Origin: Pseudarthrobacter sp. IC2-21
GTDB taxonomy: Bacteria; Actinomycetota; Actinomycetes; Actinomycetales; Micrococcaceae
Direction of reading: 5' to 3'
NCBI RefSeq assembly: GCF_034048115.1
Contig: NZ_CP139145.1
Span: 186,001-250,000 of the forward strand
DNA length: 64,000 nt
In this document: positions 1-64,000 of the stretch, one piece after another
How positions within the stretch are numbered: position 1 is the first letter of the stretch
Layout: every line of letters begins with the position of its first letter
Notes under the pieces: model-generated
The model's database searches: none
Told to the model about the DNA's origin: nothing
What the model saw: only the letters and a program-made list of their open reading frames with translations
Position numbers and translations under genes: made by a program

Positions 1-283
1 TTCCGGGCGGGCAATGGATCCGGTTCTTCAGGACCCGCGTTACTCCGGGGAAGGTTGCCCCGGGCACTTATTAATTCCACGCCCGCGACCACGCCCCAAG
101 TAGGGACTTATGCCTCTACTCCGGCTTGCGGTTTGGCCGTATGGTTCCTGCACCTTTAGGTCCGTTCCTACAGCGCCTTCCGCTTCATCACCGGAAACCC
201 CTCACCGGCGAGGTTGCTTCCTGAGCTGCGGATTGTTCACATGAGGCGCGGGACTGCGTTGACAACATGAAAGGACCGGTTCA
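1..283. other. Left-edge stretch without a supported gene
   Basis: No convincing gene. One plus-strand frame is open from base 1 to a TAG near 163, but its translation resembles nothing I recognise and could be chance or the tail of a gene outside the window. A short hairpin (CCGGGG at 45-50, CCCCGG at 58-63) is followed by an AT-rich stretch and could be the terminator of an upstream gene. The ribosome binding site of the next gene (AAAGGA near 269) lies at the right end. Confidence 0.4.
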
Positions 284-712
284 ATGCGACTCAGCCATAT
301 TCCTCTCCGCCTGACCACCGGTGCGTTTATTTTCAATGCGGGGTGGGGAAAACGCCACCTCGACGAGGACGCCGCCGCCCAGCTGCAGGGCATGGCCACC
401 ACCGTGATCCCGCCCATGGGCAGGCTCGATCCTGCAAAGTTCGGGAAGTTGCTCAGCTATGCGGAAATGACGCTGGGTGCGGCGCTCCTGATGCCTTTTG
501 TGCCCAGCCGTTTGGCCGGCCTCGGGCTGGGAACCTTTTCCGGGTGCCTGGTCACCCTGTACCTGAAGACGCCGGGCATGACCCTGGAAGACGGCATCCG
601 GCCCAGCCAGCAGGGCACAGCGCTGGCCAAGGACATCTGGATGCTCGGCATTGCTGCGTCCCTTATCCTGGACCGCAAACGGCCGGCCAAGGCGATCGCG
701 GCCCTTATGTAA
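284..712 (+). CDS. DoxX-like integral membrane protein
   Basis: A 142-residue protein with about four hydrophobic segments (roughly residues 5-22, 57-74, 77-95 and 116-130) and an early FNAGWGK motif, the general shape of the DoxX/DoxD-like family. Family members are small membrane proteins whose biochemical role is mostly unclear; some are linked to quinone or thiol redox. The start is an ATG about 8 bases after an AAAGGA ribosome binding site. The glycosyltransferase gene begins 23 bases downstream on the same strand, so the two may be cotranscribed. The family assignment rests on size, topology and sequence flavour, not on a catalytic signature. Confidence 0.65.
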   Translation: MRLSHIPLRLTTGAFIFNAGWGKRHLDEDAAAQLQGMATTVIPPMGRLDPAKFGKLLSYAEMTLGAALLMPFVPSRLAGLGLGTFSGCLVTLYLKTPGMTLEDGIRPSQQGTALAKDIWMLGIAASLILDRKRPAKAIAALM

Positions 713-735
713 GCACCGCGGTCCGGAGGGAGAGC

Positions 736-1953
736 ATGCATTTTGCCTTTGTTTGCCTGCCGGCCGCGGGGCATGTAAATCCCACTCTGCCGGTGGTGGC
801 CGAGCTCGTCCGCCGTGGCCACCGGGTCACGTATGCAGCGGCCGCCGGGTATGCACAGGCTGTTGAATCCGCCGGCGCCACCTTCTTTGAGAGCGGCGAG
901 GACTTCGCCGCGAAGCTTCCCCGGCGCAACCGATCGGCCGACGCCGAAGGGTCGCCCCGGCTGGGCCTGCTGGCGGGGCTCGGATCCGGCCTGCTGGAAC
1001 GGCTGTTGGAGCGGGCCAGGGTGGAGTTCCCGGCCCTGCTGGCCCGGTTGACGAGTGACCCGCCAGACGCGGTGTGCTATGACGCCATGACCGTGGCGGG
1101 GAAGATGGCCGCCCTGAAGCTCGGGCTGCCGGACATCGCCCTGCTGCCCACCTATGCCACCAACGAACACTTCCCGCTGCGGGAACTGATGCCGGCCCGT
1201 CCACCGGCGGAGATGCTCGAAGCGTGGAACCACGCCCGCCGGCTCATCAGTGACTTCGCTGCCGAACAGGGCCTGAGCAATTTCACTTTCATGGAGGGGC
1301 CGCCGGCCGCGTTGAACATCTGCTTCATTCCCCGGGAATTCCAGCCCGCGGGTGAAACCTTCGGCGCCAGCTTCCACTTTGTGGGACCGACCCCCGCCCG
1401 GCGGCCCTCCGGGGAACCGTGGCAGCCGCGCGTGGAGGCCGGGCCCCTGGTCTTCATTTCGCTGGGAACAACCCCTTTGAACGACCGCCCGGACTTCTTC
1501 CGGATGTGTGTGCAAGCATTCGCCGGCACGCCATGGCAGGTGGCCATGGCCATCGGTGACCGCATCGGGGTGCCCGAGTTGGGCCCGGTGCCGGACAACG
1601 TTGAGGTGCGTCCGTACTTCCCGCAAATCGATGTCCTGCGCCACACGGAGGTATTCCTCTCGCACACGGGGATGAACTCCACCATGGAGGCGCTGTATTT
1701 CGAGGTCCCGGTTGTGGCCTTTCCGCTGCAGCCCGAACAGGAAGCCAATGCCCGCCGCCTGGAGGAACTGGGACTTGGACGCCGCCTCCCTGCGGCAGCG
1801 CTCTCACCCCACGTGATCCGCACTGTCGTTGCCGAGGTGGGCGGCGACCAGGAAATCCGGCGCAACCTGGCGGCCATGGGCCAGCGCATCCGGTCAGCCG
1901 GGGGCGCCAAAGCAGCGGTTGATGCCATCGAAGCATTTATGGCTGAACGGTGA
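736..1953 (+). CDS. MGT-type UDP-glycosyltransferase (GT1 family)
   Basis: A 405-residue GT-B glycosyltransferase of the macrolide glycosyltransferase type. The N-terminal acceptor domain opens with a PAAGHVNP motif, where the conserved His is the usual catalytic base. The C-terminal donor domain carries HTGMNSTMEAL at about residues 309-319, followed by VPVVAFPLQPEQ, which corresponds to the nucleotide-sugar binding signature. It should transfer a sugar from a nucleotide donor to a small lipophilic acceptor, but neither sugar nor acceptor can be read from the sequence. The ATG at 736 follows GGAGGGAGAG closely. A much longer in-frame extension reaches back to 343, but it runs through the DoxX-like gene in another frame and was rejected. 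Confidence 0.85.
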   Translation: MHFAFVCLPAAGHVNPTLPVVAELVRRGHRVTYAAAAGYAQAVESAGATFFESGEDFAAKLPRRNRSADAEGSPRLGLLAGLGSGLLERLLERARVEFPALLARLTSDPPDAVCYDAMTVAGKMAALKLGLPDIALLPTYATNEHFPLRELMPARPPAEMLEAWNHARRLISDFAAEQGLSNFTFMEGPPAALNICFIPREFQPAGETFGASFHFVGPTPARRPSGEPWQPRVEAGPLVFISLGTTPLNDRPDFFRMCVQAFAGTPWQVAMAIGDRIGVPELGPVPDNVEVRPYFPQIDVLRHTEVFLSHTGMNSTMEALYFEVPVVAFPLQPEQEANARRLEELGLGRRLPAAALSPHVIRTVVAEVGGDQEIRRNLAAMGQRIRSAGGAKAAVDAIEAFMAER

Positions 1954-1993
1954 AACCCCGCCACTGGAACCGGACCCGGAACCGGAACTCCAA

Positions 1994-2752
1994 CTAAACG
2001 CCCGAGTGGTGGACGTCCGGCCGCACCGGCGCCGTCAGCCCGCCGTCGCGCATGACCGCCACGGCGTCGGTCAGCGGGACGAACTCCGTGTCGTGCGTGA
2101 CCATCACGGTGGCCACCTGGAACTCGTCCGTGACCTGGCGGAGCAGCCCCACGATCGACGCGCTGCGCTCATGGTCCAGCGCCGCCGTCGGCTCATCCAC
2201 CAGCAGCACCTTGGGGCCGCCCATCAGCGCCCGCGCGATGTTCACCCGCTGCCTCTGGCCGCCCGAAAGCTGGTGCGGCCGTTTCTCCGCGGACCCGTCC
2301 AGTCCCACGAGGCCGAGCAGCTCACGCGCCCGCGACCGTGCGGCCTTCAGCGGCATCCCGCGCAGGTGGTGGCCGATCATCAACTGCTCGACGGCGGTGA
2401 GGGAGGGCAGGAGGTTGGGCTGCTGGAAGATGATGCCCACTTTCTCCCGGCGCAGCGCGGTGAGTTCGGCATCCCGGCGGTCTGTGGTCGAAACCCCGTC
2501 GATCACCACGTTCCCGCTGGTGGGGCGGACCAGTGTGGCCGCCACCGCCAGGAGACTGGACTTGCCCGAGCCGGACGGCCCCACCAGGGAGACCATCTGC
2601 CCGGCCCCCACACTCAGGCTGACGCCGTCCAAGGCCTTGACGGTGCCGCCTCCGTCCGGGTATTCGAGGGTGACGTTGTCCAGGGCCAGCGGGCGGGCAG
2701 TGCGGTCAGCCGAGCCGGAGACGGGGGTAATTGACGGTGAGGGGAGTGACAT
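1994..2752 (-). CDS. ABC transporter ATP-binding protein, MacB/LolD type
   Basis: A 252-residue ABC ATPase. It shows Walker A GPSGSGKSS at residues 58-66, the LSGGQ signature at 162-166, Walker B LLVDEP at about 183-188, and an H-loop His near 214. Sequence around the motifs places it with the LolD/MacB/FtsE-like subunits that partner FtsX-domain permeases, and such a permease lies immediately upstream on the same strand (43-base gap). The pair is likely a mechanotransmission-type system for antimicrobial or lipoprotein handling rather than a classical importer. The adjacent divergent two-component system suggests stress-induced expression. Confidence 0.9.
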   Translation of the reverse strand: MSLPSPSITPVSGSADRTARPLALDNVTLEYPDGGGTVKALDGVSLSVGAGQMVSLVGPSGSGKSSLLAVAATLVRPTSGNVVIDGVSTTDRRDAELTALRREKVGIIFQQPNLLPSLTAVEQLMIGHHLRGMPLKAARSRARELLGLVGLDGSAEKRPHQLSGGQRQRVNIARALMGGPKVLLVDEPTAALDHERSASIVGLLRQVTDEFQVATVMVTHDTEFVPLTDAVAVMRDGGLTAPVRPDVHHSGV

Positions 2753-2795
2753 AGCGAAGAACCTTTCGGGAGGAGCGGGAAGGAGCGGGGGTATT

Positions 2796-3995
2796 TCAGT
2801 TGCCGCCGAGGGCGATCAGCGGGTCCACCGTGGTGACCCGCCGCACCGCGAGTGCGGCGCCGGCCAGTCCGAGCACCACGATGCCCAGCACGGGCAGCAG
2901 CGTGGTGGCGGGAGTGACGAGGAACGGGGCGGCCTGGGCGGCTGCGAATCCGCCGAGTATGCCCACCGCCCCGCCGAGCCCCGCCCCGGCCAGCAGGACG
3001 ATGGCAGCCTGGGTGATGGCGTCCCGCAGCACGTATCCGCCGGACGCCCCCATGGCCTTGAGCACGGCGATGTCCCGGGTCCGCTGGACTGTCCACACGG
3101 TCAGGAATGCCACGATCACCAGCGCGGAAATGCCGTACAGGAACGCCTGCATCAGCATCAGGGACCCGTTCTCGCTCTTGAACGAACCGAGCGCCTGGAA
3201 CGAACCGGTGCGGCTGGCGGTGACGGTGCCAGCCATCGCATTGGCAGCTGCCTCGTCCACCACCGCCCCGGACTTGTACGTGACCGCCACGACGGTGGCC
3301 ACGGGCGGATTCGCCGGGGCACTGCCCCCCGCAGCCGCGGCACTGCCGTCCGCAGCCGCGGCACCCGGAGCGCTGCCGCGGACCGGCGAGATGTGTGCCA
3401 CCTCAGCCCAGGTGGGCAGCGCCGTCCACACCACTCCGGTGTGCGAATACCACTGGTCATCCACAACGGCGGTGACAGTCAGTCCGGTGCCGCCTACCGT
3501 GGCGGTGTCGCCGACGTCGAGAGACAGGTCCGCCGCAACGGTGGAGCCGATCACAAGTGTCCCGGTCCGCACCGGGGCGGGCGCCAGCTGCCCGTCCGGC
3601 GCAACGCCGAACACCGCCACGTTGGTGGTGCCGCCGTCGCCGGCCTGGATCCGCGACTGGCTGATGCCCAGGGCCTCGGCCCGGGCCACGCCGGGCGCGT
3701 GCTGCCAGCTGTCCACCTGCGCGGCGGTCACCTCGCTCTCGGTGAAGGACGCCGTGGGCTCGTTACTGCCCGGGGCGCCGAAGGCGATGCTGTCCACCGG
3801 CCGGGACCCTCCGCCGGGAGCGCCACCGGCCGCGCTCCCGGACCCCAGCTTTCCGATCGCGGAGGTGGACTGGTCCCCGAGACCGGCGGTGAGGCCGGAC
3901 AAGAGCACCAGCAGCAGCGTCACCAGGGCCACCACGCCGCCCATCAGGGCGAACCGGCCCTTGGCGAAGCGGATGTCACGAATAGCGAGAAACAC
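2796..3995 (-). CDS. FtsX-domain ABC transporter permease
   Basis: A permease of 399 residues from the chosen start. One N-terminal membrane helix (about residues 15-38) is followed by a large extracytoplasmic region rich in Gly, Ala and Pro, then three C-terminal helices typical of FtsX/MacB permeases. I place the start at a GTG at 3995, preceded by AAGGAAG at 4003-4009 with six bases of spacing. A longer frame could begin at 4034, but it would start inside an 11-bp inverted repeat that looks regulatory. The gene is first in a two-gene operon with the ATPase and is divergent from the sensor kinase gene, an arrangement common for exporters controlled by the neighbouring two-component system. 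Confidence 0.85.
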   Translation of the reverse strand: MFLAIRDIRFAKGRFALMGGVVALVTLLLVLLSGLTAGLGDQSTSAIGKLGSGSAAGGAPGGGSRPVDSIAFGAPGSNEPTASFTESEVTAAQVDSWQHAPGVARAEALGISQSRIQAGDGGTTNVAVFGVAPDGQLAPAPVRTGTLVIGSTVAADLSLDVGDTATVGGTGLTVTAVVDDQWYSHTGVVWTALPTWAEVAHISPVRGSAPGAAAADGSAAAAGGSAPANPPVATVVAVTYKSGAVVDEAAANAMAGTVTASRTGSFQALGSFKSENGSLMLMQAFLYGISALVIVAFLTVWTVQRTRDIAVLKAMGASGGYVLRDAITQAAIVLLAGAGLGGAVGILGGFAAAQAAPFLVTPATTLLPVLGIVVLGLAGAALAVRRVTTVDPLIALGGN

Positions 3996-4013
3996 GTTGT
4001 ACTTCCTTCGATT

Positions 4014-4043
4014 GAGAGTGGATTTCCTTCTCAATCCACTCTC
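4014..4043. promoter_or_regulatory. 11-bp perfect inverted repeat upstream of the ABC operon
   Basis: GAGAGTGGATT (4014-4024) and AATCCACTCTC (4033-4043) are exact inverted copies with an 8-base spacer. The repeat lies just upstream of the permease ribosome binding site. It could be the binding site of the neighbouring LuxR-type response regulator or a leader hairpin. Symmetry and position are seen; the function is inferred. Confidence 0.5.
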
Positions 4044-4097
4044 CCGCCCGCCGGCTCAGCCCACATCGGGCAGGTGGTTGATCACCGGGGGACAAAG

Positions 4098-4117
4098 GGT
4101 TGAGCGGCCGGTCAACC
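4098..4117. promoter_or_regulatory. Second inverted repeat in the divergent promoter region
   Basis: GGTTGA (4098-4103) and TCAACC (4112-4117) form a perfect 6-bp inverted repeat with an 8-base spacer, the same spacer length as the repeat at 4014-4043. It lies about 45 bases upstream of the sensor kinase start and is a candidate operator for the two-component system. Confidence 0.35.
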
Positions 4118-4161
4118 TTTTGATTGATCCGCCCACCGTCTCCGGCGCCTAAGCTGGGGAA

Positions 4162-5472
4162 ATGCCTGCCGCGGACCCACAGACCACCCCGTCGGGGGCC
4201 GCCGTCCTGCGGTTCCTGCGGGTGACCCTGCATGTCGGGTTTGCCGTGCTGTTGCTCGTCGCCATCCTGCGGCTGCATCTTGCGGCGGGACCGGCCGACG
4301 CCGGAAGCCCCGCGGGTGCGTGGCGCTATGTTTGGTCGGCGCTCGCCGTGGCCCTGGCCTGGACCTACCTGGCCGGCACGCTGCTGGAAAAGCGGTACGA
4401 CGCCGGCCGGTCGGCGTTCAATCCCCACCCGTACGCTCTCCTGTGGCTGGGCCTGGTCACGGGCCTGTGGGGGATCCTCCTCGCCGGAAGTGCCGAATTC
4501 TCCTGGCTGGCCTTCCCGCTGTTCTTCCTGCACCTGCATGTGCTGCCCCGCCGCATCGCGCTGGTCACGATCGCCGTTATGACGGCGGCGGTGGTGGCTT
4601 CGCAGTGGACGGCCAGCGGACTGCCGCAGCCCACACTTCCCATGGTTTTGGGGCCGGTCCTGGGCGCCGGGTTTGCCGTCGTCACCGGCCTCGCCTACCG
4701 TGCGCTGTACCTTGAGGGGGAGGCGCAGCGGCTGGCCGCCGAGGAACTGCGGCGCACCCGCGCCGAGCTGGCCAGGACCCAGCATGAGGCAGGGGTCGCG
4801 GCCGAGCGTGAACGCCTGGCCCGGGAAATCCACGACACCCTCGCGCAGGGCCTCTCCAGCATCGTCCTGGTGGCCCGCGCCGCGGAGAAGTCGCTGGCCG
4901 GCGGCGATTTTGCCACCGCTGCCGAACGGTTCGCGCTGGTCGGGCAGACGGCCGCCGAGAACCTCGCCGAGGCCCGCAGCTTTGTCCGCGGCCTCTCGGC
5001 GCCCCGGCTTCAGGACTCGTCCCTGCCGGAAACCCTCAAAAGGTTGTGCGGCGAAACCGAAACGCTGGCGGCCGCCCGCGGCGAGGGGCTGCGCTGCCGG
5101 TTCGAGCTGGTGGGGAACGCCGCGGAACTGCCGCCGCAGTACAGCGTCACGCTGCTCCGGGCGGCCCAGGCCAGCCTCGCGAACGTGCGGCTGCACGCGA
5201 AGGCGCATACCGCCGTCGTCACCCTGGCGTTCCTCGGCGACGAAGTCACCCTGGACGTGTACGACGACGGAACGGGCTTCACGCCCGCCGCTGCGGGTCC
5301 CGGGGTGGCTGGCCGTGCGGACGGCAGCGGCTTTGGCCTGCACTCGTTGGGCGCCCGGGTGGCGGAACTGGGCGGTTCGCTGGAGGTCGAATCGGCGCCG
5401 GGGGAGGGAACGGTGGTTGCCGTACGGCTGCCGCTGACCGGCTCGCCCGGCCCGGCGGGGGAGCACAGCTGA
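4162..5472 (+). CDS. Sensor histidine kinase, NarL/DesK type
   Basis: A 436-residue membrane kinase. The N-terminal half (about residues 15-185) holds several hydrophobic helices and no obvious periplasmic sensor domain. A short helical linker leads to a HisKA_3 dimerisation domain with the motif EIHDTLAQG; the phosphorylated His is about residue 224. The HATPase domain carries DDGTGF and a late GFGLHSLGARV nucleotide-lid motif. It overlaps the next gene by one base (TGATG at 5470-5474), so kinase and regulator are translationally coupled. Intramembrane-sensing kinases of this kind often control an adjacent ABC exporter, here the divergent FtsX-type system. Confidence 0.92.
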   Translation: MPAADPQTTPSGAAVLRFLRVTLHVGFAVLLLVAILRLHLAAGPADAGSPAGAWRYVWSALAVALAWTYLAGTLLEKRYDAGRSAFNPHPYALLWLGLVTGLWGILLAGSAEFSWLAFPLFFLHLHVLPRRIALVTIAVMTAAVVASQWTASGLPQPTLPMVLGPVLGAGFAVVTGLAYRALYLEGEAQRLAAEELRRTRAELARTQHEAGVAAERERLAREIHDTLAQGLSSIVLVARAAEKSLAGGDFATAAERFALVGQTAAENLAEARSFVRGLSAPRLQDSSLPETLKRLCGETETLAAARGEGLRCRFELVGNAAELPPQYSVTLLRAAQASLANVRLHAKAHTAVVTLAFLGDEVTLDVYDDGTGFTPAAAGPGVAGRADGSGFGLHSLGARVAELGGSLEVESAPGEGTVVAVRLPLTGSPGPAGEHS

Positions 5473-6125
5473 TGGGCGCCCTCCACCTTCTGCTCGTGGA
5501 CGACCACCCCGTGGTCCGGGCGGGTCTGCGCGCCATGCTTACGGAATTCGAGGACTTCACTGTGGCCGCCGAGGCGGCGGACGGGGACGCCGCGCTGCGT
5601 GAACTCGCCAGGCTCCGGGTCTTGGGGGAGCGCGTGGATGTGGTGCTGATGGACCTGCAGATGGGCGCCGGAATGGACGGCGTCGCCGCCACGAGCGCCA
5701 TCCGGAAGCTGGATTCCCCGCCGCCGGTCCTGATCCTTACCACCTACGACACCGAGGCGGACATCCTGGCCGCGGTGGAGGCGGGGGCCAGCGGCTACAT
5801 GCTCAAGGACGCCCCGCCGGAGCAGATCCGCCAGGCGGTGCTGGCCGCGGCGGCCGGGCAGACAGCGTTGGCTCCGAAGGTGGCGGCGTTGCTGATGTCG
5901 CGGATCAGCAGCCCGGAAACGGCGCTGACGCCCCGGGAGGTCCAGTTGCTGGAACTGCTCGCCACGGGCCTGACCAACAGGGCCATCGCACGCCAGCTCT
6001 TCATTTCCGAAGCCACTGTTAAAACCCATCTGGTGCACATCTTCGGCAAGCTCGGCGTCGACAACCGCACCTCGGCCATTGCCCTGGCCACGCAGCGCCG
6101 GATCATCCGCGCGCCGGGGCAGTAA
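5472..6125 (+). CDS. LuxR/NarL-type response regulator
   Basis: A 217-residue two-domain regulator. The receiver domain has the acidic pair D10/D11, the phospho-acceptor D61 in the context LMDLQMG, and a conserved Lys in the context LKDAPP. The C-terminal helix-turn-helix (about residues 150-205) carries LTPREVQLLELLA and the recognition helix region ISEATVKTHL. The start is fixed by the TGATG junction with the kinase gene. It is the cognate partner of that kinase, and the likely targets are the inverted repeats at 4014-4043 and 4098-4117. It converges with the MarR gene across a 15-base gap. Confidence 0.93.
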   Translation: MGALHLLLVDDHPVVRAGLRAMLTEFEDFTVAAEAADGDAALRELARLRVLGERVDVVLMDLQMGAGMDGVAATSAIRKLDSPPPVLILTTYDTEADILAAVEAGASGYMLKDAPPEQIRQAVLAAAAGQTALAPKVAALLMSRISSPETALTPREVQLLELLATGLTNRAIARQLFISEATVKTHLVHIFGKLGVDNRTSAIALATQRRIIRAPGQ

Positions 6126-6140
6126 CGCTCTTCCGCGGGA

Positions 6141-6611
6141 TCAGCTGTTGTTTGCTTCCCGGAGTTCGGCCATGGCTTCGGCCACCAGTTGCGCCCGTTC
6201 GGCCCCCAGGATGGCCACGAAGTTGGCATGGACCAGTCCGGCGACGAAACAGGCCAGTGCATTGGCGGTTTCGGTGCCCTCGACGGTCAGTTCGAGGTAG
6301 ACAACCCGGCGGTCCTCCGCGCAGGGGCTGCGCTGGACCAGGGACCGCTTCGCCAGCCGGTCGGCGATCTTGGTGAAGCCGCCGTTGCTGAACTCCACTT
6401 CCCTGGCCAGTTTCGCCATGGGCATCCGGGCGCCGGGAGTGCGGACCAGCCGCAGGAGCGTCTCGGCTTCTGCCGGTTCCAGGCAGAAGGCGGAAGAGAC
6501 TTCCGCGTGCACCTTCTTGTTGGTGTTCTGGAAGCCCTCAATGACCAGCCCCCACTGCGAAATCACATCAAGGTCCCCGGTGGTCGGGGTGTGCTTCTGC
6601 GTGGCCGGCAT
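6141..6611 (-). CDS. MarR-family transcriptional regulator
   Basis: A 156-residue winged-helix regulator. The recognition-helix region reads EFSNGGFTKIADRLAKR, followed by a wing with CAEDRRVVYLELT; the DRR pattern is typical of MarR proteins. The start is an ATG at 6611 after GGAAAGGGA; a longer frame reaches 6824 but would run through a strong hairpin. It lies downstream of the FMN reductase on the same strand, separated by that hairpin. The perfect inverted repeat at 7422-7439 upstream of the reductase is its most likely operator. MarR proteins of this kind usually respond to phenolic or oxidative ligands; the ligand is not visible here. Confidence 0.85.
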   Translation of the reverse strand: MPATQKHTPTTGDLDVISQWGLVIEGFQNTNKKVHAEVSSAFCLEPAEAETLLRLVRTPGARMPMAKLAREVEFSNGGFTKIADRLAKRSLVQRSPCAEDRRVVYLELTVEGTETANALACFVAGLVHANFVAILGAERAQLVAEAMAELREANNS

Positions 6612-6711
6612 GGAATCCCTTTCCACGCCCATAATACGCTCCACGTACTCGTCTTTCTGGTGAGATTTTGGGGCGGGACGGCCGCCAGGGCCTCCCGGTT
6701 TAAGAACGAAA

Positions 6712-6754
6712 GCCGGTGCTTTCGGCGGGCGGTGGGCCCGCCGAAAGCACCGGC
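6712..6754 (-). terminator. Strong hairpin terminator after the FMN reductase gene
   Basis: A perfect 19-bp stem (arms 6712-6730 and 6736-6754) with a 5-base loop lies just after the reductase stop. On the minus strand it is followed by a T-rich tail (TTTCGTTCTT). It should end or attenuate transcription before the marR gene. Confidence 0.8.
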
Positions 6755-6772
6755 GCTCGGGATATGCGTACG

Positions 6773-7348
6773 TTACGCGGCGACGGATGCTTCGGCGCGC
6801 ACGGCTTCGAGGGCCTTGGTCCACGGCACGAGCTGGTCCAGGACCGGAGCCAGGGTCTGTGCCTGCAGTTCGGTGGGCTTGAAGACGGAGAAGTTCTCGA
6901 AGTCGGTGAAGAGGGAGAACATGCCGGTCTTCTGCACGTGGGCGATCTGCAGCTCGGACAGGATGCCGCGCAGGTGCTCAACGGCGCGGACACCGAAGGC
7001 CGAGCCGTAGGACACAATGCCGGCTGCCTTGTTGGAGAACTCGGCGTTCAGGTAGGACAGGGCGTTGGCCAGGGCCGGGGCCACGGAGTGGTTGTACTCG
7101 GGGGTGATGAAGACGTAGCCGTCGAACTCGGCGATCTTGGCAGCCCAGGCAAGGGTGTGGGCGTTCTGGTAGTTCTGGTAGGCGGCCGGGTAGGCCTCGT
7201 CCAGCAGCGGCAGGTTGTAGTCGGCGATGTCGACGATCTCGAACTCAGCGTCGGTGCGCTGCTGTGCCTGCGCGAGAACCCACTCGGCTACGCCGACGTT
7301 GTTGCGGCCGGGACGGGTGCTGCCGGTGACAATGGCGATCTTAGTCAT
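6773..7348 (-). CDS. NAD(P)H-dependent FMN reductase
   Basis: A 191-residue flavodoxin-fold reductase of the NADPH-dependent FMN/azo/chromate reductase group. The N-terminal flavin phosphate loop GSTRPGR is at residues 9-15, and the TPEYNHSV motif that contacts the flavin ring is near residue 82. It probably reduces quinones or other electrophiles, or supplies reduced flavin. The promoter region contains a perfect MarR-type inverted repeat, and a MarR gene follows downstream, so induction by electrophiles through MarR is plausible. The ATG follows AGGAGTAGTTC. Confidence 0.88.
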   Translation of the reverse strand: MTKIAIVTGSTRPGRNNVGVAEWVLAQAQQRTDAEFEIVDIADYNLPLLDEAYPAAYQNYQNAHTLAWAAKIAEFDGYVFITPEYNHSVAPALANALSYLNAEFSNKAAGIVSYGSAFGVRAVEHLRGILSELQIAHVQKTGMFSLFTDFENFSVFKPTELQAQTLAPVLDQLVPWTKALEAVRAEASVAA

Positions 7349-7421
7349 GAACTACTCCTCTGGTGGATCACTGAGCGGAAGAACATCCGCAACGCTTCAA
7401 GATTCAACAATATTCTAGAAA

Positions 7422-7439
7422 ACTATTTTTGTAAATAGT
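7422..7439. promoter_or_regulatory. MarR-type operator, perfect 7-bp inverted repeat
   Basis: ACTATTT (7422-7428), a 4-base spacer TTGT, and AAATAGT (7433-7439). It sits in an unusually AT-rich stretch about 75 bases upstream of the reductase start. Size and symmetry fit a MarR dimer site. It could also affect the divergent diguanylate cyclase gene. Confidence 0.65.
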
Positions 7440-7557
7440 GTTTCGGGTGGTCCCGGTCACTAGGCCGCTGGCCGAAGGTCGCCGGGCAGGCAGGAATGTC
7501 CGACGGCGGTGCCATACTGAGAGTTGCATCACGACGGATGTTTGGGGGAGCTTCGGA

Positions 7558-8709
7558 ATGGTCCTAGATACGACAACACTCAGGATCGCGTTCGGCGTGA
7601 TGGCCCTGGTGTTGGGGCTGCTTTTTTACTTTTCGTCCTACCGCGCCACGCGCTCCGCCTACAGCGGCTGGTGGTGCCTCGCCCTGGTGTTTTTCCTTGT
7701 AGGCGCGGCCGCCTTCCTGCTTAACGGCACCGGCCATCAGTGGTGGGCCAACATCCTGGGCAATGTCCTGCTGGTCCACGGGGGTGTTGCGGTCTGGGCC
7801 GGTGCGCGCTCACTGCGGGAGCTGCCACCGAAGCGGTGGCTCTTCACGGGGGTTCCGGTGGCCACCCTGGTGGCCACCGCCGTCGACCATCCCGGTACCA
7901 ATGTCTGGGCGGGGGGCGCCGTCTTCCTCGCCTCAATGTGCCTCACGATGGGGCTGGCATCCCAGGAGCTCTGGCGGCTGGAACCGGGGTATTCCCGGGT
8001 CCGCGTTCCCATGGCCGGCGCGGCCGGGGTGTTGGCGGTTTTCTATTTTGGCCGCTTGGTCTTCTTCCTTGTTGACGGCCAGGACGGGCCGATTTTCACC
8101 ACCTACTTCGGATCTGCGGTGACCACCATGGGCACCATGGTGCTGCTGGTGGTGGTGTCCTTCAGCATGGCCGGGCTGAGCACCGAGCAGCAGACCCGGG
8201 CCCTGCGCATGGTGGCGTCCCGCGATGACCTCACGGGGCTGCTCAACCGCAAAGCCTTCCTTGACCTGGCGGCCGGGCTGCTGAAGGACCGCGCGGTCAC
8301 CCAGGGGACCGGTGCCCTGATCCTCGCGGACCTGGACCATTTCAAGGCGGTCAACGATACCCACGGTCATGCCGCCGGCGACCTCGCCCTGAAGGCTTTC
8401 GCCGGGGCCTGCCAGGAGACCGTCAGGTCCACGGACCTGGTGGGACGCTACGGCGGGGAGGAATTTGTCCTCCTGATTCCGGGCGGCTCCGCCCTCCGGG
8501 CCGAGCATATTGCGGAAGAAATCAGCCGTCGTCTCGCCCAGGTCCCCACCGCCGGTGGGCTCGAAATGCCCACCGTCAGCTACGGCGTTGCCCTGTACGA
8601 CGCCGGGACCTCCGATGTGGAGGACCTCATCGCAGCGGCGGATGAGGCGCTGTACACGGCCAAGTCACAGGGCCGGAATCAAACAGTCCACAGCGACCGC
8701 CGCATTTGA
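7558..8709 (+). CDS. Membrane-bound diguanylate cyclase (GGDEF)
   Basis: A 383-residue protein. The first 200 residues form about six hydrophobic segments without a recognisable sensor domain. They are followed by a GGDEF domain with an active-site GGEEF at about residues 299-303, as in active cyclases. An inhibitory I-site RSTD lies exactly five residues before it, so feedback inhibition by cyclic di-GMP is expected. It should make cyclic di-GMP from two GTP at the membrane. The ATG at 7558 follows GGGGGAG with seven bases of spacing. No EAL or PilZ gene is nearby. Confidence 0.88.
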   Translation: MVLDTTTLRIAFGVMALVLGLLFYFSSYRATRSAYSGWWCLALVFFLVGAAAFLLNGTGHQWWANILGNVLLVHGGVAVWAGARSLRELPPKRWLFTGVPVATLVATAVDHPGTNVWAGGAVFLASMCLTMGLASQELWRLEPGYSRVRVPMAGAAGVLAVFYFGRLVFFLVDGQDGPIFTTYFGSAVTTMGTMVLLVVVSFSMAGLSTEQQTRALRMVASRDDLTGLLNRKAFLDLAAGLLKDRAVTQGTGALILADLDHFKAVNDTHGHAAGDLALKAFAGACQETVRSTDLVGRYGGEEFVLLIPGGSALRAEHIAEEISRRLAQVPTAGGLEMPTVSYGVALYDAGTSDVEDLIAAADEALYTAKSQGRNQTVHSDRRI

Positions 8710-8744
8710 GGCGGTCTGGCTCTTATACTCGGGTCAGGCGCGAG

Positions 8745-8774
8745 GATACGGACCGCGATGATACGGACCGCGAG
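8745..8774. repeat. 15-bp tandem duplication in the lhgO leader
   Basis: GATACGGACCGCGAT (8745-8759) is followed directly by GATACGGACCGCGAG (8760-8774), 14 of 15 bases identical. It lies just upstream of the lhgO start and looks like a recent slippage duplication. Confidence 0.8.
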
Positions 8775-8791
8775 GGTAAGGACACACTGAC

Positions 8792-9994
8792 GTGGACGAA
8801 CGCATCGGAATTATCGGCGGGGGCATTGTGGGCATCGCCGTGGCGCGCTCGCTCCTGGAGCGCCACCTTGGGGACATCACCGTTTTCGAGAAGGAGACGC
8901 GCCTCGCCGCGCATCAGACCGGCCACAACTCCGGAGTTGTCCATGCAGGCCTGTACTACGCCGCGGGATCACTGAAGGCCCGGCTTTGCGTTTCCGGGCG
9001 CGCATCGCTCCGGGACTACTGCCTGGAGAAGAACCTGCCCTACCGGGAGGTGGGCAAGCTGGTGGTGGTGGTGGACGAATCGGAGCTGCCGGCGTTGGCC
9101 GGGATCGAGAAGCGGGCCAGGGCCAACGGGGTGCCGGACCTCAGCCGCATCAACGATGCCGGCCGGCTGCGCGAGATCGAACCACACGCGGCAGGCGTGG
9201 CGGCGGTGCACTCGCCGCACACCGCCGTCGTCGATTTTGCGGCCATTACCGAAGCGATGGCGCAGGACGTGAGGGCGGCCGGCGGCACCGTCCTGCTCGG
9301 TCAGGAAGTGGTGGGAATAGCGGTGGACGGCGCCAAAGTGCAGGTCCGGACGGCGGTCTCGGAGCAGGTCTTCGACCGGCTCATTGTCTGCGCCGGGTTG
9401 CAGTCCGACGTCGTGGCGCGCCTGCTGGGTGCCGATCCGTCACCGAAAATCCTGCCATTCCGCGGCGAATACTGGTCCCTGAACCCGGAGCGTAACAGCC
9501 TGGTGAACGGGATGATCTACCCTGTCCCGGACCCGCGTTTCCCCTTCCTGGGCGTGCACTTCACCCGCGGCGTCTACGACGACGTCCATGTGGGGCCCAA
9601 CGCTGTTCCCGCGCTGGCACGTGAAGGATACGGCTGGTCGTCGGTCTCAGCGAAGGACACCTGGGAATCGTTGCGGTGGCCCGGAGCCGGCGCCCTGGCG
9701 AAGAAGCACTGGCGGATGGGTGTGGAGGAGATCAGTGCCTCGCTGGTCAAGGCCATCTACTTCCACAAGGCCCGCCGCTTTATCCCCGAGCTGGAAATGT
9801 CGGACCTCACGGCCAAAACTGCATCCGGCGTGCGGGCGCAGGCGTGGGGCCGGGACGGCGCGCTGCTGGACGACTTTGCCGTGGAGCAGGTGGGGCCGGT
9901 GACGCTGCTGCGGAACGCCCCCTCGCCGGCGGCCACGTCCTGCATGGCCATCGCCGATCACCTGGTGGAGAACTACGTGCAGGTGCGTGCCTGA
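8792..9994 (+). CDS. lhgO: L-2-hydroxyglutarate oxidase
   Basis: A 400-residue FAD-dependent oxidoreductase of the DAO superfamily. The Rossmann motif IGIIGGGIVG begins at residue 4, and HQTGHNSGVVHAGLYY follows near residue 45. That second motif is characteristic of LhgO/YgaF, which oxidises L-2-hydroxyglutarate to 2-oxoglutarate and passes electrons to the membrane quinone pool or to oxygen. The start is a GTG at 8792 with GGTAAGGA upstream. The gene appears monocistronic and converges with the SulP gene over a 24-base gap. No glutarate-pathway partner (such as CsiD or GabT) is adjacent, so a metabolite-repair role is as likely as glutarate catabolism. Confidence 0.87.
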   Translation: MDERIGIIGGGIVGIAVARSLLERHLGDITVFEKETRLAAHQTGHNSGVVHAGLYYAAGSLKARLCVSGRASLRDYCLEKNLPYREVGKLVVVVDESELPALAGIEKRARANGVPDLSRINDAGRLREIEPHAAGVAAVHSPHTAVVDFAAITEAMAQDVRAAGGTVLLGQEVVGIAVDGAKVQVRTAVSEQVFDRLIVCAGLQSDVVARLLGADPSPKILPFRGEYWSLNPERNSLVNGMIYPVPDPRFPFLGVHFTRGVYDDVHVGPNAVPALAREGYGWSSVSAKDTWESLRWPGAGALAKKHWRMGVEEISASLVKAIYFHKARRFIPELEMSDLTAKTASGVRAQAWGRDGALLDDFAVEQVGPVTLLRNAPSPAATSCMAIADHLVENYVQVRA

Positions 9995-10018
9995 GCCGCT
10001 TATTGTCAGCAGGCCAAC

Positions 10019-11545
10019 TCAGTTCAGCTTCCCTGCCAGCCGTTCCCGCATCCGGACGCTCGCTTCGTTCAGGCCGATCAGTTCCACCTCCCGGCCGTGC
10101 CGGCGGTATTTCTCCGTGACGGCATCCAGCACCGCGATGGTGGACGCGTCCCACAGGTGGGAGGCATGCAGGTCCACGATCACCCGGCTGATGTCCGGCC
10201 CGGCGTCGAGCGCGTACTCGAACTGGGTATAGAGATCGTTCGAGGAGGCAAAGAACAGTTCGCCGTCCACCGTGTAGGTGGCCACGTTTTCGCCGTTAAG
10301 TTCGACGACGGTCCGCTCCACCGTGACGAAGTGCGCCACCCGCCGGGCGAAGAGGGCCATGGCCGCGAGCACGCCGGCCCCGACGCCGATGGCCAGGTTG
10401 TGCGTCACGGACACCACCGTGACGGTGATCAGCATGACGGCGGTCTCGGACGTGGGCATCCGGCGCAGCGTCCGCGGCGCGATCGAGTGCCAGTCGAACG
10501 TGATGGCCGAAACGAAAATCATCACAGCCACCAAAGCGGCCATGGGGATCAGGCCCACCACATCGCCCAGCGTCACCACCAGGACCAGCAGGAAGACGCC
10601 GGCCAGGAACGTGGACACCCGGCTCCGCGCGCCCGAGCCCTTGACGTTGATCATGGTCTGGCCGATCACGGCACAACCGCCCATGCCCCCGAAGAAGCCC
10701 GTCACAATGTTGGCCACGCCCTGGCCCCACGACTCACGGGTCTTGTTCGAACGGGTGTCCGTGATGTCGTCCACCAGCTTGGCGGTCATCAGCGATTCCA
10801 GCAGCCCCACGAGGGCCATCGAGAGCGAGAACGGCGCAATCACCTGGAACGTCTCCCACGTCAGGGGAACGTTGGGAATGAACAGCGACGGCAGGCTCTC
10901 CGGCAGCTGGCCCTTGTCATGGACGGTGGGTACGTCCACCCCGGCGAGGACGGCAAACAGGGTGAGCGCCACGATGGCCACCAAAGGTGAGGGCACCGCC
11001 GTCGTCATTCTGGGCAATCCCACCACAATGACCAATCCCACCGCCACAAGCGGATACACCATCCACGGGACGCCGATCAGCTCGGGGAGCTGGGCCATGA
11101 ATACCAGGAGGGCCAGCGCGTTCACGAAGCCGACCATGACCGAGCGCGGAATGAAGCGCATCAGCCGGGTGACCCCCAGCACCGCCAGCAGGATTTGGAA
11201 CACGCCCGCCAGGATCACGGCCGCGATGAGGTGGTCCAGGCCATGGCTGCGCATCAGCGGGGCGATCACCAGGGCCACCGCACCGGTGGCGGCGGAAATC
11301 ATGGCCGGCCGGCCACCAACAAACGAGATGGTGACAGCCATGACGAAGGACGCAAACAGACCGATCCGCGGGTCCACGCCGGCAATCACCGAGAACGCGA
11401 TGGCTTCCGGAATCAGGGCCAGTGCCACCACCAGCCCGGCGAGGGCCTCGGTCTTGAGCCGCCGCGGCGAACGTAATGTTGCGCGGACCGATTGGAGCTG
11501 CTGCGGGGTGCTGGTCCGGGCGTCCGGGACGCTCTGTACGGCCAT
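10019..11545 (-). CDS. SulP-family anion transporter with STAS domain
   Basis: A transporter of about 508 residues from the chosen start. The first 400 residues are a run of membrane helices with the early motif AGLVVALALIPEAIAFS typical of SulP proteins. The last 100 residues form a soluble STAS domain ending in a region that contains LHASHLWDASTI. SulP proteins carry sulfate, bicarbonate or other anions, and the substrate cannot be read here. The start is uncertain: the ATG at 11545 (MAVQSV) has no strong ribosome binding site, and the frame stays open to 11677. No carbonic anhydrase or cysteine gene is adjacent to hint at the ion. Confidence 0.85.
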   Translation of the reverse strand: MAVQSVPDARTSTPQQLQSVRATLRSPRRLKTEALAGLVVALALIPEAIAFSVIAGVDPRIGLFASFVMAVTISFVGGRPAMISAATGAVALVIAPLMRSHGLDHLIAAVILAGVFQILLAVLGVTRLMRFIPRSVMVGFVNALALLVFMAQLPELIGVPWMVYPLVAVGLVIVVGLPRMTTAVPSPLVAIVALTLFAVLAGVDVPTVHDKGQLPESLPSLFIPNVPLTWETFQVIAPFSLSMALVGLLESLMTAKLVDDITDTRSNKTRESWGQGVANIVTGFFGGMGGCAVIGQTMINVKGSGARSRVSTFLAGVFLLVLVVTLGDVVGLIPMAALVAVMIFVSAITFDWHSIAPRTLRRMPTSETAVMLITVTVVSVTHNLAIGVGAGVLAAMALFARRVAHFVTVERTVVELNGENVATYTVDGELFFASSNDLYTQFEYALDAGPDISRVIVDLHASHLWDASTIAVLDAVTEKYRRHGREVELIGLNEASVRMRERLAGKLN

Positions 11546-11757
11546 TGCGGGTCCAATCGTGCTGGTGAAGCGCACACAGGCGGCTTCTGCCTTCGGGGAA
11601 CGGTGAGGCGCGCGCCGCTTCGTTGAGATTGGGAGGAGCGCTCCGCCCTTACCAGTCTGGGGCACGCCGCATCCCAACTGCTAAAATGGCGGGGTTGTAG
11701 ACCGGCCTATAGCTGGTCCGGCCAGCGCCGTAACGTAAGTAGGGGACCACAGAGGAC

Positions 11758-13374
11758 ATGACGGCAGGCGGTTCGCACCTCAGCACTTCAGAGACTTTCC
11801 CAGGCCAGGCCAAAAACGCGCCGGCCGGGGAAGCGCTCCCGAAATCCGCTGCGCCCGCCACGCCCCCAGCCAAGCGCCGGGCCTACATTGCCATCTGGCA
11901 GGGGTTCTTTGGTGCCCTGATGATGTTCGTGGGGTCCATCGGCACAGGCTGGATCGCCAACGGCTCACCCATGATCCGCCAGCCCGTGGTCATCGCCCTG
12001 CGGACCGAAGGCTGGGGCGTCACCCTGTCCACAGTCCTTCTCACCGTGGGGGCCATGCTCCTGATGCGCTCCTGGCTGCGGCTCGGCCAGCGGCTGGGGG
12101 ACTGGGGCGAGCACTCCCTGCGGTCGGTGGTGATCGCCATTTCCGCGTGGTCCTCCCCGCTTCTGCTTGCCGTACCGATTTTCTCGCGCGACGTCTACGC
12201 CTACACCGGCCAGGGGCGGCTGGTCATGGAGGGCCAAAACCCATACCAAGTGGGCATCTCCACCCTCAGTAACTGGTTTTCCCTGGGCGCGGACCCCGCC
12301 TGGGCCGAGAACCGGACACCCTACGGGCCTTACTTCCTGTGGCTCGCCCGTGGTGTGGTGGGGCTGACCGGAGCGCAGCCTGACGTTTCCGTATTTTTGT
12401 TCCGGCTGCTCGCCGGGGCGGGCGTGGTCCTGTGCATCATCTACGTGCCCAAACTCGCGGAACTGCACGGCATCAACGGCGCGCGGGCGCTCTGGATCGC
12501 CGTGGCCAACCCGCTGTTCCTGATCAGCTTTGTGGCCAGCGCCCACAACGACGCCCTGATGGTGGGGCTCGCCGTCGCCGGTGTCTACTTCGCCGCGACG
12601 AAACATTACCTCACAGGCATACTTCTGGTCACGGCGTCCATCGGGATCAAGCCGATCACCGTCCTGCTGCTCCCGTTCATCGGGGTTATGTGGGCCGGGC
12701 CATCCGCATCGTGGACCCGGAAGTTCCTGATCTGGGGCGCGACGGCGGGAATCAGCTTTGGTGTGCTGGCCCTCAGCGGGATTCCGTACAACCTTGGCCT
12801 GGGCTGGGTTTGGGCGATCATGGACCCCACTCCGGGGTACACCGGTTATTCGCCCTCCGGGTTCCTCGGCCAGCAGGTCGAGTTCCTCGCCAACGGGCTG
12901 GGGCTGCCGGGCGGGACGTTTGCAGACCTGCTGCGGACCGGCATGAAGTGGGCCGCGGTTGGCCTGGTCCTGCTGCTGATGTTCCGCGGTGATTACTCCC
13001 GGGCGGTGCGCCGGCTCGCCCTGGCGTTCACCGCCGTCGTGATGCTTTCACCCATCATCCAGCCCTGGTACATCCTCTGGTTCCTGCCGTTCCTTGCCGT
13101 CACCGGCATCCGCAACGACTGGCAGATCCGCAGCCTCTACGTGGGCGTGACGTTCTTCGTGGTGTTCGGCGCGCAGGACCAGCTCTCGGTCTGGTCCTTT
13201 GTGGAACTGCCCATCAACGCGTCCTCCCTGGCCTTTGTGACGGCGCTGCTGTTCACGTTCTACCTGCTGGTCCTGGACATCCACACCCGGAAGCTGCTGG
13301 TGGAGGGCAAGCCGCTGGACTGGGCCCGGCGGTCCTGGGGCTGGGTGCAGGAGCAGCGCGCCGCCAGGCGTTAA
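11758..13374 (+). CDS. Polyprenol-phosphomannose-dependent mannosyltransferase, MptB-like
   Basis: A 538-residue GT-C membrane enzyme with about 12-13 hydrophobic segments. The first extracytoplasmic loop carries SRDVYAYTGQGRLV at about residues 141-154 and then GQNPYQ, the acidic-residue signature of the MptA/MptB alpha-1,6-mannosyltransferases. These extend the mannan core of lipomannan and lipoarabinomannan using polyprenyl-phosphate-mannose on the outer face of the membrane. The first 40 residues are a polar, Pro/Ala-rich tail. Two related but distinct GT-C enzymes lie 1.2 kb downstream on the other strand, which suggests a lipoglycan-assembly neighbourhood. Confidence 0.83.
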   Translation: MTAGGSHLSTSETFPGQAKNAPAGEALPKSAAPATPPAKRRAYIAIWQGFFGALMMFVGSIGTGWIANGSPMIRQPVVIALRTEGWGVTLSTVLLTVGAMLLMRSWLRLGQRLGDWGEHSLRSVVIAISAWSSPLLLAVPIFSRDVYAYTGQGRLVMEGQNPYQVGISTLSNWFSLGADPAWAENRTPYGPYFLWLARGVVGLTGAQPDVSVFLFRLLAGAGVVLCIIYVPKLAELHGINGARALWIAVANPLFLISFVASAHNDALMVGLAVAGVYFAATKHYLTGILLVTASIGIKPITVLLLPFIGVMWAGPSASWTRKFLIWGATAGISFGVLALSGIPYNLGLGWVWAIMDPTPGYTGYSPSGFLGQQVEFLANGLGLPGGTFADLLRTGMKWAAVGLVLLLMFRGDYSRAVRRLALAFTAVVMLSPIIQPWYILWFLPFLAVTGIRNDWQIRSLYVGVTFFVVFGAQDQLSVWSFVELPINASSLAFVTALLFTFYLLVLDIHTRKLLVEGKPLDWARRSWGWVQEQRAARR

Positions 13375-13471
13375 GGCCTTGTCCCGGGCGCTCCCGGGAG
13401 GCTCCACCCCCCCGGGCCCGGGCGTCATCAACAGGGACGAAACCTGTACGGCGGCGGTAGACTTCGCAGGC

Positions 13472-14077
13472 ATGAGGACACTCGCCGATGACCTTGAAGC
13501 ACCTGATGATGTCCATACCCGGATTGTGGTGGCTGCCTACGGCTTGTTCTCCCGCCGGGGGATCCGCGATGTGGGGGTTGACGAGCTGATCCGGGCGTCG
13601 GGCGTCGCCAAGGCAACGTTCTACCGGCATTTCCCGTCGAAGGATGACCTGGTGCTGGCCTTTTTGAAGCGGCGCGACGAGCTGTGGATGATGGGGTCTG
13701 TTGTCCCGGAAGCCCGGCGCAGGGCAGCGAACCCCGAAGAGCAGCTACTCGCCATCTTCGACATTTACGATGAATGGTTCCAGGACGACGATTTCGAAGC
13801 ATGTTCGTTCGTGAAAGTCCTGCTTGAAATGGGGGCCGCCCACCCGCTGGGGAAGGCGAGCATCGAATACCTGGCGAGAATCCGCCACCAGGTACGGATC
13901 CTGGCCGATGAAGCAGGCCTGGCGGATTCCGAGGCGTTCGCACTCTCCTGGCACATCCTTATGAAGGGCTCCATCATTGCCGCTGCCGAGGGTGACAAGC
14001 TGGCTGCCCGCCGGGCGCGGAGGATGGCCGCCGGGCTGATTGCTGAGCACCGCCCGCAAAAACCTCCGCAGGCGTGA
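13472..14077 (+). CDS. TetR-family transcriptional regulator
   Basis: A 201-residue regulator. The N-terminal helix-turn-helix (about residues 15-62) contains GLFSRRGIRDVGVDELIRAS and ATFYRHFPSKDDLV, typical of TetR. The C-terminal ligand domain has no family signature that I recognise. The ATG at 13472 was chosen because the homology-like region begins just after it; no strong ribosome binding site is visible. The gene converges with the small membrane protein gene with a 3-base gap. There is no divergent partner that would identify its target. Confidence 0.85.
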   Translation: MRTLADDLEAPDDVHTRIVVAAYGLFSRRGIRDVGVDELIRASGVAKATFYRHFPSKDDLVLAFLKRRDELWMMGSVVPEARRRAANPEEQLLAIFDIYDEWFQDDDFEACSFVKVLLEMGAAHPLGKASIEYLARIRHQVRILADEAGLADSEAFALSWHILMKGSIIAAAEGDKLAARRARRMAAGLIAEHRPQKPPQA

Positions 14078-14080
14078 GAT

Positions 14081-14293
14081 TCAGTGCAGGAGCCAGGACG
14101 CGTCCTGCGGCGGTTGCGGCTTTCGGCGGAGTTTATGGACCAGGGCAACGAACGGCCACGCCAGCAGCCGCAGGAAACCGGCACTGAGCAACAAGGCGAC
14201 CGTCAGAACAATCAGCGGCGAGTACAGCAGGAGAACACCAAATACAGCGGCAACGTACCCGGTAACCAATGCCAAAACTGCCCCGGGATCCAT
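14081..14293 (-). CDS. Small membrane protein of unknown function
   Basis: A 70-residue protein with two hydrophobic segments (about residues 6-27 and 28-52) and a basic, Pro-rich tail. I do not recognise its family. The start is well supported: an ATG preceded by AAAGAGGAGCTCCC. The 5' side is a long non-coding stretch that can fold extensively on the minus strand (see 14353-14464), so the gene may be controlled through its leader. Confidence 0.65.
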   Translation of the reverse strand: MDPGAVLALVTGYVAAVFGVLLLYSPLIVLTVALLLSAGFLRLLAWPFVALVHKLRRKPQPPQDASWLLH

Positions 14294-14352
14294 GGGAGCT
14301 CCTCTTTAATTTTCAAAAGACGTGTGCCGTGAAGCCAGCTGCACTGCTGGCA

Positions 14353-14464
14353 GCGATACGCGAGAGGTAGGAGGCCCCACCCGTGACGGGAGGGTGGCCT
14401 TCGAAAGGCGTTCAGCCGCGGAAAACCCGATGTCGGTGGCGTTTGAGTAGCCGTTACGTATCAC
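14353..14464 (-). ncRNA. Candidate structured leader RNA
   Basis: On the minus strand an 8-bp closing helix can form between 14457-14464 and 14353-14360. It contains one G-U pair that would be a C-A mismatch if the plus strand were transcribed, which favours minus-strand RNA. Inside lie a stem at 14372-14400 and a competing small hairpin at 14397-14409 (GCCUU-UCG-AAGGC). The element ends about 60 bases before the start of the small membrane protein gene. I could not match it to a known riboswitch class. The base pairing is seen; the regulatory role is inferred. Confidence 0.4.
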
Positions 14465-14562
14465 TCCGGAGCCCCGGGGGAGGTGCATACCCGGTCTTCA
14501 CATGGTGGCCGCACGCTTCATAACGGTGTATCACAGCGTACTCGCCTGCGGGCACGCAATGA

Positions 14563-14622
14563 AGAAGCAGCCCGGGGCGGCCCGCTGAAAGCCCGCTCAG
14601 ACGGCCCGCTCTGAGGGCCCGC
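14563..14622 (-). repeat. GC-rich degenerate tandem repeat after the mannosyltransferase gene
   Basis: Four to five copies of GCGGGC(C), read on the minus strand, are spaced 11-14 bases apart directly downstream of the gene ending at 14623. Two spacers, CTCAGA and TCTGAG, are complementary and can form a small hairpin. It may act as a weak terminator. The rest of the 329-base gap holds the candidate leader and an AT-richer segment (14515-14562) in which I see nothing. Confidence 0.45.
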
Positions 14623-15909
14623 TTAGGCGGCCCGCGCCTCAGGAATGGACGCCGGCTTCCGGCCGAGCTCCGCGGTCCGCTTCACGGACCACCACAGCAG
14701 CACCACCAGGAGCACGTTGCGGGTGGTGAGGATGGCAGCCATGACCGGGTGGGCGTGGATGAGCGGGGTGTAAAACAGCGGGTAAATCACGAATGTGGTT
14801 ATGGCGATCCCCATCAGCAGGGCGGCCGGGACCTTCCATCGGTCCCAGTCATGTGTCAGACCGGCCACAATCACCGGGGCCAGCCAGATGATGAACTGCG
14901 GCGAACCCACCTTGTTGAACACGATGAACGCCGTGACCATCATCAGGGCGCCCTCCATGAACAGCTCTTCCCGCTCCGCTCCGCGCTTCAGGGCCCGGAC
15001 CAGCAGGATGGCCGCCACCACCGCGGCGACGATGAGCAGCGGCTGCATCAGGAACGCGGCCACCGATGCGCCGGGACCATACACCTCGGTGGAGTTGATG
15101 GCGGTGTTGTCCGCCATCCTGGAGCCAGCAATGTGGAAGACGCTCAGCCACACCCAGGGCGTGGAGAAGGTGGCCTCCAGCTGCATGCCCCGCTCGCCCT
15201 GGTTGGTGAGGAAGTCCAGGATGTGCGGCAGCCCGCCGGAAAGGTAGGTGCCCAAGCCCACCACCGCGGTCACGGCGACCCCGGAGGCCAGAACCTGGAT
15301 CCGCCGCCGGCTGGCAATCACAATCGGCACCAGGACCGCTGCCGGCCACACTTTGATCCAGGTGGCCACGCTCAGCAGGACGCCCGCCACAACGGGCCGT
15401 TCAGCCGCGTAGAGCAGGGCGATCAGCACAATGGGGGCGGTGATGCCCTCCACCCGGGCGAAGCTGAGGTACCCCATAAAGACCGTAAAAAACAGCCACC
15501 ACCAAGCCGGGGCAATCCCGCGCACTTTCCGCGGCCCGCGGGTCAGGTACACAAGACCGACGGCGTTGAGGGCTGTAATGATCAGGAACCAGCAGAGCAG
15601 GTAGAGGCCGGGCCCGGCGATGTTCGCGAGGAAGATCGGGATCTGCGCCAACACGGGATATACCCAGGGGCTGATCTTTCCGTCCAGGCTGTCCGGGTTG
15701 TAGCCGTCCATGGCCCACTGGCGGTACTGCTCGGTGTCGCTGAAGGTATCGCCGTTCAGGAAGAACGATGCCATCCAGCCCAGGAAGTACAGGTGGATGA
15801 CCGCGAAGCCCCACCAGACACTGGAGGGACGGGCGAACCAGTCCACCACGCGGGCGGGCAGGACGGTGCTGCGGACGCTGACCAGCCGGTCGAAGAACCT
15901 TGTGGAAAT
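14623..15909 (-). CDS. GT-C mannosyltransferase-like membrane protein (second paralog)
   Basis: A polytopic membrane protein of about 428 residues, clearly paralogous to the gene just upstream: both share FSDT, SPWVYPVLA/ILA, WIKVWPAA/WVKVWPAA, GERGMQLEATF/GDRGMQLEATF and FNKVGSPQF. The acidic residues in FSDTEQYR on the first outer loop suit a polyprenyl-phosphomannose-dependent GT-C transferase, possibly adding mannan branches. The usual start codons do not fit well. GTG at 15849 would delete 20 residues that align with the paralog. An ATT at 15909 has AAGGAG seven bases upstream and overlaps the upstream stop region, so I take ATT as the likely start. The enzymatic activity is inferred. 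Confidence 0.75.
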   Translation of the reverse strand: MSTRFFDRLVSVRSTVLPARVVDWFARPSSVWWGFAVIHLYFLGWMASFFLNGDTFSDTEQYRQWAMDGYNPDSLDGKISPWVYPVLAQIPIFLANIAGPGLYLLCWFLIITALNAVGLVYLTRGPRKVRGIAPAWWWLFFTVFMGYLSFARVEGITAPIVLIALLYAAERPVVAGVLLSVATWIKVWPAAVLVPIVIASRRRIQVLASGVAVTAVVGLGTYLSGGLPHILDFLTNQGERGMQLEATFSTPWVWLSVFHIAGSRMADNTAINSTEVYGPGASVAAFLMQPLLIVAAVVAAILLVRALKRGAEREELFMEGALMMVTAFIVFNKVGSPQFIIWLAPVIVAGLTHDWDRWKVPAALLMGIAITTFVIYPLFYTPLIHAHPVMAAILTTRNVLLVVLLWWSVKRTAELGRKPASIPEARAA

Positions 15910-15910
15910 C

Positions 15911-17299
15911 TCAGGACTCCTTGAGCGCGGGAACGGACGCGGGAGTCTTCTTGCCCAACGAGTACAGCCGCCGGACGGACCACAGGAACAGGACCACCAG
16001 GAGGACGTTGCGGATGGTCAGAACGCCGGCCATCAGCGGGTTGTTGTGGCTCAGGGCGTCGTAGAACAACGGGTAGATGAAGAATGTGGCCACGGCGATG
16101 GCAATCAGCATGGCCGCGGGAACCCGCCACTCGCGCCAGCTGTGCGCCAGCCCCACTGCCACGGCCGGGGCCAGCCAGACCATGAACTGGGGCGACCCCA
16201 CCTTGTTGAAGACCACAAAGGCGGTGGTCAGGGTGAGTGCCCCGGCGAGGAGCAGTTCGGTCCGGTCCACGCCGTCGGCGTGGTTGCCGTTGAGCTTGCC
16301 ATTGTGCAGGGCCCAGAAAGTCAGGCCGGCCACCAGCAGCGCCGCCAGGATCAGCAGCGGCTGCATCAGGACGGACATCACGGCCGTGCCGGGACCGTCC
16401 ACCTGCATGGAGTTGATGTCCGTGTTCATGTACATCCGGGAATCCCCGATGTTGAGCACGGACAGCCACAGCCACGGGGTGGTGAAGGTCGCCTCAAGCT
16501 GCATGCCGCGGTCACCCTGCTGGGTCAGGAAGTTCAGCAGCTTGGGCACACTGCCCACCGCGGCTGCCAGTGCCACCACCACCGCGGAGGTGGCGACGCC
16601 GGCCAGCACCACCACGAGGCGGTTCTTCACGACGGCGAAGAGGGCAAGCATCACTGCGGCCGGCCAGACCTTCACCCAGGTCGCGGCGGCGAGGATGACA
16701 GAGGCGATGAACGGCCGGCCCACGCCGTAGGCCAGGGCCACCAGCACGATCGGTGCGGTGAGGCCGTCCACGCGGGCGAAGCCCAGCCAGCCCATCAGCA
16801 GTGTGAAGATCAGCCACCACCAGCCGGCGGGGATGGCGTCCTGGTTGCGGCCACGGTCGGTGAGTTTGGCCAGGCCCCACCCGTTGAGGAGCGTGGTCAT
16901 CAGCACCCACAGGAAGAAGAACGGCCCGGGTCCGGCCAGCCCCGCGATGGCCATGGGAATCAAGGCCAGGATGGGGTATACCCAGGGGCTGGGGCCGCCG
17001 GTGAGGTTCGCTTCGTTAAAGCCGGCCGCTGCCCAGTCCCGGTAGATGAAGGTATCGCTGAATGCCTCACCGCGGAGGGACAGCATGGCGCCGAAGACCA
17101 GGAACCCGAGATGCACCAGGATGAAGCCGGTGAGCAGGCCCCGGGAAGTGTTCAGCCAGGACCGCACGGCCGTGGGCAGGATGACGTTGCGGACCCGGGT
17201 GAGCGAGGCGAAGAATGCGTCCGTGGAAATGGCGGAATCCTTGTCAGAGAGGGGCAGAACGGGTGCCGGATCGTGCCGCGGGGCGGGAACCGGAAGCAT
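15911..17299 (-). CDS. GT-C mannosyltransferase-like membrane protein (first paralog)
   Basis: A protein of about 462 residues with roughly ten membrane helices. It has a polar N-terminal tail, then FFASLTRVRNVILP, an outer loop with FSDTFIYRDW, and the conserved WVKVWPAA and FNKVGSPQFMVW stretches. It belongs to the DUF2029/GT87-like GT-C enzymes that use polyprenyl-phosphate mannose. The ATG at 17299 was preferred over a GTG at 17395, which would add a poorly conserved 32-residue leader; neither has a strong ribosome binding site. Its stop (TGA, 15911-15913) lies within the spacer of the next gene's ribosome binding site, so the two paralogs form a tight tandem operon. Confidence 0.8.
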   Translation of the reverse strand: MLPVPAPRHDPAPVLPLSDKDSAISTDAFFASLTRVRNVILPTAVRSWLNTSRGLLTGFILVHLGFLVFGAMLSLRGEAFSDTFIYRDWAAAGFNEANLTGGPSPWVYPILALIPMAIAGLAGPGPFFFLWVLMTTLLNGWGLAKLTDRGRNQDAIPAGWWWLIFTLLMGWLGFARVDGLTAPIVLVALAYGVGRPFIASVILAAATWVKVWPAAVMLALFAVVKNRLVVVLAGVATSAVVVALAAAVGSVPKLLNFLTQQGDRGMQLEATFTTPWLWLSVLNIGDSRMYMNTDINSMQVDGPGTAVMSVLMQPLLILAALLVAGLTFWALHNGKLNGNHADGVDRTELLLAGALTLTTAFVVFNKVGSPQFMVWLAPAVAVGLAHSWREWRVPAAMLIAIAVATFFIYPLFYDALSHNNPLMAGVLTIRNVLLVVLFLWSVRRLYSLGKKTPASVPALKES

Positions 17300-17407
17300 C
17301 GGGGGTCCGCTTATAACAGCCGCCCTACCAGTCAAGGGTAATTGACTGCCCGTGCTGCCCAGTAATCCTGCAGGACCGCACGCGCTTCGTTTCACGGCCT
17401 GAAAAGT

Positions 17408-18517
17408 TTACGTGGCCTTGGCGTGGCGGTAGCGCTCAATCTGTTTTAGCCGCCGCAGGAGGCTGTCGCGCCGCGGGTGCGGGACGACGTCGTGCGCTTC
17501 TGCGGTGAGGTCAATGTGTTTGGTGCCGTACTGCCAGAGCAGGAGGTCGTCCAGCAGCCGGTCCGGGCCGGGGGAGTAGCGGTGGTCCAGGGCCTTGCGG
17601 ACCTCGGTGATCCGCTGGGCGCTGAGCAGCCCGGCGAGCTGGACGGTCTGGTTCAGGCCGTGGGCCGCCATCAGTTCCGCAGCCCAGCCCCAGTCATCGT
17701 CCACTTTGCGGTCCACATGGGGCAGCAGCGTCCGCCAGACGTCGCGGATGCGGTTGGGGGTCAGCGGCGCCGCCCCCTCGCCATCCATGTCCCAGTAGCT
17801 GCGGACCTCCTCGTACCGCTCGTGGAGGTCGGCGAAGGCGCTCTCCACGGTCTCCAGCATGGCTGCGGTGGCGGTGAACTGGCGGTCGAAATGCGGCGTC
17901 CAGGCGCGCGGGTCCTCGGCTTTGAAGCGGATGTCGTGCTCGATCTCGCTCCAGGCGTGCGCGAAGACCGTGCGGATCTGGCACTCGAAGAAGTAGCTGC
18001 CGTTGGGCGGGACATCCGGATTGAAGACCTGCTGGTACTCCTTGACGGCCTCGTTCTGGATGGTGCGCAGGATGAGGTGGCGGCTGGAGTAGCCGTAGGT
18101 GCCGGACTCGATGGAGCCGATGTCCTTCTCCCGGTCCCCGCGGCAGTCAAACACCTGGCGCTGGCGCTTGATGATGTTGGCCGCCACCGCGTTCTCGGCG
18201 GGCAGCTTGGTGATGATGCGGACGCCCACCATGTCATTAAGGGTGCGGAACGGGTCCGGGAACTTCAGCACGACGGGGCCGCCGGGTTCCAGCGGTTCCT
18301 CGATCCGGGAGATTTTTTCGCGGAAGGATTCCACCGTTTTGGTGCGCCCGGTGACAAACAGCGGCGTGACCTCGGTGTCCTTCAACATGTCGCGCAGGAT
18401 CACCAGGACGTCATGGGTGACCAGCTTCAGGGCAGGCCGGACGCGTTCGTAGATCTCCACGTTCTCCTGCACGGATTCGCGGAGGCTGACGTCCAGGCTG
18501 TCCCAGTTACTCGGCAT
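17408..18517 (-). CDS. RelA/SpoT-domain (p)ppGpp synthetase-like protein
   Basis: A 369-residue protein with a single RelA/SpoT nucleotidyltransferase domain at about residues 45-215. The visible synthetase motifs are GRTKTVESFREK (ATP-binding Arg/Lys), MVGVRII with its preceding Asp, YSSRHL, and ECQIRT followed by HAWSEIEHD. There is no HD hydrolase, TGS or ACT domain, so it should make but not degrade alarmones. The C-terminal 150 residues are helical and charged with no named domain. It is longer than typical RelP/RelQ small synthetases (about 200-260 residues). The start ATG at 18517 lacks a strong ribosome binding site. It probably has its own promoter between 18518 and 18560. Confidence 0.85.
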   Translation of the reverse strand: MPSNWDSLDVSLRESVQENVEIYERVRPALKLVTHDVLVILRDMLKDTEVTPLFVTGRTKTVESFREKISRIEEPLEPGGPVVLKFPDPFRTLNDMVGVRIITKLPAENAVAANIIKRQRQVFDCRGDREKDIGSIESGTYGYSSRHLILRTIQNEAVKEYQQVFNPDVPPNGSYFFECQIRTVFAHAWSEIEHDIRFKAEDPRAWTPHFDRQFTATAAMLETVESAFADLHERYEEVRSYWDMDGEGAAPLTPNRIRDVWRTLLPHVDRKVDDDWGWAAELMAAHGLNQTVQLAGLLSAQRITEVRKALDHRYSPGPDRLLDDLLLWQYGTKHIDLTAEAHDVVPHPRRDSLLRRLKQIERYRHAKAT

Positions 18518-18560
18518 ACACCCAGCTTACGGCGACGGTGTGACACACCCCTCCCACCAG

Positions 18561-18664
18561 GACCCTCTCTCACTTAATGCGGGAAATCCGGAAACGCTCT
18601 CTCACTTTCTTCAAAAGAGTGAGCGAGCGTCACGCAAAAACTCACATTAAGTGCGAGAGCGTCC
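18561..18664. repeat. Dispersed CTCTCTCACTTAATG repeat, locus A
   Basis: A forward unit (18563-18580), an imperfect hairpin built of CTCTCTCACTTTCTT and its complement (18597-18629), then a reverse unit with ACATTAAGTGCGAGAG (18643-18661). The whole locus is roughly palindromic. It lies between the LacI gene end and the relA-like gene start. Confidence 0.8.
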
Positions 18665-18702
18665 GGGGGAGGCGGGTTGGGGGGTGGGGCAGGGGCGGTG
18701 GG

Positions 18703-19743
18703 TCAGGCCGGGGAGGTGGAGTTGCGGACCACCAGGGAGCTTTCCAAGGTCAGCTGCGGCTGCTTCAGCTCGTGGCCTTCCATCAGGCGGCGCAGCTGTT
18801 CACCGGCCTTCAGGCCCAGCGGGGTGGCGGGCAGGTGCACGCTGGTCAGGCTGGGGTTGCTGGTGGCGGAGTACGGCAGGTCATCGAATCCCGCGATGGC
18901 CAGCTGGTCCGGGATGCGGAGACCGGCCACGCGTGCCTCCTGCAGGACGCCGTAGGCGTGCGTGTCCGTACCGCAGACGACGGCGGTGACCCCCTCGCGC
19001 TGCCACTGCGGCCATGCCGCGGCGAAGGCAGCCGCTGCCGCGCCGACGTCGATAGTGGTGCTGATGATGTGGCTGGGATCCGCCGTGATCCCGCGGTTCT
19101 CAGCCTCGGCGAGGAAGGCTTCACGGCGAAGGGCGAACGTCGCCGTCCCGGTGACGCTGTCCACATAGGCAACTTTCCGGTGCCCCGCAGTGGCCAGGTG
19201 CGCCGCGAGTTCCCGGGCTCCGTGGGCTACATCCAGATTCACGGACGGCGCATAGGACTCCATTCCGGGAGCATCCAGCAGCACCAGCGGCCCGCCAACA
19301 GCAAGATCATCCAGGAACCCGGCGTTCGGAGCATCAACCAGCAACCCTGCCGGCCGCAGTGCCATCAGCTTCCGCACGTCGTCCGCGTGCGGGAATTCAC
19401 CGGCCTCGGTAACGGACAGCAGTAATTGGTAGTCAGTGCCAAGGGATTCGCGCACACCGGCGATCACCTTGGCGAAGAACGGGTTGGAGATGTCAGGGGC
19501 CACCAGGATCACGATCGAGCTGACGCCTTTGGCCAATGAACTGCCCACGCTGTCCACCACGTAGCCGAGTTCGGAGATCGCCTCCCGTACCCGGCGAATG
19601 TTCTCCCCGGACACGCGGCCGGCTGTCTTGCCGTTGGCCACCAGGGACACGGTCGCCGTCGAAACGCCGGCGCGGGCAGCGACCATGGCTGCGGTGATAC
19701 GCCGCGAACGCAGGGGGTGCTGCTGCTGTTCCGCGGAGTCCAT
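18703..19743 (-). CDS. LacI-family transcriptional regulator
   Basis: A 346-residue regulator. The N-terminal LacI helix-turn-helix (about residues 17-65) contains AARAGVSTATVSLVANGK and the hinge helix SSLAKGV. A periplasmic-binding-protein-like sensor domain follows, with the characteristic late motif IAGFDDLPYS. The ATG at 19743 was chosen over a longer frame to 19794 on family length. Two LacI-style palindromes at 20082-20093 and 20106-20117 overlap the promoter of the nucleoside hydrolase operon 0.4 kb away, so it probably represses that operon with a nucleoside or ribose as inducer. That link is inferred from operator position. Confidence 0.88.
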   Translation of the reverse strand: MDSAEQQQHPLRSRRITAAMVAARAGVSTATVSLVANGKTAGRVSGENIRRVREAISELGYVVDSVGSSLAKGVSSIVILVAPDISNPFFAKVIAGVRESLGTDYQLLLSVTEAGEFPHADDVRKLMALRPAGLLVDAPNAGFLDDLAVGGPLVLLDAPGMESYAPSVNLDVAHGARELAAHLATAGHRKVAYVDSVTGTATFALRREAFLAEAENRGITADPSHIISTTIDVGAAAAAFAAAWPQWQREGVTAVVCGTDTHAYGVLQEARVAGLRIPDQLAIAGFDDLPYSATSNPSLTSVHLPATPLGLKAGEQLRRLMEGHELKQPQLTLESSLVVRNSTSPA

Positions 19744-19836
19744 TCTTCGATCGTAGTGGGCCGGGGCGCAGTCAACGCACGCACGCGGCCCCACCGCCCG
19801 CGCCGGCTCCCAAGACCAGTGGCATAGGATTCCGGT

Positions 19837-19989
19837 ATGGGAATCATAATCACACTACTTATCATCTGGCTTGTGCTCTCGATCCTCGGCTTCGTGGTGA
19901 AGGGACTGCTCTGGCTGGCCATCATCGGCCTGGTGCTTTTCGTCGCCACCGCGGTCTGGGGCTGGCTGAAGCGGAAAACCAACGCCTGA
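19837..19989 (+). CDS. Small hydrophobic membrane protein (50 residues)
   Basis: A short frame starting at ATG 19837, seven bases after AGGA, and ending with TGA 19987-19989. It encodes two hydrophobic segments (about residues 3-21 and 24-42) and a basic end, WLKRKTNA. A very strong terminator follows 20 bases later. Clean start, codon use and terminator support a real gene, but no function can be assigned. It lies between the LacI gene and the operon that gene probably controls. Confidence 0.7.
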   Translation: MGIIITLLIIWLVLSILGFVVKGLLWLAIIGLVLFVATAVWGWLKRKTNA

Positions 19990-20009
19990 CCCCAGGTCAG
20001 ACGCATTCG

Positions 20010-20048
20010 GCGGCGGCCGGTTCTCCAGCAGAACCGGCCGCCGCTTTT
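20010..20048 (+). terminator. Rho-independent terminator after the 50-residue gene
   Basis: A perfect 15-bp GC-rich stem (arms 20010-20024 and 20030-20044), a 5-base loop, then TTTT. Confidence 0.88.
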
Positions 20049-20081
20049 GGTGTGCCTCCGTTTGCCGGGCCGCTCTTGGGA

Positions 20082-20143
20082 TCAAGCGCTTGACGTGCCG
20101 AAACGTTAAGCGTTTGACGTGGTGCCTGCGGGGGTGTCATGAT
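20082..20143 (+). promoter_or_regulatory. Promoter with two LacI-type operators
   Basis: TCAAGCGCTTGA (20082-20093) is a perfect 12-bp palindrome with the central CG of LacI-family sites. An imperfect copy, TTAAGCGTTTGA, lies at 20106-20117, centred 24 bases away. A -35 box TTGACG (20114-20119) overlaps the second site and is followed after 18 bases by a -10-like CATGAT (20138-20143). Binding would block the promoter of the nucleoside hydrolase operon. Confidence 0.7.
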
Positions 20144-20204
20144 CGCTCTGATAAAGTGCGCGCCCGCTGCTCTTGCAGGCCCCCAATGACGTGGAGAATT
20201 TAAC

Positions 20205-21209
20205 GTGGAACCCGAACTGACGAAACCCGCCCCCAGGAAGATCATCCTCGACTGCGACCCCGGGCATGATGACGCCGTCGCACTGCTTCTCGCACACGGC
20301 AACCCGAACATCGAACTGCTGGCCGTCACCACCGTAGTGGGCAACCAGACCCTCGAAAAGGTCACCAAAAACGCCCTGTCCGTCGGAACCATCGCGGGCA
20401 TCACCGGTGTTCCGTTCGCCGCCGGCTGCGCCCGCCCCCTGGTCCGCACCATCGAAAACGCGCCGGACATCCACGGCGAGTCGGGCATGGACGGCCCCGC
20501 CCAGCCCGAGTCGGCCATCGCCCTGGACCCGCGCCACGCCGTCGACCTCATCATCGACACCGTTATGGCCCACGAACCCGGCACCGTCACCCTGGTCCCC
20601 ACCGGCGGCCTCACCAACATCGCCCTCGCTGCCCGCAAGGAACCGCGCATCGTGGAACGCGTGAAGGAAGTGGTCCTGATGGGCGGCGGCTATCACGTGG
20701 GCAACTGGAGCGCCGTGGCCGAATTCAACATCATCATCGATCCCGAAGCCGCGCACATCGTCTTCAACGAGAAGTGGCCCGTGGTGATGGTGGGACTGGA
20801 CCTCACGCATCAGGCCCTGGCCACCCCCGAGGTGGTGGAAAACATCGCCGCAGTGGGCACCGGACCGGCCAAATTCGTGCTGGAACTGATGGAGTTCTTC
20901 ACCAAGACCTACAAGGACGCCCAGGGCTTCGACTACCCGCCGGTCCACGATCCGTGCGCCGTGGCCTACGTGATCGATCCCAGCATCGTCAGCACCCGCA
21001 AAGTCCCCGTGGACATCGAACTGCAGGGCAAACTCACCCTCGGCATGACCGTGGCCGATTTCCGCGCCCCCGCACCCGAGGACTGCCACACCTCCGTGGC
21101 CGTTGACCTGGACCACAAGAGGTTCTGGGACCTCGTCACCGACGCCCTTGTCCGGATCGGCGAACCCGCCGGCGAACCCGCCCTCGAAGCAGCGGCAGGG
21201 ACCAAGTAG
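20205..21209 (+). CDS. Ribonucleoside hydrolase (IunH family)
   Basis: A 334-residue inosine-uridine preferring hydrolase. The N-terminal DCDPGHDDA at residues 16-24 supplies the calcium-binding Asp cluster, and a HDP motif at about residues 248-250 supplies the C-terminal catalytic His and metal-binding Asp. It should split ribonucleosides into base plus ribose. The start is a GTG at 20205 with GGAG eight bases upstream. It is first in an operon with an MFS transporter (start codon directly after this stop) and a ribokinase, which together give uptake, cleavage and phosphorylation of ribose. Nucleobase specificity cannot be read. Confidence 0.92.
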   Translation: MEPELTKPAPRKIILDCDPGHDDAVALLLAHGNPNIELLAVTTVVGNQTLEKVTKNALSVGTIAGITGVPFAAGCARPLVRTIENAPDIHGESGMDGPAQPESAIALDPRHAVDLIIDTVMAHEPGTVTLVPTGGLTNIALAARKEPRIVERVKEVVLMGGGYHVGNWSAVAEFNIIIDPEAAHIVFNEKWPVVMVGLDLTHQALATPEVVENIAAVGTGPAKFVLELMEFFTKTYKDAQGFDYPPVHDPCAVAYVIDPSIVSTRKVPVDIELQGKLTLGMTVADFRAPAPEDCHTSVAVDLDHKRFWDLVTDALVRIGEPAGEPALEAAAGTK

Positions 21210-22631
21210 ATGAGCGCCACACTCACAACCACCAAGGGCGCCAACGTCACCGCACTCATGGTGGCCCTGCTCGCCGCGTGCGTCGCCTTCCAGCTCAACG
21301 CCTCCATGCTCAGCCCCGCGCTGGTCACCATGGGCGAGGAACTCAACACTGACCAGGCCACCATCGGGCTGTCCCAGACCTGGTTCTTCACCGCCGCCGC
21401 CCTCTTCTCCCTCTTCCTGCCGCGCCTGAGCGACATCATCGGGCGCAAGAGGATCCTGGTGGGCATGATGATCCTTATGGCCGTCGGCTCGGTCATCGCC
21501 GCGCTGGCCCCGGACGTCACCTGGCTCTTTGTGGGCCGCATCATCCAGGGCGTCAGCGGCCCCACCGTGCCGCTCTGCCTGATCATGCTCCGCTCCGCCG
21601 TCAGCAGCCCCAAGAAATACGGCACCCTGATGGGCCTGATCACGGCAGTCAACGGCGGCGTGGCCGGCGTGGACTCCTTTGTGGGCGGCTACTTTGCCGA
21701 GCACTACGGCTTCCGCAGCATCTTCTGGCTCATGGTGGTCCTGGCCGTCGTCGCCACGGCCCTGATCGCGTTCCTTGCCACCGAAAGCAAGCCCGCGGCC
21801 GGCACCACCATGGACTGGCTTGGCGTGTTCTTCATCGTGGTGGCCGTGGGCGCCCTGCTCACTGCCCTCAACGAAGGCGCCAAACTGGTCTCCGCCTTCG
21901 AACCCGGCACGCTGCTGCTCTCCGTTGGCCTGGTGGTGGTGGCCGGCGCCGCGTTCTACCTGTTCTGGCGGACCGAAAAGCGCGCCAAGCAGCCCATGGT
22001 GGAAATCGTCCACCTGCGCCAGCGCTCCACCTGGGCGCCGCTGCTGACCACCACCCTGACCATGACCGGCATCTTCGCCGTCATCAACGGGATCGTCCCC
22101 GCCTATGTCCAGGCAGCAGCGCCCGGCTTTGGCATCGGCCCCACCGAAATGTCGCTCCTTATCCTCACCCCGTACGCCCTGCTCGGCTGGCTGATCGGCC
22201 CCGTCAGCGGCCGCCTCGCTCCCGTCCTCGGCTACACCAAGGTCCTGCGGATCGGCATGCTCGGCAGCATCGTGGCCCTGGCCGTCATCGCGTTCCTCGG
22301 CCTGAGCAGCCTGCCCCTGATGATCGCCGGCACGGTCTTGCTGGGCATCATGTACGCCGGTACGGTCAACATCATGCTGAACGGCCTCGGAGTTGTCCTC
22401 TCACCCGCCGGAAACCCGGGTTTCCTCCCCGGCATGAACGCGGGTGCCTTCAACCTCGGCGCCGGCCTGAGCTTCCTGGTGCTGCCCGCAGTGCTGGTGG
22501 CGACGTCGGCACTTGGCGATGCGAAGGCGTCCTACCTCAGCGTGGTGGTCACCGGGCTGGTCATCACCATTGCCGCCTTCGGCGCCTCGCTGCTGATTCC
22601 CAAGCCGGTTGAGGCTGAGGTGACCGAATGA
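21210..22631 (+). CDS. MFS transporter, probable nucleoside uptake
   Basis: A 473-residue major facilitator protein with 12-14 predicted helices and the cytoplasmic motif DIIGRKRIL in the loop after the second helix. It resembles drug:H+ antiporters of the DHA2 type. The ATG follows the hydrolase stop codon without a gap, and the gene overlaps the ribokinase by four bases (ATGA), so all three are translationally coupled. Context argues for nucleoside import, though family resemblance alone would suggest efflux. Confidence 0.82.
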   Translation: MSATLTTTKGANVTALMVALLAACVAFQLNASMLSPALVTMGEELNTDQATIGLSQTWFFTAAALFSLFLPRLSDIIGRKRILVGMMILMAVGSVIAALAPDVTWLFVGRIIQGVSGPTVPLCLIMLRSAVSSPKKYGTLMGLITAVNGGVAGVDSFVGGYFAEHYGFRSIFWLMVVLAVVATALIAFLATESKPAAGTTMDWLGVFFIVVAVGALLTALNEGAKLVSAFEPGTLLLSVGLVVVAGAAFYLFWRTEKRAKQPMVEIVHLRQRSTWAPLLTTTLTMTGIFAVINGIVPAYVQAAAPGFGIGPTEMSLLILTPYALLGWLIGPVSGRLAPVLGYTKVLRIGMLGSIVALAVIAFLGLSSLPLMIAGTVLLGIMYAGTVNIMLNGLGVVLSPAGNPGFLPGMNAGAFNLGAGLSFLVLPAVLVATSALGDAKASYLSVVVTGLVITIAAFGASLLIPKPVEAEVTE

Positions 22632-23602
22632 GCCCCGCACCCGAAGGGACGAACGGCGGGATCGTCGTCGTCGGCTCCCTGAACGCGGACCTCACCATCT
22701 ACTGCGAGCGGCTGCCGCTGCCCGGCGAGACCGTGCACGGCAACGGTTTCGCGGTGAACCCCGGCGGCAAGAGCGCCAACCAGGCAGTCGCTGCCAGCCG
22801 GCTGGGTGCCCGGGTCCGCCTCGTGGGTGCCGTGGGCGACGATTCCAACGGCCGGATGCTGCTCTCCTCGGCCTCCGGCGCGGGAGTGGACGTGCGGCAC
22901 GTCCGGACCGCCGCCGCTGAGACCGGCGTTGCCGTCATCGCGGTGGATGCCGCCGGCGAAAACAACATCATCATCTCGGCCGGGGCCAACGGCACCTTGG
23001 CGCCCGCGGACGTCGCCGCGGCCGCGGATGCCATCAGGGGCGCCGCCGTGGTCTGCCTCTGCCTGGAAGTGGGCATGGAGACGGTGCTGGCTGCCGCGCA
23101 GGCAGGGCACGACGCCGGCGCAACAGTGGTGCTGAACCTCTCGCCTTATGCGGAGATTCCGCAGCAGCTGGCCGACCTCACCGACGTCCTGCTGGTCAAC
23201 GCCCATGAGGCCTCGCAGTTCCTGGGCTCGGCCGAGATTCCCGGCAGCGACGGCGACGCGGGCGACTGGGAAGCGGTCCGGCTGCGCTTTGCCGGGCGGG
23301 GGCTCCAGCAGGTCCTGGTCACGCTCGGGGCCAATGGCTCCGTGGTGCTCGATTCCCTGGCCGGCACGGGGGAGCAGCTTGTCCAGATCGCGCCGATCAG
23401 GGTCAATGCCGTGGACACCACCGGCGCGGGCGACGCCTTCACGGGTGCCGTGGCCGCGCGCCTGGCGGCGGGCGCGTCCCTGGCTGACGCCGCCGCGTTC
23501 GCCTCCATCGCCGCCGCGTTGGCCACCACCAAGAAGGGCACCCAGGCCGCCTACCCTGACGAGGACGACGTCAAACGGGTGCTCACCGCGGGCGCCGTCT
23601 GA
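22628..23602 (+). CDS. rbsK: Ribokinase
   Basis: A 324-residue PfkB-family kinase. Near residue 41 it has PGGKSANQAVAASRLG, the substrate-binding signature of ribokinases. Near residue 264 it has DTTGAGDAFTGAV, the PfkB signature with the catalytic Asp. It should convert the ribose released by the hydrolase to ribose 5-phosphate. It is the last gene of the operon, starts in the ATGA overlap with the transporter gene, and is followed by a strong bidirectional terminator. Confidence 0.9.
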   Translation: MSPAPEGTNGGIVVVGSLNADLTIYCERLPLPGETVHGNGFAVNPGGKSANQAVAASRLGARVRLVGAVGDDSNGRMLLSSASGAGVDVRHVRTAAAETGVAVIAVDAAGENNIIISAGANGTLAPADVAAAADAIRGAAVVCLCLEVGMETVLAAAQAGHDAGATVVLNLSPYAEIPQQLADLTDVLLVNAHEASQFLGSAEIPGSDGDAGDWEAVRLRFAGRGLQQVLVTLGANGSVVLDSLAGTGEQLVQIAPIRVNAVDTTGAGDAFTGAVAARLAAGASLADAAAFASIAAALATTKKGTQAAYPDEDDVKRVLTAGAV

Positions 23603-23628
23603 GGCCGCCCACCCCGGCACCAGCCACG

Positions 23629-23685
23629 CACCAAAGAAGCGCCCGACGGCGGCAGTCTCCTGCCGCCGTCGGGCGCTTCTTGGTG
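23629..23685. terminator. Bidirectional terminator between rbsK and the NCS1 gene
   Basis: A 26-bp stem with one bulged base (arms 23629-23655 and 23660-23685) and a 4-base loop TCTC. It serves the convergent rbsK and NCS1 permease genes. Confidence 0.88.
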
Positions 23686-23729
23686 TTGGTGGTCCTGTTA
23701 GTTCGCTGCCTGCTTAGTGAGCCGCGGAC

Positions 23730-25259
23730 TTAGTGAGCTGCGGGTGCCGTGGGCTGCGTGGCGAACCGCAGGTCCGCGGTGGCCTGGGCAACCGTGGCGG
23801 CCGGCAAAGCCGAGTCCAGGTGTGCGCGGTGGAACCTCGGGCCAAGGACGGCGTAGCTGCCGGCGCTGGCCAGGCCGCCTGCGAGCCAGGAGAGGTCCCA
23901 GCCGCCCAGGGCCACTGCGATGGGGCCCTGCATGGCGGGAACGAGCCCGTACATGAACAGCCACGTTGCGAAGATGCCCACCAGGAGGGACACAATGCCG
24001 GCCCAGTTCACGACCGGGAGCCGCTTGGTGCCCACTGCGTCGAAGAGCCGTTCCGGGTTGCCCGGGTAGCGCTTGTCGAGCCAGAAGTAGTGCACCAGCA
24101 TGACTCCGCCCCAGGCGGCCACCCAGGCCACGAGCCCGATCAGCCAGGCATCGAGGACGGCGGCGAAGTCTTCCTGGAAGATGAAGAACACCACGGCGGC
24201 GAGGGAAAAGACGCCGACGAACAGGTTGAGCTTGCGGCGGCTGATGGTGATATCCAGCGCCTGGGTTGCGACCGAGAAGGTGTAGATGTTCAGGATGTTC
24301 GTGGCGATGGGTCCGTGCAGCACCATCAGCAGTACGGGCAGCGCCATGACGCCGAAGTTTTGGACGATGAGCTTGCCGGGGTCGATCTCGCCGCTGTTGG
24401 TGGCGAGGCTGGCACCGAGGACGCCGAGCCATACGACGGGGATGAACTGGCCCAGGACGGATGCCAGGTAGACCTTCTTCTTGGGCACTTCGGTGCTGAC
24501 AAACCGGGAGTAGTCGGCGGCGTAGGTGAACCAGGTGATGCCCCAGCCGATGCCGATGGCAGTCATCACGGCGCTCATAGCCGCGATGCGCTCTGAACCC
24601 TGCAGGATCTGACCGGCCGGGCCGGCGTAGCCCCAGTCGATCTTCATGCCGAACCAGGCAACGGCGGACATCACGGCGAGGATGATGATGGTGGGCGGGA
24701 CGGTCCACTTTTCGAACGCTGCGATGGCCTTGTAGCCGAACCAGGCGATGGCCACCTGTGCGGCCATGATGGCGGTGGCCACACCGATCTTCCATACGTA
24801 GTTGTGGGCCGTGGGATCAACCCAGCCGAGGGTGCCGAACAGGGCCATGACCAGGTCCAGGATGATCCAGGTGTTGACCGCGCACCAGCCGATCACCAGG
24901 AGGGCCTGGATGGCTGCCGGGAGGTAATTGCCGCGGCGGCCGAAGGCGGCTCGGGCCAGGACCATGCCGGTGGCGCCGGTCTTCTGGCCGAGCAGGACGA
25001 AGCAGCCGAACAGCAGCATGCCGATCAGGTTCCCCAAAACCAGAACGGTGACGGTGTCGGCGAAGCCGAGGCCGAGGTGGATGCCGAGGGCGCCGAGCAC
25101 CCAGTTGATCGGAGCAAGATTTGCGCCGGCCCAGATCCAGAACTGGCCGGAAACTTTGTGCGTGCGCTGGGACTCGGGAATGGGCTGGAGCCAGGCTTCG
25201 CAGTCCTCAGCCGGCATCATTGCCGACTCAGACTGCTTAGTTGAGAGGTTGTCTTGCAT
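23730..25259 (-). CDS. NCS1-family nucleobase/allantoin permease
   Basis: A 509-residue transporter with about 12 helices. The first helix region contains FWIWAGANLAPINWVLGA, typical of the CodB/PucI-type NCS1 symporters that carry cytosine, purines, hydantoins or allantoin. It is divergent from a PucR regulator gene, and two inverted repeats lie in the shared promoter. With the adjacent nucleoside hydrolase operon it probably handles the nucleobase side of salvage or degradation. The exact substrate is unknown. Confidence 0.87.
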   Translation of the reverse strand: MQDNLSTKQSESAMMPAEDCEAWLQPIPESQRTHKVSGQFWIWAGANLAPINWVLGALGIHLGLGFADTVTVLVLGNLIGMLLFGCFVLLGQKTGATGMVLARAAFGRRGNYLPAAIQALLVIGWCAVNTWIILDLVMALFGTLGWVDPTAHNYVWKIGVATAIMAAQVAIAWFGYKAIAAFEKWTVPPTIIILAVMSAVAWFGMKIDWGYAGPAGQILQGSERIAAMSAVMTAIGIGWGITWFTYAADYSRFVSTEVPKKKVYLASVLGQFIPVVWLGVLGASLATNSGEIDPGKLIVQNFGVMALPVLLMVLHGPIATNILNIYTFSVATQALDITISRRKLNLFVGVFSLAAVVFFIFQEDFAAVLDAWLIGLVAWVAAWGGVMLVHYFWLDKRYPGNPERLFDAVGTKRLPVVNWAGIVSLLVGIFATWLFMYGLVPAMQGPIAVALGGWDLSWLAGGLASAGSYAVLGPRFHRAHLDSALPAATVAQATADLRFATQPTAPAAH

Positions 25260-25298
25260 GGGGGAGCCTCCATGAGTAAAAGGGATGATCCCAGATTA

Positions 25299-25332
25299 TG
25301 TGGCTCAGGCCACAAGCACCACATACAATGTG
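25299..25332. promoter_or_regulatory. Two inverted repeats between the NCS1 and pucR genes
   Basis: TGTGGC-TCAG-GCCACA (25299-25314) and CACAT-ACA-ATGTG (25320-25332) are both perfect. They sit midway between the divergent genes, so they are candidate PucR or global-regulator operators. Confidence 0.5.
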
Positions 25333-25366
25333 TCATAAAGATCAGCCATTCACGCGACGGAGTGTC

Positions 25367-26908
25367 ATGCCCATACGATTAGAGGATGTTTTGAAACATT
25401 CCACCCTCACCCCTGCGGACCCTGTCATCCGCGCAGCGGCGGGCATTGCGGCCCAGACGCAGCTCCGCTGGATCCACTCCAGTGAGGTCCTGGACATCGC
25501 CCCGTTACTTGGCGGCGGGGAACTGCTGCTCACCGGCGGCCAGGCCCTGGTGACCGCCACCGATAAGCGGCGGATCGGCTACATCTGGGAGCTGGCCGAG
25601 CGCGGAGTGGCCGCACTGGCCATCGAGACGGGCACCGCTTTGCCGTCCATTCCGTCGTCCATGGTGGGGGCAGCCGAATCGGCCGGGCTTCCCCTGATTG
25701 AGCTCCGCAAAGTGGTGCCGTTCGTCGGCGTGATGGAAGCCATAAACTCCCTGCTGGTGAGCGAATCAGCTGCCCACCTGCAGCTGGCCGACCAGGCAAG
25801 CCATGCCATGGCGGTGGAGCTGGCCCACGGCGGCAGCCTTGACCGGATCCTGGCCGTCCTTGCGGATGCCACCGGCGCGGAAGTGGTCCTGACATCCAAC
25901 GCCGGCGCCCCGCTGGCAAGCGCCCTGCCCGCAGGTTTCGCACCGGCCGCCGATCCTGGAGCGGCTGTTGACGCCGAGGAGGACCGTGCCCGCACCACCC
26001 ATATTGACGTTTCCGTGCGCGGCATACCTTCCGCGCGCCTGAGCCTGCTCACCCAGGCGGGAGGAGATGTGAACCTCGCAAGGATTGCCGGGAACCGTTC
26101 GGTGGACATCCTGGCCCTGGCCCTGCTGCAGCGCATGCCGCCCGGCCTGAAGGAAATGGCGGGCGCCGCGCTGATCCGGGCCGTCGATTCCGGCACCAAC
26201 AACTGGCGGCTCCAGCAGCTTGCGCCGGCCGCCGGGATCCCCCCGGCCGCGCAGCTGGTGGCCATCGTGATCCGGTCCCCCGGTTCGCGGCAGCTCCGCA
26301 CGGCCGTGGAACAGCTGCTGGACCGGGCCGGGCGGCACAGTGCGAGCTATGCGGACAATGAGCAGCTGTTGGCCCTCGCCGTACTGCGGACCGGCAAGAC
26401 CCAGGAGGACCGGAACGAGATCCTGGCCGGCCTGCGGACGCTCGAACTGCCGGAGGGGAGCATCAGCGCGGTGGGTCCGGTGGCGTCCGGGATCTCAGCC
26501 GCGCCGTGGTCGCTGACAGAGGCGAGACTGACCCTGGATGTGGGGGTGGGCGACGCGCTGCACCCGGCCGCCCGGCGCGGTATTGGTCCGGTGCTCGACG
26601 CCGAGGCCTTCGCGCTGGAACGGCTCGCCTCCCATTCGCTGGACGAGCTGCAGCGGACGGATTTTGTCCGCCAGCAGCTCGGGGCCCTCCTGGAGCACGA
26701 CGAGCAGCGGCATTCGACCTTGGTGGAGACCCTGCGCGTGTGGCTGGACTCAGGCTGCAACACGGCGCAGGCGGCACGGGAACTGCACCTGGAACGGCAG
26801 TCGATGCACCAGCGGCTCCAGCGGATCTTCTCGCTCTGCGGCGGTGACCCCCGCAGCACCGGCCGGCTCGCAGCACTGCACCTGGCCACCCGCCTCGCCG
26901 CGCTCTAG
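25367..26908 (+). CDS. PucR-family transcriptional regulator
   Basis: A 513-residue regulator. The N-terminal PucR domain (about residues 5-125) is followed by a GGDEF-like fold region and a C-terminal helix-turn-helix (about residues 455-500) containing SGCNTAQAARELHLERQS and RLQRI. PucR proteins activate purine or nucleobase catabolic genes. The ATG at 25367 has GGAG just upstream; an in-frame extension to 25298 runs into the operator region and was rejected. Its divergent NCS1 permease gene is the obvious target. Confidence 0.9.
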   Translation: MPIRLEDVLKHSTLTPADPVIRAAAGIAAQTQLRWIHSSEVLDIAPLLGGGELLLTGGQALVTATDKRRIGYIWELAERGVAALAIETGTALPSIPSSMVGAAESAGLPLIELRKVVPFVGVMEAINSLLVSESAAHLQLADQASHAMAVELAHGGSLDRILAVLADATGAEVVLTSNAGAPLASALPAGFAPAADPGAAVDAEEDRARTTHIDVSVRGIPSARLSLLTQAGGDVNLARIAGNRSVDILALALLQRMPPGLKEMAGAALIRAVDSGTNNWRLQQLAPAAGIPPAAQLVAIVIRSPGSRQLRTAVEQLLDRAGRHSASYADNEQLLALAVLRTGKTQEDRNEILAGLRTLELPEGSISAVGPVASGISAAPWSLTEARLTLDVGVGDALHPAARRGIGPVLDAEAFALERLASHSLDELQRTDFVRQQLGALLEHDEQRHSTLVETLRVWLDSGCNTAQAARELHLERQSMHQRLQRIFSLCGGDPRSTGRLAALHLATRLAAL

Positions 26909-26940
26909 CTCCGGGCCCTCCCCACCCGGCCCACCCCCAG

Positions 26941-27053
26941 GACCCTCTCGCACTTAATGTGGGTTTTTGGCCGACCCTCTCGCACTTAATGTGGGTTTTG
27001 GCCGACCCTCTCGCACTTAATGTGGGTTTTGGCCGACCCTCTCGCACTTTCCG
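26941..27053 (+). repeat. Dispersed CTCTCGCACTTAATG repeat, locus B (tandem array)
   Basis: Direct units begin at 26941, 26973, 27004 and 27035 (period 31-32). Each starts GACCCTCTCGCACTT, and the first three continue AATGTGGGTTTT. The fourth unit is truncated after CACTT. The array lies in the gap between the convergent pucR and gntR genes; the rest of that gap shows nothing. Confidence 0.9.
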
Positions 27054-27165
27054 CAGGAATATCCGCGGTGCCAGGCTGAGGTGGCACCGTGTCGACGTGC
27101 CCCATCCACTGTTGCGGACAACCGGTGAGCCGGCCTCCCCTAGGAAGGAGGCAGAGGCGAGTGCC

Positions 27166-27834
27166 CTATTCAGCCAGTCGGGCCTTGATCCGTTCGCTGG
27201 CATCCAGGAGGGAAGCTTCGTTGACGGCCGCGGCTGCGGCCGGGTCCCCATTCCGCGCAGCAGTCACGAGGTCCTGCTGGTAGCGCCAGAGGGAGTCGTC
27301 CTTTTCGTCATCGAGGGAGCCCTGGGCGCCCACAATCTTGTAGGCGCGGCATTGTTGCCAGAGCGCGCGGATCATCTGAAGCAGGACCGGGTTGCCCGCA
27401 GCTTCGTAAAGGATGGCCAGCATGGCCTCGTCATGGTCCAGTAGGGCGATGACCTGACGCTCACTGATGGCCTTGCGCATCTGTTCGTACTCTGACTGCA
27501 TCCTGTCGCAGTCCTCGGGTGTGATCTTTTGGCTGCCCAGCCTTGCGGCTTCGGTTTCCAGGAGCCGGCGAACGTAATAAACGTGGATGAGCTCCTCGAA
27601 GGTCAAGCTCTTGACCACGGCCCCCTTGTGGGGCTGGCGCTCGGCCAGACCGTTCTCTTCCAGCCGCCGGATCGCCTCCCGAACGGGCATCACACTGGTC
27701 CCGACCTGCTCGGCAAGATCGCGCACCTTAAGCCGGGAACCGGCAGGGAGGTCCCCACTCAGGATGGCGGCGTGGATCATCGCATAGACCTGATCGGTCA
27801 GCAGGGTGGGTTCGGCGCGCTGGGATATGACCAC
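27166..27834 (-). CDS. GntR-family (FCD) transcriptional regulator
   Basis: A 222-residue regulator. The N-terminal winged helix (about residues 10-75) contains VRDLAEQVGTSVMPVREAI and RRLEENGLAE. A helical FCD ligand domain follows, with metal-binding-type residues in the contexts DHDEAML and LYEAAGNP. The start is a GTG at 27834. It is divergent from the MFS/amine oxidase-like/DapA-like/aldehyde dehydrogenase gene set. The palindrome at 27928-27937 lies between them, so this protein is probably its repressor. Confidence 0.9.
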   Translation of the reverse strand: MVISQRAEPTLLTDQVYAMIHAAILSGDLPAGSRLKVRDLAEQVGTSVMPVREAIRRLEENGLAERQPHKGAVVKSLTFEELIHVYYVRRLLETEAARLGSQKITPEDCDRMQSEYEQMRKAISERQVIALLDHDEAMLAILYEAAGNPVLLQMIRALWQQCRAYKIVGAQGSLDDEKDDSLWRYQQDLVTAARNGDPAAAAAVNEASLLDASERIKARLAE

Positions 27835-27920
27835 GAGTCAAATATACGGCCGGAGGGCGCAGTCCTATCGCTACGGGCGGCAATGCCGCCGCCCGTAAGA
27901 AATTTTCCAGGAAGGTCTTG

Positions 27921-27937
27921 TGTGATCTGTGATCACA
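27921..27937. promoter_or_regulatory. GntR-type operator
   Basis: TGTGATCACA (27928-27937) is a perfect 10-bp palindrome, preceded by an extra TGTGATC half-site at 27921-27927. It sits between the divergent gntR and MFS genes. GntR/FCD regulators commonly bind GTGATCAC-like sites. Confidence 0.65.
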
Positions 27938-28108
27938 TCTTATGGTGGTTTATGTCACACCGACTTAGCGCATCCCTTGCAGCCTCCGGGGGAGGGCGCA
28001 AGCAATCTCAACCGGTTCAGCTGCCAGTGGCGGCACTTCCCGCGCCGGACAACGACACATCTCCTCAAGAGCCACTCACTGTAGTGGCCGCTTCCGAAAG
28101 GAAAATCC

Positions 28109-29467
28109 ATGTCCCACGTAGTTGACGACGCCCCACTGTCCTCATTCCACAAAAGGCTTGCCTTGTTTTCCTCCGGCGGCCCGTTCCTTGACGGCTACAT
28201 CCTGAGCATCATCGGCGTGGCCATGGTCCAGATCACGCCGCAGTTCAACCTGTCCGCGTCCGAGCAGGGCATGGTGGGGGCCGCTGCCCTGGCCGGCATC
28301 TTCTTCGGCGCGTTCCTGGGCGGCTGGCTCACGGACAAGTTCGGCCGGCACCTGCTCTTCACCGTGGACCTCATCGCCCTGGTGGTCTGCTCGGTGCTTC
28401 AGGCCTTCGTCAACGACGCCGTGTGGCTGATCATCCTGCGCCTTCTGATCGGTTTCGCCGTCGGCGCCGACTACCCGATCGCCACGTCGCTCCTGGCCGA
28501 ATTCACCCCCAGCCGCTGGCGCGGCCCCCTCCTGGGCGCTTTCGTGACCATGTGGTTCGTTGGCGCCGCCGTGGCCTACGTGGTTGGCCAGTTCCTGCTG
28601 ACGTTCGACGGCGGATGGCGCTGGATGCTCGCCAGTGCAGCTGTGCCGGGGCTGCTGATCGTCCTGATGCGCATCGGCACTCCCGAGTCTCCGCGCTGGC
28701 TGGTCAAGATGGGTCGCCATGAAGAGGCCAACCACGTGCTCGCCAAGGTCTACGGTCCGCACGTGACCCTGGCTGACCTGCCTGAAGAAAGCGGCTCGAA
28801 CGTTAGCGTGGGTGAGCTCATCCGGTCCGGCTACGGCAAGCGCATGGCCTTCATCACCATCTTCTGGACCTGCTCGATCGTGCCCTTGTTCGCCGTCTAC
28901 GCCTTCGGTCCGGCCATCCTTGAGGCCCTTCACTTGGGTGGGGACCTGGCTAATATCGGTTCCGCCGCCATCACCGTGATGTTCCTCGTGGGTTGCCTGA
29001 TCGCCGTATTCCTGGTCAACCGGGTGGGCCGCCGCCCCCTGATCATCCATAGCTTCCTCTGGAGCGGCCTGGCCCTGCTGGCGCTGGGGCTCTTCCCGGG
29101 AGCGGACACCTGGGTGATCATGGCCCTCTTCGCCGCCTACGCGGTCCTCATCGGCGGCACCCAGATCATGCAATGGGTCTACCCCAACGAACTCTTCCCC
29201 ACCGAAGTCCGCGGATCCGCGGTCGGTCTTGCCTCATCATTGAGCCGCATCGGCGCCGCTGTCGGCACGTACCTGGTTCCGGTGGCCCTCGGCACCCTGG
29301 GGATCGGCACCACCATGGTGATTGCCGGCGTCGTGACCCTCCTGGGCCTGGCCGTCTCGCTGGCCTGGGCCCCGGAGACCCGCGGCAAGACCCTGGGCGA
29401 GGCCGCAAAGCTCGACGCCGGGGAGTCCGGGCAGGCGCGCACGTTCCGGAATCACGCAGTCAGCTAG
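28109..29467 (+). CDS. MFS transporter, organic acid/sugar porter type
   Basis: A 452-residue, 12-helix transporter. It carries GGWLTDKFGRH after the second helix, RLLIGFAVGADYPIA in the fourth, and NRVGRRPLI after the eighth, a pattern of the sugar-porter and aromatic-acid symporter branches. The ATG follows GAAAGGAAAATCC. It is the first gene of the cluster opposite the GntR gene and presumably imports the substrate degraded by the following three enzymes. A 15-bp hairpin separates it from the next gene. Confidence 0.87.
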   Translation: MSHVVDDAPLSSFHKRLALFSSGGPFLDGYILSIIGVAMVQITPQFNLSASEQGMVGAAALAGIFFGAFLGGWLTDKFGRHLLFTVDLIALVVCSVLQAFVNDAVWLIILRLLIGFAVGADYPIATSLLAEFTPSRWRGPLLGAFVTMWFVGAAVAYVVGQFLLTFDGGWRWMLASAAVPGLLIVLMRIGTPESPRWLVKMGRHEEANHVLAKVYGPHVTLADLPEESGSNVSVGELIRSGYGKRMAFITIFWTCSIVPLFAVYAFGPAILEALHLGGDLANIGSAAITVMFLVGCLIAVFLVNRVGRRPLIIHSFLWSGLALLALGLFPGADTWVIMALFAAYAVLIGGTQIMQWVYPNELFPTEVRGSAVGLASSLSRIGAAVGTYLVPVALGTLGIGTTMVIAGVVTLLGLAVSLAWAPETRGKTLGEAAKLDAGESGQARTFRNHAVS

Positions 29468-29476
29468 CCGCCAGTA

Positions 29477-29515
29477 TTCCGGCGGAGCCGCTGCCCCGTT
29501 GCGGCTCCGCCGGAA
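29477..29515 (+). terminator. Intercistronic hairpin after the MFS gene
   Basis: A perfect 15-bp stem (29477-29491 and 29501-29515) with a 9-base loop and no T-run after it. More likely a partial terminator or an mRNA-stabilising structure that lowers expression of downstream genes relative to the transporter. Confidence 0.6.
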
Positions 29516-29557
29516 ACCAACACAACAGCAACCACACACAGCAAGGAAACGTTCATC

Positions 29558-30943
29558 ATGAAAGACGCAGTAATCGTTGGCGGCGGACTCGCCGGACTCT
29601 CGGCAGCCTGGCGGCTGCGGCACTGGGACACGGTGGTTCTCGAGTCCGGGAACCGCGTGGGTGGGCGGATCCGCTCGGAACGCCGCGGTGACTACTGGCT
29701 GAACTGGGGCGGGCATGTCTTCGCCGGTGCACGATCCTCCACGGACGCTCTGCTGAACGAGGTGGGCGTGATGGCCGTGCAGATCCCGGGCTCCCTCCAG
29801 GCCCTGTCCATGAACGGAAAGTTCATCAGGAAGGGGCACATCGCCACCTACCCGTTCCGCATCCCGATGTCCCTTGCGTCCCGGGTGGGCACGCTGCGGG
29901 CGGGCATGAAGGTTGTCAGCGGCGTGGCCAAGTACACCGGAGTCGTCCGGAAGCGCGTGGGCGAATCCGGTGCCATGCGGCAGCAGCGCATCTATGACTT
30001 CGAGAACACCAGCACGTTCCAGGACTTCATCGGCAACCTCTCGGAAGACGCTGCCGCACTTTTCAAGACCACTGTCACGCGGTCCGCAGGAGACATGGAC
30101 CAGATCTCCGCAGGCGCCGGCATCGGCTACTTCAGCCTGGTGCTTGGTATTGGCCAGGGCCTGAGCCAGGGCATCGTGGGCGGCCCGTCCACCCTGACCG
30201 AATCGATCGCGGCTGCCCTGGGCGACCGCGTCGAGCTCGGCGCCACCGTCCACGAAGTGGTACACAAGACGGACTCCGTGGTGGTCCGCTACCGCCAGGA
30301 CGGGGCGGAACATGAAGTGGAAGCCCGCACGGTGGTCCTCGCCACAACGGCCGACGTTTCGCACAAGATCGGCGTGGACCTCCCCGAGGACCTGCGGGGC
30401 GCGCTTAGCCAGATCAAGTACGGCCCGCATGTCAGCACGGCCTTCCTGACCAACGAGACCACGGCCCGGCCCTGGGATGACATCTACGCGATTGCCGCTC
30501 CCAAGCGTTCGTTCGCGATAGCCCTTAACCAGGCCAGCATCGTCCGCGGCACCGAATCCGTCCGCAAACCCGGCGGCAGCTTCATGACGTTCTCGCCCGC
30601 CAGCCTGGGCAAAGCCCTGCTGGACAAGACCGACGAGGAAGTCATCCAGACCCATCTTCGCGATCTCGACCAGGTCCTGGGCCATAACTTCGCCGACAGT
30701 GTGGTCGAAGCCAAAACGGACCGCTGGAAGGTTGCTTCCCCCTACTGCTTCCCGGGCCGGGCCAAGATCCAGTCCACCCTGATGCGGGGAACCGACCGCG
30801 TCTTCCTGGCCGGCGACTACCTCGGAACCCTCTACACAGAGAGCTCCATCACCACCGGCTTCTCCGCCGCGCAGGAGGCCGCCAGCGTCCTGGCCACCCA
30901 CCGCCAGGCACCCCCGCAGGCCGGCCTGTCCATCGTCGCCTGA
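29558..30943 (+). CDS. FAD-dependent amine oxidase-like oxidoreductase
   Basis: A 461-residue flavoprotein of the monoamine oxidase/protoporphyrinogen oxidase superfamily. The N-terminal dinucleotide fold is VIVGGGLAGLSAAWRLR, followed by ESGNRVGGRIRS, the second FAD-contact motif. Near the C terminus, FLAGDYLGTLYTESSITTG matches the terminal FAD-binding signature. It likely oxidises an amine to an imine or aldehyde, which the aldehyde dehydrogenase two genes downstream would take on. The substrate is unknown, and because of the superfamily's breadth a desaturase or other oxidase role remains possible. Confidence 0.75.
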   Translation: MKDAVIVGGGLAGLSAAWRLRHWDTVVLESGNRVGGRIRSERRGDYWLNWGGHVFAGARSSTDALLNEVGVMAVQIPGSLQALSMNGKFIRKGHIATYPFRIPMSLASRVGTLRAGMKVVSGVAKYTGVVRKRVGESGAMRQQRIYDFENTSTFQDFIGNLSEDAAALFKTTVTRSAGDMDQISAGAGIGYFSLVLGIGQGLSQGIVGGPSTLTESIAAALGDRVELGATVHEVVHKTDSVVVRYRQDGAEHEVEARTVVLATTADVSHKIGVDLPEDLRGALSQIKYGPHVSTAFLTNETTARPWDDIYAIAAPKRSFAIALNQASIVRGTESVRKPGGSFMTFSPASLGKALLDKTDEEVIQTHLRDLDQVLGHNFADSVVEAKTDRWKVASPYCFPGRAKIQSTLMRGTDRVFLAGDYLGTLYTESSITTGFSAAQEAASVLATHRQAPPQAGLSIVA

Positions 30944-30987
30944 ACAACTTTCCAACCGATTCACCCCACATACCCAGAAGAGGAATC

Positions 30988-31890
30988 ATGTCCCACAACC
31001 TCCGCGGTGTCCTCACCGCCCTGTCCAGCCCGTTCAACCAGGACGAAACCATCGACGTCGAAACCCTGCGACGGATCGTTGACCGCTCCATCGACGCCGG
31101 CGTCGACGGGGTGGTGGCAGCGGGATCGACAGGTGAGGCGGGTGCCCTGTCCTCCGAAGAGCGCCTGCTCCTGATCGAAACGGTCATCAACCAGGCCAAT
31201 GGACGTGTTCCGGTGATCGCCAATACCGGCGCTACCTCCACGGCCGAAGCCATCCGGCTCTCCCAGGCCGCCGAAAAGCTGGGCGCGGACGTCCTGATGC
31301 TGATCACGCCCTATTACGAGCCGCTGTCCCTCGAGGAAACGGTCACCTACATCAAGGACGTGGCAAGGTCCGTCACCATTCCGGTCATGCTCTACAACAT
31401 TCCGGCCGTCACCGGCGTCAACCTGGATCCGGCCACCGTACGGACCCTGGCTGAAGAAGTGGAGAATATCCGCTACATCAAGGACTCCAGCGCCAACTGG
31501 GAACAGGCACTCCAGCTGATCCACCACCACTCGGATGTCATCGGCACCTTCATCGGCTGGGACGTCTACCTTTACAGCGCGCTGGTGGAGGGTGCGGCCG
31601 GCGTCATGGCAGGCACCGCCAACGTGGTACCCAACGAAATCGTCGCCGTTAGCCGCCGCATCGCCGAAGGTGACCTCGCGGGCGCCCTGGACCTGTGGAA
31701 GAAGGTTTACCCGGTGATCGACGCTCTCCTCTCCGTGCCATTCATTCCGGCGGTCAAGGCCGGCCTGACCCTGCAGGGACTCCCGGCCGGATCGCCGCGG
31801 CGTCCCACTGCCGGCCTGAGTGCGGAGGACTTCGGACGCGTCGAGAACGCCCTGTCCGCCTTGTCCGCGCTCAAGCAGAACATCGGATAA
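30988..31890 (+). CDS. DapA-family aldolase/lyase
   Basis: A 300-residue TIM-barrel enzyme of the dihydrodipicolinate synthase/N-acetylneuraminate lyase superfamily. It shows GSTGEAG near residue 45, the catalytic Tyr in LYNIP at about residue 136, and the Schiff-base Lys in YIKDSS at about residue 165. The operon context argues against lysine biosynthesis and for a catabolic lyase or dehydratase acting on a 2-oxo acid intermediate. The specific reaction cannot be read. Confidence 0.83.
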   Translation: MSHNLRGVLTALSSPFNQDETIDVETLRRIVDRSIDAGVDGVVAAGSTGEAGALSSEERLLLIETVINQANGRVPVIANTGATSTAEAIRLSQAAEKLGADVLMLITPYYEPLSLEETVTYIKDVARSVTIPVMLYNIPAVTGVNLDPATVRTLAEEVENIRYIKDSSANWEQALQLIHHHSDVIGTFIGWDVYLYSALVEGAAGVMAGTANVVPNEIVAVSRRIAEGDLAGALDLWKKVYPVIDALLSVPFIPAVKAGLTLQGLPAGSPRRPTAGLSAEDFGRVENALSALSALKQNIG

Positions 31891-31947
31891 CGAAAAGTCT
31901 CCCGTCACCTGACGTTTTGCAGCTACACAGAAAGGACCAGGAAATCC

Positions 31948-33444
31948 ATGACCGCCACCACCGCAGCAGCAACCTTCACCGTCCGCAGAGGGCAGGGCAC
32001 ACCGGCGCCCGCCCTGCCTCCGTTCGGCCAATTCATCAACGGTGCGTTCGTCCCCCCGTGTTCAGCCGAAACCGCTGACGTGGAGAACCCGGCCACCGGA
32101 GAAATCCTTATGCAGGTCCCATCCGGTTCAGTCGAGGACGTCGACGCAGCAGTTGCAGCCGCCGTCGCGGCCAAGGCGGACTGGGCGGCCAGGACGCCCA
32201 AGGACCGTTCTTCGCTCCTTCTTCGCATCGCGGACATTATGGAAGCCAACAGGGCGCTTCTCGAGGCCCTTGAAGCGGCGAACACCGGCAAACCCGCTGC
32301 GGTGGCTGAAGACGACATCTCCAGTGCGATCGACACTTTCAGGTTTTCGGCGGGCGCCGCACGCACGTTCAGTACGCCCGGTGCCGGCGACTACGCAGAG
32401 AACCACACCTCGGTGATCCTCCGCGAACCGGTGGGCGTTGTCGGCGTGATCACCCCGTGGAACTACCCGCTGCTGATGGCTGCCTGGAAGATTGCCCCGA
32501 TCCTCGCCGCCGGCAACACGATGGTGCTCAAACCGTCAGAACAGACGCCGCTGACCACGCTCAAACTGGCCGAGCTCATTGCTTCCGAGGTTCCGGCCGG
32601 TGTCCTGAACATCGTTACCGGACCGGGCCGTATCGTGGGCAACCGCATCTCCGAGCACCCGGACGTGGACCTCGTTGCCATTACCGGCAGCGTGGGCAGC
32701 GGCCAGAAGGTGGCCGCCGGCGCGGCCGGAACGGTCAAGCGCGTGCACCTTGAGCTCGGCGGCAAGGCGCCCGTGGTGATTTTCGACGACGCCGACCTGG
32801 CTGCTGCGGCGAAGGGTGTCCGTGAAGCGGGGTACTGGAACGGCGGCCAGGAATGCGGCGCCGCATGCCGTGTCCTCGTCCATGAATCCGTCGCCGAAAA
32901 GTTCACCGAACTGCTCGTGCGCGAAGTCAGCGAAATCTCCGTCGGCGCTCCCGGTGCGGGAGACGACGTCGAAATCGGTTCCATGATCTCCGGCGCGCAC
33001 TACGAGCGGGTCCTGGCTGCCTTGGAGGACGTCCGCAAGGATGGCCTGACTATTGCGGTGGGCGGCCATGCCCTGGCAGGCCCGGGCTACTTCATCGAAC
33101 CCACCGTGGTGACCAACGTGCCGGCCGGGGCCCCGATCACCAGCACGGAGATTTTCGGCCCGGTGGTATCGGTGGAAACCTTCAGCACCGACGAGGAGGC
33201 CGTCACTCGAGCCAACGAAACGGTCTACGGACTGGCCGCCTCCGTGTGGACCACCAACTCTGCCCGCTCGCTTTCGGTGCCCCGGAAGCTCGATTTCGGC
33301 ACGGTCTGGGTCAACTCCCACCTCGTGATCGCCAATGAAATGCCGTGGGGCGGGTTCAAGGGCTCCGGCTACGGCAGGGACCTCTCCGTCTACGCCCTGG
33401 AGGACTTCTCCCGCACCAAGCATGTGATGTACAACCACGGATGA
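31948..33444 (+). CDS. NAD-dependent aldehyde dehydrogenase, aminoaldehyde type
   Basis: A 498-residue aldehyde dehydrogenase. The catalytic Cys is about residue 303 in GGQECGAACRV and the general base Glu about residue 269 in ELGGKAPVV. The ECGAACR context resembles 4-aminobutyraldehyde and betaine aldehyde dehydrogenases (which have DCTAACR), supporting an amino-aldehyde substrate made by the upstream amine oxidase-like enzyme. The ATG follows AGAAAGGA. A good terminator follows the stop, so this closes the cluster. Confidence 0.86.
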   Translation: MTATTAAATFTVRRGQGTPAPALPPFGQFINGAFVPPCSAETADVENPATGEILMQVPSGSVEDVDAAVAAAVAAKADWAARTPKDRSSLLLRIADIMEANRALLEALEAANTGKPAAVAEDDISSAIDTFRFSAGAARTFSTPGAGDYAENHTSVILREPVGVVGVITPWNYPLLMAAWKIAPILAAGNTMVLKPSEQTPLTTLKLAELIASEVPAGVLNIVTGPGRIVGNRISEHPDVDLVAITGSVGSGQKVAAGAAGTVKRVHLELGGKAPVVIFDDADLAAAAKGVREAGYWNGGQECGAACRVLVHESVAEKFTELLVREVSEISVGAPGAGDDVEIGSMISGAHYERVLAALEDVRKDGLTIAVGGHALAGPGYFIEPTVVTNVPAGAPITSTEIFGPVVSVETFSTDEEAVTRANETVYGLAASVWTTNSARSLSVPRKLDFGTVWVNSHLVIANEMPWGGFKGSGYGRDLSVYALEDFSRTKHVMYNHG

Positions 33445-33478
33445 CCGGTTCTGATGGCCTTGATCTGACAGCCTAAAG

Positions 33479-33520
33479 AGGGCATGCACCCCGCGTCCAT
33501 CCGGGGTGCATGCCCTTTTG
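33479..33520 (+). terminator. Rho-independent terminator of the amine-type cluster
   Basis: A perfect 14-bp stem (33479-33492 and 33503-33516), a 10-base loop, and a TTTTG tail. Confidence 0.85.
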
Positions 33521-33537
33521 TCGTGCAGGAGCCGATA

Positions 33538-33590
33538 GACCCTCTCGCACTTAATGTGGGTTTTTGGCCGACCCTCTCGCACCTGCCCCG
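33538..33590 (+). repeat. Dispersed CTCTCGCACTTAATG repeat, locus C
   Basis: One full unit starting at 33538 (GACCCTCTCGCACTTAATG, then TGGGTTTTTGGCC) and one truncated unit starting at 33570. Same orientation as locus B. It lies directly after the terminator at 33479-33520. Confidence 0.85.
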
Positions 33591-33652
33591 GCCCAGCGCC
33601 CCCCTGTGGATAACTTCTGCAGCCTCATGCCGTTACGGGGCACAATGCCAGC

Positions 33653-34609
33653 ATGCGAAAGCAAGATTTCCTGCCCCGGCCGCTGGCGGCGGCTCCGTTC
33701 ACTTTCGACTCGGCCGTGAGTGCGGGGGTCTCCCTGAACCGGCTCCGACGGAAGGACATGGTCAACGTGGGCCGCGGGCTTTACCGGCCCGCGGACTGGG
33801 ACTTTGAACTGGAGGGTGCGGCCAGGGCGTTGTCGGCAGCGTCGCCGGGAGCCTGGATCTCGCATGTCACCGCGGCCCGGCTACGGTGCCAATTGCTGCC
33901 TCCCTGGCTTACCGACTCCACAGAGCTGCACCTGAGCAAGCCGCGTTCACTGCCGGCGGTCCGCCGGAAGGGCGTGCTGGGCCATACGGTGCTGACCTTG
34001 GAAGACGAGCTCGAAATAGTGGACGGCATCCGCCTGAGCACGCGGTCCCGGACATGGCTCGACTTGGCCCGTACCCTGCCGCTCCATGACCTGGTGAGCA
34101 TGGGCGATGAACTGATCCGCATCCCGCGGGTGGATTTCGAGGGAAGGACGCAGCCCTACGACACGCTGGCCAGGCTTCGCATCCTGGTGGGCCGCCACCC
34201 GAACCTCCAAGGCATCGTCCGGGCTCGCGAGGCCCTTGAGCTGATGCGGGTTGGGGCCGATTCCGGCCCGGAGACGCTGCTTCGCCTGGCGATGACCGAC
34301 GCGGGGCTGCCCGAGCCCGAACTCCAGGTGCGTCTGCGCACGGGAGATGAGCGATCGCCGTCGGCCGATCTTGGCTACCGTCACCGCCGGATCGCTATCC
34401 AGTACGACGGCGGTCATCACCTTGGTGACGCGCAGGTCTTCAGTGACAGGAGGCGGGATAAGGCGTTTGAATCCGCCGGCTGGACGGTCATGGTCTTCGA
34501 TAAGAGCGATCTTGCCGACGATTTCCGGCGAGCACTCGTGAAGATCAAAAAGGGGCTGCGCAACGGCTGGCTCGACCATCCTCAGGCGGCTGGTTTCGCC
34601 GGCGGGTGA
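33653..34609 (+). CDS. AbiEi-like/DUF559-type protein, possible nuclease
   Basis: A 318-residue protein. The N-terminal third has the winged-helix flavour of AbiEi-like antitoxins, with short motifs such as VGRGLYRP and ISHVTAARL. The C-terminal 100 residues resemble the DUF559/Vsr-like nuclease fold, with SADLGYRHRRIAIQYDGGHH followed by a FSDRRRDKAFESAGWTV stretch. Such proteins are very common in Arthrobacter-type genomes and usually occur alone. No AbiEii toxin partner is adjacent, so a toxin-antitoxin role is not supported. Function is unknown; a nucleic-acid-related role is inferred. Confidence 0.7.
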   Translation: MRKQDFLPRPLAAAPFTFDSAVSAGVSLNRLRRKDMVNVGRGLYRPADWDFELEGAARALSAASPGAWISHVTAARLRCQLLPPWLTDSTELHLSKPRSLPAVRRKGVLGHTVLTLEDELEIVDGIRLSTRSRTWLDLARTLPLHDLVSMGDELIRIPRVDFEGRTQPYDTLARLRILVGRHPNLQGIVRAREALELMRVGADSGPETLLRLAMTDAGLPEPELQVRLRTGDERSPSADLGYRHRRIAIQYDGGHHLGDAQVFSDRRRDKAFESAGWTVMVFDKSDLADDFRRALVKIKKGLRNGWLDHPQAAGFAGG

Positions 34610-34622
34610 GCGGTTAACGCCG

Positions 34623-34718
34623 GGACGCTCCCTCACCACGGTGAGAGAGCGTCACGCCAAAACACACATTAAGTGAGAGAGGATCGCCCGAAAACCCACA
34701 TTAAGTGAGAGAGCGTCC
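34623..34718. repeat. Dispersed TTAAGTGAGAGAG repeat, locus D
   Basis: A small hairpin (GACGCTCCCTCAC and GTGAGAGAGCGTC) followed by two reverse-orientation units carrying CACATTAAGTGAGAGAG. It lies between the convergent DUF559-type and purU genes. Confidence 0.85.
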
Positions 34719-34760
34719 GGGAGGGGCAGGGCGGGCAGGGCGGGGGGCAGGGGTAGGGGG

Positions 34761-35657
34761 CTAGCGCAGCACCACCGTGCGGTTGCCCTGCAGGATGACC
34801 CGGCCCTCGCAGTGCCAGCGGACCGCGTTGGACAGGGCCTTGCATTCGGTGTCCCGCCCGGCCGCCACCAGGTCCTCGGGGCCGTAGGTGTGGTCCACAT
34901 CCACGGTCTGCTGGGAAATGATCGGGCCCTCGTCGAGCTCGGCGTTGACGTAGTGCGCGGTGGCGCCCACGGTCTTGACTCCGCGCGCATACGCCTGGTG
35001 GTACGGCTTGGCGCCCTTGAAGCTGGGCAGGAACGAGTGGTGGATATTGATGGCCCTCCCGTCCAGCCGCCGGGTGAGGTCGTCGCTGAGGACCTGCATG
35101 TAGCGGGCCAGGATCACCAGCTCCACATCGTACTCATCCACGAGTTCCAGCAGCCGGGCCTCCGCCAAAGGCTTGGTGTCAGCGGTGACCGGAACGTGGA
35201 AGAACGGGATGCCGTGCCATTCCACCAGCGCCTGGTGATCGGTGTGGTTGGACACCACGGCTGCGATATCCACCGGCAGTTCACCGGTCCTGGCACGGAA
35301 CAGCAGGTCGTTGAGGCAGTGCCCGAACTTGGACACCATGATCAGCACACGGCGCTTGGCGCCCTGCGGCTCCAGGCGCCAGCGCATCCCGAACCGCTCG
35401 GCCACCGGACCGAAACCGGCCCGCAGCGTGTCCGCGGTGGAGGCATCGCCGTCGGACACAAAATGCACGCGCATAAAGAAGTGCCGCGCGTCGCGCTCGC
35501 CGAACTGCTTGCTGTCCAGGATGTCGCAGCCGTGCTCCAGCAGGAACCCGGACACGGCGTGGACGATCCCGGGGGTCTCCGCGCAGTCGAGGGTGAGGAC
35601 GTGCTCCACCGTGGTCGCCTCCAAGGGAACGGAGGATTCAGTCTGTACGGCAGTCAT
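34761..35657 (-). CDS. purU: Formyltetrahydrofolate deformylase
   Basis: A 298-residue protein. An N-terminal ACT domain (about residues 15-95) precedes a formyltransferase domain with NIHHSFLPSF near residue 200 and LDEGPII near residue 244, which supply the catalytic Asn, His and Asp. It hydrolyses 10-formyl-tetrahydrofolate to formate and free tetrahydrofolate. As last gene of the sarcosine operon it relieves the one-carbon overload produced when sarcosine oxidase loads methyl groups onto folate. It starts 3 bases after sdaA ends. Confidence 0.94.
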   Translation of the reverse strand: MTAVQTESSVPLEATTVEHVLTLDCAETPGIVHAVSGFLLEHGCDILDSKQFGERDARHFFMRVHFVSDGDASTADTLRAGFGPVAERFGMRWRLEPQGAKRRVLIMVSKFGHCLNDLLFRARTGELPVDIAAVVSNHTDHQALVEWHGIPFFHVPVTADTKPLAEARLLELVDEYDVELVILARYMQVLSDDLTRRLDGRAINIHHSFLPSFKGAKPYHQAYARGVKTVGATAHYVNAELDEGPIISQQTVDVDHTYGPEDLVAAGRDTECKALSNAVRWHCEGRVILQGNRTVVLR

Positions 35658-35660
35658 GGC

Positions 35661-37034
35661 TCAGCACTCGATCACGTTGACGGCGAGACCTCCGCGGGAG
35701 GTCTCCTTGTACTTGGTTTTCATGTCCGCTCCTGTCTCGCGCATGGTTTTGATGGCTTTGTCGAGGGATACTTTGTGGCTGCCGTCCCCGTGCAGGGACA
35801 GCCGCGCGGCGTTGATGGCCTTCACACTGGCGATGGCATTCCGTTCGATGCAGGGGATCTGCACCAGCCCGCCCACGGGGTCGCAGGTCAGGCCGAGGTT
35901 GTGTTCGATCCCCACTTCGGCGGCGTTTTCCACCTGTTCGGGGGTACCGCCGAGCACTTCGCAGAGCCCGGCGGCGGCCATTGAACAGGCCGAACCCACC
36001 TCGCCCTGGCACCCCACCTCTGCGCCGGAGATGGAGGCGTTGATCTTGAAGAGGATTCCGACGGCGGCCGCGGCCAGCAGGAAGCGGACCACACCGTCGT
36101 CGTCGGCTCCGGGCACAAACTTGACGTAGTAGTGCAGGACGGCGGGGACGATGCCCGCCGCGCCGTTGGTGGGCGCCGTGACGATGCGCCCGCCGGCGGC
36201 GTTTTCCTCGTTGACGGCGAGGGCGAACAGGTTCACCCACTCCATCGCCCGCAACGGATCGGTGACGCCGGTGTCCGCGGTCAGGGTCTGGAATAACGAC
36301 GGCGCGCGGCGCTTCACGTTCAGCCCGCCGGGAAGGATCCCTTCCGCGGCGCAGCCGTTGTCCACGCATTCGCGCATCACTGCCCAGAGTGCCAGCAGTT
36401 TCTCCCGGAGTTCCGCTTCGCTGCGCCAGACCAGCTCGTTGGCCAGCATGACGTCCGAGATGGACATGCCTTCGCGCTTGCAGATCGCCAGGAGTTCGTC
36501 GGCGGTGGTGAACGGGTAGGGGAGGACGGTGGAGTCGGCCACCACCCGGTCCCCGGCGTCCGCGTCGCCGTCCACCACAAATCCGCCGCCGATCGAGTAG
36601 AAGCTGCGTTCGTTCAGGACGGCACCGGTGTGGTCCAGGGCCCGGAAGGTCATGCCGTTGGGGTGGGCCGGCAGCGACTTGCGGCGGTGCAGCACCACGT
36701 CCTCGTCCCAGTTGAAGTCAACACGGTGATCACCGCCCACCATGAGTTCGGCGTTGAGCGCGGCAGCCGCCACCTGGTCATCGGCCGTGAAGGTGTCCAC
36801 GGTTTCGGGGTCCAGGCCCTGCAGGCCCAGCACCACCGCTTTGTCGGAGCCGTGGCCCCGGCCGGTGGCGCCGAGCGAACCGAACAGTTCCGCCTGGACC
36901 CGGGTGGTGGAGCTCAGGAGCCCGCCGCCCTTGAGTCCGTCGGCGAACTGCTTCGCTGCCCGCATCGGGCCCACCGTGTGTGACGAGGAGGGCCCGATGC
37001 CAACAGAAAACAGGTCCAGGACGCTGAGCGCCAT
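35661..37034 (-). CDS. sdaA: L-serine dehydratase, single-chain iron-sulfur type
   Basis: A 457-residue enzyme. The N-terminal part contains [17 protein letters not shown]. The C-terminal catalytic part contains [14 protein letters not shown] and [14 protein letters not shown], whose Cys residues are the usual [4Fe-4S] ligands. It deaminates serine to pyruvate and ammonia. It begins directly after the soxG stop. In this operon it drains the serine that GlyA makes from sarcosine-derived glycine and methylene-tetrahydrofolate. Confidence 0.94.
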
Positions 37035-37670
37035 TTACGGAACCTCGGGGGAGGCGTACTCCCGCATCGCATCCAGCAGCCAGCGGCCCAGGAAATCCGC
37101 GAAGGAGGCGCGGGGGAAGAGCCGGAAGCTGTCCTCCCCGGTCTTCTCCAGGACCACCGGGATGTTGCCCACCTCGGTGTTCAGGGCCGTTCCCGGGGCG
37201 AAGCTGCGCGGGTGCAGGTCCAGGGCGCAGCCCTTTTCCAGGACGGCCCGGGCGCGGGGACCGGACAGTTCGAACGTGGTGCGGTTGGCGGACAGGTCCA
37301 CCACCTGGCCGGGGGCGTCGCCCAGGGCTTCCGTGAGGGAGCCGATGAGGTTGCCGCCCAGGGAGTCGTGGGCCTGTTCCGGTGCGATCACCAGGAACTC
37401 GGAGGGGCCCAGCCAGAGGACGCTGACGCCGTCGGCGCCACCTACCTCGCCACAGCGGGCAGGCAGTCCGCCGATGACGGCGCCGATCCGCGCGCCTTCC
37501 TCCGAGCGGGGATCTACGCGGACGCCTGCCATGGTCTGGAAGGGTCCTTCCGCCAGGACAACCTTGCCCTGGACGGACCCGGCCTCCAGGGCCTGTGCCA
37601 GGTGGGAGGCGGGGCTGCGGCGGATGTCGCGGAGTCCATTGATGCCTTCGAGTGCTGCTGAATTAGCCAT
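37035..37670 (-). CDS. soxG: Sarcosine oxidase gamma subunit
   Basis: A 211-residue subunit of heterotetrameric sarcosine oxidase, related to the folate-binding GcvT fold. The ATG at 37670 lies inside the end of soxA (8-base overlap), which suits tight coupling of subunit synthesis. A longer frame to 37751 lies inside soxA and was rejected. The stop TAA is followed immediately by the sdaA ATG. Confidence 0.9.
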
Positions 37671-40608
37671 CTTTGCGGGTCCCTTCGGAGTCAAAAAGTA
37701 CGGTTTCTGCGACCACAACGTCCACCAGCTGGTCGCCTGCTGCAGCCACAAGGGTTTCGCCGATCCGGTTGCGGCCGTTCTTGATCAATGCCAGGGCAAA
37801 GGTCCGGCCCAGGGCGGCGCTGTGGTAGCTGGAGGTGACGAAGCCTTCCATCGGGACCGGGCCGGAGGCCGGGTCCGTGGAGCGGCCCTTTTCCACCAGC
37901 TGGCTGCCTTCCGGGAGCTTGAAGCCCTTGTCCACCGGCAGGACGCTGACCAGGTGCTTACGGTCCTCGCGCTGCCCGTCGGCGCGGTTGTAGGAGCGCT
38001 TGCCGATGAAGTCCTTGGCCTTGGAGACGATCCATTCCATCCCGGCGTCCTGCGGGGTGACGGTGCCGTCGGTGTCCTGGCCGACGATCGGGTAGCCCTT
38101 CTCGGCACGGAGCACGTGCATGGTTTCGGTGCCGTAGGGGGTGATGTTGAACTCGGCCCCGGCAGCTGCCACAGCCTCCCAGGTGTTCAGACCGTACCAG
38201 GACGGCACGTTGATTTCGTAGGCCAGTTCACCGGAGAAGGAGATCCGGCAGACCCGGGCCTGCACGCCGGAGGCGAGGGTGGTTTCGCGGAAGGTCATGA
38301 ACGGGAAGGCTTCCGCTTCCAGTCCGCCGTTTGCCGCGAGTTCCGGGGCCACCTTGGCCAGGACGGCGCGGGATTTGGGCCCGACGACGGCAATGGTGGA
38401 CCACTGTTCGGTCACCGAGGTGCAGTGCACGTCCAGTTCGGGCCATTCGGTCTGCAGCCATTCCTCCAGCCAGTCCAGCACCTTGGCGGCGCCGCCGGTG
38501 GTGGTGGTCATGAAGTAGCGGTCATCGTCCAGGCGCAGGGTCACGCCGTCGTCGAAGATCATGCCGTCCGGGCCGCACATCACGCCGTAGCGTGCCGAGC
38601 CGGGGGCGAGCTTCTTGAACGCGTTGGTGTAGACGCGGTTCAGGAACTCGCCCGCGTCCTTGCCGCGGATTTCGATCTTGCCCAGGGTGGTGGCGTCCAT
38701 GAAGCCCACAGAGTCGCGGACGGCGGCGCATTCGCGAAGTACCGCGGTGTCCATGTCCTCGCCGGCCTGCGGGTAGTACCAGGGCCGCTTCCACTGCCCG
38801 ACGTCCTCGAACAGGGCGCCCTTGGCTTCGTGCCACGGGTGGATGGAGGTTTTGCGGGCGGGATCGAACAGTTCACCGCGCTGGCGGCCGGCCAGTGCCG
38901 CGAAAGCCACCGGGGTGAAGGGTGCGCGGTAGGTGGTGGTGCCGATGTCGCCGATGCCCCGGGACGCTTCACCGGCGGTGCGCAGCGCTGCGGCGATGAC
39001 GCCGATCGCGTTGACGCCGGAGGTCTTGCCCTGGTCGTTGGCGGTGCTGATGGAGGTGTAGCGCTTGATGTGTTCCACCGAGCGCATGCCGGCCCCGGTG
39101 GAGCGCAGCACGTCAGCCACCGACTGGTCGCGCTGGAAGTCCACAAAGTGGTGGTGCCAGTCATCGGGCGTGCCCTGCTCACCGGGTACCAGCCACAGCT
39201 GGCGGGTGGGGGCGGAGGCCTTCGGCTCGCCGAGCGGGGAAGGCTCGACGGCGGACGCGAAGCCCGCGGCGATGGCTGCGGTTGCGCCGGCGGAGATGCC
39301 CTCGGCCACGCAGTCTTCCGTGGCGAACGAGCCGCGGCCGGAGCCGATGCTCTGCTGGTTCGGGACCACGGTGCTCGGCACAAAGGCGGCCAGTTCGTCG
39401 TCCCAGCGCAGCTTGCCCTGGCGCTGTGAGTGCAGGTGCACCAGCGGGCTCCAGCCGCCGGACACGGCCAGCAGGTCGCAGGCGATCTGCTCGACGCCCG
39501 AGGTGAGTTCGCCGTCGTCATTAATGCTGCGCACGGTGACGCCGTCCAGGCGGCCGTCCGCCGCGGAGGAGGAGGTGTTGGCAACCGCACTGCCGATCAG
39601 CACGCGGGTGCCGGCTTCGACGGCGGCGGCTGCCACCGGGGTCAGGGCGGGACGGGCGTCCACCACGGCGGCGAGCTTGACGCCGGCGGCGCGGAGGTCC
39701 GCGGCGAGGGCGTAGGCGCTGTCATTGGTGGTGCTGATGACCACGCGCTGTCCGGCTGCTGCGGCGTACCGGTTGAGGTAGCTGCGGGCGGCCGAGGCGA
39801 GCATGATGCCCGGGCGGTCGTTGTTCTCGAACACGAGCGGACGCTCGTGGGCACCGGGGGCGAGGATCACCTGGCTGGCACGGATGTGCCAAATACGCTG
39901 CCGGGACACCCCGGGTGCGGCCGGTGAGGAGAGGTGGTCGGTCCGGTTCTGGACGGCGATCACGTAGTTGGCGTCGTAGGCGCCAAACGCGGTGGTGCGG
40001 TTCAGGACGGTGGATTCCGCGCCGGAGATGAGTTCGGCTTCGACGTCGGCCACCCATTCCAGGGCCGGCTTGCCTTCGATGGTTTCGGCGAGTTCAGGCG
40101 CCGTGGAGCCGGACAGCAGCGAGCCGCCCAGTTCGGGCTGGTCATCGAGGAGCATCACGCGGGCGCCGGTGCGCACAGCCTCACGGGCTGCTGCGAGGCC
40201 GGCGGGGCCGCCGCCCACCACCAGGACGTCGGTGTGGACGTACTTCTTGTCGTATTCGGCCTTGTCGTCGGCCGGGTCCAGCTTGCCCAGGCCGCTGAGC
40301 CACTGGGCCTTCAGGCCGTCCACCAGGGTCACGGTGGTGGCGGGAAGCATGGATTCAGCCACGTGGCCGGGGAACAGGGGCTCAACCTTGACCAGGGCGT
40401 TGGATTCCTCCACGCCGGCGGACATGATGCCGCGGGCGCGGTCCTCGTAGAGGGATCCGCCGGCGGTGATGCGGCCGTTGGCGATCAGCGCGGACGCGAG
40501 GGTGTCGCCGGGGTGGCCGGTGAACTCTTCGCCGTCTACGGTGAAGCGCCAGGAGATGGTGCGGTCGATGCGTCCGCCGTCAGCGAGACGGGCGTTCTGG
40601 GAAGTCAC
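37663..40608 (-). CDS. soxA: Sarcosine oxidase alpha subunit
   Basis: A 981-residue multidomain subunit. The N-terminal 2Fe-2S-ferredoxin-like fold has [20 protein letters not shown]. An NAD/FAD fold follows with [17 protein letters not shown] near residue 130. The C-terminal GcvT-like aminomethyltransferase region (about residues 600-970) binds folate. Sarcosine is demethylated on SoxB, and the methylene group is passed to tetrahydrofolate here. Length matches the family (about 970). It starts at a GTG that overlaps the soxD stop by four bases (GTGA). Confidence 0.95.
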
Positions 40609-41012
40609 TTGGTTGCTCCTTCCGGGGCGGTGGTGCGGGAAAGGCTGGGAGTGGAGGAGGTGCTGGGTGCCGCGGTTCCGGTGGTGGTGCTGTCAGCGGC
40701 GGTGCTGGCAGTTCCTGTGTCCGCGGTTGGGGTGCCCGCTTTGTCCGGCCGGGGCGTGCCCATGGGGTAGATGGCCTGGATGTCGTAGGTGACGGTGTCG
40801 CGGAGCATGTTGAACCACTGGCGGCAGCCGGTGCTGTGCAGCCAGCGCTCGGCGAAGGTGCCCTTGGTGTTGTCGCGGTAGAACAGGTACTCGGCCCATT
40901 CGCGGTCGGTCAGTTCGTTCGGGTTCTCCGGGTAGGGCACGTGGGCCTGGCCGCCGTAATGGAACTCGGTCTCGTCGCGGGAGCCGCAGTTGGGGCAGGA
41001 GATGAGCAGCAT
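40605..41012 (-). CDS. soxD: Sarcosine oxidase delta subunit with low-complexity tail
   Basis: A 135-residue zinc subunit. The N-terminal CPNCGS and a later STGCRQWFN supply the zinc-binding Cys and His residues. The conserved subunit ends near residue 85. About 50 residues of Thr/Ala/Ser/Pro-rich sequence follow ([15 protein letters not shown] and similar), beyond the usual family length of roughly 90-100. The tail overlaps the soxA start by four bases. It may be a neutral lineage-specific extension. Confidence 0.9.
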
Positions 41013-41042
41013 GTGCGTCTTCTTTCTAAAGTGCAGGGATCG

Positions 41043-42263
41043 CTAGTGGGCCACGGCGGCAGCGCCGTGTTCGTCGATCAGGGCGCCGGTTTCGAAGCGT
41101 TCCAGCGAGAAGGGCTGGTTCAGCTTGTGCGGGGTTCCGGTGGCGATGGTGTGTGCGAAGGCGAAGCCGGCACCCGGGGTGGCCTTGAAGCCGCCGGTGC
41201 CCCAGCCGCAGTTCACGAACATGTTCTCCACCGGGGTGGTGCCCAGGATGGGGGAGGCGTCCAGCGTGGTGTCCACAATGCCGCCCCAGGTGCGCAGGAC
41301 GTGTGCCCTGGCGAAGATCGGGAAAAGTTCGACGGCGGCGGCCATCTGGTGCTCGATCACGTGGAAGGATCCCCGCTGGCCGTAGCCGTTGTAGGAGTCC
41401 ACGCCGGCGCCCATCACCAGTTCACCCTTGTGGGCCTGGGAGACGTAGACGTGCACGTGGTTGGACATGACCACCGTGGGGTGGACCGGTTCGTGCAGTT
41501 CCGAAACAAGGGCCTGGAGCGGGTGGGACTGGATGGGGAGGCGGAAGCCGGCCATCTCGGCCAGGACCGAGCTGTGCCCGGCGGCCGCGAGGCCAACCTT
41601 TTCGGTGTTGATGTTGCCGCGGTTGGTCTTGACGCCGGTAACGCGGTTGCCGTCTTTGATGAAGCCGGTGACTTCACAGTTCTGGATGATGTCCACGCCC
41701 ATTTCGTCGCACTTGCGGGCGAAGGCCCAGGCCACGTGGTCGTGCTTGGCGATGCCGGCGCGGGGCTGGTAGGTGGCGCCCATGACGGGGTAGCGGATGT
41801 TGTCGCTGATGTTCAGGATGGGGCAGAGTTCCTTGACCTGCTTGGGGTCCAGCCATTCCGCGTCCACGCCGTTGAGCTTGTTCGCTCCCACGCGGCGCAT
41901 GCTTTCGCGGACGTCACCGAGGGTGTGGGCGAGGTTCATCACGCCGCGCTGGCTGAAGAGGAAGTCGTATTCGAGTTCCTCGGGCAGGATCTCCCAGAGC
42001 TTGAGGGCGTGCTCGTAAATGGCCGCGCTCTCGTCCCAGAGGTAGTTGGAACGGATGATGGTGGTGTTCCGGGCCATGTTGCCGCCGGCCAGCCAGCCTT
42101 TTTCCAGGACGGCGATGTTGGTCATGCCGTGGTTCTTCGCCAGGAAGTAGGCCGTTGCCAGGCCGTGCCCGCCGCCGCCGACAATGACGGCGTCGTAGGA
42201 GGACTTGGGTTCCGGGTTGCGCCAAAGGAAATCCGGGTGCTCGGGAAGCTGGTGCGTGCTCAC
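41043..42263 (-). CDS. soxB: Sarcosine oxidase beta subunit
   Basis: A 406-residue DAO-fold flavoprotein with [17 protein letters not shown] near residue 27 and [12 protein letters not shown] after it. It is the subunit that oxidises sarcosine at FAD and passes electrons to the interface FMN and oxygen. The GTG start overlaps the glyA stop by four bases (GTGA). It is followed by soxD after a 30-base gap containing AAGAAAGA. Confidence 0.95.
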
Positions 42264-43615
42264 TGGGCTGCTCCAATCAGGTCTGCTTCGAAGGCGGCGA
42301 CGTCGGTGTCGGTGCCGAGGTGGGGGTAAAGGGGAAACTTGTCTGCCAGGGCGGTCACCCGGGCGCGGAGTTCGACGGCGGTGCTGTCGCTCAGGGGCGT
42401 TGTCCCGGCGGCGCCGGTGCCCGCAGCGGCGATCAGCGCCGTCGCGATGATGTCTGCTACTTCCGTGAACTCCTCGGCGCCGAAACCGCGGGTGGCCAGG
42501 GCCGGGGTGCCGATGCGGAGCCCGGAGGACACCATGGGCGGGCGGGGGTCGAAGGGGACGGCGTTGCGGTTGACGGTGATGCCGATGCGGTGCAGGGCGT
42601 CTTCGGCCTGCTGGCCGTCCAGCTCGGAATTGCGGAGGTCAACCAGGACCAGGTGCACGTCGGTGCCGCCGTTGACCACGGAGATTCCGGCCGCGGCAAC
42701 GTCGTCGCGGAGGAGGCGTTCGGCCAGGAGCTTGGAGCCCTGCAGGACGCGTTCCTGGCGTTCCTTGAACTCCGGGGCTGCTGCGAGCTTGAAGGCCACC
42801 GCCTTGGCGGCGATGACGTGCTCCAGCGGACCGCCCTGCTGGCCGGGGAAAACTGCAGAGTTGATCTTCTTGGCGTACTGCTCCTTGGCGAGGATGACGC
42901 CGCCGCGGGGGCCGCCGAGGGTCTTGTGGGTGGTGGTGGTGACGACGTCGGCGTACGGCACGGGGTTCGGGTGCAGACCGGCGGCCACCAGGCCGGCGAA
43001 GTGCGCCATGTCCACCATCAGGTAGGCGCCCACCAGATCGGCGATCCGGCGGAACTCGGCGAAGTCCAGCTGCCGGGAGTACGCGGACCAGCCGGCCACG
43101 ATGAGCTTCGGGCGGTGTTCCAGGGCCAGTGCTTCAACGTCGGCCATGTCAATGGTGTGGGTGTCTTCGCGGACCTCGTACGGGACCACGTTATAGAGCT
43201 TGCCGGAGAAGTTAATCTTCATGCCGTGCGTAAGGTGGCCGCCGTGGGCCAGGCTGAGGCCCATGATGGTGTCGCCCGGGTTGAGCAGCGCAAACATGGC
43301 TGCCGCGTTGGCCTGAGCTCCCGAGTGCGGCTGCACGTTGGCGAACTCGGCGCCGAACAGTGCCTTGACCCGGTCGATGGCGAGCTGCTCGATGACGTCC
43401 ACGTGCTCGCAGCCGCCGTAATAGCGCTTGCCGGGGTAGCCCTCGGCGTACTTGTTGGTCAGGACCGAGCCCTGCGCCTCCATGACGGCGGACGGGGCGA
43501 AATTCTCCGAGGCGATCATTTCCAGGGTCGTCTGCTGGCGGACCAGCTCATTATTGATGGCCTGCTGGACCTCGGGATCGACTGTTGAAAGTCGCTCGTT
43601 CAACTGCTGAACCAC
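42260..43615 (-). CDS. glyA: Serine hydroxymethyltransferase
   Basis: A 451-residue PLP enzyme. The motif [14 protein letters not shown] holds the PLP-binding Lys at about residue 231, and SGAQANAA lies nearer the N terminus. Here it joins glycine and 5,10-methylene-tetrahydrofolate, both products of sarcosine oxidase, into serine. It is the first gene of the operon, so this is probably a catabolic copy separate from a housekeeping glyA. The promoter region contains a perfect 14-bp palindrome shared with the divergent GntR gene. Confidence 0.94.
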
Positions 43616-43630
43616 GGATGCTCCTTTGAA

Positions 43631-43677
43631 ATACCACTGTTGTTGTGACTGATATATCAGTGTGAGGTCAATGGTAT
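43631..43677. promoter_or_regulatory. Operator region between glyA and the divergent gntR gene
   Basis: ACTGATATATCAGT (43648-43661) is a perfect 14-bp palindrome. It is enclosed by a wider inverted pair, ATACCA (43631-43636) and TGGTAT (43672-43677). Position and form suit a GntR/FCD dimer site that controls both divergent genes. Confidence 0.75.
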
Positions 43678-43770
43678 GATTAGGATCACAGCAGAGTCAA
43701 TAGCTGGACCGAAAGCGGCTTGAAGCTACCACTTCGGGTTCAGCTGGTATCAGAGAAACGGAGCGGCACC

Positions 43771-44442
43771 GTGAATGAACTTGTTGCCCTGCCCCAGGCA
43801 GCGGATGAGGTACTCTCCCAGGCTGAGGCCGCGTATCGGCAGCTGCGCGACAAGCTGATCATGCTTGAAATCCGCCCGGGCGAGCCCATCAACGACGGAC
43901 AGCTCGCCGCCGAGCTCGGCTTCGGGCGAACCCCTGTACGGGAGGCCATCAAGCGGCTTGAGGTGGATCACCTGGTTGTTTCCTACCCGCGCCGCGGAAC
44001 CTTTGCCACGAGTGTGGACTTCACGGAGCTGGCCGATGTCTCCGAGGTCCGCGAGCTGCTCGAGCCGCTGGCTGCGCGCAGTGCTGCCATCCGCGCCAAC
44101 GCCGCCATGCGACGCGAGCTGCTAAGCGTCGCCGACACCATTGCGGGGCTCGAGCCGAACCCGGCGGAGTCGCGCGATCTGATGCGGTATGACCTCACCG
44201 TGCACCGGCTGATCTACAAAGCCGCCGCGAATCCGCACCTGGAAGACACCCTGATCCGTTACGACAACCTGGCAACGCGCATCTGGTGCCTGGTCCTGGA
44301 CAAACTGCCCTCAGTCAGCGGTCACATCACCGAGCATGTGGACCTGCTCAGGGCCGTGGCCGACGGCGACGCGGACAAGGCCGGCGAGCTTGCCCTCCAC
44401 CACGTGACGAACTTCGAGGAAACCATCCGCAAGGTGCTGTAG
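43771..44442 (+). CDS. GntR-family (FCD) regulator of the sarcosine operon
   Basis: A protein of about 223 residues. Its winged helix contains QLAAELGFGRTPVREAIKRL, and a helical FCD domain follows with YDLTVHRLIYKAAANPHLE, where the Asp/His set probably binds a metal or acid ligand. I chose the GTG at 43771, eight bases after CGGAG, over an in-frame TTG at 43720. It is divergent from glyA and the shared palindrome supports direct control. The ligand could be sarcosine, glycine or a related amine. A strong terminator follows. Confidence 0.88.
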   Translation: MNELVALPQAADEVLSQAEAAYRQLRDKLIMLEIRPGEPINDGQLAAELGFGRTPVREAIKRLEVDHLVVSYPRRGTFATSVDFTELADVSEVRELLEPLAARSAAIRANAAMRRELLSVADTIAGLEPNPAESRDLMRYDLTVHRLIYKAAANPHLEDTLIRYDNLATRIWCLVLDKLPSVSGHITEHVDLLRAVADGDADKAGELALHHVTNFEETIRKVL

Positions 44443-44513
44443 CCTGGGTGGCCCCCGGCTGCCCCGGGGTTGTGCCCCCGCGGGCCGGATCCCTTAGCGC
44501 GCTCCTGCCGCTC

Positions 44514-44552
44514 CCATGGCGGCCCCCACGCACGGCGTGGGGGCCGCCATGG
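44514..44552 (+). terminator. Terminator of the GntR gene
   Basis: A perfect 17-bp stem (44514-44530 and 44536-44552) with a 5-base loop, followed by TCGTTT. It occupies part of the 372-base gap 44443-44814. The remainder holds the promoter sites at 44765-44792; between 44560 and 44760 I see nothing definite. Confidence 0.8.
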
Positions 44553-44764
44553 TCGTTTCCCGCTGCTTGGGCCGCGACTGCCTGGACCGGGTCGCCGGAC
44601 TCGGGGCCGAGCCCCGGCCGGGACGCGTAAGCGGCAACGCAAATTCGCCACACGCAACGAACAGACATTCCGGTTGCCAGCTCTTCGTTCTGCGGCCCAG
44701 TGAAAGTCACGGGGAAAATGTTTGCGAAAAGGCGTTGACTGTGTGCCCGATCACGTCATACTCT

Positions 44765-44792
44765 GTTGCAACAGCGTTGCGCTGAATGCAAC
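44765..44792 (+). promoter_or_regulatory. Cluster of GTTGC/GCAAC half-sites
   Basis: GTTGCAAC (44765-44772) is a perfect palindrome. It is followed by GTTGC (44776-44780) and GCAAC (44788-44792), an inverted pair seven bases apart. The cluster lies 23 bases before the transporter start and is a good candidate for the IclR regulator encoded at the end of the same gene run. Confidence 0.5.
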
Positions 44793-44814
44793 CCCCAACC
44801 ATTTTGGTGGATCC

Positions 44815-46218
44815 ATGAGTAACGAAACTTCCTCCCCGGCCCGTGGCCGCGGTGTTAACCCGGAGCCTGGCGAATCCCGCGCCACCTCCACAACTGGCCG
44901 CAGCACCCTCAGCGGCCAGGACTATGACCCCGCTGACAGCGCCGTCAGCAAGGAAACCCGCCGCAGGGTCATCGCGGCCAGCTTCATCGGCAACTTCGTT
45001 GAATGGTTCGACTACGCCGTTTACGGCTACCTTGCCGTCACAATCGCCACCGTCTTTTTCCCCGAATCCAACCCCCAAACCGGACTCCTACTCACCTTCG
45101 CCCTGTTCGCCATCTCGTTCCTGGTCCGCCCGCTCGGCGGGTTCGTCTGGGGCCACATCGGTGACAAGGTGGGCCGGCGGACAGCACTCTCGCTGTCCAT
45201 CCTGATCATGTCCGGGGCGACGTTCTGCATCGCACTCATCCCGGGCTATGACACGATCGGCATCTGGGCCCCCGTCCTGCTGCTGATCATCCGGGTAGTC
45301 CAGGGCTTCTCGGCCTCCGGTGAGTACGCAGGAGCCTCGGCCTTCCTCGTGGAGTACGCTCCGGCCAACAAACGCGGCCTGTACGCTGCGGTTGTCCCGG
45401 CCAGTACGGCCGCCGGCCTGCTCCTGGGTTCCCTGTTGGCCGGACTGCTGACGGTCCTGCTCACAACCGATGCCATGCACAGCTGGGGCTGGCGCCTGCC
45501 CTTCCTGCTGGCCGCACCGATGGGACTGATCGGCCGCTACATCCGCACCAAGCTCGAGGACACCCCGGTGTTCCGCGAGCTCGCCAAGGAAGACCAGGCG
45601 GTCAAGGCACCCGTGTCCAGCCTGTTCCGCAACCACTGGCGCCAGCTGCTTCAGGCCGTCGGCGCCGTGCTGCTCAACGCCGTCGGGTTCTACGTGATCC
45701 TCAGCTACATGCCCACCTATTTGTCCTCGGAGCTTGGCCTCGGCGCAACCGAGTCCTTCCTCGCCACCACCATCGCGCTGCTGACCTACATCGGGTTCAT
45801 CTTCCTGACCGGGATGCTCTCGGACCGCTACGGACGCAAGAAGGTGCTGATCAGCGCATCCATCACCTTTATTGTGCTGACCGTTCCGGCCTTCGCGCTG
45901 CTGGGAACCGGCAACTTCCTGGTCATCGTCCTGGTCCAGGTCCTGCTGGGAGCCATGCTTACGCTCAATGACGGAACGCTTCCCAGCTTCCTGGCCGAGA
46001 TGTTCCCCACCCGGGTGCGCTACAGCGGCTTCGCGGTCAGCTTCAACCTCTCCAACGCCCTCTTCGGCGGCACGGCTCCCTTCATGGCCACCCTCCTGAT
46101 CGCCGCTACCGCCAACGAACTGGCCCCGGCCTGGTACCTGGTTGGCGCGGCACTCATCTCGCTGATCGCCGTCGCGCTTTCCCGGGAAACCGGCAACGAA
46201 CCGCTGCGCCACGAATAA
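44815..46218 (+). CDS. MHS-family MFS transporter, probable creatinine/creatine uptake
   Basis: A 467-residue, 12-helix metabolite:H+ symporter of the ProP/ShiA/KgtP type. It has FIGNFVEWFDYAVYGYLA in the first helix, GHIGDKVGRRTAL after the second, and SASGEYAGASAFLVEYAP in the fourth, all typical of MHS proteins. The N-terminal 45 residues are a polar tail. The ATG at 44815 follows GGTGG. It is the first gene before creatinase and creatininase, so uptake of creatinine or creatine is the likely role. That specificity is inferred from context. Confidence 0.88.
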   Translation: MSNETSSPARGRGVNPEPGESRATSTTGRSTLSGQDYDPADSAVSKETRRRVIAASFIGNFVEWFDYAVYGYLAVTIATVFFPESNPQTGLLLTFALFAISFLVRPLGGFVWGHIGDKVGRRTALSLSILIMSGATFCIALIPGYDTIGIWAPVLLLIIRVVQGFSASGEYAGASAFLVEYAPANKRGLYAAVVPASTAAGLLLGSLLAGLLTVLLTTDAMHSWGWRLPFLLAAPMGLIGRYIRTKLEDTPVFRELAKEDQAVKAPVSSLFRNHWRQLLQAVGAVLLNAVGFYVILSYMPTYLSSELGLGATESFLATTIALLTYIGFIFLTGMLSDRYGRKKVLISASITFIVLTVPAFALLGTGNFLVIVLVQVLLGAMLTLNDGTLPSFLAEMFPTRVRYSGFAVSFNLSNALFGGTAPFMATLLIAATANELAPAWYLVGAALISLIAVALSRETGNEPLRHE

Positions 46219-46270
46219 ACAGACTTTCTTCTTCCCTCTTTACGTAACTGCACCACAGAAAGGCACCACC

Positions 46271-47524
46271 ATGACCATCACCACCGAAAACGCCTCGTCC
46301 ATCGCCGAACTGGAGCGCACCAAGGTCCTGAAGAACGGCAAAAAGGTCAGCCTCACGTTCTCAGACACGGAGTTTGAGCGCCGTCTCGCGGGACTGCGCC
46401 GCATCATGGCGGAGAAGGAGCTCGACGCCGTCGTCCTCACCAGCTACCACTCCATCAAGTACTACTCCGACTTCCTGTTCACCACCTTCGGCCGCTCCTA
46501 CGCCATGGTGGTCACCAAGGATGACAACGTCACCGTCACCGCCAATATCGACGCCGGGATGCCTTGGCGCCGCAGCTACGGCGACAACATCATTTACACG
46601 GACTGGCGCCGGGACAACTACATCTTCGCCATCCAGGAAGTCCTGCGCACCCGCGGCATCAACCCGCGCCGCCTCGGCGTCGAGGATGACTCGCTGCCGC
46701 TGGATAACCGCAACAAGATCCAGGCCGCCTTCTCCGGCGCCACCCTGGTGGACGTGGCCCAGGCGGCCATGCGCCAGCGCATGATCAAGTCCGCCGAGGA
46801 AATCGAGGTCATCAAGCACGGCGCCCGCATCGGCGACCTCGGCGGCGAAGCGATCCGCAACGCCATCACGGCCGGCATCACCGAATACGAGGTGGCCCTG
46901 ATCGGCACCGAAGCGATGGTGCACGAGATCGCCCGCACCTTCCCCGACTCCGAAATCCGCGACACCTGGGTCTGGTTCCAGTCCGGCATCAACACCGACG
47001 GCGCCCACAACTGGGCAACCACCCGCAAGATCCAGGAACACGACATCCTGTCCCTGAACTGCTTCCCCATGACCTCGGGCTACTACACGGCACTGGAACG
47101 CACCCTGTTCTACGGCGAACCGGATGCCCGCTCGCTGGAACTGTGGAACATCAACGTCGAGGTCCACAAGCGCGGCCTGGAACTGATCAAGCCCGGCGCC
47201 GTCTGCAAGGACATCGCCGCGGAGCTCAACGAGATCTACGTCGGCTACGGCCTCCTGGCCAACCGTACGTTCGGCTACGGCCACTCCTTCGGCGTCCTGA
47301 GCCACTACTACGGCCGGGAAGCCGGGCTGGAACTCCGCGAGGACATTGACACGGTGCTGGAACCGGGCATGGTGGTTTCCATGGAACCGATGATCACCGT
47401 CCTGGACGGCCAGCCGGGCGCGGGCGGCTACCGCGAGCACGACATCCTCGTGGTGGGCGAAGATGGTGCGGAGAACATCACCAAGTTCCCGTTCGGCCCC
47501 GAATACAACATCATCGGAGCCTGA
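46271..47524 (+). CDS. Creatinase (creatine amidinohydrolase)
   Basis: A 417-residue pita-bread-fold hydrolase. It closely resembles Pseudomonas creatinase, including SYHSIKYYSDFLF, WFQSGINTDGAHN, YYTALERTLF, FGYGHSFGVLSHYYGREAG and VVSMEPMI. The catalytic His aligns with His246, and the substrate-binding Glu residues align with Glu276 and Glu372 (His232, Glu262 and Glu358 in Pseudomonas, a constant offset of 14). The metal ligands of aminopeptidases in this fold are absent, as expected. It hydrolyses creatine to sarcosine and urea. The sarcosine is the substrate of the sox operon 3 kb away. No urease is in the window. Confidence 0.95.
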   Translation: MTITTENASSIAELERTKVLKNGKKVSLTFSDTEFERRLAGLRRIMAEKELDAVVLTSYHSIKYYSDFLFTTFGRSYAMVVTKDDNVTVTANIDAGMPWRRSYGDNIIYTDWRRDNYIFAIQEVLRTRGINPRRLGVEDDSLPLDNRNKIQAAFSGATLVDVAQAAMRQRMIKSAEEIEVIKHGARIGDLGGEAIRNAITAGITEYEVALIGTEAMVHEIARTFPDSEIRDTWVWFQSGINTDGAHNWATTRKIQEHDILSLNCFPMTSGYYTALERTLFYGEPDARSLELWNINVEVHKRGLELIKPGAVCKDIAAELNEIYVGYGLLANRTFGYGHSFGVLSHYYGREAGLELREDIDTVLEPGMVVSMEPMITVLDGQPGAGGYREHDILVVGEDGAENITKFPFGPEYNIIGA

Positions 47525-47538
47525 CAACCTGAGAACCG

Positions 47539-47583
47539 GCCGGGAAAGCGGCGCCGTGGCTGACACGACGCCGCTTTCCCGGC
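47539..47583 (+). terminator. Hairpin between the creatinase and creatininase genes
   Basis: A perfect 15-bp outer stem (47539-47553 and 47569-47583) with an inner CGTG/CACG pair. No T-run follows, so it is probably an attenuator or mRNA-stability element rather than a full stop. Confidence 0.55.
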
Positions 47584-47588
47584 ACTTC

Positions 47589-47645
47589 CACCCCCACCCT
47601 GTACCACCCCCACTCCGTACCACCCCCACTCCGTACCACCCCCAC
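47589..47645 (+). repeat. 16-bp minisatellite before the creatininase gene
   Basis: Units CACCCCCACCCTGTAC (47589-47604) and CACCCCCACTCCGTAC twice (47605-47620, 47621-47636), then a 9-base partial unit. The array is 17 bases from the creatininase start and abuts its AAGGAG ribosome binding site. Confidence 0.92.
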
Positions 47646-47661
47646 AAGGAGCACCACGAGC

Positions 47662-48486
47662 ATGGACAAGTCAGTATTTCTGGAAGACCTGGACGCCTTC
47701 GCCTACCGCGAAGTCCTGTCCTCCGGGGAAGCGATCGTCCTGATACCTGTCGGTTCCCTGGAACAGCACGGCCCGCACCTGCCGCTGGGAACTGACACCC
47801 TGCTGTCATCGCGCTTCGCGGATGGTGTTGCACGGCGCCTGGGGGCACTCGTTGCCCAGCCCATCGCCTACGGGTACAAGTCGCAGCAGAAATCCGGGGG
47901 CGGCAACCATCTCTCGGGGACCACCAGCCTGGACGGCGCAACCCTGATCGGGGTGGCGCGCAACCTGGTCAAGTCCTTCCTTAACCAGGGCGTCCGGCAC
48001 GTGGTCTTCGTCAACGGCCACTTCGAGAACTACCAGTTCCTCTACGAAGGAATTGACCTGGCCCTGGAAGACCTGGGGATCAAGCCCGGCGCGAAGCAGA
48101 GCGTGCTGCTGCTCTCCTACTGGGACTTCGTCAGCCAGGACACCCTGACGGAGGTCTACCCGGACGGATTCCCGGGCTGGGACATCGAGCACGGCGGCGT
48201 ACTGGAAACCTCCCTGATGCTTCACCTTGAGCCGGCCCGGGTGGGCATGGACCGCCTTGTAGATGGTCCAGCCGCCGTCCTGCCACGCTTCGACAGGCTC
48301 CCGGTGGTTCCTGAGCGCACGCCGGCCACCGGCTGTCTCTCCTCGGCCGCCGGTTCCAGTGCGGCCAAGGGCGAACTGCTGTACCGGCAGGTGGTCGAAG
48401 ACCTGGCCGTTGACCTTGCCCGCGAGCTGAACCGCGAAGGCGTTATGCCTGCAGCGCCGCCGCTATCCGCTCACTATGCGCAATGA
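47662..48486 (+). CDS. Creatininase (creatinine amidohydrolase)
   Basis: A 274-residue metal-dependent amidohydrolase. It matches Pseudomonas creatininase in order and spacing: PVGSLEQHGPHLPLGTDTLL (metal-binding Glu, His, Asp), YGYKSQQKSGGGNH, GTTSLDGATL, VNGHFEN and WDIEHGGVLETSLML. It interconverts creatinine and creatine and so feeds creatinase. The ATG lies 10 bases after AAGGAG. Its end overlaps the IclR frame (ATGA at 48483-48486), and an inverted repeat straddles the junction. Confidence 0.94.
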   Translation: MDKSVFLEDLDAFAYREVLSSGEAIVLIPVGSLEQHGPHLPLGTDTLLSSRFADGVARRLGALVAQPIAYGYKSQQKSGGGNHLSGTTSLDGATLIGVARNLVKSFLNQGVRHVVFVNGHFENYQFLYEGIDLALEDLGIKPGAKQSVLLLSYWDFVSQDTLTEVYPDGFPGWDIEHGGVLETSLMLHLEPARVGMDRLVDGPAAVLPRFDRLPVVPERTPATGCLSSAAGSSAAKGELLYRQVVEDLAVDLARELNREGVMPAAPPLSAHYAQ

Positions 48487-48492
48487 TAGTGA
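48471..48492. promoter_or_regulatory. 7-bp inverted repeat at the creatininase/iclR junction
   Basis: TCACTAT (48471-48477) and ATAGTGA (48486-48492) are exact inverted copies with an 8-base spacer, spanning the stop codon and the IclR start region. It could be an autoregulatory IclR site or a translational structure. Confidence 0.45.
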
Positions 48493-49355
48493 GCACCATG
48501 AGCAAAGCAGATTCCCTCGACACCAACGGCAACGGCACCAACCCGGCCGAGGCCAACGGCAAGGCAGACACCAAGGGCGCCTCAGTCATTGTTAACGCCA
48601 TCGCCGTGCTTCGCTCCTTCACCGCGGACGAGCCGTTGCTGGGTGTCACGGAAATTGCGAACAGGGTAGGCCTGCACAAGAGCACGGTGTCCCGGATCCT
48701 GGCGACTTTTGAACAGGAAAACCTTGTGGAGCGGGACGAGGACACGCGCCGCTTCCGGCTCGGGTTGGGGCTGATCGCCGTCGCCGGACCGCTGCTGGCT
48801 GAACTGGAGGAGCGCCGCGTCGCCTATCCGGTCCTCCGCGAACTCACCGAACTGACTGGCGAAACGAGTGCCCTGATGATGTGGGAGGGCAATCAGTCCA
48901 TCTGCGTGGAGCAGATCGCGAGCCGGCACCAGATCAAACACACCACCCCGCTGGGGGCCCGTTACAACGATGCCTTGAGCGCCTCGGTCCAGGTGTTCCT
49001 CGCCACCGAACCGGAGGAGCGCGTGCGTTCACTCATCCGAAGCGGCGCCATCACTTACGCGGGGGTGGATGAGACCAGCCTCGACGGTTACCTGGTCCGC
49101 CTGAAAGAAGACTCCCGGCGTGGCTGGGCCGTCAACTACGGGGAGAGTTCACTGGATGAAGTGGGCGTGGCCGCGCCCGTCTACGATCACCGCGGCGACG
49201 TTGTTGCAGCAGTCCTCATCCCCGCCCCGCGGTTCCGCGTCTCCCAGGAGCGGCTCCAAAACCTCGGCCAATCATGCATGGCGGCAGCCAACAAGGTCAC
49301 CGCGCGGCTGGGCGGCAAAGCGCCCGGGGCCGGCAGCGCAACCAGCGCCGGCTGA
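48483..49355 (+). CDS. IclR-family transcriptional regulator
   Basis: A protein of up to 290 residues. The winged helix (about residues 35-90) contains VTEIANRVGLHKSTVSRIL. The IclR ligand domain follows, with conserved LGARYNDALSASVQVFLA and a C-terminal RRGWAVNYGESSLDEVGVAAPV. Translation could start at ATG 48483 (overlapping the creatininase stop) or at ATG 48498; neither has a strong ribosome binding site. As last gene of the transporter-creatinase-creatininase run it likely controls that run, perhaps through the GTTGC sites at 44765-44792. Confidence 0.88.
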   Translation: MIVSTMSKADSLDTNGNGTNPAEANGKADTKGASVIVNAIAVLRSFTADEPLLGVTEIANRVGLHKSTVSRILATFEQENLVERDEDTRRFRLGLGLIAVAGPLLAELEERRVAYPVLRELTELTGETSALMMWEGNQSICVEQIASRHQIKHTTPLGARYNDALSASVQVFLATEPEERVRSLIRSGAITYAGVDETSLDGYLVRLKEDSRRGWAVNYGESSLDEVGVAAPVYDHRGDVVAAVLIPAPRFRVSQERLQNLGQSCMAAANKVTARLGGKAPGAGSATSAG

Positions 49356-49380
49356 CCCGCCGGAAACCACCCCGCCCCCA

Positions 49381-49450
49381 GGAACGCTCTCTCACTTAAT
49401 GCAGGAAAAACCGGATCGCTCTCTCACTTTCTTCAAGAAAGTGAGAGAGC
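49381..49450. repeat. Dispersed CTCTCTCACTTAATG repeat, locus E
   Basis: A forward unit (49385-49403), the sequence ACCGGATCGCTC, and a near-perfect hairpin of GCTCTCTCACTTTCTT with its complement (about 49418-49450). It borders the left end of the IS element. Confidence 0.88.
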
Positions 49451-49493
49451 CCCTCTCCGTCAGGCTGGTTGTGAGTCATTCATTTCCTGTTGA

Positions 49494-49913
49494 GTGAAGG
49501 AGCCGGCGATGCCCGTTGATAACAAGGGTTTTACGCGTGAAGAGATCCGTGAGTTCATGCATGAGTACTATTTGCAGCCGCATGGGTCGAGGAAGGAGTG
49601 GCTTGCCTCGACGTCCGTTTCGGACTGGACGTTCCGCAGGTGGCGCACTCTGATGGTCCAGGGCGATATCGACCGTGGCCTGATTCCGCGGGAACATGGA
49701 GGCATGGTCCCGACGAATCGTGAGCTCTCCGCGTTTGAAAAAGCACGCGCGAGGGAAATAGCTGCCCACCGTGCCGAAGTCGAAAAACTCCAGAAGCGGG
49801 TGCAGGAGCTGGAGGACACGAATTCCGCACTGGGAAAAGCTATCCGGCTCTTGCACGAGTTGAGCGTGCCAGAGCCCGATACAACCCCGACGAGCGCTCA
49901 GAACGGTTCATAG
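49494..49913 (+). CDS. IS3-family transposase OrfA
   Basis: A 139-residue protein. The N-terminal helix-turn-helix region (about residues 10-55) includes EWLASTSVSDWTFRRWR. A coiled coil follows at about residues 80-120 (EIAAHRAEVEKLQKRVQELE), as in IS3 OrfA proteins. It ends at TAG 49911-49913. The orfB frame is already open before this stop, in the -1 frame, the usual arrangement for a programmed -1 frameshift that makes the OrfAB transposase. Confidence 0.8.
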   Translation: MKEPAMPVDNKGFTREEIREFMHEYYLQPHGSRKEWLASTSVSDWTFRRWRTLMVQGDIDRGLIPREHGGMVPTNRELSAFEKARAREIAAHRAEVEKLQKRVQELEDTNSALGKAIRLLHELSVPEPDTTPTSAQNGS

Positions 49914-49933
49914 CGGCCGAGAACTGTCTCGTC

Positions 49934-50945
49934 GTGGAGCTGCAGGTGGTCATCGGCTCCCAGCGGGCAGCGCTCGAGCTGGCGGGCGTGTCGCGCGGGA
50001 GCTGGCATTACCGGTTCAATCCCCGTCCGGGGGGGTGTCAGGACCCGATCCACCAGGCCGACCGTGCCTACGAATGCCGGATCAGTACCGACCATCACGA
50101 CCGGATTCTGGGGTTCATCCTGGCCGGTTGGGAGAAGGGCAACTCCGTTGACCATGCCTTCGCCACAGCCTGGGACAACGGCGTGCTGCTCGCCTCCAAC
50201 CGCACGTGGTGGCGGATCGCGGCAGAGTACGAGGATCAGCAGGCCCGCCCAACCATCCCGCGCAAGCGTGGAAGCAAAACGTCGTTCCTCTGAGGCGCCG
50301 GTCCTCAAGGCCACCGGACCTTCCCAGGTCTGGTCCTGGGACATCACTGATGTCTATTCCAAATGGCAGGGAAAGGTTTTCAAGTACTCCGTCATGGACA
50401 TCTTCTCCCGGGAGATCGTCGGCTGGCGGGTAGAGGAACGAGAGTCCGACCACCTCGCCGCGGAGATGTTCAAGACAGCCATCGCCCGACACGGCGCCCC
50501 GCTTATCGTGCACGCCGATTCAGGGCCGGCCATGAAATCAAACCTGCTCCGAGACACCCTCACCGCCCACAGCGTGGAACTCAGCCACAACCGCCCGTAC
50601 GTCTCCAACGACAACCCCTTCTCGGAGTCAGGGTTTCGCACGATGAAATACCGGCCCGGCTACCCCCGGATCTTTGAGGATCTCGAAGCCGCCAGGGCCT
50701 ACCTCACCGGCTATGTCCGCTGGTACAGCACCGAGCACAAACACTCCGGCATTGCACTGTTCTCACCATCGCAAGTTCACAACGGCTCGTGGAAAGAGCT
50801 CTGGGACCAGCGGGACAAAGTCCACCAGGACTACTACGAACGACACCCAGGACGGTTCCGCCAACGACCCAACACACCCGCCCCCGCCACACACGTCGGG
50901 ATCAACCTGCCCGAGACCAAAACACCCCAAAAACAAGCCCAGTGA
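49934..50945 (+). pseudogene. IS3-family transposase OrfB, frameshifted
   Basis: The first part (49934-50293) encodes an OrfB N-terminal region (LAGVSRGSWHYRF and NRTWWRIAAEY) but stops at TGA 50291. The DDE catalytic part continues in another frame: VWSWDITD (first Asp), VHADSG (second Asp) and NPFSESGF (Glu), with 35 residues between the last two. The frames switch near an AAAA run at 50276-50279. The break lies inside OrfB, not at the usual orfA/orfB slip site. So this copy is probably inactive, or the run contains a sequencing error. Confidence 0.75.
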
Positions 50946-50968
50946 CTCCACACAGCTTGACAACTAAC

Positions 50969-51105
50969 GAGCGATCCGGTTTAAGCCGCATTAAGTGAGA
51001 GAGCGTCGAGTAAAAACCCACGTTAAGTGAGAGAGCGTCGAGTAAAAACCCACGTTAAGTGAGAGAGCGTCGAGTAAAAACCCACATTAAGTGAGAGAGC
51101 GTCAG
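50969..51105 (-). repeat. Dispersed CTCTCTCACTTAATG repeat, locus F (tandem array)
   Basis: Four reverse-orientation units carry TTAAGTGAGAGAGCGTC at 50991, 51023, 51055 and 51087 (period 32), separated by GAGTAAAAACCCAC(G/A). The first 37 bases (50969-51005) are an inverted, 33/37-identical copy of 49385-49421 on the other side of the IS. Confidence 0.9.
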
Positions 51106-51389
51106 GCCTGTTCGGAGCTGGGGGGATCGTCGGCGTCGATTTCGTCCGAGTAGGGTGCGCGGGGGCCTTCGTTGCCGGCGGTAAGTTCGTTCGCGGCCAT
51201 GGCCAGCAGGTCCCGCTGGAGCTGGGGGAGGGAGAGCAGTCCCTGCATGTAGGCTTCCACCTCGTACTCGCCCACGGTCCCGCCGATGCCGAAGTAGTAC
51301 AGCCACAGGTCGCCGGTGGTAACTTGTGCTGCAGTCAGCGCTGCCTGGAGCCGGCGGCGCTGCTCGGGTTCGCTGCTATCGAAGCCCAT
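51102..51389 (-). CDS. Small protein of unknown function, copy A (GAF-ANTAR partner)
   Basis: A 95-residue protein. It shares LWLYYFGIGGT and a following acidic, leucine-rich helix (EAYMQGLLSLPQLQRDLL) with the 79-residue protein at 53051-53290. The ATG at 51389 lies inside the last codons of the upstream GAF-ANTAR gene (14-base overlap), with GAGG eight bases before it. No signal peptide or membrane segment is visible. I do not recognise the family. The repeated overlap with GAF-ANTAR genes suggests a functional partner, perhaps a modulator of that regulator. Confidence 0.75.
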   Translation of the reverse strand: MGFDSSEPEQRRRLQAALTAAQVTTGDLWLYYFGIGGTVGEYEVEAYMQGLLSLPQLQRDLLAMAANELTAGNEGPRAPYSDEIDADDPPSSEQA

Positions 51390-52116
51390 CACTGGTGCCT
51401 CTAGGCCGGTCAGTGCTGACAGCCAAAAGAGCGGCGCTGACTTCGCTGAGCGTGGTGCGCGAGGTGCGGGCCTGCTTCATCAGCTGCTGCAAGGCCTCGT
51501 CCTCGCTGAGGGTATGGCGCTCCATGAGGACTCCGCAGGCCCGGTTGATCAGGTCCCTGCTGTGGAGGGCTGCCTGGAGGCTTTCACTGATGCGTGCGGG
51601 GGTTTCGGCAGTCTGGATGTGCGCGAGCAATGTTGCCGCGGGCGCGGCAAACAGCTCCATGAGGGTGGTGGTGGCCTCATCGAAGGCGTTGGGGGTTGCG
51701 GCGTAGATTTTCATGGCGCCGAGGGCCTCGCCGTCGGTAAGGAGTGGCGTGCTGACCACTGAGCGGATGGGAAGGCCAGCCACGGCTGAGCTCCAGCCCG
51801 GCCACCGGCCATCCTTGGCCACGTCGCGGATCAGGACGCTTTGCTCGGTGGCCCAGGCGGTGAGGCAGGGGCCCTGGACCAGTTCGTATTGCAGGGTATC
51901 AGCGCGTTGAACCACGGCATCCGTGGACCCTGAACTGACAGGCCGGGCATTGGGGTCAAGAATGGAAACGCCGGCTCCCAGCGTCCCCGGAATGGAGTCC
52001 CGGACGGCCCGCGAGAGCAGCTGCACGGCGCGGTCCACCTTCTCTTCCGTGAGGAGGAGCCCCATAATCCTGCCGAGGACGGTGGAAAGTTCATCCAGGG
52101 GATATTTCTTGATCAT
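51376..52116 (-). CDS. GAF-ANTAR domain regulator 3
   Basis: A 246-residue protein. A GAF domain (about residues 20-165, with LVQGPCLTAW and VVSTPLL) is followed by an ANTAR domain (about residues 180-240) with NRACGVLMERHTLSEDEAL. ANTAR domains bind paired RNA hairpins and cause transcription antitermination. The ATG at 52116 follows GGAGG with eight bases of spacing. The 3' end overlaps the small-protein gene. The signal sensed by the GAF domain is unknown. Confidence 0.88.
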   Translation of the reverse strand: MIKKYPLDELSTVLGRIMGLLLTEEKVDRAVQLLSRAVRDSIPGTLGAGVSILDPNARPVSSGSTDAVVQRADTLQYELVQGPCLTAWATEQSVLIRDVAKDGRWPGWSSAVAGLPIRSVVSTPLLTDGEALGAMKIYAATPNAFDEATTTLMELFAAPAATLLAHIQTAETPARISESLQAALHSRDLINRACGVLMERHTLSEDEALQQLMKQARTSRTTLSEVSAALLAVSTDRPRGTSDGLR

Positions 52117-52256
52117 ACTTTCTGCCTCCGGCCATTCAGCGTGACCGGCCATCGGAGGGCCGGATAACCCTGTTTCGGGCCGCTCAGCGCTTTCAGGTAA
52201 AGCCTAACGCGTCCGCTGGGCCGAGAGCCCCGCGCGGCACGATTCGCGTACACGGG

Positions 52257-53033
52257 CTATTCGTCATATGGGGTAGGGAATTCCTGTTCGCCGGAAACCG
52301 ACGAGACGATGCTGGCGGCCACCTCCCTCAGTTTGATGTTCCGGTGGCTGGACGTCTTCACCAGGATGTCGAATGCCTCATCCCGCCGGCACCTGTTCTG
52401 GGCAATGATGACCCCGATCGCCGTGTCGATAACGGTGCGGGATTTCAGGGCCGCGGAGAGGTCATCACGCGCAGTACGCAACTGCGCCATGTTCAGTGCA
52501 ATATCGAGGGCTTTCGCGGCTGTGCCGGTGAGGCTCTCGGCCTGGTCAATCCCGTCATGCGAGAAGCCGTCCGGGACGGGCGCGTACAGGTTCACCACGG
52601 CCTGCGCGGGTGCCTGGAGATGCATGGGTACGGCGAGGATGGATCTGATCTCCACGGCGCGTGCGGCACCGTTGTATTTGGGCCAGCGTGGTTCCGAGTC
52701 CAGATCCGGGACGTAGATCACAGTCCCGTTCCGGAGGGCCGTGAGGCAGGGCCCGTCGCCGAAGCTGTTCTGCAGTTCATCCAGGGCCCGGGCCCTGGAA
52801 TCGCTGCTGGCCACCGTGGTGGGCCGTTTGTTCCGGATTACGGTGATCCCGCACGAGATGTGGTTCCCGCTCTGTGACAGCCGCGAGGCCATGATGGCGG
52901 CCATATCCGTGAGGAAGTCACGGACGTCGGAACTTTGCAGGATGACGTCCTGGAGCTGGAGGACAAAATCTTCCACGCTCTCTTCCCGGCCGCCGTCGTA
53001 ATGGAACTTCCGCGTATCCATTCCCTCGGACAT
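52257..53033 (-). CDS. GAF-ANTAR domain regulator 2
   Basis: A 258-residue protein. Its GAF domain includes DGPCLTALRNGTVIYVPDL and SILAVPMHL, and its ANTAR domain includes TAIGVIIAQNRCRRDEAFDIL. The ATG at 53033 has a strong GGAAGGGAG five bases upstream. It begins 17 bases after the end of the upstream small protein (copy B) and, unlike its two neighbours, is not followed by a small-protein gene. Confidence 0.88.
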   Translation of the reverse strand: MSEGMDTRKFHYDGGREESVEDFVLQLQDVILQSSDVRDFLTDMAAIMASRLSQSGNHISCGITVIRNKRPTTVASSDSRARALDELQNSFGDGPCLTALRNGTVIYVPDLDSEPRWPKYNGAARAVEIRSILAVPMHLQAPAQAVVNLYAPVPDGFSHDGIDQAESLTGTAAKALDIALNMAQLRTARDDLSAALKSRTVIDTAIGVIIAQNRCRRDEAFDILVKTSSHRNIKLREVAASIVSSVSGEQEFPTPYDE

Positions 53034-53050
53034 GGGCACTCCCTTCCTCT

Positions 53051-53290
53051 TCAGTCCGCCGTGATCTCTTTGATGGCGGTATGGAGCAGATCCACCTGCA
53101 GGGGAGGAAGCTCCACCATTTCATTCAGATAGGCGTCCAGCACCACTTCATCTGCAGTGCCGCCGATTCCGCAATAGTAGGTCCACAGCTCGGGGACCGT
53201 CAGGTTTGCCCGCTGGAACTGAGCCGCCGCAAACTTGCGCGGGTCCGGTTCGAAGGCAGACTGCTCGGAAGAAGCCCTGTCACTGATCAT
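53051..53290 (-). CDS. Small protein of unknown function, copy B (GAF-ANTAR partner)
   Basis: A 79-residue paralog of the protein at 51102-51389. It shares LWTYYCGIGGT, an acidic stretch and an LPPLQVDLL helix. Its ATG lies within the end of GAF-ANTAR regulator 1 (11-base overlap), with GGAGAG five bases upstream. The same arrangement in both copies argues for translational coupling with the regulator. Family and function are unknown. Confidence 0.75.
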   Translation of the reverse strand: MISDRASSEQSAFEPDPRKFAAAQFQRANLTVPELWTYYCGIGGTADEVVLDAYLNEMVELPPLQVDLLHTAIKEITAD

Positions 53291-54014
53291 CGGTCTCTCC
53301 GGTAATCACCGGAATCCCGGATGCGTTGCGCAGGATGTCCTGGGCGATGTCATGCATCCGCCGGTTGGTGCTGCGGGAGGCCAACTGCAAAAGCTCAAGC
53401 GCAGCCTCATGGCTACAGCGGTTGTGCACCATGATGAGTGAAACGGCTGAGTCCACGATCGCCCGGGAGCGGAGCGCGGACCTGAGGTGTTCCGGATAGG
53501 GCTCAGGAGAATGCACCCGCATGGCCAGGCGGAGGATCCTGGAAAGGGACTTGGCGTGATCTTCCACTGCCGCGACCGTCTCCGCCGAGAATGCGTGGGC
53601 TTTGGTTGAATAGCAGTTCAACGCCGCCCGGGAGCCGTTGTCGGCGGGAATGGGGACAGCCAGAATCGTCTGGATTCCCTCGCTCGAAATGGCTTTTGCG
53701 TACCACTCCCAGCTCTCGTCCGCCTCAAGATCGGGGATGTGGACCGTGCGCTGGTGCCGCAGGGCGGTCAGGCACGGACCGTCGTCGTAAGCGTACTGGC
53801 GCTCATCGAGGCTGCGCGCTTCAGCGGAGCTGCTGGCCACCGTTGCCGGGCCGCTCTGGCGTTCCACCGTAATGGCGCACAGCATGGGCGCATCCCCGCC
53901 GAGCAGGGACGCGGAAATGGCGGTAAGTTCCAGAAGGAATTCGGTGAAGCCGGGGCTCTCCAGCAGCAGGTCCTGCAATTGCTCGGCGGTGGGGAGGGCG
54001 TTGTTCTCGGCCAT
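53280..54014 (-). CDS. GAF-ANTAR domain regulator 1
   Basis: A 244-residue protein from the chosen start. The GAF domain contains DDGPCLTALRHQRTVHIPDL and TILAVPIPA. The ANTAR domain contains SRAIVDSAVSLIMVHNRCSHEAAL; the usual Gly of the ANTAR GVLM-like motif is replaced by Ser. The ATG at 54014 follows GAGG. An alternative ATG near 54138, after AAAGAG, would add about 41 residues. It is the first gene of the minus-strand run of three regulators and two small proteins, and divergent from the hydrolase gene. Confidence 0.85.
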   Translation of the reverse strand: MAENNALPTAEQLQDLLLESPGFTEFLLELTAISASLLGGDAPMLCAITVERQSGPATVASSSAEARSLDERQYAYDDGPCLTALRHQRTVHIPDLEADESWEWYAKAISSEGIQTILAVPIPADNGSRAALNCYSTKAHAFSAETVAAVEDHAKSLSRILRLAMRVHSPEPYPEHLRSALRSRAIVDSAVSLIMVHNRCSHEAALELLQLASRSTNRRMHDIAQDILRNASGIPVITGETDDQ

Positions 54015-54212
54015 GCGGCCTCGATTCCATGCATCGCCGGAGGTCACTGACCCGGCTGGCGGCTGGGCGCTCTCTGCGCGCACGGCCCGAATAGTTAACC
54101 CCGGACCCTTGTGCCACCCGAAATCTTCTACTATCGACATTACGCTCTTTGCAGGGCGCCGCGGGCTGGCCGGGTCAACTATTAGTAGGGCACAACAGAA
54201 GTGGGGGATGGG

Positions 54213-55010
54213 GTGAAGCGGCACAAATACCAGTACGGTGGCGACCCCAGCCAGTGGGGTGAGCTCTTCCTGCCGGACGTGCCCGACGGCGGTGCGCACC
54301 AGGGGATAGTGGTGGTGATTCACGGGGGCTACTGGCGCCCGCAGTACGGCGCCGAACTAGGGGAACCGATCGCAACGGACCTGGCCGCCCAGGGCATCGC
54401 CGCCTGGAACCTCGAATACCGGCGTGCCGGAAACGGGGGAGGCTGGCCCCATACCTTCCTGGACGTGCTGGCGGGACTCGACAAGCTGCGCGATGTTGCG
54501 GCCGGGCATGGCCTGAGCCTGGACCGCGTGGTGGCGTTGGGGCATTCGGCCGGCGGCCACCTTGCCGTCTGGGCGGCCGGCCGGGACATACTCGCCGAGT
54601 CCGGCCTGCCGGAGGTGCACCGGCAGCTACCGTCGCAGCAGGATGCGGTGCACCTTACGGGTGTGGTCAGCCAGTCCGGCCTCCTCAACCTCGCCGAGGC
54701 GGAGCGGCTGAACCTCAGCAATGGTGCGGTGAGCAACCTGCTGGGGGGACCGTCGTCGGACTATCCGCTCCGCCTCCGGTACGCGGACCCCATGACCGCC
54801 CTCCCGCTGGCCGTGCCCGTAATTGCGGTTCACGGGGCCGCCGACGACACCGTTCCCTTGAGCCAGTCCGGGTCCTACGTCGAGGCGGGCACGTCAGCAC
54901 ACATGCCGGTCCGGTTGGTGACGGTTCCCGGCGACCATTACGACCTCATCGACCCGAAAACCGCCGCGTACCGCACGTGCCGCGAGCTGGTTCGGTCGCT
55001 CCTGGGTTAG
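54213..55010 (+). CDS. Alpha/beta hydrolase, kynurenine formamidase-like
   Basis: A 265-residue serine hydrolase. It has an oxyanion-hole motif VIHGGYW near residue 34, the nucleophile elbow GHSAGGH near residue 110, a late Asp in GAADDTVPL, and the catalytic His in GDHYDLID. HGGYW with GHSAGGH is typical of kynurenine formamidases and related esterases, but no tryptophan catabolic genes are nearby, so the substrate is open. The start is GTG 54213 after GGGGGAT, or a GTG four codons earlier. Confidence 0.82.
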   Translation: MKRHKYQYGGDPSQWGELFLPDVPDGGAHQGIVVVIHGGYWRPQYGAELGEPIATDLAAQGIAAWNLEYRRAGNGGGWPHTFLDVLAGLDKLRDVAAGHGLSLDRVVALGHSAGGHLAVWAAGRDILAESGLPEVHRQLPSQQDAVHLTGVVSQSGLLNLAEAERLNLSNGAVSNLLGGPSSDYPLRLRYADPMTALPLAVPVIAVHGAADDTVPLSQSGSYVEAGTSAHMPVRLVTVPGDHYDLIDPKTAAYRTCRELVRSLLG

Positions 55011-55128
55011 ATTCGGGGCCTGGGGTACGGATTCCGGAAATTAGGTACGACACTCTAGACATTGGACATCCCATCTCCTGTACTCTAGGAGTAAGACAAG
55101 TCGCCTGCCGGCGCAAGGAGGAGATCAC

Positions 55129-55860
55129 GTGGCTACCGCATCCCAGGAAGTTTCACCTGCCCGTTTCAGCGCGCAGCTCCGGTCGCATGCCCTGCAGACG
55201 CGGATCATGGACCTCATCCTGGAGCGTGGCCTGGACGTGGGGGACGCCCTGCCCACCGAAAGTGAACTCTCCGCCGAGCTCGGGGTGGGCCGCAACACCG
55301 TCCGCGAATCCCTGAAGGTACTGCAGGCACTCGGCGTCATAGAGATCCGGCACGGCTTCGGCATGTTCGTCGCCCCCAACAACTTCAGCGCCCTGGTCTC
55401 CGGCCTGACCTTCCGCGGCCGGCTGTCGCTGCGCCACAAGGGCGAAGAAGCCATGGAACTGATCGACGTGCGGCAGGCCCTCGAATCCGGGCTGATCGGC
55501 TCCGCCATCGACCTCCTCACGGACCAGCACCTCGCGGATCTGCGCACCACGATGGAAGCGATGGAAGCGGCCGCCAAGAATGGCGAGCACCTGTATGTGC
55601 ACGACGCCGAGTTCCACCGCCGCCTTTACGCGCCCCTTAACAATGAGCTGCTGATCAACCTGATGGACGTGTTCTGGCAGGTGTACCGCAAGATCCACCT
55701 GGCTCTCGGTACCGGCCCGGTCAACCTCGAAGAGCAGACCCGGGTCCACTGGGACATCTACCAAGCCGTGGCCGACAAGGACAAAGCGTTGGCCTCCGAG
55801 CGCCTGCAGCGCCACTTTGACGGCATCCGCCTGAAACTCAAGGAAGTCGCGGCCAGCTAG
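55129..55860 (+). CDS. FadR-type GntR-family (FCD) regulator
   Basis: A 243-residue regulator. The winged helix contains PTESELSAELGVGRNTVRES and LGVIEIRHGFGMFV, and the FCD domain carries DAEFHRRLYAPLNNELL. The GTG start follows a very strong AAGGAGGAG. It precedes nagB in the same direction with an 86-base gap, so control of amino-sugar use is plausible. Upstream, two ACTCTAG copies (55052-55058 and 55082-55088) lie 30 bases apart and may be part of its operator. Confidence 0.88.
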   Translation: MATASQEVSPARFSAQLRSHALQTRIMDLILERGLDVGDALPTESELSAELGVGRNTVRESLKVLQALGVIEIRHGFGMFVAPNNFSALVSGLTFRGRLSLRHKGEEAMELIDVRQALESGLIGSAIDLLTDQHLADLRTTMEAMEAAAKNGEHLYVHDAEFHRRLYAPLNNELLINLMDVFWQVYRKIHLALGTGPVNLEEQTRVHWDIYQAVADKDKALASERLQRHFDGIRLKLKEVAAS

Positions 55861-55946
55861 CGCGGCCGCATCCACACGCCCTGCCCGGCGCCCGCACCCG
55901 CGGGCGGACTTAGCCCTGCCCGCTTTTCGTAGAGAGTGCCTTTGAC

Positions 55947-56714
55947 GTGGAAATCTTCGTAGTGCCCACCGCCGCCGCCACCGGTTCCGTTGCCGCCGGG
56001 ATCCTTGCCGCGGTCATCCGCAGCAAACCCGGCGCCGTCCTGGGCCTGGCCACCGGCGGCTCGCCGCTGCCTATCTACAAAGCGCTCGCGGGCCATTCGG
56101 TGGACATGTCAGGGGTCAGCGGCTTCGCCCTGGACGAATACGTGGGCCTGCCCGCCGGCCACCCGGAAAGCTACGCGGAAGTTATCCGGCGTGAGGTGAC
56201 TGAACGGCTGCACCTGGACCGCGCCAGGGTGGCCGTGCCGGACGGCAGTGCTGCGGACCCCGGCCGGGCGGCTGCCGACTATGACGCCGCCATTGCCGCC
56301 GCCGGCGGGATCGACGTGCAGATTTTGGGCATCGGCCACAACGGGCACCTGGCCTTCAACGAGCCGGGCTCCGCCCTGGACTCCCGGACCCGCGTGGAGG
56401 TCCTCACCGAGCGCACCCGGGCGGCCAACGCCCGCTACTTCAGCACTCCCGCGGAAGTCCCGCTCCGCTGCATCACCCAGGGCCTGGGCACCATCATGGA
56501 GGCCCGGCACCTTTTGCTGGTGGTCAATGGTGCGGACAAGGCAGCCATCCTGGCCGCCGCGCTGAACGGTCCCGTCTCCGCCGGCTGCCCGGCGTCAGTC
56601 CTGCAGCGGCACCCGCACGTGACGGTGGTGGCCGACGAGGCAGCCGCCTCACAGCTGGCGCCGGGCAGCGGCCAGGTGGCCGTGCGGGTGGCGGAAGCGG
56701 CCGCCGGCGTCTAA
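55947..56714 (+). CDS. nagB: Glucosamine-6-phosphate deaminase
   Basis: A 255-residue isomerase/deaminase. It has GGSPLPIYKAL near residue 36, ALDEYVGL with the catalytic Asp near residue 65, and ILGIGHNGHLAFNEPGS with the catalytic His near residue 135. It converts glucosamine 6-phosphate to fructose 6-phosphate and ammonia. The start is a GTG at 55947. The usual partner nagA is not in the window. It converges with gabD across a 9-base gap. Confidence 0.93.
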   Translation: MEIFVVPTAAATGSVAAGILAAVIRSKPGAVLGLATGGSPLPIYKALAGHSVDMSGVSGFALDEYVGLPAGHPESYAEVIRREVTERLHLDRARVAVPDGSAADPGRAAADYDAAIAAAGGIDVQILGIGHNGHLAFNEPGSALDSRTRVEVLTERTRAANARYFSTPAEVPLRCITQGLGTIMEARHLLLVVNGADKAAILAAALNGPVSAGCPASVLQRHPHVTVVADEAAASQLAPGSGQVAVRVAEAAAGV

Positions 56715-56723
56715 GAGCCCGTC

Positions 56724-58229
56724 CTAATGCCCGGCGTAGGGGTCTGCGATGCCGATGTATTGGGTGGTGGTGTATTCGGCGATGCCTTCGGTGCCGCCTT
56801 CGCGGCCGAGACCTGATTGCTTGACGCCGCCGAAGGGTGCCGCCGCGTTGGAGATGACTCCGGCGTTGAAGCCCACCATGCCGAATTCGATCTGTTCGGC
56901 CACCCGCAGGAGGCGGTTGAAGTCCCGGCTGTAGAGGTAGGACGCGAGGCCGTATTCGCTGGCGTTGGCGAGCCGGATGGCGTCCGCTTCATTGGCGAAG
57001 GTGGTGATGGGGGCGACGGGGCCGAAGATTTCCTGACGGAGGATCGCGGCGTCATTGGGCACGTTGGCCAGGACGGTGGGCGGGTAGAAGTACCCGGGCC
57101 CGTCCACGGGGGAGCCCCCGGTGAGGGCGGTGGCGCCGGCGTCGACGGCGGCGGTCACCAGCGCGTGCACGTCGTCGCGGGCTCCGGCGTCGATCAGCGG
57201 TCCCACCTGGGTTGCGGGCTCGGTGCCGCGGCCGGTGGTCAGGGCGCCCATCGCGGCGGCGAACTTGGCGGTGAATTCCTGGGCCACGGATTCCTGGACG
57301 AGGAACCGGTTGGCGGCGGTGCAGGCCTCGCCCATGTTCCGCATCTTGGCCGCCATGGCCCCGTCGACGGCGGCGTCCAGGTCGGCGTCCTCGAACACGA
57401 TGAAGGGGGCGTTGCCGCCGAGTTCCATGGAGGTCCGCAGTACGTTCTGTGCGGCGTCGGCCATGAGGCGTTTGCCCACCGGGGTGGAGCCGGTGAAGCT
57501 CACCTTGCGGAGCCGGGAATCCTTCAGCAGCGGCCCGGAAATCCCGGCCGCGCTGGCGGAGGACACAACGTTCAACACACCTGCCGGGAGCCCGGCGTCG
57601 AGCATGGTCTGCGCGAAGTATTGGGCGGTCAGCGGGGTGAGTTTGGCGGGCTTGAGGACCATGGTGCAGCCGGCGGCGATGGCGGGGGCCACCTTGCGGG
57701 TGGCCATGGCCAGCGGGAAGTTCCACGGCGTGATCAGCAGGCAGGGGCCGACGGGTTTGTGTTGGACGAGGATCTTGTTTTTGCCCTCGGGGGTGGTGAG
57801 GTAGCGGCCGTAGTCCCGGACGGTTTCTTCGGCGAACCAGCGCAGGAACTCGGCACCGTAGGTCACCTCAGCGCGGGCTTCGGCCAGGGGTTTGCCCATT
57901 TCCAGGGTCATCAGCAGCGCGAAATCCCCGGCGCGTTCGGTCACCAGGTCAAAGGCCCGCCGCAGGATCTCCGCCCGTTCCCGCGGCGCCGTCCGCGCCC
58001 AGGACGCCTGGACGGCATCCGCGGCGTCGAGCGCGGCCACCGCATCCTGGCTGGTTGCCGAGGCGAGGGTGGCGAGCACCTCCCCGGTGGCGGGATCATG
58101 CACGTCGAACGTGCCGCCGTCGGACGCGTCCACCCACTGCCCGCCGATCAGCACGCCGGTAGGAACTGAAGCCAGGAGCGAGGCCGTACGCTCCGGCGAA
58201 ACGGCAGGGGAGAGCGCAGAAAGTGTCAT
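56724..58229 (-). CDS. gabD: Succinate-semialdehyde dehydrogenase
   Basis: A 501-residue aldehyde dehydrogenase. Glu lies in MELGGNAPFIVF and the catalytic Cys in NMGEACTAANRFLV, matching the SSADH subgroup. It oxidises succinic semialdehyde to succinate. As last gene of the homoprotocatechuate operon it consumes the succinic semialdehyde released by HpaI. It begins 21 bases after hpaI ends. Confidence 0.92.
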   Translation of the reverse strand: MTLSALSPAVSPERTASLLASVPTGVLIGGQWVDASDGGTFDVHDPATGEVLATLASATSQDAVAALDAADAVQASWARTAPRERAEILRRAFDLVTERAGDFALLMTLEMGKPLAEARAEVTYGAEFLRWFAEETVRDYGRYLTTPEGKNKILVQHKPVGPCLLITPWNFPLAMATRKVAPAIAAGCTMVLKPAKLTPLTAQYFAQTMLDAGLPAGVLNVVSSASAAGISGPLLKDSRLRKVSFTGSTPVGKRLMADAAQNVLRTSMELGGNAPFIVFEDADLDAAVDGAMAAKMRNMGEACTAANRFLVQESVAQEFTAKFAAAMGALTTGRGTEPATQVGPLIDAGARDDVHALVTAAVDAGATALTGGSPVDGPGYFYPPTVLANVPNDAAILRQEIFGPVAPITTFANEADAIRLANASEYGLASYLYSRDFNRLLRVAEQIEFGMVGFNAGVISNAAAPFGGVKQSGLGREGGTEGIAEYTTTQYIGIADPYAGH

Positions 58230-58250
58230 CAGAAGTCCTTCGGAAAATGG

Positions 58251-59069
58251 TCAGTAGCTGGTGGCGGGAGAGTCGACGTCGGACCGTTGGATGTACCGGG
58301 CTGCGAGAGCCTCGGATCCGCGGGCCAGGAGGGCCACGTCCGCGCCCACCAGAATGAAGTTGGCGCCGCTGGCAAGGTAGTGATCCGCGGTCGCAGGGCT
58401 GAAGGCGTTGACGCCGGCGGGTTTCCCGGCCGCTTTCGCAGCCGCGAGGCAGTGTTCGACGGCGGCGCGCACCTCGGGGTGTTCCTGCTGTCCCAGGAAG
58501 CCCATGGAAGCGGCGAGGTCGGACGGTCCCAGGAAGATGGCGTCCACGCCGTCCACTTTCAGTATGTCCTCGACCGAGTCCACCGCGGCGGTGGACTCGA
58601 TCTGGACGGTGACGCTGATGGTTTCCGAGGCCCGGGCGAGGTAGTCCGGGACGCGGTTCCAGCGGGCGGCGCGGGCCAGCGCGGACCCGACCCCGCGGAC
58701 CCCGTGGGGCGGGTAGCGGGTGGCCGCCACCGCAGCTTCGGCGTCCGCCGCCGAGTTGACCATGGGGATCAGCAGGTTCTGCACGCCGAGGTCCAGGTAC
58801 TGCTTGATCAGCACGGTGTCGTTCACCGGTGGCCGGACCAGGGTGTGGACCGGGTAGCCGTGGACGGCCTGGAGCTGGGCGAGGATGGATTCAAGCCCGT
58901 TGGGGCTGTGTTCGGCGTCGACCAGGAGCCAGTCCAGCCCGGACCCGGCGCAGAGTTCGGCGATCAGCGGGCTGCCGGAACACACCCACATGCCGGCCAG
59001 CGGACGGCCCTCCTCGCCCGCCTGTCCGCGGAGGGCGTCCCGGAAAGTGTCTTCTAGTCGAAGCGGCAT
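58251..59069 (-). CDS. hpaI: 4-hydroxy-2-oxoheptanedioate aldolase
   Basis: A 272-residue class II pyruvate aldolase. It shows VDAEHSPNG near residue 40, the metal-binding Glu in QIESTAAVDSVEDI, and GPSDLAASMG. It cleaves 4-hydroxy-2-oxoheptanedioate to pyruvate and succinic semialdehyde. The ATG at 59069 lies inside the end of hpaH (16-base overlap). A longer frame to 59126 was rejected. Confidence 0.92.
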   Translation of the reverse strand: MPLRLEDTFRDALRGQAGEEGRPLAGMWVCSGSPLIAELCAGSGLDWLLVDAEHSPNGLESILAQLQAVHGYPVHTLVRPPVNDTVLIKQYLDLGVQNLLIPMVNSAADAEAAVAATRYPPHGVRGVGSALARAARWNRVPDYLARASETISVTVQIESTAAVDSVEDILKVDGVDAIFLGPSDLAASMGFLGQQEHPEVRAAVEHCLAAAKAAGKPAGVNAFSPATADHYLASGANFILVGADVALLARGSEALAARYIQRSDVDSPATSY

Positions 59070-59839
59070 GTGACAACTCCCAGTGGTCCGTAGTCGGCGT
59101 GGACGGTATCGCCCTTGTTGACCCACATCGGGCGGGTAAAGGAGCCGGCGAGGATGATGTCCCCGGCCTTCATGCTGTCACCGTGGGCGGCGATCTTGTT
59201 GGCCAGCCAGTGCACTCCGTTGGCCGGGTGGTCCAGGACCCCCGCGGCCACGCCGGTCTCCTCCACGGTCTGGTTCTTGTACAGGATGGCGGAGACCCAG
59301 CGGAGGTCCACGGCGTCGGGCCTGACCGGGCGGCCGCCGATCACCATGGCGCCCATCGCGGCGTTGTCCGAGATGGTGTCCACGATGGTCCGGCCCTCCA
59401 TCTCGATCCGGGAATCGAGGATCTCCAGGGCCGGGACCACGTAATCGGTGGCGTTCAGGACATCGAAGATGGTGCAGCCCGGCCCCTTCAGGGCGTCCTT
59501 CAGGACAAACGCCAGTTCCACTTCGACCCGGGGATGGGTGTACTTGTCCCACTCCACCGAGCAGCCCGTTTCCAGGACCATGTCATCGAAGATCGCGCCG
59601 TAGTCCGGTTCGGTGATGCCGGTGGCTGCCTGCATCGCCCGGGACGTGAGGCCGATCTTCCGGCCCACCAGCGTCCGCCCGGCTTCCTCATTCCGGCGGC
59701 GCCACAACTGCTGCACGGCATAGGAATCCTCCACCGTCATCTCCGGGTACCGTGCAGTCAGCCGGGAGACGGGCGTCCGTGAGCGGCCGGCCTCCACCAG
59801 CTCGTCCGCGATGGCCTCGATCGTCTTCGCATCCAGCAT
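59054..59839 (-). CDS. hpaH: 2-oxo-hepta-3-ene-1,7-dioate hydratase
   Basis: A 261-residue hydratase of the fumarylacetoacetate-hydrolase-like fold. It has GRKIGLTSRAMQ near residue 60 and a metal-binding set in PRVEVELAFVL. It hydrates the 2-oxo-ene-dioate before HpaI. It starts 2 bases after the hpaD stop and overlaps hpaI. Confidence 0.93.
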   Translation of the reverse strand: MLDAKTIEAIADELVEAGRSRTPVSRLTARYPEMTVEDSYAVQQLWRRRNEEAGRTLVGRKIGLTSRAMQAATGITEPDYGAIFDDMVLETGCSVEWDKYTHPRVEVELAFVLKDALKGPGCTIFDVLNATDYVVPALEILDSRIEMEGRTIVDTISDNAAMGAMVIGGRPVRPDAVDLRWVSAILYKNQTVEETGVAAGVLDHPANGVHWLANKIAAHGDSMKAGDIILAGSFTRPMWVNKGDTVHADYGPLGVVTCRFD

Positions 59840-59841
59840 GG

Positions 59842-60927
59842 CTAGAGCTGCGCCCCGAGTTTGAAGCCCGTCCGGTCCCCTTCGGGGGAACCGTCCTTGC
59901 GGGTGTAGGAGAACCCGTCGGCGCCCACGGTGACGGCCATCTCGGACTTTTCCTCACGGACTATGACCGGCTGCGGGTTGCCGTCCAGGTCCAGCACCAG
60001 GGACGCTTCGGTGTACCAGGACGGGACCACGGGGTTGCCCCACCAGTCGCGGCGCTGGTTGTCGTGGACGTCCCAGGTGATGGTGGGGTTGTCCGGGTCG
60101 CCGGTGTAGTAATCCTGCGTGTAGATCTCGATCCGGTGGCCGTCCGGGTCCAGGATGTAGAGGTAGAAGGCGTTGGACACGCCGTGGCGGCCGGGGCCGC
60201 GTTCGATCCGGTCGCTGATGCGCAGGGCGCCCATCTTGTCGCAGATCTGGATGATGTTGTGCTTTTCGTGGGTGGCGAACGCGACGTGGTGCATGCGCGG
60301 GCCGTTGCCGCCGGTCAGGGCGGTGTCATGGACGGTCTGCTTGCGGTGCATCCACGCGGCGTACGTGACGCCGTCGGAATCCTTGATGTCCTCGGAGACG
60401 CGGAAGCCGAGGTCCTCCAGGTACTTGCGGCCGCGGGGGACGTCCGGGGTGACCTGGTTGAAGTGGTCCAGGCGCACCAGTTCGCCGGCGGAGTAGAGGT
60501 CGTAGCGCTGGGTGAGGCGCTCCACGTGCTCCACGTCATAGAAGAACTCGTAGGGGAAGCCCAGCGGGTCCTCCACGCGGACGGAATCGCCGATGCCCTT
60601 GGTGAAGCCGTCCTTGCGGCGTTCCACCCGGCAGCCCAGCTCGCGGTAGTACGCCTCGGCGGCGTCCACCTCGGCGGGGGACTTCACCCGGTAGGCAAAG
60701 GCGGCGACGGCGGCGATGGGTCCCTTGCGGAGCACCAGGTTGTGGTGGATGAACTCCTCGAGGGAGCGCAGGTAGATGTTGTTCTCGTCTTCCTCAGTGA
60801 CGTGCAGGCCCAGGAGGTCAACGTAGAACTCGCGGGACCTGGCGAGGTCGGTGACCACGATTTCCATGTAGGCGCAGCGGACGATGTCCGGGGCAGGGAC
60901 AGTGGGGGTGGGGATGAAGTTCGTCAT
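59842..60927 (-). CDS. hpaD: Homoprotocatechuate 2,3-dioxygenase, MndD-like
   Basis: A 361-residue type I extradiol dioxygenase. Its metal ligands are His155 (RLDHFNQ), His214 (MHHVAFAT) and Glu267 (RIEIYTQ), the numbering known for the family. From memory it is nearly identical to MndD of Arthrobacter globiformis, which uses Mn(II) instead of Fe(II). It opens the ring of 3,4-dihydroxyphenylacetate. The ATG at 60927 follows AAAGAGAGACC. A 66-base hairpin lies just upstream. Confidence 0.95.
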   Translation of the reverse strand: MTNFIPTPTVPAPDIVRCAYMEIVVTDLARSREFYVDLLGLHVTEEDENNIYLRSLEEFIHHNLVLRKGPIAAVAAFAYRVKSPAEVDAAEAYYRELGCRVERRKDGFTKGIGDSVRVEDPLGFPYEFFYDVEHVERLTQRYDLYSAGELVRLDHFNQVTPDVPRGRKYLEDLGFRVSEDIKDSDGVTYAAWMHRKQTVHDTALTGGNGPRMHHVAFATHEKHNIIQICDKMGALRISDRIERGPGRHGVSNAFYLYILDPDGHRIEIYTQDYYTGDPDNPTITWDVHDNQRRDWWGNPVVPSWYTEASLVLDLDGNPQPVIVREEKSEMAVTVGADGFSYTRKDGSPEGDRTGFKLGAQL

Positions 60928-60960
60928 GGTGGTCTCTCTTCTTTGAAAGGGTTGCGGGGA

Positions 60961-61026
60961 CCCAACTAGGTAGCAGTAGATGTCGTTTTGGGGGCTCATA
61001 ACGACAAATGCTGCTACCCAGTTGGG
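60961..61026 (-). repeat. Long imperfect hairpin between hpaE and hpaD
   Basis: Outer 16-bp arms 60961-60976 and 61011-61026 pair with one mismatch. Inner TGTCGTT (60981-60987) and AACGACA (61000-61006) also pair. There is no T-run. It is probably an intercistronic expression-tuning structure or a dispersed palindrome. Confidence 0.7.
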
Positions 61027-61039
61027 CTGCAAGTGGTGG

Positions 61040-62554
61040 TTAGGCGCCGAACTTGGGGGTGTGGACGGTGCCGAGGGTGATGTGCACGGCCTGCTGGTCG
61101 GTGTAGAAGTCGATGGAGCGGTAGCCGCCCTCGTGGCCGAGGCCCGAGGCCTTGACGCCGCCGAACGGGGTGCGCAGGTCCCGGACGTTGTGGCTGTTGA
61201 GCCACACCATGCCGGCCTCGACGTTTTGGGAGAAGTTGTGCGCCCGGGTCAGGTTCTGGGTCCAGATGTAGGCGGCCAGGCCGTACTTGGTGTTGTTCGC
61301 CAGGGCGAGGGCTTCATCGTCGTTCTCGAACGGGGTGATTGCAACCACCGGGCCGAAGATCTCCTCCTGGAAGATCCGCGCGTCCGGGGCGACGTCGGCG
61401 AACACCGTGGGCGCGATGTAGTTGCCCTCGGGCAGGTGGTCGGGGCGGCCGCCGCCGGCGAGGAGCCGGCCTTCGGACTTGCCGATCTCCACGTAGGAGG
61501 CCACCTTTTCGTAGTGCTCCGGGTGGACCAGGGCGCCCACCTGGGTCTTGGGATCGTGCGGATCGCCCACCACGATGTTCTTGGCCCGGGCGGCGTACTT
61601 TTCGCAGAATTCGTCGTAGATGGCGCGTTCGACGAGGATGCGTGAGCCGGCGGTGCAGCGTTCGCCGTTCAGGGAGAAGACCCCGAACAGCGCGGAATCG
61701 ATGGCGGCGTCCAGGTCGGCGTCGGCGAACACGACGCACGGGGACTTGCCGCCGAGTTCCATGGACAGGCCCTTGAGGTTGGCGGCGGCGTTGCGGAAGA
61801 TCGTCTGGCCCGTGGTGGTTTCGCCGGTGAAGGAGATCAGCGGCACGTCCGGGTGCTTGACCAGCGCGTCGCCGGCTTCCTCGCCCAGGCCGTTGACCAG
61901 GTTGAACACACCGTCAGGCAGGCCGGCGTCCTTGAAGATGGTGGCCCACAGCGAGGCGGAGAGCGGGGTGAACTCTGCCGGCTTCAGGACCACGGTGTTG
62001 CCGGTGGCCAGGGCCGGGGCCAGCTTCCAGGACTCCAGCATAAACGGGGTGTTCCACGGCGTGATCAGGCCGGCGACGCCGATCGGCTTGCGGTTCACGT
62101 AGTTGATCTGGGAGCCCGGGACCTTCATGGCGTCGTCGAACTGGGCCACGATCAGGTCCGCGAAGAAGCGGAAGTTCTCGGCTGCGCGGAGGGCCTGGCC
62201 CTTGGCCTGGGTAATCGGCAGGCCGGTATCGAAGGTTTCGAGTTCGGCCAGGCGTTCCTCCTGGGCCTCGACGGCGTCGGCGATCCTGTTCAGGATCCGG
62301 GCGCGTTCGCGCGGCTTCATCCTGGGCCACGGGCCGTTCTTGAAGGCTTCGCGGGCGGCGGCGACGGCGAGGTCGATGTCCTCTTTCTGGCCGGCGGCTG
62401 CGGTGGCGTAGTTGGTGTTGGACACCGGGTCCAGGACGTCGAAGGTCTTGCCGGACACCGAGTCCACGAACTGGCCGTTGATGTAGTGCTGGATATGGGA
62501 GGGCAGGTCCTGCGGCACGTAATGCGTGCTGGCTTCTGCGGCAGTGAACGTCAT
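61040..62554 (-). CDS. hpaE: 5-carboxymethyl-2-hydroxymuconate semialdehyde dehydrogenase
   Basis: A 504-residue aldehyde dehydrogenase. The Glu is in MELGGKSPCVVF and the catalytic Cys in NGERCTAGSRIL, as in HpaE. It oxidises the ring-cleavage product of HpaD. It lies upstream of hpaD in the same operon, separated by a long hairpin, and downstream of the GntR gene, separated by another. Confidence 0.92.
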   Translation of the reverse strand: MTFTAAEASTHYVPQDLPSHIQHYINGQFVDSVSGKTFDVLDPVSNTNYATAAAGQKEDIDLAVAAAREAFKNGPWPRMKPRERARILNRIADAVEAQEERLAELETFDTGLPITQAKGQALRAAENFRFFADLIVAQFDDAMKVPGSQINYVNRKPIGVAGLITPWNTPFMLESWKLAPALATGNTVVLKPAEFTPLSASLWATIFKDAGLPDGVFNLVNGLGEEAGDALVKHPDVPLISFTGETTTGQTIFRNAAANLKGLSMELGGKSPCVVFADADLDAAIDSALFGVFSLNGERCTAGSRILVERAIYDEFCEKYAARAKNIVVGDPHDPKTQVGALVHPEHYEKVASYVEIGKSEGRLLAGGGRPDHLPEGNYIAPTVFADVAPDARIFQEEIFGPVVAITPFENDDEALALANNTKYGLAAYIWTQNLTRAHNFSQNVEAGMVWLNSHNVRDLRTPFGGVKASGLGHEGGYRSIDFYTDQQAVHITLGTVHTPKFGA

Positions 62555-62577
62555 TGTTGTTTCCTTAGCTACTAGTC

Positions 62578-62640
62578 CAACGCGGGGTCACTTCTCGCCC
62601 AATGGGGGCCGTTTATCGGGCGTTAAGTGACCCCGCGTTG
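62578..62640 (-). repeat. Long perfect hairpin between the GntR gene and hpaE
   Basis: Perfect 16-bp arms CAACGCGGGGTCACTT (62578-62593) and AAGTGACCCCGCGTTG (62625-62640), with inner CGCCC/GGGCG pairing. It starts 2 bases after the GntR gene end and lies 23 bases before the hpaE start on the minus strand. Terminator or attenuator of the regulator gene. Confidence 0.75.
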
Positions 62641-62642
62641 CT

Positions 62643-63314
62643 TTATTGGAGGGGTTGGGCCTGCGCGAGGTAGGCATCGAGGGTGGCGCTGCGGTGGAGC
62701 CGTGCTGCTTTTTCAATGGCGTCCGCGTCGGCGCCGGATTCGATGAGCCGGAGCAGTGACTCGTGCTCATCCACGGAATTGTGGGCCCTGCCCGGGACGA
62801 AGCGGAAGGTTGAGGACCGCAGGGAGGCGAGCCGGTTCCAGCCGCTGTGGACGAGGCCCAGGATGTGCGGGTTGGGGCAGTGCTCGAACAGGACGCTGTG
62901 GAAGTCCTGGTTGAGCTGTGTGAAGCGGACCGGATCGAAGTGTTCCAGGCATTCGCGCATCTCCGCGTTCACCGCACGGGCACGGGCCACATCGGCCGCG
63001 CCGATCAGCGGAGCTGACAGCGCGGTGGCGGCGCCTTCGACGATGCTCAGCGTCTGCATGGTGTACAGGTACTCGGTGGGGTCGATCCCCGCCACCGTGG
63101 CGCCAACGTTCCGCTCGAACTTCACCAGCCCCTCGGCCTCGAGCCGGCGGATGGCCTCGCGGACCGGCACCACACTCACGCCCAGGTCTTTGGCGATGAC
63201 CGCCAGGACCAGGCGGTAACCGGGAGTGTAGGTGCCTCCCACAATGCGTGCCTTAACCGCTTCGTAGGCCTGCTGGGACTTGCTGCCGGCGGCGGTTAAT
63301 GCGGTCTCAGTCAT
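62643..63314 (-). CDS. GntR-family (FCD) regulator of the hpa operon
   Basis: A 223-residue regulator. The winged helix has IAKDLGVSVVPVREAIRRL, and the FCD domain has QLNQDFHSVLFEHCPNPHI. The ATG at 63314 overlaps the upstream RraA-like stop (ATGA). A longer frame to 63365 was rejected. Its place at the head of hpaE-D-H-I-gabD suggests control by homoprotocatechuate or a pathway intermediate. Confidence 0.88.
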   Translation of the reverse strand: MTETALTAAGSKSQQAYEAVKARIVGGTYTPGYRLVLAVIAKDLGVSVVPVREAIRRLEAEGLVKFERNVGATVAGIDPTEYLYTMQTLSIVEGAATALSAPLIGAADVARARAVNAEMRECLEHFDPVRFTQLNQDFHSVLFEHCPNPHILGLVHSGWNRLASLRSSTFRFVPGRAHNSVDEHESLLRLIESGADADAIEKAARLHRSATLDAYLAQAQPLQ

Positions 63315-64000
63315 TGGCGTGGTCCTCTTCCCGTTCGTTCCCACTCCGCGTACTTGTTCTGCCACTCGGCGTTCATGGGGTAGAGGCCGTCAACGCTGTT
63401 GCCTTCCTGGACCATCTGGAAGATGAACGCTTCCTCTTTTTCCTGCTGGATGCAGTCCTCCACCAGTTCCTCGGCGAGGGCCGGCGGGATCACCAGGATG
63501 CCGTCGGAATCGGCCACGATGATGTCGCCGGGCTGGACCGTGGCACCGCCGCACGCGATGGTGATGTCCCTGTCCCACGGGATGTGGCGGCGGCCCAGCA
63601 CGGCGGGGTGCGGGTTGGCAAAGTAGGTGGGCATCTCCAGGCCGGCCACCGCGGTGTAGTCGCGGACGCCGCCGTCGGTGATGATCGCCGCCGCGCCGCG
63701 GACCTGGGCCCGGAGAGCGAGGATGTCGCCCACCGTTCCGGTGCCCTTTTCGCCGCGGGCCTCCATCACGAGGATTTCGCCTTCGTTGACGGAGTCGATG
63801 GCGCGTTTCTGGGCGTTGAAGCCGCCGCCGTGGGTCTTGAAGAGGTCCTCCCGGTTGGGGACGTACCGGAGGGTCCGGGCCAGGCCCACCACGCGACGGT
63901 CGGGGCGGGTGGCCTGCAGCCCGTCGATGCTGACGTTGTTGAGGCCGCGTTTGCGCAGCTGGGAGGACAGGGTGGCGGTGGCCACGCTCTCCAGTTTGGC
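63311..64000 (-). CDS. RraA-like aldolase/decarboxylase family protein (5' end outside window)
   Basis: At least 229 residues; the frame is open through the right edge. It carries EARGEKGTGTVGDILALRA and ITDGGVRDY, the pyruvate- and metal-binding pattern of the RraA/4-hydroxy-4-methyl-2-oxoglutarate aldolase family. A GTG at 63985 could start translation, but the residues before it (LESVATATLSSQL) look like conserved family sequence, so the true start is probably beyond base 64000. In this operon it could act on an oxo-acid intermediate; true RNase E regulation is unlikely in an actinomycete. The pathway's isomerase/decarboxylase (HpaG) is not in the window. Confidence 0.75.
   Translation of the reverse strand, partial: AKLESVATATLSSQLRKRGLNNVSIDGLQATRPDRRVVGLARTLRYVPNREDLFKTHGGGFNAQKRAIDSVNEGEILVMEARGEKGTGTVGDILALRAQVRGAAAIITDGGVRDYTAVAGLEMPTYFANPHPAVLGRRHIPWDRDITIACGGATVQPGDIIVADSDGILVIPPALAEELVEDCIQQEKEEAFIFQMVQEGNSVDGLYPMNAEWQNKYAEWERTGRGPRQ

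Follow-up and report, generated by a model that had tools for sequence, protein, structure and literature searches.

GAF-ANTAR proteins belong to a large class of RNA-binding regulators, and only a few members of this class have been characterised (PMC7496416). The part of that source drawn on here names proteins with GAF and ANTAR domains within a large and little-characterised one-component subclass, and describes NasR as an autoinhibited one-component ANTAR protein that carries its sensor and its ANTAR domain in one chain. Two systems with a separately encoded partner are covered in the part of a further source used here (PMC3795266). NasS, a nitrate/nitrite sensor with an apparent mass of about 38 kDa, forms a complex with NasT, and AmiC, a small-molecule-binding protein, forms a heterotetrameric complex with AmiR.

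Here we analysed a stretch of 64,000 nucleotides (the window) from Pseudarthrobacter sp. IC2-21, whose genome encodes 14 ANTAR domains. The window contains GAF-ANTAR regulators accompanied by small genes, an arrangement that partly resembles each of these systems. As with NasS-NasT (PMC3795266), an RNA-binding protein of the ANTAR type appears as one regulatory unit with a partner that has its own gene, but the presumed sensor, the GAF domain, is part of the ANTAR protein itself, and an 8–10 kDa helical domain takes the partner's place. Moreover, complex formation of NasS and NasT has been demonstrated according to the same text, whereas we infer the docking of the small protein on the GAF-ANTAR regulator. 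The ANTAR regulator with its cognate partner protein also recalls AmiC-AmiR, although the small protein, unlike AmiC, is predicted to be a short all-helical domain. Like NasR, the GAF-ANTAR regulators combine sensor and ANTAR domain in a single chain; unlike NasR, which is autoinhibited within that chain, the one-component regulator is accompanied here by an additional gene product.

Results

Three GAF-ANTAR genes lie in tandem on the minus strand, two of them overlapped by paralogous small genes, as the initial annotation had proposed and as the Pfam matches and coordinates confirm. Regulator A (P0005, 244 aa; 53280..54014, minus strand) is paired with small protein 2 (P0002, 79 aa; 53051..53290, minus strand), a type II form without the APYS tail, whose gene overlaps the end of gene A by 11 nt from its ATG at 53290. 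Regulator C (P0003, 246 aa; 51376..52116, minus strand) is paired with small protein 1 (51102..51389, minus strand; 95 aa from the ATG at 51389), a type I form with the APYS tail; the overlap with the end of gene C is 14 nt from this ATG and 17 nt from an alternative GTG at 51392. Regulator B (P0004, 258 aa; 52257..53033, minus strand) has no accompanying small gene, and among the loci seen its cluster comprised 59 without a small gene and 2 with one. Inspection of the sequence located a ribosome-binding-like GGAG for small protein 2 (53297..53300, minus strand) within gene A and a ribosome-binding-like AGAGG for small protein 1 (51398..51402, minus strand) within gene C, both purine-rich and inside the 3' end of the preceding regulator gene.

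The ANTAR domain (PF03861) was detected in regulators A (E 1.9e-14, 53.6 bits), B (E 3e-17, 62.6 bits) and C (E 1.3e-16, 60.6 bits) against a Pfam cut-off of 27.3 bits. All three carry a GAF domain N-terminal to ANTAR, with GAF_2 and GAF exceeding the Pfam cut-offs (GAF_2 E 3.7e-10 in regulator A and 6.6e-15 in regulator C). Small proteins 1 and 2 share 45% identity across 65 residues (E 2e-18), and both contain LWxYYxGIGG, in agreement with the shared motif noted at the outset.

A first scan used the small protein alone as the query and kept the best 80 of 160 relatives in the genome contigs, as 79 loci. Of the 109 domain copies in these loci, 96 follow a GAF-ANTAR gene at a distance of no more than 150 nt, which argues that the pairing in the window is more than chance; the 13 exceptions were inspected. 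The full set comprises 182 distinct copies (domain hits with E up to 1e-3 and model coverage beginning no later than position 25, identical cores merged). In this set, 142 copies start no more than 150 nt past the stop codon of a GAF-ANTAR gene on the same strand and 156 lie within 1 kb of a GAF-ANTAR gene on either strand; these genome-search tallies are lower bounds, since for most genomes a part of the initial candidates was scored (13 of 51 in one case), and many loci reach only ~1.5 kb upstream. Two loci, one with ~100 nt visible upstream (L051) and one with the regulator end out of frame (L065), were counted as unpaired. Searching from the regulator side, with a profile derived solely from regulators followed by a small gene, gave 32 matches; among the 30 whose type I loci were inspected, a small gene lay within 171 nt downstream in 23 and was absent from 7. 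The type I regulators in the collected loci numbered 105 with a small gene and 2 without, a count that is biased because most loci were retrieved through the small protein; the search from the regulator side was meant to offset this bias. The lineage of regulator C is the one most tied to the small domain. The opposite pattern, with homologs mostly away from ANTAR genes, was looked for and is not what was found.

A gene adjoining that of the ANTAR protein is a trait of NasS/AmiC-type partners that the small genes share. Another such trait, a ligand-binding sensor of solute-binding size, is absent from these proteins of 79–95 aa with an all-helical model and no Pfam match. Besides Micrococcaceae, at least ten further family groups contain such pairs, with Mycobacterium gordonae and Brevibacterium among the named loci, and pairs are also found on plasmids.

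Of 142 regulator/small gene pairs, 41 overlap, 86 are separated by 0–20 nt, 7 by 21–60 nt and 3 by more than 60 nt, and 5 have no clear start. No reading frame relative to the regulator is preferred by the small gene (37/58/59 in 154 pairs, duplicates included). Adjacency is conserved and overlap is not; the overlap itself is ordinary, and we rejected it as a signal. The proposal that the overlap keeps the two proteins in a fixed ratio is accordingly weak, since the majority of pairs show no overlap. We also dismissed the idea that the natural product is a fusion made by frameshift or read-through, because the frames are mixed and the small genes have their own start codons with ribosome-binding-like stretches.

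For 40 of the 182 copies, no GAF-ANTAR gene lies directly upstream. In one family group (f79) all four loci are unpaired, with a GAF-ANTAR gene ~750 nt upstream in two and none seen in the other two. Further exceptions are orphan copies upstream of apparent cytochrome oxidase genes and a Kocuria-like genome with at least 15 copies, 7 of the 13 with loci standing apart from GAF-ANTAR genes. These orphan and Kocuria-like copies favour an explanation in which the small protein serves as an effector or output, is co-transcribed by circumstance and acts elsewhere, for instance on a respiratory or stress target, with the regulator setting only its level. We regard this explanation as unlikely: a mere co-transcribed output would not be expected to segregate with its cognate regulator lineage, nor to be fused to phosphatases whose genes invariably follow GAF-ANTAR genes, as described below.

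The regulator and small-domain distance matrices correlate over 134 pairs (r 0.87). Within loci that hold several pairs (22 loci, 47 pairs), true partners gave r 0.89 against a mean of 0.09 when partners were swapped within the locus, and the highest r in 500 such swaps was 0.37. Two small-domain clusters match two regulator clusters, accounting for 104 and 24 of the 134 pairs. Co-inheritance of two linked genes is not in itself proof that their products touch. Partner-specific GAF-ANTAR columns were set aside as interface evidence because they mainly separate lineages.

Eleven SpoIIE phosphatases (PF07228) carry the small domain at their N-terminus, as other SpoIIE phosphatases carry N-terminal domains. 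These fusions are found in other families, spanning seven family groups, and all eleven sit 8–35 nt behind a GAF-ANTAR gene. Together with the neighbourhood and the co-inheritance of pairs, they lend strong support to the view in the initial annotation that the small protein is made with and for the regulator. Unlike in these fusions, the small domain forms a separate protein in the window, as it does in the majority of copies. Six of seven fusions to a GAF domain are not downstream of a GAF-ANTAR gene, and an apparent SMALL-GAF-ANTAR fusion (locus L090) was attributed to a frame error, because the small domain runs out of register at its end.

The phosphatase fusions could also mean that the small domain is the input domain of SpoIIE-type partner-switching phosphatases under GAF-ANTAR control, and that the stand-alone forms in Micrococcaceae are remnants which lost the phosphatase part and act as decoys or dominant regulators. 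A locus in which a type I regulator directly precedes a SpoIIE gene without a detected small domain (L207) points the same way. However, stand-alone forms are far commoner (164 of 182, three of them in long frames of unclear kind) and are present beyond Micrococcaceae as well, and most type I copies bear their own C-terminal APYS tail. A FastTree phylogeny of the short domain shows three changes, the direction of which the tree does not fix. We consider this origin of the small proteins quite improbable.

The AlphaFold2 model of small protein 1 (mean pLDDT 90.4, pTM 0.79) is a compact, all-helical single domain. Among the named matches that Foldseek gave in PDB and BFVD, most are lambda-repressor/XRE-like domains (probabilities reach 0.98); the best E-values, 0.56 (PDB) and 0.19 (BFVD), are not significant, and the helix arrangement of the model weakly resembles theirs. 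Positions 43 and 45, which occupy the place of the recognition helix, hold acidic residues in 90% and 93%, respectively, of the 42 sequences compared, and the small-domain core has a median net charge of -6. The acidic positions and the core charge speak for binding of protein rather than nucleic acid.

The charge also bears on the possibility that the small protein works as a chaperone-like or dimerisation subunit, activating rather than inhibiting RNA binding by ANTAR. The adjacency (142/182) and co-inheritance of the pairs suit such a subunit equally, and NasT and AmiR are reported, in the part of the source cited, to be oligomeric after release from their partners (PMC3795266), but an acidic protein is better suited to masking a basic RNA-binding surface than to supporting RNA binding, and we attach little probability to an activating role. 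A DNA-binding HTH regulator of the operon, although suggested by the Foldseek hits, is highly improbable given E-values that are all 0.19 or worse, the lack of any Pfam HTH family at E 1 among the window proteins, and the acidic recognition-helix position and core.

No curated family in Pfam, NCBIfam or PHROGs matched the small domain above its cut-off; weak matches were scattered, the best (E 0.0064) in 1 of 42 members. A profile match to AcrIF4 (E 0.13) was taken as chance. A phage or mobile origin was rejected: small protein 1 had no match in 50,697 phage records, and no match of the small-domain profile was confirmed in viral contigs; four plasmid records did match. No description of the small protein was found in the openly licensed literature. 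With no fewer than 182 distinct sequences, the domain is a candidate for a new protein family.

A tethered co-fold of the GAF-ANTAR and small proteins reached a pTM of 0.50, and therefore no defined arrangement of the two is predicted; this value speaks neither for nor against contact between them, including a stable complex that comes apart on ligand as expected of NasS/AmiC-type partners. Paired ANTAR hairpins, which the initial annotation had suggested as targets, were not found near the cluster by a simple A..G.. hexaloop pair pattern. The scan of the 64 kb gave 4 matches, 1 and 3 by strand against 1.6 per shuffled strand, the nearest to the cluster at 47271-47289, and Rfam gave no match up to E 1 for 49000-56000.

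Discussion

The small domain is tiny and acidic, lies directly behind one type of GAF-ANTAR gene in many soil bacteria, and is probably the dedicated partner of that regulator. The best reading of the data is that it partners one main GAF-ANTAR lineage (type I, here regulator C with small protein 1) and part of a second (type II, regulator A with small protein 2). On balance, we favour the view that the product of the small genes is an as yet undescribed domain of actinobacteria, a dedicated and co-translated partner that docks on the GAF-ANTAR protein and gates it. Binding, ligand and direction of control are all features that we infer.

In this proposed mechanism, the small domain would dock on the GAF-ANTAR protein at the GAF domain or at the GAF-ANTAR hinge. 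By analogy with NasS/NasT and AmiC/AmiR, the docked domain would most likely keep the RNA-binding ANTAR domain inactive until GAF senses its signal. Since the same module heads SpoIIE phosphatases, the same docking may allow GAF-ANTAR proteins to control a phosphatase, and the fused small domain would couple the regulator to phosphatase output. A more specific form of this proposal, which we put forward as speculative and of low probability, is an acidic 'anti-ANTAR' module that masks the RNA-binding face of the cognate GAF-ANTAR dimer and comes off once the GAF domain senses a signal, its SpoIIE-fused form placing the phosphatase under GAF-ANTAR control. If this were true, RNA antitermination and partner-switching signalling would be joined in one unit.

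A dedicated partner domain that exists both alone and fused to SpoIIE would offer a direct handle on the switching of GAF-ANTAR proteins. The occurrence of the small domain on SpoIIE phosphatases further leads us to predict that, in actinobacteria, RNA-level control is connected to signalling by phosphatases.

Genomic organization of the GAF-ANTAR cluster

The cluster lies on the minus strand, from 54014 to 51102, in the order GAF-ANTAR A, small 2, GAF-ANTAR B, GAF-ANTAR C and small 1, and Pfam places GAF and ANTAR domains in all three long proteins. The overlap with the 3′ end of the preceding regulator gene is 11 nt for small 2 (with GAF-ANTAR A) and 14 nt for small 1 (with GAF-ANTAR C), and the small proteins share 45% identity across 65 residues; the tandem regulator trio with two overlapping paralogous small genes described in the initial annotation is thus borne out. 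The host genome contains 14 ANTAR domains and two copies of the domain shared by small 1 and small 2 (hereafter the small domain). Neighbouring genes of catabolic type (creatinase-like peptidase, creatininase and IclR regulator; 46271–49355) form a locus that might be regulated together with the cluster.

Small gene 1 is directly adjoined, at its stop codon, by 32-nt REP-like units. Genome-wide, this repeat (core AAGTGAGAGAGCGW) is present in 88 copies, 44 on each strand, against none for the reversed control; the copies are frequently arranged in tandem at a spacing of 32 nt and in inverted order. In the window it occupies 50994–51101 and 49380–49420. The repeat region harbours, at 49494–50945, an IS-like element that has an rve integrase core; in the near-identical locus L042, the repeat palindrome is present and the insertion is absent.

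Distribution of the small domain

Neither small protein matched Pfam or NCBIfam at E-values up to 1, and scans of their relatives (29 in Pfam, 42 in NCBIfam) returned weak matches in single members only. With small 2 (P0002) as the query, matches were found in at least 36 of 197 genomes of Micrococcaceae, the family of the window, representing 11 of 32 genera. Small-domain profile A1 matched at least 26 of 347 genomes of the order and at least 4 of 396 of the phylum, and profile A3 at least 11 of 394 genomes of the class and at least 4 of 246 of the phylum, all of these tallies being lower bounds. Among named genomes, scanning recovered 160 relatives, the best 80 of which were kept as 79 loci. 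Nearly all of these come from Arthrobacter, Pseudarthrobacter, Paenarthrobacter and Kocuria, with one each from Brevibacterium, Mycobacterium gordonae, a further Micrococcaceae and a contig labelled Vibrio cholerae. The last, L101 (strain 35D; 4.5 kb), is most likely a contaminating contig; its GAF-ANTAR/small pair closely resembles that of Arthrobacter agilis. Small protein 1 had no match among phage records and no viral contig was confirmed; four plasmids had a match.

Adjacency of small and GAF-ANTAR genes

Among 182 distinct small-domain sequences in loci L001–L190, 142 lie directly behind a regulator (paired, that is, ≤150 nt downstream of a same-strand GAF-ANTAR stop) and 40 do not; 156 have a GAF-ANTAR gene within 1 kb on either strand. 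The paired copies comprise 128 stand-alone genes, 11 SpoIIE fusions and three other long frames, and in 40 of the 142 pairs a second GAF-ANTAR gene follows within 1.2 kb downstream, giving the A–small–B order of the window. Given 14 ANTAR genes and an inferred total of several thousand genes, chance alone would put a gene in the paired position far less than 1% of the time.

The 79 named loci hold 109 copies, 96 of them paired, and the 13 exceptions were inspected individually. A contig end cuts one locus (L051), the regulator is out of frame in another that also has a second, partial small-domain copy (L065), and the regulator lies 1.2 kb upstream in two (L097, L100). L118 has one degraded copy and one copy 378–381 nt behind an ANTAR-type frame, and in L098 the extra copy is part of a fusion with a GAF domain. 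Two loci (L073, L077) are orphans, as is a group of four (L093, L095, L099, L102; near 6001–6240) with no GAF-ANTAR gene nearby, located upstream of apparent cytochrome oxidase genes, a label read from sequence without a family call. None of the four loci of family group f79 is paired. A Kocuria-like genome of 3.9 Mb (G031) has 15 copies; of the 13 with loci, five are paired, one lies at 170 nt and seven are apart from GAF-ANTAR genes.

Seen from the regulator, a profile built from 16 type I GAF-ANTAR proteins (the main lineage, here C with small 1) yielded no fewer than 32 matches, spread over at least 19 of the 149 genomes. A small gene lies ≤171 nt downstream in 23 of the 30 type I regulators with loci and is absent in seven; all 13 best-scoring regulators have one. 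The type I regulator at L207 (1304–2071) has no small gene; the gene directly 3′ of it encodes a SpoIIE phosphatase, and the small domain was not detected there.

Co-inheritance and domain fusions

The small-domain and GAF-ANTAR distance matrices of 134 distinct pairs are correlated (r = 0.87), with r = 0.87 for the GAF half and 0.76 for the ANTAR half. At 22 multi-pair loci, true partners gave r = 0.89, against a mean of 0.09 and a maximum of 0.37 in 500 swaps of partners within loci. Cluster matching assigned 104 of the 134 pairs to one combination of a small cluster with a regulator cluster, 24 to a second such combination and left six of other types. Possession of a small gene changes 15 times along a FastTree of 239 GAF-ANTAR proteins, compared to 78 when shuffled, and at least 12 of the 15 changes are forced by well-supported branches. 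The correlation shows a unit rather than an interface, because linked genes may share a history without contact.

In seven other family groups, the small domain forms the N-terminus of a protein of ~490 residues with a C-terminal SpoIIE phosphatase, verified by Pfam in 7 of 7 proteins of one set and 4 of 4 of another. All 11 of these fusion genes sit 8–35 nt behind a GAF-ANTAR gene. Seven further proteins join the small domain to a GAF domain; one (L005) lies behind a GAF-ANTAR gene and six do not, although one of the six, on an A. agilis plasmid, is convergent with such a gene.

Predicted fold and search for RNA targets

From 29 rows, AlphaFold2 modelled the small domain with confidence (mean pLDDT 90.4, pTM 0.79), giving four main helices plus one short additional helix. 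Named Foldseek matches were mostly lambda-repressor/XRE-like, the best having E-values of 0.56 in PDB and 0.19 in BFVD. Across 42 sequences, W29 is invariant and Y32, G37, L54, A65 and E68 are nearly so. Positions 43 and 45 of the putative DNA-reading helix are acidic in 90% and 93% of these sequences, respectively, and the core is itself acidic (median net charge −6), so we read the model as a probable protein-binding domain built on an HTH-like fold. A tethered co-fold set up to probe contact, in which 27 same-frame pairs were read through the regulator stop as one chain, kept the secondary structure of all domains but reached a pTM of just 0.50. Because it modelled one chain rather than a dimer, and from a shallow alignment, it neither supports nor refutes contact and is not counted towards the interaction.

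Rfam gave no match up to an E-value of 1 between 49000 and 56000. A simple window scan for ANTAR-type pairs of neighbouring hexaloop hairpins found one plus-strand and three minus-strand matches, against 1.6 per shuffled strand. None is near the cluster, the closest (47271–47289) being almost 4 kb away. Actinobacterial ANTAR RNAs have already been published, in a paper whose main text does not contain the word GAF (PMC8164766).

Discussion

The nearest working analogues of the GAF-ANTAR/small pair are NasS–NasT and AmiC–AmiR, in which, as described in PMC3795266, a separately encoded partner holds the ANTAR protein until the ligand comes. Here, in contrast, the ANTAR protein already contains the presumed sensor domain, and its partner is a very small, acidic domain, in some cases joined to a phosphatase. 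That the small domain both inhibits by masking the RNA face and couples to the phosphatase seems unlikely. We favour a reading in which the small protein serves a GAF-ANTAR lineage as its cognate partner; a partnership in some form is highly probable, and we lean slightly towards a mechanism in which the small protein would dock on its GAF-ANTAR partner and gate it.
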